From a virus, in IMG/VR virus record IMGVR_UViG_3300042507_002831, positions 1 through 22,741 of that record: a DNA stretch of 22,741 nucleotides. One strand, written 5' to 3'. Position 1 is the first letter of the stretch. Each line of letters begins with the position of its first letter. Below are positions 1-22,741 of this stretch, in pieces. The translations under genes were made by a program, and so were the position numbers. The notes beneath the pieces were generated by a model, which did not search any database, had not been told where the DNA came from, and was given only the letters and a program-made list of their open reading frames with translations.

Positions 1-26
1 GGTAACCAAACTCTCGCAACTCTCCT

Positions 27-503
27 ATGAATAAGCAAAAAATGCCTAGTTGTAAAAAACAGGCTGAAAAAGACACAAAAAAGAAACCTTTTACGCAGGC
101 TGAACTCGCGGAGCTATGGGGCATGACGCAACAGAACGTCGCCAAGATGATGAAGCAAGGCATGCCGATGGACAGCGTGGAATCGGCGACCGCCTGGCGC
201 AAAAAGTTTTTGGAAGAGCGCACACCTGCAGACTACAACGAAGCACGGACAAAGAAGGCGCTACTCGAGTGCGAGAAGCTGGAAATGCAACTCGCGATTC
301 TGAAGGGCGACTACGAGCCGAAAGCTCAAGTGCGCGAAGACGGCATCCGGATCGGAGCCGTATTCACCGCCAAGCTCGCCGCGCTTGTCAATGACGCAAG
401 CGGGGCGCTGGCAGGGCTCGACGAAGTGACCTTGCGAAAGAAGCTGCACGAGCGCACGCAACAAATCCTCTCCGAAATAAAAGACGAACTCGAAAAGCCA
501 TGA
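27..503 (+). CDS. Terminase small subunit (Nu1-like)
   Basis: Predicted DNA-recognition subunit of the packaging terminase, which binds the phage packaging site and recruits the large subunit. The 158-residue protein has a Lys-rich N-terminus, then a helix-turn-helix at about residues 23-42 (TQAELAELWGMTQQNVAKMM), followed by a charged helical region with an ARTKKALLECEKLEMQ segment and a C-terminal helical domain. This is the layout of lambda Nu1-type proteins, and the length is in the usual range. Its position directly before the large subunit supports the call. The stop overlaps the next start by ATGA. No Shine-Dalgarno sequence precedes the ATG. Only 26 bases lie upstream in the window, so a cos or pac site cannot be judged. 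Confidence 0.8.
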   Translation: MNKQKMPSCKKQAEKDTKKKPFTQAELAELWGMTQQNVAKMMKQGMPMDSVESATAWRKKFLEERTPADYNEARTKKALLECEKLEMQLAILKGDYEPKAQVREDGIRIGAVFTAKLAALVNDASGALAGLDEVTLRKKLHERTQQILSEIKDELEKP

Positions 504-718
504 CACGCTCACAACTCTGGAAAATCTATGTCAAACGCAACCCGTCATTCGACGGCGATGGCAACGTCACAATGACCGCGCGCGGTCTTCGGAAGATGTT
601 TGAGACGACGTGGGACGTTGCTTACTTCGACGGAGAAATTGAGTCAGACGGACCATATTGTCGGGATCAACCAAATGATCAGGTTGAGGCGCTGAAATCA
701 ATTTTCGGAATGAAATGA
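500..718 (+). CDS. Hypothetical protein between terminase subunits
   Basis: A 72-residue protein I cannot assign to a function. It is coupled on both sides by ATGA overlaps, with the small terminase gene upstream and the large terminase gene downstream, so it is very likely translated as part of the packaging operon. It has no signal peptide, membrane segment or cysteine pair. The segment with GNVTMTARGLRKMFETTWD looks like a short helical protein. I recall similar small ORFs at this position in other phages, but this is memory and not a search. The coupling makes it a credible gene despite its size. Confidence 0.7.
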   Translation: MTRSQLWKIYVKRNPSFDGDGNVTMTARGLRKMFETTWDVAYFDGEIESDGPYCRDQPNDQVEALKSIFGMK

Positions 719-2445
719 GCGGATCGAAACGCGCAGGCACAGCCGAGGGGATCAAACTCGCCTACGACGGGACGATTCTCGACTGGGCCGAGGCGCACGT
801 GCGCTTTCCTAACTCAGACCGCGCGAGCCGCTTTGACCGCACGGTCGCGCCGTGGATGAACGATGTCTTGCTTGCCGTCACGGACGACGAAGCCACGCAG
901 GTCTTTCTCCGCGCGAGCACCGGCGCGGGGAAGACAACGATGATGGAAACTCTTGCGTGCTTCATTGTCGCGCAGAAGCCAGGGCCGACGCTTTTCGTGG
1001 GGCAGACTGACGACATGGTGAAGGATTGGACGGAGTCGCGATTGCTGCCAATTTTCAAAGAGTGTGAGCCAGTCCGCGCATTATTCCCCGAAGACCGGCA
1101 CGCGCTCCGCAAGACGACGATATTCTTTCCGCACATGGTCTTGTTTGCAGGTGGGGCGAACATGACGAACTTGCAAGAAAAATCCATGCGCTATTGCATC
1201 GGCGATGAAGTGTGGCGCTGGAAAGACGGCATGATCAAGGAGCTGAAAGCCCGACATCACGACCGCTGGAACCGCAAGACGTTCCTATGCTCGCAGGGAG
1301 GTAGCAGCAACGATGAAATGGAGCACGAGTGGGACAGCGGCACGCGCGAAGTCTGGGGCTGGACGTGCCCGCATTGCCAAGCGTGGCAGCGATACACGTT
1401 CGACGCGATCAAATTTGAGCAACCGAAGAACGCAGCGGGGGAGATGCTTTGGGACGCTGTGCAGGACTCGGTGCGCATGGAGTGCGAGCATTGCAAAACG
1501 CAATTTCCCGACACCGCAGCGACTCGCCGTAACCTTTCAAATACTGCAACATTCCGCGCTCTCAACCCGAACCCCGTCCGAGGCCACCGCTCGTTTGAAG
1601 TGCCAGCCTACGGCGTATGGTGGATACCGTGGTTTTCGATTGTGAAAGAGTTCCTCGAGGCCAGCGAAGCCAAAGGCAACGGCAACTTGGAGCCGCTGAA
1701 GCAATTTATTCAGAAGCGCAAGGCGCAGACGTGGCAAGAAGAGATTGTTTCCGACCTGCCGGAGATCACAGCCGGCGACTACGCCAAGAGCGACTTCCTC
1801 GACGGGCAGAAGATCGACGGCGAACACCGGCGCTTTCTATGCGTGGACAAACAGCGCGATCATTTTTGGTATGTCATCCGCGCATTCCGTGCGGATGGCT
1901 CATCCATGCTTTTATCCGAGGGCAAAATCCTGACGTGGGAGACCATCGAATCGCTCGGCCTGCAATACAACGTGCCCGGGCGGAGCGTAGTCATTGACGC
2001 CGGTTACGACACTCCGCTGGTTTACGAGCGATGCGCGCGCAACGGCTGGACGGCATCGCACGGATCGGGGCAAGATGGCTTCTCGCATATCGACGGCAAC
2101 GGGCGGCGTGTAAAAAAGTTTGTCTCAAAAATTGAAACAGCAGTCGCTGGATCGGACAACCTCCGCGCGTTTTACTTTTTCCACTCGAACGAAAAGATAA
2201 AGGACAAGCTCGCCGCAATCCGCCAACCGGACGCAATGCCGAAGTGGGAAACTCCAAGGGATGCAAGCACCGACTACCGAGCGCAGATGGTTAGCGAAAT
2301 GAAAAAAGATATCGTGAATTCCAAAACGAAACAGGTGGAGTCGCGCTGGGTGCGGATCGGCGGGAGGCCGAACCATCTATTCGACTGCGAGTGCATCGCG
2401 CTCGCGTCGGCTATGCTCGCGGGAGTTTTGCCGATTGGGGAGTGA
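715..2445 (+). CDS. Terminase large subunit (lambda gpA-like)
   Basis: ATP-driven DNA-packaging motor and nuclease that cuts concatemeric DNA and pumps it into the prohead through the portal. The 576-residue protein carries a Walker A motif at residues 68-75 (STGAGKTT) and a Walker B-type hydrophobic stretch ending in Asp164-Glu165. Two CxxC pairs (CPHC 218-221 and CEHC 257-260) form a probable zinc knuckle, as in gpA-type terminases. Candidate nuclease acidic residues are Asp378, Asp428 and Asp557. Start overlaps the previous stop by ATGA. Size fits the GpA family, where lambda gpA has 641 residues. Confidence in the family is high, while the nuclease residue assignment is inference. Confidence 0.93.
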   Translation: MSGSKRAGTAEGIKLAYDGTILDWAEAHVRFPNSDRASRFDRTVAPWMNDVLLAVTDDEATQVFLRASTGAGKTTMMETLACFIVAQKPGPTLFVGQTDDMVKDWTESRLLPIFKECEPVRALFPEDRHALRKTTIFFPHMVLFAGGANMTNLQEKSMRYCIGDEVWRWKDGMIKELKARHHDRWNRKTFLCSQGGSSNDEMEHEWDSGTREVWGWTCPHCQAWQRYTFDAIKFEQPKNAAGEMLWDAVQDSVRMECEHCKTQFPDTAATRRNLSNTATFRALNPNPVRGHRSFEVPAYGVWWIPWFSIVKEFLEASEAKGNGNLEPLKQFIQKRKAQTWQEEIVSDLPEITAGDYAKSDFLDGQKIDGEHRRFLCVDKQRDHFWYVIRAFRADGSSMLLSEGKILTWETIESLGLQYNVPGRSVVIDAGYDTPLVYERCARNGWTASHGSGQDGFSHIDGNGRRVKKFVSKIETAVAGSDNLRAFYFFHSNEKIKDKLAAIRQPDAMPKWETPRDASTDYRAQMVSEMKKDIVNSKTKQVESRWVRIGGRPNHLFDCECIALASAMLAGVLPIGE

Positions 2446-2446
2446 A

Positions 2447-2470
2447 CATTTTCGTGGCGTCACGAAAATG
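2447..2470 (+). repeat. Perfect inverted repeat just after the large terminase gene
   Basis: Ten-base arms CATTTTCGTG and CACGAAAATG around a GCGT loop begin two bases after the terminase stop. The hairpin would be stable in RNA but has no U-tract behind it, so a classic intrinsic terminator is not supported. It may protect the mRNA 3' end, or act together with the second hairpin at 2476-2510. Confidence 0.75.
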
Positions 2471-2475
2471 GTTGC

Positions 2476-2510
2476 GTCCGCAGAGCTAGTGTTCATGCGG
2501 CTCTGCGGGC
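2476..2510 (+). repeat. Second hairpin after the large terminase gene
   Basis: Arms CCGCAGAGC (2478-2486) and GCTCTGCGG (2500-2508) pair perfectly around a 13-base loop. Two further pairs, one of them G-U, extend the stem. The following bases are A-rich (GGTAAAAAATAATTT), not T-rich. This hairpin and the one at 2447 separate the packaging genes from the small-gene region and may be a weak terminator or processing site. Confidence 0.65.
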
Positions 2511-2526
2511 GGTAAAAAATAATTTC

Positions 2527-2540
2527 ATTTTCTTGAAAAT
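2527..2540. promoter_or_regulatory. Operator-like palindrome upstream of a putative promoter
   Basis: ATTTTC, two T bases, then GAAAAT form a 6+6 dyad. It ends five bases before the predicted -35 box at 2546. Its position would suit a repressor or activator site. The binding protein is unknown, and an AT-rich palindrome of this size can occur by chance. Confidence 0.3.
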
Positions 2541-2545
2541 AATTG

Positions 2546-2574
2546 TTGACGAAAAATCAAGTTCGTGAGATAGT
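2546..2574 (+). promoter_or_regulatory. Putative sigma70-type promoter for the small-gene region
   Basis: TTGACG at 2546-2551 and GATAGT at 2569-2574 are 17 bases apart, the optimal spacing. The upstream flank is AT-rich. Transcription would start near 2581 and give a leader of about 50 bases before the ATG at 2630. The two hairpins directly upstream support a transcription boundary here. The -10 box matches the consensus at only four of six positions. Confidence 0.45.
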
Positions 2575-2629
2575 CATTCCAGATCGAAGGCACCACGCCA
2601 ACGACGAAAACAAAAAACCAAAACAAAAA

Positions 2630-2830
2630 ATGAAAACAAAATCACTGATGACAGGATGGACAAAAATCGCAAAAAGCCACTACCGCCACGAAACAAAAGT
2701 GGAAGTTCTTAAAGACAACCAAGGATGGCATGTAATCGGTGGCTCTAACTGCGGCTATGCTTACTCAACAATGTGGGTGGCTATGTATGAAGCCGCTAAA
2801 ACAAAGGCAGAGTTTGTTCGCTCAATCTAA
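2630..2830 (+). CDS. Small hypothetical protein, first hairpin-flanked cassette
   Basis: A 66-residue protein of unknown function beginning MKTKSLMTGW. A longer reading from TTG at 2543 is possible, but I prefer ATG 2630. It follows an A-rich leader almost identical to the one before the gene at 2900, and the extra N-terminal residues would be translated promoter and leader sequence. The protein is basic at the N-terminus, with aromatic residues in the second half (GYAYSTMWVAMYEAAK) and one cysteine. No membrane segment or known motif is visible. It shares the MKTK start with the next small gene, but the rest of the two proteins is not obviously related. The stop lies exactly before the first T-arm-like hairpin. 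Confidence 0.6.
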   Translation: MKTKSLMTGWTKIAKSHYRHETKVEVLKDNQGWHVIGGSNCGYAYSTMWVAMYEAAKTKAEFVRSI

Positions 2831-2862
2831 ACCACCCGGCGCGGGTTCGATCCCCTGCGCCA
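2831..2862 (+). repeat. tRNA T-arm-like hairpin, copy 1
   Basis: Begins right after a stop codon. GGCGCGGG (2838-2845) pairs with CCC and GCGCC (2853-2861, one bulged T at 2856) around the loop TTCGATC (2846-2852). The loop matches the tRNA T-loop pattern TTCRANY, closed by the G-C pair typical of T-arms. An ACCA follows at about 2869. Copy 2 at 3108-3138 matches at about 30 of 32 positions. No D-arm or anticodon arm is present, so this is not a tRNA gene. Confidence 0.8.
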
Positions 2863-2899
2863 GACTTGACCAAACAAACAAAAAACCGAAAATCAAAAA

Positions 2900-3103
2900 A
2901 TGAAAACCAAAACATCCGCACTCACCGCCCTGATCTCCGCAGGGTTCAACGCCCAGCTCAACGCCGCAGGCCTCCGCGTCTGGGGCGACAACTGGGAAGC
3001 TCAGTTCACCGACCTTGGCCAAGACCACGACACATTCGCCGGCGACGTCCCCTCCATAGTTCACGACCTTGCCGTATGGGACTGCGAAGAAACACGCGAA
3101 TGA
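2900..3103 (+). CDS. Small hypothetical protein, second hairpin-flanked cassette
   Basis: A 67-residue acidic protein of unknown function starting MKTKTSALTALISAGF. The predicted N-terminal helix is followed by a segment with WGDNWEAQFTDLGQDHDTFAGD. The final third holds two conserved-looking tryptophans and a cysteine. The A-rich leader ahead of the ATG resembles that of the 2630 gene. The T-arm-like hairpins lie on both sides, with copy 1 ending 38 bases before the start and copy 2 beginning four bases after the stop. I see no signal peptide or catalytic motif. The cassette-like arrangement argues that it is real. Confidence 0.6.
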   Translation: MKTKTSALTALISAGFNAQLNAAGLRVWGDNWEAQFTDLGQDHDTFAGDVPSIVHDLAVWDCEETRE

Positions 3104-3107
3104 AAAA

Positions 3108-3138
3108 ACCACCTGGCGCGGGTTCGATCCCCGCGCCA
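3108..3138 (+). repeat. tRNA T-arm-like hairpin, copy 2
   Basis: GGCGCGGG (3115-3122) pairs perfectly with CCCGCGCC (3130-3137) around TTCGATC (3123-3129). It lies 277 bases downstream of copy 1 in the same orientation, just after a stop codon. ACCA follows at 3141. The T-stem and downstream tail resemble the 3' end of a tRNA or tmRNA but with an acceptor segment one base short and no partner strand upstream. Confidence 0.82.
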
Positions 3139-3154
3139 CTACCAACACAAAAAA

Positions 3155-3379
3155 ATGAACACCGACAAAAAAATCAAACCAGCCACGACATATTTCGCCC
3201 GCAGTGTTTGCGACTTTGAATGCGTTTTTCAGTTGTTTGTCATTAACCGCACTGCAAAAATGGCAACGATTCAACGCGACGGGAAAACATCCAAAACAAA
3301 AATCCACACAGATTGCAGCGGGTTTGAATATCTGCGCCCTGACAATTACTCAATGGCACCAATCTTTCGGGCAGCCTAA
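3155..3379 (+). CDS. Doubtful small ORF, third cassette position
   Basis: A 74-residue reading starting MNTDKKIKPATTYFARS after an A-rich leader like those of the two preceding small genes. Its stop is one base before ATG 3381, which looks operon-like. Against it, the overlapping frame between 3204 and 3380 encodes a convincing helix-turn-helix (TQIAAGLNICALTITQWHQ), so this frame may be wrong after its first residues. An A7 run at 3167-3173 could join MNTDKK to the other frame by slippage or by an indel. It may be a real gene, a mis-framed start, or a decayed gene. Confidence 0.35.
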   Translation: MNTDKKIKPATTYFARSVCDFECVFQLFVINRTAKMATIQRDGKTSKTKIHTDCSGFEYLRPDNYSMAPIFRAA

Positions 3380-3380
3380 C

Positions 3381-3569
3381 ATGAAAAAGCCCACCACCCA
3401 CGGCGGACCGCGCAAAGGCGCGGGCCGTCCGAAAGGCAAGAAGAACGCCAACGCCAAGGGGCGGACAGTCGTGACGCGCTCCGTTTCCATGCCAGCCGAG
3501 GTCTGGCGGGATTTCGATATTCAGCGAGGAACAATGAGCAGAGGGAAGTTTATCGCATGGCTTCTTTGA
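3381..3569 (+). CDS. Small basic DNA-binding-like protein (GGPRKGAGRPKG)
   Basis: A 62-residue basic protein with an N-terminal GGPRKGAGRPKG tract, an AT-hook-like Gly-Arg-Pro sequence. A short ribbon-helix-helix-like segment follows (TRSVSMPAEVWRDFD, then SRGKFIAWLL). Such proteins are common, poorly characterised small phage and plasmid genes, and DNA binding is inferred from composition. Start ATG 3381 is chosen for its position one base after an upstream stop. The same frame is open back to GTG 3204, and that extension adds a helix-turn-helix, so the true protein may be 121 residues long. The stop TGA sits inside the TTGACA motif that precedes the gpW-like gene. Confidence 0.6.
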   Translation: MKKPTTHGGPRKGAGRPKGKKNANAKGRTVVTRSVSMPAEVWRDFDIQRGTMSRGKFIAWLL

Positions 3570-3571
3570 CA
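3566..3571 (+). promoter_or_regulatory. TTGACA motif 13 nt before the gpW-like start
   Basis: The hexamer contains the TGA stop of the preceding gene and lies exactly 13 bases before ATG 3585, where no Shine-Dalgarno sequence exists. A related TCGACA lies 15 bases before the portal ATG, and both are followed by CAGCGCCC. Confidence 0.4.
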
Positions 3572-3584
3572 CCAGCGCCCAAGG

Positions 3585-3833
3585 ATGGCGCAAAATTCAA
3601 CTTTTTTCGGGCTTCCGCTTGCAACGCTTCAAAACTTGCAGGAAAAATATATCGCATGTCTTGAGGCAATCGCCGTGGCGGGGGCAAGTTACAGCATCGC
3701 AGGGCGGTCGTTTACTCGGGCCAATTTGACCGAGGTTTCCAACATCGTCGGGCAGTTGCAATCCGCAATCGAATACGCAAGTGGTTCAAGAGTGAAGCGT
3801 ACCGTATCAGCCTTTTCGACACAGCGCCCCTAA
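3585..3833 (+). CDS. gpW-like head-to-tail joining protein
   Basis: An 82-residue protein placed directly before the portal gene, as W precedes B in lambda. It is predicted mostly helical, with LATLQNLQEKYIACLEAIAVAG, then a short beta-like segment (SYSIAGRSFTRAN), then a second helix (TEVSNIVGQLQSAIEYA). That helix-hairpin-helix order and the spacing fit gpW-type proteins, which sit at the portal vertex and help close the filled head and receive the tail. Lambda gpW has 68 residues, so the C-terminal 15 or so residues here are extra. Start ATG 3585 is the only one that keeps the family layout. Confidence 0.72.
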   Translation: MAQNSTFFGLPLATLQNLQEKYIACLEAIAVAGASYSIAGRSFTRANLTEVSNIVGQLQSAIEYASGSRVKRTVSAFSTQRP

Positions 3834-3836
3834 TAC

Positions 3837-6056
3837 ATGAAACAAGACTTTTTTACTCGCGCTCTGGCCGTTGTCGCACCGAAGGCCGCAATGGCCCGCA
3901 TGATTGCGCAAGACCGCCTGCGCAACTTCGGGCGATTCGACGCGGCACTGGAATCCAGCAAGCGCGGGATCTCGCGCAACATCGCCGGAGGCGAGGACAC
4001 GAGCGGCACAGCCGAGCGTTACAAGCTCATCCGCGCGGCTCGCGATCTTGCCGACAACTTCCCACCGGTGCGCTCGTTACTACTGAAATTTGCAACCTAC
4101 GTCTCGGGCCGACTCTCCTACCAAGCCCGCACCGGAAACAAAGACCTCGACGCGCAGGTTGAGCGATACTGGGCCGACTGGTGCAGCAAGTGCGATTTCC
4201 TACGGAGGCACGATTTCACCAGCCTGCTTCAGCTCGCTGTCATGGCAATCCTACGCGATGGCGACTGCGGGTTTGTTATCGTCCGCGAAGCCGGAGAACT
4301 CCGATTGCAGAGCGTGGAAGCCGACCGCATCGGCTCGCCATACAACCGTTTGATCGACTCGGACAAATACATCGGCGGCATCATGCTGGACGAATATGGC
4401 AGGCCGGAGAAATACCAGATATATGTCCGCACGATAAACAACCAATACCTCGACCCGACCGATATCGACGCAGCGGAGTTTATCCACCTATTCGACGCCA
4501 CTCGGCTCGACGAATATCGCGGGCGCTCCGCATTTGCCACGGCGCTGAACGCCGCGCGGGACTTGCAAGAGGCGTTGAAGGCCGAAATCCAAGCGATCAA
4601 GTATGCCAGCTACCAAACCGGCGTTATCACCACCGAGAACGGATCGGCAGACGCATCCGACTACTTCGCGACCAGCTCACGGAATGATAACGGGCAAACT
4701 GAGAAGCTCTCGAACATCGACCCCGGCGCGATCAATTATCTTTCGCCTGGCGAGAAGATGGAAATGTTTCAAAGCGAGCGCCCGGGCGGAGCGTTCGGCG
4801 AGTTCATCCGGCTTGTGCAGTCGCACATTTGCATGTCAGTCGGCCTGCCCTACGGCTTCGCATTCGACGCAGACAAGAGCGGGCCGATGGCACGCATGGA
4901 AGCAGCTATGGCCGAGCGCACGTTTGCTCGGTGGCGCGGGCTTCTCGAATCACAGTTTCTCAACCGCATCAAGAACATCGTCCTTCTCGACGGCGTTTCA
5001 CAAGGGAAGATTGAAGACTCAGAATTTTTGCTCGATGGCCGCTGGTGCTGGCCAGCAAAGGTCAGCATCGACTACGGGCGCGAAGCGCAAGCCGACATCG
5101 CGCTTTGGAAGGCGGGACTGAAAACAGCCGGCCAGATTTACGCAGACGCAGGCGAGGACTACGAAGAGGCACTTCGCGCAAGGGCGAAGGAGGCCGGTAT
5201 GATCAAGGAACTGGGACAAGAGTTTGACATTCAAGCAAGCCGTATTTCCGATTCGGTACCTGAGTCAGCAATCGACATTACGCCTGAGATTGGCGAGGTT
5301 GCTCCGCTCATCGAAACCATCGGCATCGGTGGCACGGATGCGCTCTCGGGAATCCTCGCATCACTTGGTCGCGGTGAGCTTTCACCTGAACAAGTCGGCA
5401 TCATACTCCGCACCGTTTTCGGCATGGATGAGGCGAGCGCAAACCAGATCATCAACGCAGAGCCAGCACCCACACCCGTACCGCAACAGGCCGCAGCCTT
5501 GCAATTCGAGGACGGCAAAAACAAGCCGACCGGCGGCATGATCGCCGAAGCCAAGAAGGGATTGGAGTGGCGTGCAAAATACAATCGCGGCGGTACAAAT
5601 GTTGGAGTCGCACGCGCTCGCGACATCTCAAACGGCGAAAATCTTTCCGACGAAACTGTGAAGCGGATGCACTCATATTTTTCGCGGCACGAAGTTGATA
5701 AAAAAGGGCAAGGTTTTCAACCAGGCGAAGATGGCTTTCCGTCCGCAGGCCGCATTGCATGGGCATTGTGGGGCGGTGACGCTGGGCAGACATGGGCAGC
5801 GGCGAAGGCACGGCGCATATCCGCAAAGGAAGCGGCCAAGAAAGGTCTCAACATGAAATTCCAACGCGACGCACACGGACGGGTTGCCAGCCTATCGCTT
5901 CCAAGCCTAACCGAGTTTGTCATTCCGTCCCCTACGGGGGGCGAGTCTGAAAAGGATTTCGTCGCTCGCTGTATGGCGGATGACACCATGCTCGCAGAAT
6001 TTCCAGACACAACCGAACGCGCAGCAGTCTGCTACGCACAACTTAAAACAAAATGA
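3837..6056 (+). CDS. Portal protein (lambda gpB-like) with long C-terminal extension
   Basis: Forms the dodecameric ring at one head vertex through which DNA enters and leaves and to which the tail attaches. The first 530 or so residues read as a lambda-type portal. Features are an early RNFGRFDAAL segment, the DFTSLLQLAVMAILRDGDCGF helix-strand region, VEADRI, a strand-rich wing with GRPEKYQIY, and the clip/stem region with RLDEYRGRSAFATALNAARDL. The protein has 739 residues against 533 for lambda gpB. From about residue 564 it carries an added domain (GGMIAEAKKGLEWR to ALWGGDAG, about 564-650) and a final KDFVARCMADDTMLAEFPD segment (706-739). I recall these two modules from other phage head proteins. 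Upstream is a 3-base gap, and the next gene overlaps by ATGA. Confidence 0.9.
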   Translation: MKQDFFTRALAVVAPKAAMARMIAQDRLRNFGRFDAALESSKRGISRNIAGGEDTSGTAERYKLIRAARDLADNFPPVRSLLLKFATYVSGRLSYQARTGNKDLDAQVERYWADWCSKCDFLRRHDFTSLLQLAVMAILRDGDCGFVIVREAGELRLQSVEADRIGSPYNRLIDSDKYIGGIMLDEYGRPEKYQIYVRTINNQYLDPTDIDAAEFIHLFDATRLDEYRGRSAFATALNAARDLQEALKAEIQAIKYASYQTGVITTENGSADASDYFATSSRNDNGQTEKLSNIDPGAINYLSPGEKMEMFQSERPGGAFGEFIRLVQSHICMSVGLPYGFAFDADKSGPMARMEAAMAERTFARWRGLLESQFLNRIKNIVLLDGVSQGKIEDSEFLLDGRWCWPAKVSIDYGREAQADIALWKAGLKTAGQIYADAGEDYEEALRARAKEAGMIKELGQEFDIQASRISDSVPESAIDITPEIGEVAPLIETIGIGGTDALSGILASLGRGELSPEQVGIILRTVFGMDEASANQIINAEPAPTPVPQQAAALQFEDGKNKPTGGMIAEAKKGLEWRAKYNRGGTNVGVARARDISNGENLSDETVKRMHSYFSRHEVDKKGQGFQPGEDGFPSAGRIAWALWGGDAGQTWAAAKARRISAKEAAKKGLNMKFQRDAHGRVASLSLPSLTEFVIPSPTGGESEKDFVARCMADDTMLAEFPDTTERAAVCYAQLKTK

Positions 6057-6466
6057 TCGCACAAGGAATCGCACTCTCAGCCAAGCAAGCATTTTTGCTT
6101 GGCATCCACCAATCGACCGACACCTACAAGATCGCGCTCTATACAAGCCGCGCAACGATCGGGCCGGAACTCGCGCACTACACCGAAGCGGGCGAAGTCA
6201 GCGGGCCGGGCTACGATCGCGGCGGCTACGTGCTCACAGGCTTCAAGAACGGCATGGCAGGCCGCAGCGCGTTCGTGACGTTCAACGACCTGAAGATCGA
6301 CCGCGCATCCTTTACCGCTCACGGCGCGATCATTTACAACGCATCGAAGAATAACTCCGTGATCTGCGCGTTGAATTTCGGCGCTGACCGTTCGGTTTTC
6401 GACGGGTCGTTTGAAATCAAATTTCCCGAACCCACCGAGAAAAACGCTTTGATCTTACTCGCATGA
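6053..6466 (+). CDS. Phage structural protein, probable appendage-associated
   Basis: A 137-residue protein starting with an ATGA overlap on the portal gene and ending with another on the fibre-like gene. The segment [31 protein letters not shown], followed by GGYVLTGF, is a pattern I recall from virion-associated proteins of many tailed phages, usually close to fibre genes. It is strand-rich and Gly/Ala/Tyr-rich, with no membrane segment or enzyme motif. A role as a minor virion component or a base for the adjacent fibre-like protein is inferred from coupling and neighbours. Confidence 0.6.
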
Positions 6467-7359
6467 TCGGCGCAAACATCCAGCAACCATCCACCGGCGG
6501 AGGTGGGATTTCAGACGGAGACAAGGGCGACATAACAGTCTCCGCGTCCGGAGCAACTTGGACAATCGACAACGGCGTCGTAACAAATGCGAAACTCGCA
6601 GACGTTGCAACCGCCACAATCAAAGGCCGGACAACGGCCGGAAGTGGCTCGCCCGAAGACCTGACCAGCGCGCAAGCGACCGCATTGCTTGATACGTTCA
6701 CCTCGAGTTTAAAAGGCCTTGCGCCATCATCCGGCGGAGGGACGTCAAACTTTCTTCGCGCAGATGGGACGTGGGCCGCGCCATCAGGCGGTGCAACAAA
6801 CAACCTCTATGCAAACGGCCATTGGATTTCTCCCCATTATGGAACCCTTGGCGCAGGCGCAGCGATGGTTGCAAACACGATTTATTTATACCCTTTCACA
6901 GTTCAGCGGGCTATCACAGTCGACGAACTTGGAGCGCGTGTAACGACTGGAGTAGCCGCATCATCGGTTGAGTTAGCAATTTACGCATCAGCCGATGGCG
7001 AGCCTGACGGCGCACCTCTTGCGACAACTGTCAGTTTGAGTAGTGCGACTTCCGGCGTAATTTCCGACAATGTAACGGACTTTAATCTTTCCGAAAAAAC
7101 AACTTACTGGATGGCGACTAATTCAAGCGCAGCGATCACCATGCAGCATTTGAGTGGCGCGCCTCAACTCGCAGCAGCATTTGCCATTGGTGCGCCAACG
7201 CTGGCGACAATATCAAGCTCAGCAACAGCGTCTGGAGGCTGGAGGTTGGTTTCTCAGACATTCGGAACATGGCCTACACTGACCGCAGGCGCAACAACTA
7301 TTCAAACTGGCGCACCTCGCGGTGGTATAGTTTTTCTGCAAATTTCTGCTCTACTATAA
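6463..7359 (+). CDS. Tail fibre or appendage-like protein
   Basis: A 298-residue Gly/Ser/Thr/Ala-rich protein. The N-terminal region has short fibre-type modules: [20 protein letters not shown] (about residues 20-39), [20 protein letters not shown], and a [11 protein letters not shown] motif near 106-116, all typical of phage fibre and collar shafts. The C-terminal two thirds form a strand-rich domain with [26 protein letters not shown] and [16 protein letters not shown]. This resembles a jelly-roll or receptor-binding head of the kind that binds surface sugars. The position between portal and protease is unusual for a tail fibre, so a head or neck appendage is equally possible. Translation is coupled to the upstream gene by ATGA. 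Confidence 0.68.
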
Positions 7360-7745
7360 TGGCAATAGCTTACTCACCAATCGCAATCGTTATATCCGAT
7401 GACTACAACCCAAGTCGTCAGCCGTTGGTATTGCCTGCGACTGCAACAAGCGCGGAAGTCGAAGAGGCCGTGGCGAATTACATTTCAGTATTCCGGCCAA
7501 GCGTAACCGCGCTCGAACACCTCGAAAGCGTGGGACTCGGCAGCGACTACCAGCCGACTCTCATCTACCTTCGCATCAATTTGACGGCCGCAAACAAAAC
7601 ATGCGCGGAACTTGACGCGCTCGAAGCCTATTTGCAAGGCGTGTTGGCAGTTTTCGCGCAAGACCAAAGCCCACGAAACGATTGGCCCATGCCACCAGTG
7701 ACCTTTGACGCGGCAGTCATTGCAGCAATGTCCGAACTTTCTTAA
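7359..7745 (+). CDS. Hypothetical protein after fibre-like gene
   Basis: A 128-residue protein of unknown function. Start ATG 7359 shares its A with the TAA stop of the fibre-like gene (TAATG). The earlier in-frame start at 7269 would read inside the fibre gene. The sequence begins with a strand-like [15 protein letters not shown]. The middle is helical (SAEVEEAVANYISVF, then CAELDALEAYLQGVLAVFAQ). It is moderately acidic and lacks signal or membrane segments. Tight coupling suggests an accessory or chaperone for the fibre-like protein, but nothing in the sequence proves it. Confidence 0.6.
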   Translation: MAIAYSPIAIVISDDYNPSRQPLVLPATATSAEVEEAVANYISVFRPSVTALEHLESVGLGSDYQPTLIYLRINLTAANKTCAELDALEAYLQGVLAVFAQDQSPRNDWPMPPVTFDAAVIAAMSELS

Positions 7746-7749
7746 AAAT

Positions 7750-8370
7750 ATGGCGAACGAACTCAACACAGCACAGGCAACCAGCGGGCTTACGATCACC
7801 GCGCAACTCTTTCAGACGGGCGCAGCAGTTGGATCCGCGATAACATGCGCGGAAGTTGGAAGCTCAAGGTTTTATTCAGCCAACATGCCGACTATCACGG
7901 CTGGCACGTATCAGGTTGTTTTCTACCAGTCCGGCGTAACTCCGCTTTCGAGCGGACTCATCGCGTGGAATGGCACGGCTGAAATTTTGGTAAACGATCT
8001 CTCGACCGCTACCACCGCAGGCATTGCGGATGCAGTCTGGGACGAAGCCACGAGCGGGCACACAACGAGCGGAACTTACGGCGGGCGGATCGTGCGATCG
8101 ACTAACGCAAACAACGAATTGGCAATAAACGCTCAGCATCATGCCGCCGCCAATGTCCATCAATTCCAGACCGGCGTAATCGTCTCAGGTGCTTTTGATG
8201 CTGGCGTCCTGACCGCATTTGCTGTTCCTGAATTGCAGGAAATCCACCTCATCCACGGCTTGAAATCCGGCAGCGCGTTGACCGTCACACCGTCCAGCCG
8301 AGCGGCTGGCGCGGTCTCGCAAAACATAACCGGCGACGGAGTCACTAGCACAACCGTCACGCGAGTCTAG
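7750..8370 (+). CDS. Virion structural or appendage protein
   Basis: A 206-residue protein starting at ATG 7750, four bases after the previous stop and behind an AAAAAT leader. The longer in-frame start at 7705 lies inside the previous gene. The first part is a strand-rich domain (LTITAQLFQTGAAVGSAI, then YQVVFYQSG) like the carbohydrate-binding or Ig-like modules of phage appendages. Next comes IADAVWDEATSGHTTSGTYGGR, a segment I recall from many phage tail and appendage proteins. The C-terminus is strand-rich again, ending SQNITGDGVTSTTVTRV. The likely role is part of the same appendage as the fibre-like gene. Confidence 0.6.
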   Translation: MANELNTAQATSGLTITAQLFQTGAAVGSAITCAEVGSSRFYSANMPTITAGTYQVVFYQSGVTPLSSGLIAWNGTAEILVNDLSTATTAGIADAVWDEATSGHTTSGTYGGRIVRSTNANNELAINAQHHAAANVHQFQTGVIVSGAFDAGVLTAFAVPELQEIHLIHGLKSGSALTVTPSSRAAGAVSQNITGDGVTSTTVTRV

Positions 8371-8373
8371 GCC

Positions 8374-8862
8374 ATGCTTGTCAGCCTGCTCATCGCAACG
8401 CAGGGCCTGCTACCAAGCCCGACGCCGCTTTCAATCGGCATCCAAGGGCTTCTGGACCCGGACGCAGTTACGCCGCCACCGCCGTTGCCGCCGATTGTAA
8501 GCGGGCGTGACTTACCGGGTGGATTCTATCGGCACGGGCAGAGAGTAATCGTCGAAATTGCGCGCGGCGTATCTGCGAAACTCAGCACCGCAGATGCCGG
8601 GATTTCAATATCTACAACCGCAAGCGTGCGCGGCTTCTCATTCCTGTCTGGAAGTGGGCTTGCGGATGTATCGACATGCGAAAAATTTTACTTGCAGGGC
8701 AACGTGCAAAACATTTCAGCCAATCGCGTGCGGCAGTCGATTTCCTGTTCCTTCGACGTCGTATATTCCCGCGAAGATGACGAAGCGGAAATGTTGCTAC
8801 TCGCACAGGCCGCGCTTGAGGAAATGATTTTGCAGAACATCGTTGACCAATACGACGATTGA
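8374..8862 (+). CDS. Hypothetical structural protein with Pro-rich linker
   Basis: A 162-residue protein three bases downstream of the preceding stop. The hydrophobic N-terminus (MLVSLLIATQGLLPSPTPLSIGIQGLL) lacks the positive charge of a signal peptide and looks like a phage structural anchor. A Pro-rich linker follows (TPPPPLPPI, about residues 34-42). The rest is a globular domain with GRDLPGGFYRHGQRV and a C-terminal acidic helix (REDDEAEMLLLAQAALEEMIL). The function is not recognised. It is the last of five co-directional genes inserted between portal and protease, and the next gene begins after a 24-base gap containing a TTGACA motif. Confidence 0.58.
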   Translation: MLVSLLIATQGLLPSPTPLSIGIQGLLDPDAVTPPPPLPPIVSGRDLPGGFYRHGQRVIVEIARGVSAKLSTADAGISISTTASVRGFSFLSGSGLADVSTCEKFYLQGNVQNISANRVRQSISCSFDVVYSREDDEAEMLLLAQAALEEMILQNIVDQYDD

Positions 8863-8867
8863 TTTTT

Positions 8868-8873
8868 TTGACA
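8868..8873 (+). promoter_or_regulatory. TTGACA motif 13 nt before protease start
   Basis: Preceded by a T-run in the 24-base gap after the stop at 8862. The stretch TTTTGACATCG followed shortly by GGCA is shared with the gap before the gene at 11178. ATG 8887 has no Shine-Dalgarno sequence. Confidence 0.4.
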
Positions 8874-8886
8874 TCGTCGCCTCGGC

Positions 8887-9735
8887 ATGAGCGACGTCAT
8901 AGAAGCAGTCTCCATAATATCAGTCGGTGAGGCCAAGGGCCACGGACTCTACGTGGACGCGCAAACATTGCGCGAGGTTAAGGCATGCGCGGAAACCTAC
9001 GCTGGCGGCGTCAAAGTCAATCTCGATCACGGTGCGGGAATCAAAGACATCATCGGCTTTGTCGATAACTTTCGCATCGTCGGAGAAAAACTCCTCGGAG
9101 ATTTGAACCTTCTGCAAAACGCAGACCGGCGCGCATATGTTTTGGAAATTGCCGAGAAGCTTCCCGACACATTCGGCATCTCGATTGCATTCAGCGGGCC
9201 CGTGCGGGACATCGGCGGCAAGAGTTTTGCATCGTGCGAGGAACTTTACTCCGCCGATTTGGTGCAGACACCCGCAGCGAATCCCACCGGCCTCTTCAGC
9301 TTCGAAGCAAGGTCAGTTGACAAAATTTCCAAGCAAATGGAAGACACACCCGAAATCGAAATCGAACCCAAGGAAGACGAAGTGAGCATTGCCGACATCG
9401 TCTCCCGTCTCAGCGCCCTTGAATCCGCCTTTGGCGATTACAAGAAGGCAATGGAAGCCGCTCCCGAAGAGCCAAAGGACGAGCCAATGAAAGACTCTGA
9501 AATGTCCAAGCTCGAAGCCAAGCTCGACACGATCATTTCAAACTTTGGCGCAGCTCCCATGAAGGCATCCGCTGCCGCCGAAGTTCCTGCCGAAGTCAAA
9601 TTTGATTTGAAAAATTTGATCGAAACAAAAACCGCAGAACTCGGATCCAAGACCGCCGCAATCAAATTCGCGATGTTGAATCACCCTGCTGAATACATCG
9701 CCCTTCGCGACTCCAATCAACTCAATAACCTCTAA
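8887..9735 (+). CDS. Prohead protease fused to scaffold-like domain
   Basis: Head maturation protease that would trim scaffold and capsid proteins inside the prohead. Residues 1-140 form a compact strand-helix domain with VNLDHG (His48), LLGDLNLL, then LPDTFGISIAFSG (Ser99) and SADLVQTPAANP (122-133). This is the order seen in Ser/His prohead proteases of the herpes-assemblin type. Residues 150-282 are acidic and helical with coiled-coil character (IADIVSRLSALESAFGDYKKAMEA, SKLEAKLDTIISNF), as expected for an internal scaffold, like the C/Nu3 unit of lambda. The location immediately before the decoration and capsid genes supports this. The third catalytic residue is not identified. Confidence 0.78.
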   Translation: MSDVIEAVSIISVGEAKGHGLYVDAQTLREVKACAETYAGGVKVNLDHGAGIKDIIGFVDNFRIVGEKLLGDLNLLQNADRRAYVLEIAEKLPDTFGISIAFSGPVRDIGGKSFASCEELYSADLVQTPAANPTGLFSFEARSVDKISKQMEDTPEIEIEPKEDEVSIADIVSRLSALESAFGDYKKAMEAAPEEPKDEPMKDSEMSKLEAKLDTIISNFGAAPMKASAAAEVPAEVKFDLKNLIETKTAELGSKTAAIKFAMLNHPAEYIALRDSNQLNNL

Positions 9736-9747
9736 TCACCTCACAAT

Positions 9748-10101
9748 ATGGCAACCCAAAATGACATCCCACTCCGCTCGTTCACATTCGCGACCGCGCT
9801 CTCAGGTAACACGCTCGTCCGTTGCTCAGGCGACAACGCAGCCGCCGCACTCGTAACCGCCTCCGAAGTCATCGGCGTCCTTCAAGACGACGTGGCAGCC
9901 GCTGGCGTTGGCGAAGTGAAACTCTTCAAGGCAACTCAATTCGGAATCGTTTCGCCTGGTCCCGTGACCGCTGGCAATTCGGTTTTCGCCACAACCGGCG
10001 GAGTGATTGTCGGAACGCTCGTCACGTCTGGCGTGACTCTCGGAACCGCAATCAATTCCGGCGTAACCGGCGACATCATCGAGTTTGCAGTTCGTCTCTA
10101 A
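9748..10101 (+). CDS. Head decoration protein
   Basis: A 117-residue, Ala/Gly/Val/Thr-rich, cysteine-poor protein between the protease and the major capsid gene, the lambda gpD position (gpD has 110 residues). It is strand-rich throughout (NTLVRCSGDNAAAALVTASEVIGVLQDD, VGEVKLFKATQFGIVSPGPVTAG) with a compact beta-barrel look. Proteins of this type bind the outside of the expanded capsid at threefold sites and stabilise it. It could belong to gpD or to the DUF2190-type capsid decoration group, and the sequence alone does not decide. Its start follows TCACAAT with no Shine-Dalgarno sequence. Confidence 0.7.
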   Translation: MATQNDIPLRSFTFATALSGNTLVRCSGDNAAAALVTASEVIGVLQDDVAAAGVGEVKLFKATQFGIVSPGPVTAGNSVFATTGGVIVGTLVTSGVTLGTAINSGVTGDIIEFAVRL

Positions 10102-10135
10102 GCGCCTGATCGAAACACTCAACTAACTAACTACC

Positions 10136-11095
10136 ATGTCACTCACCACCACCACAATTCGCGGAGACATCGCACAGGCCGTTTACGAGGGCCGCTCGAA
10201 CAAGCAAAACCTCTTCATCGGCGCCGAAGTCATGCCTATCTACGTTGCAGACGTTCGCTCGGGCGAGTATCTGAAAATCAACCTAGGCGCATCCGAGGCA
10301 CTTAACGACGACGCGACGAAGATCGCCGCTGGATCCGCCTATCCTCGCGTTGGACGCAAGTTCACATCGGACACCTTCGCCACTACCGAGTACGGCTTGG
10401 AGGAAGTCCTTCCCGACGCAACTCAGCGCGACCTCGCCCGCTTCTTGGACGTTGAGGTTGCCGTTGCCGACATGCTCCTCAGCCAGATCCAAATTGGCCA
10501 CGAGCTTCGTGTTGCCTCGCTCACCTACGCAGCGAACGGCCTCACAGCCATCTCTGCCGCCGGTGCAACCTCCGCCTACACCGAAGCCAACATCACATCG
10601 TTCGACCTTCCGGCCGACGTCGCCGCTGGCAAGTTGGAACTCGCCAAATATGGCGTGCTCCCAAACACGCTCATCATGTCCGCAGTCCTTTTCGAGCGCG
10701 TCCGCCGCTCGACCAAGGTGCAGAATCAAATGTTCGGCGTAGTCGCCACGAACTCCACCCGCCTACTCTCCGAGCAAGAAGTTGCTCAGGCAGTCGGCGT
10801 TGAAAAAGTCCTCGTTGGCCGCGCTCCTCGCAACACTGCCAAGAAGGGCCAAGCTTACTCAGGCGGATTCGTCTGGGGTGACAGCTACCTTGCACTCGCT
10901 AACACAGTTGGCGGTGAGTTCGCAGCCGGTGGATTCGGACGCACGATCCTCTGGGGCGCTGATAGCCCAGTGCCTTTCGTCTCCGAGACCTACCGCGACG
11001 AAGCCCGCCGCTCGAACATCCTCCGCGTGCGCCAGCACGTATCCGAGAAGGTTGTCGACGGCTCCTCGATCATCCGCATCACGACCGGCCTGTAA
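10136..11095 (+). CDS. Major capsid protein (HK97 fold)
   Basis: Main shell protein of the head. Its 319 residues are close to lambda gpE (341). Visible family features are an N-terminal strand-rich region (LFIGAEVMPIYVADVRSGEYLKIN), a long spine helix (RDLARFLDVEVAVADMLLSQIQIGHELRVASLTYA), a P-domain-like mid-region (LPNTLIMSAVLFERVRRS), and a typical C-terminal ending (RSNILRVRQHVSEKVVDGSSIIRITTGL). Codons are biased to C-ending forms, more than in the neighbouring accessory genes, as expected for a highly expressed gene. It follows the decoration gene after 34 bases and is closed by an intrinsic terminator. Confidence 0.88.
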   Translation: MSLTTTTIRGDIAQAVYEGRSNKQNLFIGAEVMPIYVADVRSGEYLKINLGASEALNDDATKIAAGSAYPRVGRKFTSDTFATTEYGLEEVLPDATQRDLARFLDVEVAVADMLLSQIQIGHELRVASLTYAANGLTAISAAGATSAYTEANITSFDLPADVAAGKLELAKYGVLPNTLIMSAVLFERVRRSTKVQNQMFGVVATNSTRLLSEQEVAQAVGVEKVLVGRAPRNTAKKGQAYSGGFVWGDSYLALANTVGGEFAAGGFGRTILWGADSPVPFVSETYRDEARRSNILRVRQHVSEKVVDGSSIIRITTGL

Positions 11096-11113
11096 AAGAT
11101 CACGGTTCACATC

Positions 11114-11143
11114 AAACCCGCTCTCGCAAGGAGCGGGTTTTTT
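11114..11143 (+). terminator. Intrinsic terminator after capsid gene
   Basis: Ten-base stem AAACCCGCTC (11114-11123) and GAGCGGGTTT (11131-11140) around a 7-base loop, continuing into a T-run through 11143. It lies 18 bases after the capsid stop. It would reduce or end transcription before the glycosyltransferase genes. Confidence 0.88.
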
Positions 11144-11177
11144 GTTGCCCTTTTGACATCGCTCCCTTGGCAGAAAC

Positions 11178-12851
11178 ATGAACCAAAAAAATCGCCTTGT
11201 CGCAGGCTTGATATGCGGCAACGAAGCCGAGCGCATTGAACGGTGCGTCCGATCCCTGCAAAAAATCTGTGATGATGTCGTCATCATCCGCGCCGTCGGA
11301 GCACTTGAACCCGACTCCACTCTTGACATTGCAAAGAGCCTCGGCTGTCACGTCGGCGAATATCGCAACTCACCACTCTGCCGCCATTGGCCGCACCTCG
11401 ATGACTTTGCCGCCGCGCGAAATGTGGCATTTGAAAAAGCCTACGACCTGACCGGCGAAGGCGGCTGGGTTATGTGGGCGGACTGTGACGACGTGCTCCA
11501 GGACAACATGGTTGAGCCTACGCTGAAGGCGCTCCGCGATTGTCCAGCAGAGTGTGACTGGATACTCAGTGATTACGTTATCCCCGAGCAGCACAAGCGC
11601 GCACCGCGCGAGCGATTCTTTCGATACCGCACCGGGTACTGGTGGCGGGCGGTGCATGAGAACGTCCACCCGACAAAGACAATCAAGATTTACATGCGGC
11701 GGGATCTCGAAATCCATCACATGCCGCCACTCGGCCAGCGCAAGAGCAACGAGCGCAACCAGCGGATTCTGGAATGGCAGGATCAATTCGCACCGCATTG
11801 GAAATTTTATCTCCACTACGAAAAAATGATTACCGGCCAGCGCGACCTATCCTTGCGCTACGGCGCGGAGGCCATCGCGATGAAGGACCTCGATCTCGTC
11901 CACAAGTACGAAACGCTGATGAACATGAGCAACATGACGGACGGAGAATCGTCGCTTCGCTTTGCTCAGGCCGCGCGCAAACTCGACCCCGCACGCCGCG
12001 AAGCCGTCGCGCTGGAAGCGTCCATCCTTCTCGACGAAGGCAAGCCGGTTGAGTCTCTCGCGCTTCTCGACGAAATGGAGAAGATCCCCGTCCCCTCCTT
12101 CACGCAGTGGACGCACAAGGCCGAGTATTACGGCGTCAAAGCCAAGCGACTCCGCGCTTGGGCGCTCAGGCTGGCAGGCCGGAAGGAAGAAGCATTCAAT
12201 CTCGAAATGCAGGTTCTCAACGCCGCTCCGCGCCCGCGCATCTCACTGCTTCACGCCACGCGCGGGAGGCCGTTGCAAGCGGTTCAGAACATGAACCTAT
12301 GGCTCTCACGCGCAAACAAGCCGGAGCGCGTTGAACACATCTTTGCGGTCGATTCAGACGACGCCTCCGCAGCCGTTTTGCAACGCTTCTGCGGGGTCTG
12401 CCAAGAGACGGACGGCGGCTCAGTCGGAGCGTGGAATCTGGCTGCCAGTGTGAGCACAGGCCACATCCTCGTGCAATTCTCAGACGACTTTGAGTGCCCG
12501 CCTGGCTGGGATGACATGCTTGAAAGTCGCTTGGACATTAATGCCGAGAAGATTCTCCGCATATCGGACGGATACCGCACTGACGAACTCTTGCCGATGG
12601 CAATTTGCACACGGAAATTTTATGACAAGCACGGACTCTTTTACCCCGATTTCAAAAACCAATTCTCGGACGCAGAGTTCACCATTCGTGCCGAGAAAGC
12701 AGGCGCGATTGTGGACGCTCGTGACGTTGTTTTCGTTCATCATCACCCGGCTTTTGAGCCAATTCCCATTGACGCCACGCATGCACGGTGTAACGATCCA
12801 ATCGAACGCGAACGCGCAAAGAAAATCTTTGAAACACTAACCAAAAAATGA
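11178..12851 (+). CDS. Two-domain GT2-family glycosyltransferase
   Basis: Predicted sugar transferase, 557 residues. The N-terminal GT2-type domain begins RLVAGLICGNEAERIERCVRSL and carries the nucleotide-sugar/metal motif DCDD (102-105) after MWA, then HENVHP (160-165). A helical, TPR-like stretch follows (about 220-345). A second GT-A-like domain starts at residue 353 (PRISLLHATRGRP) with an SDD motif at 435-437. This second domain resembles the N-terminus of the protein at 13102, which suggests duplication. The acceptor is unknown: virion proteins or host surface glycans are possible. A TTGACA lies 19 bases before the ATG. The gene ends with an ATGA overlap. Confidence 0.8.
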   Translation: MNQKNRLVAGLICGNEAERIERCVRSLQKICDDVVIIRAVGALEPDSTLDIAKSLGCHVGEYRNSPLCRHWPHLDDFAAARNVAFEKAYDLTGEGGWVMWADCDDVLQDNMVEPTLKALRDCPAECDWILSDYVIPEQHKRAPRERFFRYRTGYWWRAVHENVHPTKTIKIYMRRDLEIHHMPPLGQRKSNERNQRILEWQDQFAPHWKFYLHYEKMITGQRDLSLRYGAEAIAMKDLDLVHKYETLMNMSNMTDGESSLRFAQAARKLDPARREAVALEASILLDEGKPVESLALLDEMEKIPVPSFTQWTHKAEYYGVKAKRLRAWALRLAGRKEEAFNLEMQVLNAAPRPRISLLHATRGRPLQAVQNMNLWLSRANKPERVEHIFAVDSDDASAAVLQRFCGVCQETDGGSVGAWNLAASVSTGHILVQFSDDFECPPGWDDMLESRLDINAEKILRISDGYRTDELLPMAICTRKFYDKHGLFYPDFKNQFSDAEFTIRAEKAGAIVDARDVVFVHHHPAFEPIPIDATHARCNDPIERERAKKIFETLTKK

Positions 12852-13105
12852 AAAAAAAATTCTGGATTATTGACCTTGAAAATATGGGGGAGGCATTCCA
12901 TCAGGCTCGCGGACCCTTTAAATCCGTTGCTGAAGCCGAAGATCTACTAAGGCAAGAGGCCATGGAATCATTTCAGGGTTTTAACGATCCCGAGAACATT
13001 GGCGAAAACCTCAACTGGGCGCATCCTGTTTTGATCGTCGAAGAAAAAAAGAAAATCCAACAAGTCCCTGTTGTAAAATTTGAAATCAAATTAAAAACTT
13101 TATGA
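12848..13105 (+). CDS. Small hypothetical protein within glycosyltransferase operon
   Basis: An 85-residue Lys/Glu-rich protein of unknown function, linked by ATGA overlaps to both flanking glycosyltransferase genes. It starts MKKKFWIIDLENMGEAF, continues with a helical acidic middle (SVAEAEDLLRQEAMESF), and ends in a strand-like Lys-rich tail (VPVVKFEIKLKTL). No signal peptide or cysteine motif is visible. The base composition is more AT-rich than in the neighbours, which fits a separate origin. Coupling implies production in step with the two enzymes, perhaps as a partner protein, though nothing in the sequence demonstrates it. Confidence 0.65.
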   Translation: MKKKFWIIDLENMGEAFHQARGPFKSVAEAEDLLRQEAMESFQGFNDPENIGENLNWAHPVLIVEEKKKIQQVPVVKFEIKLKTL

Positions 13106-14259
13106 AAAAAATCAGCCTGATACACGCAACCCGAAACACACCCGACCGCGCCCTAGCCACGAAACAGACATGGTTTGAGCGATCGACAAACCCCGAGAAC
13201 GTCGAACACATTTTCGGCATACAGGCGGACGATAAAGAGTCGCACTTGCAATTTAAAACCGCCGCGCTCAGCGTCCCTCCGCCTGACTGGGCATCCTCAA
13301 GCGTTGCAAACTGGAACGCTGCTGCCGCCAATTCAAACGGCGACATCCTCGTCGTCATTGCCGACGACCTCACACCGCCGCAGGCATGGGATGAAGAGTT
13401 GCAAAAACTCCCCGCAGGCAGTGAAGAGTGGGCATGTTACGTGCCGGACTCGCTCCGTGAAGACGGCCTCATGTGCCATCCGGTTCTCTCCCGTGCGCTC
13501 TACAACAAGCGCGGATACGTTTTCCATCCGAATTATTACGGCGTTTTTTGCGACAACGATTTCACGACTCGCACGCAGCTTGAAGCGCCTGTCTTGCAGG
13601 TGAAGGGATTGAAATGGCAGCACGATCACCCGATGAACGGCACGCGCCCGACTGACGCCATCGTTGACCTTCAAAACTCCGAGCGTGCCTATCAATACGG
13701 AGTGAATGTTTTCGTTTCACAGTGGCCACTCATTAACATATTTAACCGCTCACGATCCATCGCAGGCGACATCAATGAGCATATGCTCCGCCTTGCACAG
13801 CTCGCGCGGCAATGCGAACACGTCACAGAGTTCGGCGTCCGCACAGGTATGTCCACTTACTCATTTCTGCACGGACTCTCGAACAAGCCAAACACGAAGC
13901 TCCGCAGCTACGACTTGCATGACTTTTTCAACGTGCACGGCATCAGCTCGCAGCTTGCAATCGACTGGACATTCCAGCAGGGCAGCACGCTCGACGCTGA
14001 AACAATCGAACCGACCGACCTGCTTTTCATCGATACGCTTCACACCTACGCACAGGTGAAAGGCGAGCTCGAAAAGCACGGCAACCAGGCGCGCAAATAC
14101 ATCGTTTTTCATGACACGGTGGCCTTTGGCGTTGTCGGCGAAGACAACGGAACCGGAATCAATCTGGCAATCCAAGAGTTCCTACGTGACAACGAACACT
14201 GGAAGATCGCGGAGCATTACGAGAACTGCAACGGCCTCACCGTCCTCGCACGCAAATGA
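13102..14259 (+). CDS. Glycosyltransferase-like/SAM methyltransferase fusion
   Basis: A 385-residue protein with two parts. Residues 1-215 form a GT-A-like domain (KKISLIHATRNTPDR, ADD at 87-89, then HDHP) paralogous to the second domain of the upstream enzyme. Residues 220-385 read as a class I SAM-dependent methyltransferase of the CmcI/Methyltransf_24 type. They contain the glycine motif EFGVRTGMST (243-252), the acidic YDLHD (270-274), FIDTLHTYAQVKGELE (309-324) and IVFHDT (334-339). The pairing suggests transfer and methylation of a sugar on one acceptor. Both ends use ATGA overlaps. Whether the GT-like half is active is unclear, because its motif is ADD and not a standard DxD. Confidence 0.75.
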   Translation: MKKISLIHATRNTPDRALATKQTWFERSTNPENVEHIFGIQADDKESHLQFKTAALSVPPPDWASSSVANWNAAAANSNGDILVVIADDLTPPQAWDEELQKLPAGSEEWACYVPDSLREDGLMCHPVLSRALYNKRGYVFHPNYYGVFCDNDFTTRTQLEAPVLQVKGLKWQHDHPMNGTRPTDAIVDLQNSERAYQYGVNVFVSQWPLINIFNRSRSIAGDINEHMLRLAQLARQCEHVTEFGVRTGMSTYSFLHGLSNKPNTKLRSYDLHDFFNVHGISSQLAIDWTFQQGSTLDAETIEPTDLLFIDTLHTYAQVKGELEKHGNQARKYIVFHDTVAFGVVGEDNGTGINLAIQEFLRDNEHWKIAEHYENCNGLTVLARK

Positions 14260-14951
14260 GTACCACGCATTCAGTCTGGATCGGGCCGAAGCTTGGCTTG
14301 ATGGAAAAACTCACGCTTCAGCTTTTACTCGACGCTGGGCACAAGCCGGTTCTCTGGACAAACCAAAAAGTTGCAGGAGTTCCCGACTTAGTGGAAGTGC
14401 GCCAAGTCCCGAAGGACTACGTTCAGCCGGTTGGATTCGCAGGCAATCCGCACACCGGCATCCCGAACGGCGGCATCGGCTCGTTTGCGCATTGGAGCGA
14501 TTACTTTGCATTCAAGACCCTTCACGAGCACGGCGGGATATGGGTGCAAATGGATGTGGCTGTCACGAAAAAGATCGTTGCAGAGGATTACACATTCACG
14601 CCGTGGCTTTCTATGGTCTCACCCGTTGTTATGGCCATTCCAAAAGGGTCTGCCTACGCCGCTGAAATGGCTGATATTATCGGCGACATGCTTGAAGACG
14701 GCATGGCTGGACGCGACTGGCACGAAGCCATGATTGCAATGATTCAAGGACTCCAGCGCAGCGGAATTCAGTTCAAAACATTCGACAACTACTTCGACTG
14801 CGGTGGCGTGGCAGGCTCGCCATACACGCATCCGGTGGCGACGCCCTGCGACATCATCCACTGGTCAAACGCAACGCATAATACGAGCAAGGAAACGCCA
14901 ACGCGGGGCAGCGAATATCACCGACTCTGCAAGAGCGTGGGGTTAATTTGA
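14256..14951 (+). CDS. GT32/capsular-sugar glycosyltransferase-like protein
   Basis: A 231-residue protein with the hallmark order of the DXD-sugar transferases. VWIGPKLG at the N-terminus and VLWTN come first, then HWSDYFAFKTLHEHGGIWVQMDV (79-101), the equivalent of SD-R-L-GG-DxD. It ends with a region containing HWSNATHNTS. The first Asp of the DxD is replaced by Gln98 (VQMD), and the usual Arg in the SD helix is Ala. It may therefore be an altered or weak enzyme. The start overlaps the previous stop by ATGA. The stop TGA lies inside the TTGACG motif that precedes the next gene. Confidence 0.7.
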   Translation: MSTTHSVWIGPKLGLMEKLTLQLLLDAGHKPVLWTNQKVAGVPDLVEVRQVPKDYVQPVGFAGNPHTGIPNGGIGSFAHWSDYFAFKTLHEHGGIWVQMDVAVTKKIVAEDYTFTPWLSMVSPVVMAIPKGSAYAAEMADIIGDMLEDGMAGRDWHEAMIAMIQGLQRSGIQFKTFDNYFDCGGVAGSPYTHPVATPCDIIHWSNATHNTSKETPTRGSEYHRLCKSVGLI

Positions 14952-14953
14952 CG
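14948..14953 (+). promoter_or_regulatory. TTGACG motif 13 nt before head-completion start
   Basis: Contains the TGA stop of the glycosyltransferase gene and is exactly 13 bases ahead of GTG 14967. The ATG two bases earlier runs straight into TGA, so the motif spacing supports the GTG start. Confidence 0.35.
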
Positions 14954-14966
14954 AAAGCGGCACAAT

Positions 14967-15275
14967 GTGAGCCTAGCCACTTATTTTGCTGCCGACTTTG
15001 CCGCCGTCCTCGGGGAACTACCGATCACCGTCACGTTTCAAGGCTCTACATTCTCGGCCAATCGGACAACATTTCGTTGCGAGAACAGCGTCGGAGACGG
15101 CGGATTTATGACGCAAATTGCGATGGTAATTACCGCGCCCTACAACGCCATCACACAGCAAATTAACCTAGGGGACGTGGTGGCGATTGACGCTGCCAGC
15201 TTCCGCGTCGTCTCTGCGGAGTTGGCGCAGGATGCCGTCTCAGTGGACTTCGCGCTCCAGGATGTGAATAAATGA
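14967..15275 (+). CDS. Head completion or head-tail joining protein (gpFII-like)
   Basis: A 102-residue strand-rich protein starting at GTG (LATYFAADFAAVLGELPITVTFQGSTFSANRTTF). It occupies the FII position before the tail terminator gene. The short N-terminal helix, the strand with ITVTFQG, and the alternating strands with YNAITQQINLGDVVAIDAASFRVVSAE suit the beta-barrel of gpFII-type proteins, which sit beneath the portal and form the tail-docking surface. Lambda gpFII has 117 residues. The next start overlaps by ATGA. The call rests on size, order and secondary-structure pattern and not on a single motif. Confidence 0.6.
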   Translation: MSLATYFAADFAAVLGELPITVTFQGSTFSANRTTFRCENSVGDGGFMTQIAMVITAPYNAITQQINLGDVVAIDAASFRVVSAELAQDAVSVDFALQDVNK

Positions 15276-15742
15276 TTTTCTTTTCTACAACACCCGAACC
15301 GAAAAGCGCGGTTGCGACTACGACTCGCACGCTTGAAAAGGCAATCACGGACGCTTTCATTCGATATTTGCAGGCTGAATTTCAGAATGACTTGACTGTC
15401 ACATCGTCGGAGAACTTCGCCGCAATGACGTTGCCAGCGTGCTTTGTAAAGGCAACCCGGCAGTCGGAGTCGATTACCAACAGCGCGATTTTTCAATTCA
15501 CGATTGACGTTGTTTTGGCCGTCCAAGCAGACGACGCAAACGCGCAAACTCTCGAAGATCTCTGGGCAGAATTGCTGTGCGTGACGCACGATGTTTTTGG
15601 GATCGTGGACAAGCTCAACGCTATCGAGCCAAAATCCTGCCACGTCTATGGCGTTTTGAGAGACGGGCCGGTTGCACTCTCAACAACCGACCGGCACTTT
15701 CTGCGGAGCGTATCTGTCACGGTCCACACCGGACTTCTTTAA
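15272..15742 (+). CDS. Tail terminator protein (gpU-like)
   Basis: A 156-residue protein at the U position before the tail tube gene. N-terminal helix TRTLEKAITDAFIRYLQAEF, strands around NFAAMTLPACFVKATRQSESI and FQFTIDVVLAVQADD, a helix (TLEDLWAELLCVTHDVFG) and a final strand (HFLRSVSVTVHTGLL) reproduce the alpha/beta layout of tail-terminator proteins. These cap the tube at its head-proximal end and set when polymerisation stops. Lambda gpU has 131 residues, so length is slightly greater. It overlaps the previous stop by ATGA and is followed one base later by the lipoprotein gene. Confidence 0.62.
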   Translation: MIFFSTTPEPKSAVATTTRTLEKAITDAFIRYLQAEFQNDLTVTSSENFAAMTLPACFVKATRQSESITNSAIFQFTIDVVLAVQADDANAQTLEDLWAELLCVTHDVFGIVDKLNAIEPKSCHVYGVLRDGPVALSTTDRHFLRSVSVTVHTGLL

Positions 15743-15743
15743 G

Positions 15744-16109
15744 GTGAGAGCCGCGCTCGCCATCCTGCTTCTCGCGTTGTCGGCATGCACTCCGACAAAC
15801 CCTGAGCGGTGGATGGAAATGGAAAAGAACGCCTGCCTTCCGACCGCAATCGCAATGGACGCAGGGCTTCGTCGGCAGGGCGTAACCAGTCGCGTTTTGC
15901 AATACGGCTACCAGCGCAACGGAAAGATCGCCGGGCATGCTGTGACGGCCTATTTCTTCGCGCCGGGCGAAAACAAACTTTGGGCGTACGACTACGAAGG
16001 CAGCACGCGAGTTCGTGCATTCATCGACAATCCGACCCAGATCGCGACGCAGGCGGAGATTGCGCGCGGGCGAAATACTCGCGTCGTTTTTGCCGAGTTC
16101 CTCAACTGA
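15744..16109 (+). CDS. Putative phage lipoprotein with Cys-His-Asp residues
   Basis: A 121-residue secreted lipoprotein, starting at GTG one base after the previous stop. A short signal sequence (RAALAILLLALSA) ends in a lipobox at Cys15 (LSAC). The rest has NACLPTAIAMDAGLRRQG with Cys31, a GHAVTAYFFAPGENKLW segment with His65, and AYDYEG with Asp83. That order and spacing resembles papain-like or transglutaminase-like cysteine peptidases. A tail operon does not need a lipoprotein, so this is likely a moron expressed in the host envelope, for example for superinfection exclusion. Enzyme activity is inference, and the fold might be non-catalytic. Confidence 0.68.
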   Translation: MRAALAILLLALSACTPTNPERWMEMEKNACLPTAIAMDAGLRRQGVTSRVLQYGYQRNGKIAGHAVTAYFFAPGENKLWAYDYEGSTRVRAFIDNPTQIATQAEIARGRNTRVVFAEFLN

Positions 16110-16110
16110 G

Positions 16111-16116
16111 TTGACA
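16111..16116 (+). promoter_or_regulatory. TTGACA motif 13 nt before tail tube start
   Basis: Lies one base after the lipoprotein stop and exactly 13 bases before ATG 16130. It supports that start over the upstream TTG at 16121. Confidence 0.4.
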
Positions 16117-16129
16117 TTTTTTGCGAAGT

Positions 16130-16501
16130 ATGGCCGCATCTGTCATCACCTCATCCTCTGCCGCGAGTGTTACTTTCGGCGCAACCGCCGAAACCGGCAT
16201 CATCCTTTCCTCTTTCAATCGTTCCGTCCAAGGCCAAAAGGCTGAACTCATGGACGAAGATGGCGACATCGTCGCTATATCGACCTACGGGCGCACCGCA
16301 ACCATTTCGATCTCAGGCGCAATCAACGGATCAAGCGGAGTTGCCACAGCATCCGTCGGCAGTCTCCTGACTATCGCAAATGCCACCACTGAATTCGGCG
16401 TGAGCGGCGGCAAGATCGTTGTCGACAGCGTTTCTTCTGAGCAGAGCAGCGACACATTCCGCACCATGACGATTCAGGCGACGCAATACCCGAGCATGTA
16501 A
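16130..16501 (+). CDS. Major tail tube protein
   Basis: A 123-residue Ser/Thr/Ala/Gly-rich strand protein (MAASVITSSSAASVTFG, GIILSSFNRSVQGQKAELMDEDGDIVAISTYGRTATISISG). This pattern is common to small siphophage and myophage-type tube proteins that stack as hexameric rings around the tape measure. Lambda gpV has 246 residues including an Ig-like domain, so this is a domain-free short version. The start at ATG 16130 is chosen over TTG 16121 because the added three residues have no support. It lies at the V position and is followed by an intrinsic terminator, which fits a high-copy structural protein. Confidence 0.68.
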   Translation: MAASVITSSSAASVTFGATAETGIILSSFNRSVQGQKAELMDEDGDIVAISTYGRTATISISGAINGSSGVATASVGSLLTIANATTEFGVSGGKIVVDSVSSEQSSDTFRTMTIQATQYPSM

Positions 16502-16532
16502 TTTCTCGCACACCCGATCGCACGCGCCCGCT

Positions 16533-16563
16533 GACAGACCGGCTAAAGTCTGTCTCCTTTTTT
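16533..16563 (+). terminator. Intrinsic terminator after tail tube gene
   Basis: Stem GACAGAC (16533-16539) and GTCTGTC (16548-16554) around an 8-base loop, followed by TCC and then six T bases to 16563. It sits between the tube stop and the next ATG at 16569, so downstream genes would be read only by readthrough. Confidence 0.75.
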
Positions 16564-16568
16564 AAAAT

Positions 16569-16982
16569 ATGAACACCGAAACAATACGAGACAGCGAGCA
16601 GTACTTTTACACGCCGAACCTAAAGGTCGCCACGGCGCTCGTGACTCTGGGCTTTCTGCCCAAAATGCCTTGCCCGATCACTCGAACCGTTCGATCAGAC
16701 GGGCGCGAATCAACCGTTTTTTGGCTTGACGCCGTGAATGCCAAAGGCCAACGCGCCGAAGATGTCTTTACCGGAATGACGAAGGGCGGCGAAGCACTCA
16801 ACGAAAGCGACCCTGAGAATCTGCTTAATTACATCCGCGCCGCACTCGCCAACCGCGATGTCCTTGTGGACTGGATTCGCAACACACCGCGCCGGATCGA
16901 AGTTGAAATCAAGGGCAAACGACTCCTCGTCCGCGAAGACGCAACCGATGCAGACAAGAAACAAATCATCCAAAACCTATGA
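16569..16982 (+). CDS. Hypothetical tail-assembly-region protein
   Basis: A 137-residue protein between tail tube and the frameshifted chaperone pair. It begins MNTETIRDSEQYFYTPNLKVATALVTLGFLPKM, includes AVNAKGQRAEDVFTGM, and ends in a helix-rich part (NLLNYIRAALANRDVLVDWIRN) and a short charged tail. It is soluble, with one cysteine. No enzyme motif is seen. The ATGA overlap with the next gene ties it to tail assembly, and the protein after it also starts MNTE. It may be a second chaperone-like factor or a minor tail protein. Confidence 0.6.
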   Translation: MNTETIRDSEQYFYTPNLKVATALVTLGFLPKMPCPITRTVRSDGRESTVFWLDAVNAKGQRAEDVFTGMTKGGEALNESDPENLLNYIRAALANRDVLVDWIRNTPRRIEVEIKGKRLLVREDATDADKKQIIQNL

Positions 16983-17368
16983 ACACCGAACTACTAACAG
17001 ACGACGAAGTACTCCGCGAAGCGGGCATGCGTGAAGGAACCCGCAAAACAGGCAAGTGGAAACTCAGACCATGCGTACCCGGCACAATTTCCATCATTCG
17101 CTCAAACATGCTGGAGAAGCGCGACGAGTTTTGGTTTGTCGCCGCATTTGCTTTCGTGCACATCGCACCGCTTGAGGACGTGCTTGCCGTGGACAGCGAC
17201 CATATCGCGTTTAACAAGGCGGTGCGCCGCTGGCAACTCGACAACCTAACGACAATCGACGAGCAAAACGAACTCTCCGCGCTCGTATCCGCAGCGTGGG
17301 ACAAGGTGAACGCTGCCGAGACTAAGGCTCAACACGCTTCAGGAGCGAGTCCGAGCGGGGGAAAGTAG
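16979..17368 (+). CDS. Tail assembly chaperone, short (gpG-like)
   Basis: The 129-residue 0-frame product. It occupies the G position between tail tube and tape measure, and like gpG (140 residues) it is acidic and mostly helical, with VLAVDSDHIAFNKAVRRWQLDNLT and a helical C-terminus (NELSALVSAAWDKVNAAETKAQ). The last codons contain the GGGAAAG slip site immediately before the TAG stop at 17366-17368. Such proteins bind the tape measure and recruit tube subunits but are absent from the finished virion. The high expression ratio of short to long form is set by the frameshift. Confidence 0.82.
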   Translation: MNTELLTDDEVLREAGMREGTRKTGKWKLRPCVPGTISIIRSNMLEKRDEFWFVAAFAFVHIAPLEDVLAVDSDHIAFNKAVRRWQLDNLTTIDEQNELSALVSAAWDKVNAAETKAQHASGASPSGGK

Positions 17369-17628
17369 CATCCCCCAACTGGCTCGCGTCCTACGTTTAC
17401 AGGCTCGCGAGTGTGACCGGCTGGGGGTTCAAAGAGTGCATGTGGGAAATCCCGTATGCTGCCGGGCTGCAAATTCTCGACGCCGATTCTTTCGCTCGTG
17501 GCATCCCGCGCGTGTACACGCGAAGCAATGAGAGGGAAGATTTTGACGCGCTCGCCGAAATAGAGCGGATTCTCAAAACTCACAAAACTCATAAAAGTCA
17601 CAAAACCTACAATGGCGGGGAAATTTAA
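16979..17628 (+). CDS. Tail assembly chaperone, long frameshift product (gpGT-like)
   Basis: After a -1 slip at 17359-17365 translation continues in the new frame from GTA at 17365 to TGA... or stop at 17626-17628, giving about 216 residues, of which the last 87 are new (VASPNWLASYVYRLASVTGWGFKE at their start, then LQILDADSFARGIPRVYTRS). The new part has no suitable start of its own at its beginning, since the frame runs open through the slip site, which is the expected signature. Lambda gpGT has 279 residues. The T part binds tube protein in lambda. The end is a KTH-type tandem repeat. Read the stop as 17626-17628 (frame-end TAA). Confidence 0.82.
17359..17427 (+). promoter_or_regulatory. 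Programmed -1 frameshift site with stem-loop
   Basis: The heptamer GGGAAAG (17359-17365) is phased as G GGA AAG, the same as the lambda G/T slip site, one codon before the TAG. Six bases downstream, CCCCCA (17372-17377) pairs with TGGGGG (17422-17427). After one mismatch CTGG pairs with CCGG (17417-17420, including one G-U). Inside, CTCGCG (17383-17388) pairs with CGCGAG (17406-17411). Slip site, stop proximity, spacing and stem all fit a strong -1 frameshift signal. Confidence 0.87.
17575..17610 (+). repeat. Four 9-bp tandem repeats encoding KTH-type units
   Basis: AAAACTCAC, AAAACTCAT, AAAAGTCAC and AAAACCTAC lie in tandem, with the first two differing only in the last base. They encode KTH, KTH, KSH, KTY at the C-terminus of the frameshift product and end two bases before the next ATG. 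Confidence 0.85.
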
Positions 17629-18400
17629 ATTCGACAAACAGAAGTTTGAAGCGATCTTGAAGGATTATTCCGAGATCGTTGAGAAGTCGATTCCCGATTG
17701 CGTGGCTCTCAATGCTCGCCTGCTTTGCGTCGAGTTGGCGAGGCGGACGCAGCCCTTTGGAACGAAGCCGGAGAGCGGGATTGAACGTGTTGAGAGGGAT
17801 ATTGGCAAGATCATCAAAGACGTCGGCAAGCTGGAGGAAATGTTTGACAATGTCGGCAACACGAAAATCAGGGAAAGGCTTTTCAAATTATTGCGAGAAA
17901 AGCGTTACGATGTCATCAAGATCATTCTGGAGCGGATTGGTTTTTTAAAGAAGTGGGGCGAGATTGAAATTACGAACGACTTCAAAGCCATACACCAAGC
18001 GCATCGCAAACCAAAAGACGGGCGCACGCGAAACAGGGGCGACAAGCTTTACATTACCGAAGGGGATTTGCCTGGCTACATCGAAAGCGTCGCCAAGCGC
18101 GTCGGCATTGCAAAGTCTGGATGGGCACGTTGCGCGGAGCAGCTTCCGCGAGTCATAAGCGGGAAGATGACACGAGGGATTCCCGACTGGGTTGTGGACC
18201 AGACAAAGGCCACCGGCGAAATAGAAAACCACCTTGGGGATACATCGAACCCGCGCGTGCTGATGACAAACAAAGTGCCGTGGCTTAGTCGCATTTGCCC
18301 GCCAAGCGAACAACTGAAAGCCTCTCAGGTCGTAGTCGCCAAAATGAAAAAGCAGATGGAGACGATCCTGAAGAAGCGCAAAAAGACTTTGACTGAGTAG
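17612..18400 (+). CDS. Hypothetical minor tail protein before tape measure
   Basis: A 262-residue basic protein starting at ATG 17612, inside the last codons of the frameshift product. The N-terminal half is helical (FDKQKFEAILKDYSEIVEKSIPDCVALNARLLCVELARRTQPFG). The middle has KKWGEIEITNDFKAIHQAHRKPKDGRTRNRG. Later come YIESVAKRVGIAKSGWARCAEQLP and GIPDWVVDQTKA, a pattern I recall from minor tail or head-tail proteins. The C-terminus is Lys-rich (MKKQMETILKKRKKTL). Its place is between the chaperone and tape measure genes, where lambda has none, so it may correspond to the Z-type protein moved downstream. No enzyme motif is visible. Confidence 0.62.
   Translation: MAGKFKFDKQKFEAILKDYSEIVEKSIPDCVALNARLLCVELARRTQPFGTKPESGIERVERDIGKIIKDVGKLEEMFDNVGNTKIRERLFKLLREKRYDVIKIILERIGFLKKWGEIEITNDFKAIHQAHRKPKDGRTRNRGDKLYITEGDLPGYIESVAKRVGIAKSGWARCAEQLPRVISGKMTRGIPDWVVDQTKATGEIENHLGDTSNPRVLMTNKVPWLSRICPPSEQLKASQVVVAKMKKQMETILKKRKKTLTE
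18389..18394 (+). promoter_or_regulatory. TTGACT motif 14 nt before tape measure start
   Basis: Located inside the last codons of the preceding gene, 14 bases before ATG 18409. No Shine-Dalgarno sequence is present. The sequence just before the ATG is TAATAT. Confidence 0.3.
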
Positions 18401-18408
18401 CCTAATAT

Positions 18409-20748
18409 ATGGCGGACGTAACAGTCGAATTTGGAGCAAAGGACGCGGGGTTATCGCAGACGTTGAAGAACGTCCAAAAGGAACTCGCCGAACTTGACAC
18501 GCAGCAAAGAACAACGGCGATGTCCGCCGACGATTTTCAAAAAACTCTTAGCCGCACTAAGCAGCTTGAGGGCATGGAGAAAAAACTTAGGTCGATGGGG
18601 GACGCAGCTTCAGACACAGCGCCCAAAATTGATCGACTCGGGAAAGAATTGCAGGACGTTGGCAACAAATCCGAAAATGCTGGCGGATTATTTGACTCGT
18701 CATTTGCAAAAATTACAGGCGCATTTACGCTGGGAAATGTCGCTGCCGCTGGATTTAACAAGGCGATCAACCTTGCATTTAGCGGTGCGCAATCAGTGGC
18801 TAGGGGATTTGGTGACGCGCTTGATCTTGGCGGACGGCTTACAGATCTCAGTGCGCGAACAGGCGAGGCAGCGGGCAAGTTGCTCGTATTGGAAACCGCC
18901 TTCAAAAACGCAGGACTCGGAGCCGAGATGGTGGGAACCGTTGTAAACAAACTGCAAAACTTCATGCAGGATGCGGCCAACGGCGGAGACAAACAAGCCA
19001 CCGCAATGACTGACCTTGGAATTTCGTTGGCAGAACTCAAAGGAAAGACACCTACCGAGCAGATGAAGATTTTCGCCGACAAGATCGCGGCGATTCAAGA
19101 CCCTACACAGAGAGCAGCGATGGCGTCTGAAGTATTCGGCGACAAACTCGGCGGCAAGTTGCTCCCACTTCTAACGAACTTTTCACCGGCGCTGGATGAT
19201 GCTCGCGGAAAAGTCGGATCGCTGGAACGCGTGATGAACGAAAACGCTGCGACGTTTGACGCAGCGGGCGAAACAATTGATGCCGTAAAAGGGAAGATGG
19301 CGGCATTTTCGGCAGGCGTGCTGAGTGAGGTTATTCCTGCCGTGAATGGCTTAGGATCTAGCATGGAAAAAGTGGACGCCGCTGGATTCGGACAACGTGT
19401 CGGAAAATACCTGACTCCTCTAATTCAAGACCTAACAAATGCGACGAAAGGAGCGGTTGCCGCGCTGGAAGATATTTCTAACGCCAACACCAAAGCCGCT
19501 AATGACGCTGGAATGCTTGGATCATCTTATCGTGGAGTCACGACATCGATTGTTGGATTCAATCAAATGATGGCCGATGCGTTCAATAAATATACGCCAT
19601 TCGGATCAGCCATGAGCTACCTCGTGAAACGAGGAGAGGATTTAAGTGAGAGCCAAAAAGATGTTGCTACAACCGTTGTAACTTCCACCGAAAAAATTGA
19701 AGAGCTTGGAGAAAAAGCGAAAGAAACAGGAGCGGAAATCGGATCGGCATTTTCTTTAAGCTCAGACTTCAAGCCTGCCATAGACGGAATCAGCTCTGCG
19801 TGGTCGAATTTCAACAGCGAGATAACTGGCACCACGCCACTGCTGGAGAGCAACTATTCGTATGCCGACTCTATCGCTGGAAAAATCGACGAACAAACTC
19901 AGGGGATCGGAGACTTAAACAAACAGCTCGATCTTTCCAAGAAACTCGAAGAGCAAATCAACAACATCAAGACCGTCCGCGCCGAAAAAGAAAAAGAATC
20001 AGCAGCCAAGGAGGCCGAACGCCAGGCCGATCTCCGCGAAAATCTCGAACTCGACCTGCAATCACTAAAGGCAAAGATCAGCGGAAACGAGCAAGAGCAA
20101 AAAGCGGTGCAGTATAAAAAGGATTACAACGCCGCGCTAAAGCAGGCCATCGACGCAGGCATGGGCCAGCCTCAAGCGAAATCATTTGCGGATGAAATCG
20201 CTCGCGCTCGCCAAGAACAGGCAGGAATGAATAAGGAACTCTCCATCTCGGCCAAGCTCCTTCAATCTATTGCTCAAGCCGAAGCCAAGAAGAGCAGCAA
20301 GATCAGCGGTCTGGAAGAACGCGGACAGAAGCAAATCGAGAAGGGACAATTTCAAGCAGCGAAAAGAACCGCCGAGCAAATACGTAGGAGTGAGGTTGAA
20401 TCGAGCATTCGCGGAGAAGGAAAAGGCCGTGATAGGCGAAGCATGTACGACATTGGAAAGAGCTTTGGACTGAGGCAGCAAAAAGACGAAACAAGCAGCG
20501 AATTTTCGCAAAGAGTCAAAGACGTAAAAGAAGGCAGGGCTGAAGTCATAGACAGATTTGGAAGGTCCAAAAAAAAGGACGGCCAACCGGAAGTGGACAA
20601 GCCCGGCAAAGACGGAAAGACGAAAAAGGACATGGAAAAGGACATGGAAAAGGACAAACAAAAGCCTCTCGAAACCCTTGTGCTCGAAATTAAAAACCTT
20701 GTTGCAAAAATTGAACCGAAACTCCCACAGCAAGCACTAGCATACTAA
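18409..20748 (+). CDS. Tape measure protein
   Basis: A 779-residue protein that sets tail length and is ejected ahead of the DNA. N-terminal coiled coil (about 15-90), then a hydrophobic, helix-prone region (ITGAFTLGNVAAAGFNKAINLAFSGAQSV, 102-130). A tape-measure signature segment follows (DLSARTGEAAGKLLVLETAFKNAGLGAEMVGTVVNKLQNF, to about 190, and DPTQRAAMASEVFGDKLGGKLLPLL, about 230-258). Long helical Lys/Glu/Gln-rich stretches occupy the C-terminal half, with a 12-base tandem repeat encoding DMEK twice at 20629-20652. At about 0.15 nm per residue the tail would be near 115 nm, a rule of thumb only. Confidence 0.88.
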   Translation: MADVTVEFGAKDAGLSQTLKNVQKELAELDTQQRTTAMSADDFQKTLSRTKQLEGMEKKLRSMGDAASDTAPKIDRLGKELQDVGNKSENAGGLFDSSFAKITGAFTLGNVAAAGFNKAINLAFSGAQSVARGFGDALDLGGRLTDLSARTGEAAGKLLVLETAFKNAGLGAEMVGTVVNKLQNFMQDAANGGDKQATAMTDLGISLAELKGKTPTEQMKIFADKIAAIQDPTQRAAMASEVFGDKLGGKLLPLLTNFSPALDDARGKVGSLERVMNENAATFDAAGETIDAVKGKMAAFSAGVLSEVIPAVNGLGSSMEKVDAAGFGQRVGKYLTPLIQDLTNATKGAVAALEDISNANTKAANDAGMLGSSYRGVTTSIVGFNQMMADAFNKYTPFGSAMSYLVKRGEDLSESQKDVATTVVTSTEKIEELGEKAKETGAEIGSAFSLSSDFKPAIDGISSAWSNFNSEITGTTPLLESNYSYADSIAGKIDEQTQGIGDLNKQLDLSKKLEEQINNIKTVRAEKEKESAAKEAERQADLRENLELDLQSLKAKISGNEQEQKAVQYKKDYNAALKQAIDAGMGQPQAKSFADEIARARQEQAGMNKELSISAKLLQSIAQAEAKKSSKISGLEERGQKQIEKGQFQAAKRTAEQIRRSEVESSIRGEGKGRDRRSMYDIGKSFGLRQQKDETSSEFSQRVKDVKEGRAEVIDRFGRSKKKDGQPEVDKPGKDGKTKKDMEKDMEKDKQKPLETLVLEIKNLVAKIEPKLPQQALAY

Positions 20749-20749
20749 A

Positions 20750-21502
20750 ATGGCATACACTTACCACGGCACGCGCAACCTTGTAACAGCCCCAGGGCGA
20801 TCGGTGCAGACATTCCCAAGCGGGCTTGTGCGGGTTGAGCGCACATATATTTGCCGACGCGGAGACGAGGCACGCTATCGCTCAGAGTTGGCGGTGGGGA
20901 ACCTATTGCCGGACGACGAGGGGACGCCTGCAATAGACGGGCTTTACATTTACCCTGACCCGCAGGAGCAGACGCGCGAGGATGGGTTTACCGAGTTTCG
21001 AGTAACGTCCTACGGGCGGACAAATACGACGGGCAATATCGAGCGGCTGGGGCTGATCGCGCGGCTCACAGGTAGCTATGGAACCAAGCACTTCGATTAT
21101 CTGTATGAAAATTATATTTTCACCAAAGTGCTCCCAAGCAATGTTTCGCTGAGTCAAATTTTCGAGCCTCCGCAAATCAATATCGTAACAGAGGTGCAAC
21201 CCTCTGCGGGCATTGCTTCTTTTACAAAATACGATGGGCCTATAAATCTGGGTCCTTCTACATTTACGCGATTTATAATAGACGCATCCGCGCAGGGTTT
21301 CGTTGTTTCCGAACAACCTTTTCTTTCAAGCGGAAGCAGCAGCGCGACAATATACAGCCTCTATTCTGTCGGGAAGGGTATTTTCTACGCGAGCCATACG
21401 ACGAAAAACTTTGGCTCCTTTAGTGAGTATGCCATTTCCTACAACCAAGATGTTCCGCGTTTGTTTGCCGAGGGATCAACAAACTTTTTGCCCAGGGCAT
21501 AA
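20750..21502 (+). CDS. Distal tail-region protein
   Basis: A 250-residue strand-rich protein beginning one base after the tape measure stop. It starts MAYTYHGTRNLVTAPGRSVQTFPSGLVRVERTYICRR and includes LYIYPDPQEQTREDGFTEFRVTSYGRTN. The last third is Ser/Phe/Tyr-rich. The position after the tape measure is where distal tail and minor tail proteins occur, and this is the likely class, but no defining domain is recognised. The second half is more AT-rich than the first, possibly marking a variable or recombined domain. Confidence 0.6.
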   Translation: MAYTYHGTRNLVTAPGRSVQTFPSGLVRVERTYICRRGDEARYRSELAVGNLLPDDEGTPAIDGLYIYPDPQEQTREDGFTEFRVTSYGRTNTTGNIERLGLIARLTGSYGTKHFDYLYENYIFTKVLPSNVSLSQIFEPPQINIVTEVQPSAGIASFTKYDGPINLGPSTFTRFIIDASAQGFVVSEQPFLSSGSSSATIYSLYSVGKGIFYASHTTKNFGSFSEYAISYNQDVPRLFAEGSTNFLPRA

Positions 21503-21505
21503 CCT

Positions 21506-21781
21506 ATGGCAGCAACGCTCCCAGTCGATTTCCAGCAAAAGGTGCTCCTGCCGAAAGGGCAAACCGCGTCGGACTATCCTTATGCAATCAAGGCAACCGA
21601 CCTGATGCAGAACTTTGTTTTTGCCGCGCTCGACGCTCACGAATCGCTTATCGAATCTTTCCCCGGCCAAGGAGGACACGCCCAACGCAGGTTGAAAATT
21701 CCCGCACTGCCGACATCTGGGACTTACGTTCTCGGGGCCGTGAGCGGCGCATTTACGTGGATCGCCACGGAGGAGTGCTGA
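21506..21781 (+). CDS. Small hypothetical tail-region protein
   Basis: A 91-residue protein three bases downstream of the previous stop. It starts MAATLPVDFQQKVLLPKGQTASDYPYAIKATDLMQNFVFAAL and ends in strand-like PTSGTYVLGAVSGAFTWIATEEC. The middle helix (LMQNFVFAALDAHESLIESF) and the short terminal strands suggest a small baseplate or tail-tip component, which is inference from neighbours. No signal peptide or membrane segment is clear. Confidence 0.58.
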   Translation: MAATLPVDFQQKVLLPKGQTASDYPYAIKATDLMQNFVFAALDAHESLIESFPGQGGHAQRRLKIPALPTSGTYVLGAVSGAFTWIATEEC

Positions 21782-21782
21782 C

Positions 21783-22400
21783 ATGGCAACCATCAAGCTA
21801 CAGCCGAGCGGCGCGGTGGTGATTAAGGACGGCAAGGTGTCGTGCGCGTGCTGTGAAACAGAATGCTGCCCGTATCCGGCGGACCTTTTGGGAGTCACCT
21901 ATCAAGCCGAGGACTTGCCGGATGAAGTGAATATCATCGCCTTTGCTGGCATTTACCCGAGAACCGGCAGCGGCTATGGCGACGGCTTGCTCACTGTGGT
22001 GAATGGTTTGTGGACGCTTACCTTTGATGGCTATTCTTATTCTTACAGCGAGTGCCTTCTTGCTGGCGGAGTGTGGCCGCAAGACGGCAGCGAATTGGCG
22101 GGACTTGACGTTCTAGTCGAAGACACGTTCTCTAATTGCTACGAGGTAACTTGGAGCGACGACGTTAATGGCAACGGTCCAGGGTCTGTCATTCTATACC
22201 GTGTGAGTCTTTGCGATTGGGACAGCGAAGATGGCTGGAATCTGTCACTCGGAGTTGATCTTCCTTTCGGGGCTAACGGCATATTTGCACTGCAAAGCCA
22301 ATCGTCGGGAGAGTTTTACAAAACATCTTCGTCACCAACTGGAGTTTGGGTTCAAGACGATTTTTACGACCTTGAAATCAACGCCATTGCATGCCCATGA
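21783..22400 (+). CDS. Cys-rich N-terminus virion-like protein
   Basis: A 205-residue acidic protein with a cysteine cluster SCACCETECCPYP at about residues 20-32, five cysteines in eleven residues, suited to metal binding or disulfides. Further single cysteines follow. The rest is strand-rich (YGDGLLTVVNGLWTLTFDGYSYSYS, NGNGPGSVILYRVSLC). GGAGG at 21769-21773, nine bases before the ATG, is a rare Shine-Dalgarno-like match in this window, though it lies inside the preceding gene. Function is not recognised. Position suggests a tail-tip or receptor-interaction component. Confidence 0.6.
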   Translation: MATIKLQPSGAVVIKDGKVSCACCETECCPYPADLLGVTYQAEDLPDEVNIIAFAGIYPRTGSGYGDGLLTVVNGLWTLTFDGYSYSYSECLLAGGVWPQDGSELAGLDVLVEDTFSNCYEVTWSDDVNGNGPGSVILYRVSLCDWDSEDGWNLSLGVDLPFGANGIFALQSQSSGEFYKTSSSPTGVWVQDDFYDLEINAIACP

Positions 22401-22636
22401 TTTGCACACATGAAAGTCGCCCCACTGGCAAAGACACGGGCCGTAGATTTTGCGCTCTCGGCCTTTACGGCGGAAAACCATTTGTCGGTAATTGTCGCGC
22501 GTGCATAACAAACGGCGAGAACACGCCCGAGTTTGCGCAGGCACTAAACGCACGAGCTGAACAATCCCACCCGTCCTCTCAGCGTAAAATCTCGGGCTGT
22601 TGCGACTCTGCACGAAACTACACCGACCGCATTTGA
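22397..22636 (+). CDS. Small Cys/His zinc- or Fe-S-binding-like protein
   Basis: A 79-residue basic protein with Cys3, His5, Cys19, Cys33 and Cys36 (ICTHESRPTG, RRFCALGLYGG, GNCRACI), a plausible zinc or iron-sulfur site. A further Cys pair occurs late (SGCCDS). I prefer ATG 22397 to ATG 22391 because it gives the ATGA overlap used by many genes here. Role unknown. Together with the preceding Cys-rich protein it forms a metal- or disulfide-rich pair in the tail-tip region. The stop is part of a TTGACA motif before the next gene. Confidence 0.55.
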   Translation: MICTHESRPTGKDTGRRFCALGLYGGKPFVGNCRACITNGENTPEFAQALNARAEQSHPSSQRKISGCCDSARNYTDRI

Positions 22637-22638
22637 CA
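22633..22638 (+). promoter_or_regulatory. TTGACA motif 14 nt before the last start
   Basis: Includes the TGA stop of the preceding gene and lies 14 bases ahead of ATG 22653. Confidence 0.35.
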
Positions 22639-22652
22639 AACCCACCAACACA

Positions 22653-22741
22653 ATGGCACGCGATTTATTTATTGACCTTACCAACAATCGGCTTGCAACG
22701 AGCGAAACAAACCTCTCTCCATCCGCGCCGGTGAAATTCAC
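22653..22741 (+). CDS. Partial ORF at window end
   Basis: The start MARDLFIDLTNNRLATSETN of a gene that runs off the window after about 29 codons. ATG 22653 is preceded by an A/C-rich leader and a TTGACA motif 14 bases upstream. The fragment is too short for assignment. Sequences like MARDLFIDL at a gene start after tail-tip genes often belong to fibre or baseplate proteins, but that is only a guess. Confidence 0.45.
   Translation, partial: MARDLFIDLTNNRLATSETNLSPSAPVKF

Follow-up and report, generated by a model that had tools for sequence, protein, structure and literature searches.

What are two nearly identical hairpins doing between the packaging and head genes of a phage, where each stands behind the stop codon of one small gene and in front of the next? 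We addressed this question in a 22,741-base virus record, here called the window, within which all stem coordinates are counted. The neighbours are those named in the original prediction, a GpA-type large terminase on one side and a gpW-like head-tail adaptor (PHROG 118) on the other, and a lambda-family portal gene also follows. The locus reads as listed below, one feature per line.

715..2445, + strand: large terminase, GpA family (Pfam GpA_ATPase 8e-31, GpA_nuclease 1e-15)
about 2443: terminase stop codon, left edge of the exchangeable module; homology with L197 (terminase 37.6% identical) begins here
2527..2540, no strand assigned: perfect dyad ATTTTC-TT-GAAAAT (ATTTTCTTGAAAAT), a candidate operator by its sequence, immediately 5' of the promoter
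2546..2574, + strand: sigma-70-like promoter TTGACG-17-GATAGT with extended TG -10 (9/12 match), conserved across terminase lineages
2589..2599, + strand: leader dyad GGC-ACCAC-GCC; GCC..GGC and GGC..GCC alternate in relatives
2600..2629, + strand: A-rich leader, recurring before the next ORF
2630..2830, + strand: cargo ORF 1 (g12, 66 aa, function unknown), 100% nucleotide identity to L197
2838..2861, + strand: hairpin 1, 8-bp stem with a bulged T, loop TTCGATC, without U-tract
2862..2899, + strand: A-rich leader 2, from sequence
2900..3103, + strand: cargo ORF 2 (g37, 67 aa, function unknown)
3115..3137, + strand: hairpin 2, perfect stem, loop TTCGATC, without U-tract
3138..3154, + strand: A-rich leader 3, from sequence
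3155..3379, + strand: cargo ORF 3 (g8, 74 aa, function unknown)
3381..3569, + strand: g0, a conserved small basic protein
3585..3833, + strand: gpW-like head-tail adaptor, right flank (PHROG 118, 1e-6)
3837..6056, + strand: portal protein, lambda family, right flank (Pfam Phage_portal_2, 1e-51)

Searches of Pfam, PADLOC and phage databases gave no match for g12, and a phage-database search gave none for g37. A TTGACC element lies 3' of hairpin 1, with a weak -10 match. Right after the terminase, positions 2446-2515 contain the inverted repeat TTTTCGTG-GCGT-CACGAAAA together with a hairpin region rich in GC; some relatives have similar sequences behind the terminase or an earlier gene.

The paired hairpins are real and are not a product of chance. 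Copy 1 reads AAACCACCC-GGCGCGGG-TTCGATC-CCC(T)GCGCC, with its stem at 2838-2861, and copy 2 reads AAACCACCT-GGCGCGGG-TTCGATC-CCCGCGCC, with its stem at 3115-3137. The two agree at 26 of 27 positions of an ungapped block, and their sole further difference is an extra unpaired T that bulges from the 3' arm in copy 1. When up to three mismatches were allowed, the 18-mer core occurred twice in the window against 0.04 expected, and none of 100 shuffled sequences held two copies. A covariance model built from family members found only these two loci in the window (E 1.3e-8 and 9.7e-6), and each copy has a strong fold on the + strand (z -2.6 and -4.7). A terminator scan also reported a minus-strand candidate (3138-3114), which was rejected because the genes here lie on the + strand. 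The surroundings that had been predicted were all confirmed: the stop codons TAA (2828-2830) and TGA (3101-3103) precede the stems by 7 and 11 nt, ACCA follows the stems at +7 in copy 1 and +3 in copy 2, and A-rich leaders with ATG-initiated ORFs (2900 and 3155) lie downstream of both.

In order to see the hairpin outside the window, we looked for relatives. The exact string CCACCNGGCGCGGGTTCGATCCCC was present in 67 viral contig stretches, and in nearly every context listed for it a coding 3' end ran into the hairpin and then into a new leader, with an identical upstream or downstream gene recurring in differing combinations. A looser T-loop pattern gave at least 120 viral matches, and only five stretches among 11.3 million genome contigs. 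One of these five, L219, is a contig of phage origin assigned by binning to a Verrucomicrobia metagenome-assembled genome (MAG). Its ORFs look phage-like along much of the contig, so that its support for a host comes from binning only. By eye, this contig (JAGWWS010000019.1) has a terminase at about 3.4 kb and a second terminase-like ORF at about 43.6 kb, and it may represent two phages or a misbinned contig. The cultured Verrucomicrobia phage P8625 matched the terminase at near full length, at about 23% identity and with the best E-value among the matches listed. From the binning of L219 and the P8625 match we take the hosts of these uncultured phages to be, with moderate confidence, probably Verrucomicrobiota.

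Two further occurrences were observed at greater distance. The less related phage contig L241, with its genes on the - strand, carries hairpins at 10381-10403 and 10628-10650, 247 nt apart, that have the same GGCGCGGG/CCCGCGCC stem around the loop CATGGTG. Each of the two seems to lie between a stop codon and the next ORF. In L217, a bacterial contig of a Chthoniobacterales MAG, the same 23-mer (437-459) sits inside a longer stem followed by TTTTCGTTTT, and this element resembles an intrinsic terminator with a T-loop.

The original prediction had likened the hairpins to a tRNA T-arm and named RNA processing and binding by T-arm enzymes among their possible roles. On such a view RNase P, RNase Z, the CCA-adding enzyme or enzymes that modify T-loops would recognise the mimic, and it would serve mRNA processing. 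The loop is TTCRANY in most hairpins of the family and ACCA lies near downstream in most copies without a U-tract, but neither trait holds up across relatives. In the same kind of setting, the loop can have C or T at position 57 or be changed at 54 or 55 (TTCCATC, TTCTATC, CTCGATC and TCCGATC), and L038 has an unrelated GCAACA loop in a similar one. The distance to ACCA varies, being 0 nt in 20 copies, 7 nt in 18, and 1, 3, 4 or 6 nt in others where the motif is not missing altogether, and ACCA is absent from all copies with a U-tract. ARAGORN and Rfam found no tRNA gene or match in the window. An origin from a host tRNA was rejected as well, for the nearest tRNA T-arms in the Verrucomicrobia MAG differ from the hairpin, and the only exact full-length copy in that MAG lies in its phage contig. 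With loops that break the T-loop rule, a varying ACCA distance and no tRNA detected, the T-arm reading is weak and we consider it very improbable. The likeness probably reflects a stable loop that descent and recombination have preserved, to which the resemblance to a tRNA arm would be incidental.

We then compared the layout of the locus among relatives. From 156 loci with terminase and portal, most of them on metagenomic fragments and with ORFs called automatically, 120 distinct regions were analysed, in which the terminase-portal interval ranged from 261 to about 2,700 nt. Hairpins were present in 92 of the 120 regions: 87 had one, 5 had two, and the remaining 28 had none. A simple multi-copy array was therefore rejected, since most loci carry a single hairpin and the two-copy state of the window is unusual. 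In 91 of the 92 regions with a hairpin, an ORF stop lay 6-15 nt before the first stem. Several relatives have empty sites of 261-284 nt, where the adaptor starts about 40 nt or less after the terminase stop, and L070, L072 and L073, which share an identical terminase protein with the window, carry one cargo gene and no hairpin. These states lead us to read the window, ordered g12-hairpin-g37-hairpin-g8-g0, as a two-cassette state. Parts of this order recur elsewhere: L197 has g12 followed by a hairpin, L077 has g37 and the same hairpin followed by a different gene, L074 joins g37 straight to g0 with no hairpin between, and in L010, L024, L035 and L061 the g8 family stands directly 5' of a hairpin.

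The outcomes in relatives that the original prediction had named as refuting did not arise: many hairpin copies were found, and the ORFs beside them vary. This strongly supports a modular cassette arrangement, in which the hairpin is kept while the adjoining ORFs differ. Cargo before the first hairpin fell into 41 families (45 over all hairpins), 12 of which occur in at least two terminase-lineage bins, as set by identity to the window's terminase; g5, g10, g20 and g30 were each found before a hairpin in three bins. Phages with terminases 24-40% identical can have a module in common at about 90-100% nucleotide identity, and the shared cargo was 100% identical between the window and L197 (terminases 37.6% identical), L050 and L065 (33%), and L011 and L036 (26%). 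In L050 and L065 the 110 nt 5' of the gene are 99% identical, gene and hairpin are 100% identical, and identity drops to 78% in the next 60 nt.

The edges of the shared sequence were similarly sharp. Homology started at the terminase stop codon in several cross-lineage pairs, and ended at +24 to +29 (hairpin = 0-23) in 7 of the 13 such pairs compared. When pairs shared at least 150 nt downstream but broke upstream (n = 408), the break fell within -40 to +20 of the stem in 396; 88% of pairs with downstream sequence in common lost homology on the 5' side of the hairpin, and 75 of 88 pairs sharing upstream sequence broke 0-40 nt past the stem, all of these being counts that describe a pattern rather than a test because contig pairs are not independent. 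In total, 35 upstream families met shared downstream sequence, and these joins made up 170 different-gene combinations. Whole modules are common to phages whose packaging genes have diverged, and homology stops at the hairpin.

One junction lies inside the hairpin itself. The 8-mer GGCGCGGG, with which the hairpin arm opens, is also found at the beginning of the coding sequence in some g0 genes, and in the recombinant L190 a g0-type start passes into the hairpin at this 8-mer, the remainder being 98% identical to L054. This junction could come from a chimeric contig, as could other single junctions of this type, because most contigs are metagenomic fragments. As to where the cargo comes from, g10 was found among 388 genomes of the MAG's phylum only in the MAG's phage contig and g8 in none of them, and a plasmid search for g38 gave no match. 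Among 20 larger contigs, RecT-type recombinases were found in only 3, and ERF and YqaJ in none.

The module has two standard ends. In an alignment of 88 left arms, the g0-bearing type carries TTGACG-17-GATWGT with an extended TG, preceded by a TTTTC..GAAAA dyad and accompanied by the leader dyad, whose arms pair in all 49 matched relatives; where g0 is lacking, the arm is of a different, A/T-rich type. On the right, the hairpin is near-invariant, at 1.7-2.0 bits per position with one loop position excepted, and the genes before it tend to end alike. GCC-TAA-C closes 22 of 45 unrelated cargo families vs 2 of 75 other ORF families from these regions. All 22 use GCC, which makes up 30% of the Ala codons in cargo, and this points to conservation at the nucleotide level across unrelated proteins. 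Both cargo genes that stand 5' of a hairpin in the window lack GCC-TAA-C.

Such an end recalls integron cassettes, in which a small ORF with a folded 3' attC element is exchanged as a module. Here, too, a small ORF comes with a single hairpin on its 3' side, the stop codon lies within an RYYYAAC-like box, and the homology boundary is often exactly at the 3' end of the hairpin, as would be expected if a tyrosine recombinase moved ORF and hairpin together on a folded single strand. The R'' consensus RYYYAAC precedes 54 of 97 copies vs 5 expected, although it was not found before the two hairpins of the window, and tyrosine integrases are present in 12 of 20 larger genomes or contigs. However, the R' box GTTRRRY follows none of the 97 copies, homology usually takes in the promoter arm besides the cassette, arrays are short, no integron platform was seen, and a search at the level of tyrosine integrases identified no matching recombinase; the larger contigs G002-G008, reached via relatives of the window's terminase, gave no integrase match. 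In L058 and L023 the module occupies a second location, with a probable late structural gene on one side and an integrase on the other, and this integrase adjoins tRNA-3'-end-like sequence, a probable attP like that of an ordinary prophage. Integron-like movement is accordingly quite unlikely. The second location, which in L058 holds a g12-type gene and g0, shows that the module is not tied to the terminase-portal junction. The tRNA-3'-end-like sequence GTGCGGGTTCGAGTCCCGCCGCCGGCACT was noted near the hairpin in L058 (about 2500-2560), L023 (about 5300), L032, L043 and L057, and is probably an attP at a tRNA gene.

A variant of this idea would make GCCTAAC-CCACCC-hairpin a dedicated recombination site, attC-like without an R' box, for the uptake and exchange of single-gene cassettes behind a common promoter. 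We consider this quite unlikely; if true, the site would be a phage-borne counterpart of the integron.

The original prediction had also offered mRNA stability as a role for the hairpins, and a part in ending or attenuating transcripts can be considered with it. A U-tract, typically TTTTCTTTT, follows 42 of 97 copies, which thereby resemble intrinsic terminators. The other 55, both window copies included, have none; with ORFs 2 and 3 and g0 downstream and no U-tract, the window hairpins do not look like terminators. A role in ending, stabilising or attenuating transcripts is possible. The division follows what lies downstream: 52 copies had g0 only, 41 a U-tract only, 3 neither and 1 both (p 1e-22, a value inflated, as are others of its kind, by a lineage split in which bin B is mostly without g0 and bins A, C and D mostly with it). 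The three copies with neither have further small ORFs downstream, and in L210 the internal copy is without a U-tract and the terminal copy has one. The rule is almost strict: a hairpin that is the last element of its unit has a U-tract, and one with cargo or g0 downstream has none. Stem variants were paired in 95% of cells, with double changes at two pairs, and these variants, being hand-picked, lend modest support to a kept stem.

These terminator-like features raise the question of whether the modules are simply morons. The morons of lambdoid phages are added genes, each equipped with a promoter-like sequence and a terminator, that lie between genes adjacent in relatives and are expressed from the prophage. 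The modules here likewise add a gene that is missing from otherwise collinear relatives, and empty sites exist. The promoter-like arm is conserved, and a U-tract follows 42 of 97 copies and neither window copy. On this account the hairpin would be a terminator or 3' stabiliser inherited with its gene and taking no part in exchange, and boundaries would meet it because selection retains whole units; sharp boundaries would indeed be expected if selection merely kept whole transcription units. The short and regular stop-to-stem spacing of 6-15 nt and the double changes that preserve pairing fit this account as well. Yet the 55 copies without a U-tract, which include the hairpins of the g0-containing version, keep the 23-nt sequence, loop included, nearly unchanged, which exceeds the needs of a terminator. 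Furthermore, GCCTAAC 5' of the hairpin is common to unrelated genes, the L190 join sits inside the stem arm, and one slot with fixed 5' and 3' elements takes dozens of unrelated genes. We therefore judge ordinary moron transcription units to be an unlikely explanation.

The small gene g0 at the end of the operon may bear on its control. It has 23 invariant residues in 11 homologues, and a low-confidence structure model shows two C-terminal helices; a search for its fold or for solved relatives gave nothing significant, and no match was found in Pfam or among the regulator families in the libraries used. From these features g0 is possibly a DNA-binding, ribbon-helix-helix-like regulator. Of 57 regions that have a g0-type gene, 48 carry the dyad and TTGAC promoter, vs none of the 63 without g0, and this co-occurrence suggests that g0 controls the dyad promoter in an Aca-like autoregulated operon of small genes. 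Anti-CRISPR/aca operons combine a promoter, variable small ORFs and, at the end, a conserved small putative DNA-binding protein. The locus studied here has a similar outline, with a promoter, highly variable small ORFs and g0 as a candidate DNA-binding protein. Library searches linked the cargo to no inhibitor of CRISPR or of another defence.

Taken together, we favour, at a probability of roughly 0.6, the reading that a mobile accessory-gene module has the hairpin as its 3' element, and that the near-invariant ends of this module serve recombinational swapping of cargo. The left element would supply the promoter, the 5' leader, the A-rich leader and often the ATGAAA start, and one of many small cargo ORFs would follow it. 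The right element would consist of the last codon and stop (GCC-TAA-C in half of the families), a CCACCC or CCAACC spacer, and the hairpin. The near-invariant elements would act as short homology, through which phage recombination may swap cargo in co-infection or with prophages. In the two-cassette state of the window (cargo-hairpin-cargo-hairpin-cargo-g0), the hairpins would leave the operon readable to g0 and stabilise or attenuate the upstream cargo mRNA, while g0 would autoregulate the dyad promoter. We infer that the hairpin combines two functions, a transcript-end element and homology for gene swapping.

The closest parallels are found in T4-like phages and in the morons described above. 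As far as the account in PMC4503421 goes, the promoter-early-stem-loops (PeSLs) of these phages are conserved regulatory stem-loops between small accessory genes and sites of gene shuffling among related phages, with promoter and terminator in one motif that T4-like myoviruses carry at high density (Arbiol et al., 2010; Comeau et al., 2014). A repeated conserved stem-loop beside small accessory genes, with gene shuffling there, is found here too. In contrast to PeSLs, the promoter arm and the hairpin flank the cargo on opposite sides, a phage usually has one or two hairpins, and the stem-loop is nearly invariant, T-loop-like, in many copies without a U-tract, and common to phages with diverged terminases. 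The setting also differs, with a lambda-type portal, a GpA terminase and a gpW-like adaptor in place of a T4-like myovirus. The exchange slot with fixed ends is thus best read as resembling a mobile regulatory cassette of PeSL or moron type in new phages.

In summary, judged from sequence comparison, the hairpins appear to be the downstream edge of a standard expression slot, through which dozens of unrelated small genes are swapped among very different viruses. The slot, common to phages with packaging genes about 25-40% identical, gives a clear picture of single accessory gene swaps. It also helps to find short, uncharacterised genes that are strongly exchanged, of which 45 families were collected here, and as a place to seek anti-defence functions in uncultured, probably verrucomicrobial, phages. 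Importantly, it makes testable whether conserved terminator-like hairpins drive phage mosaicism, or only survive it.
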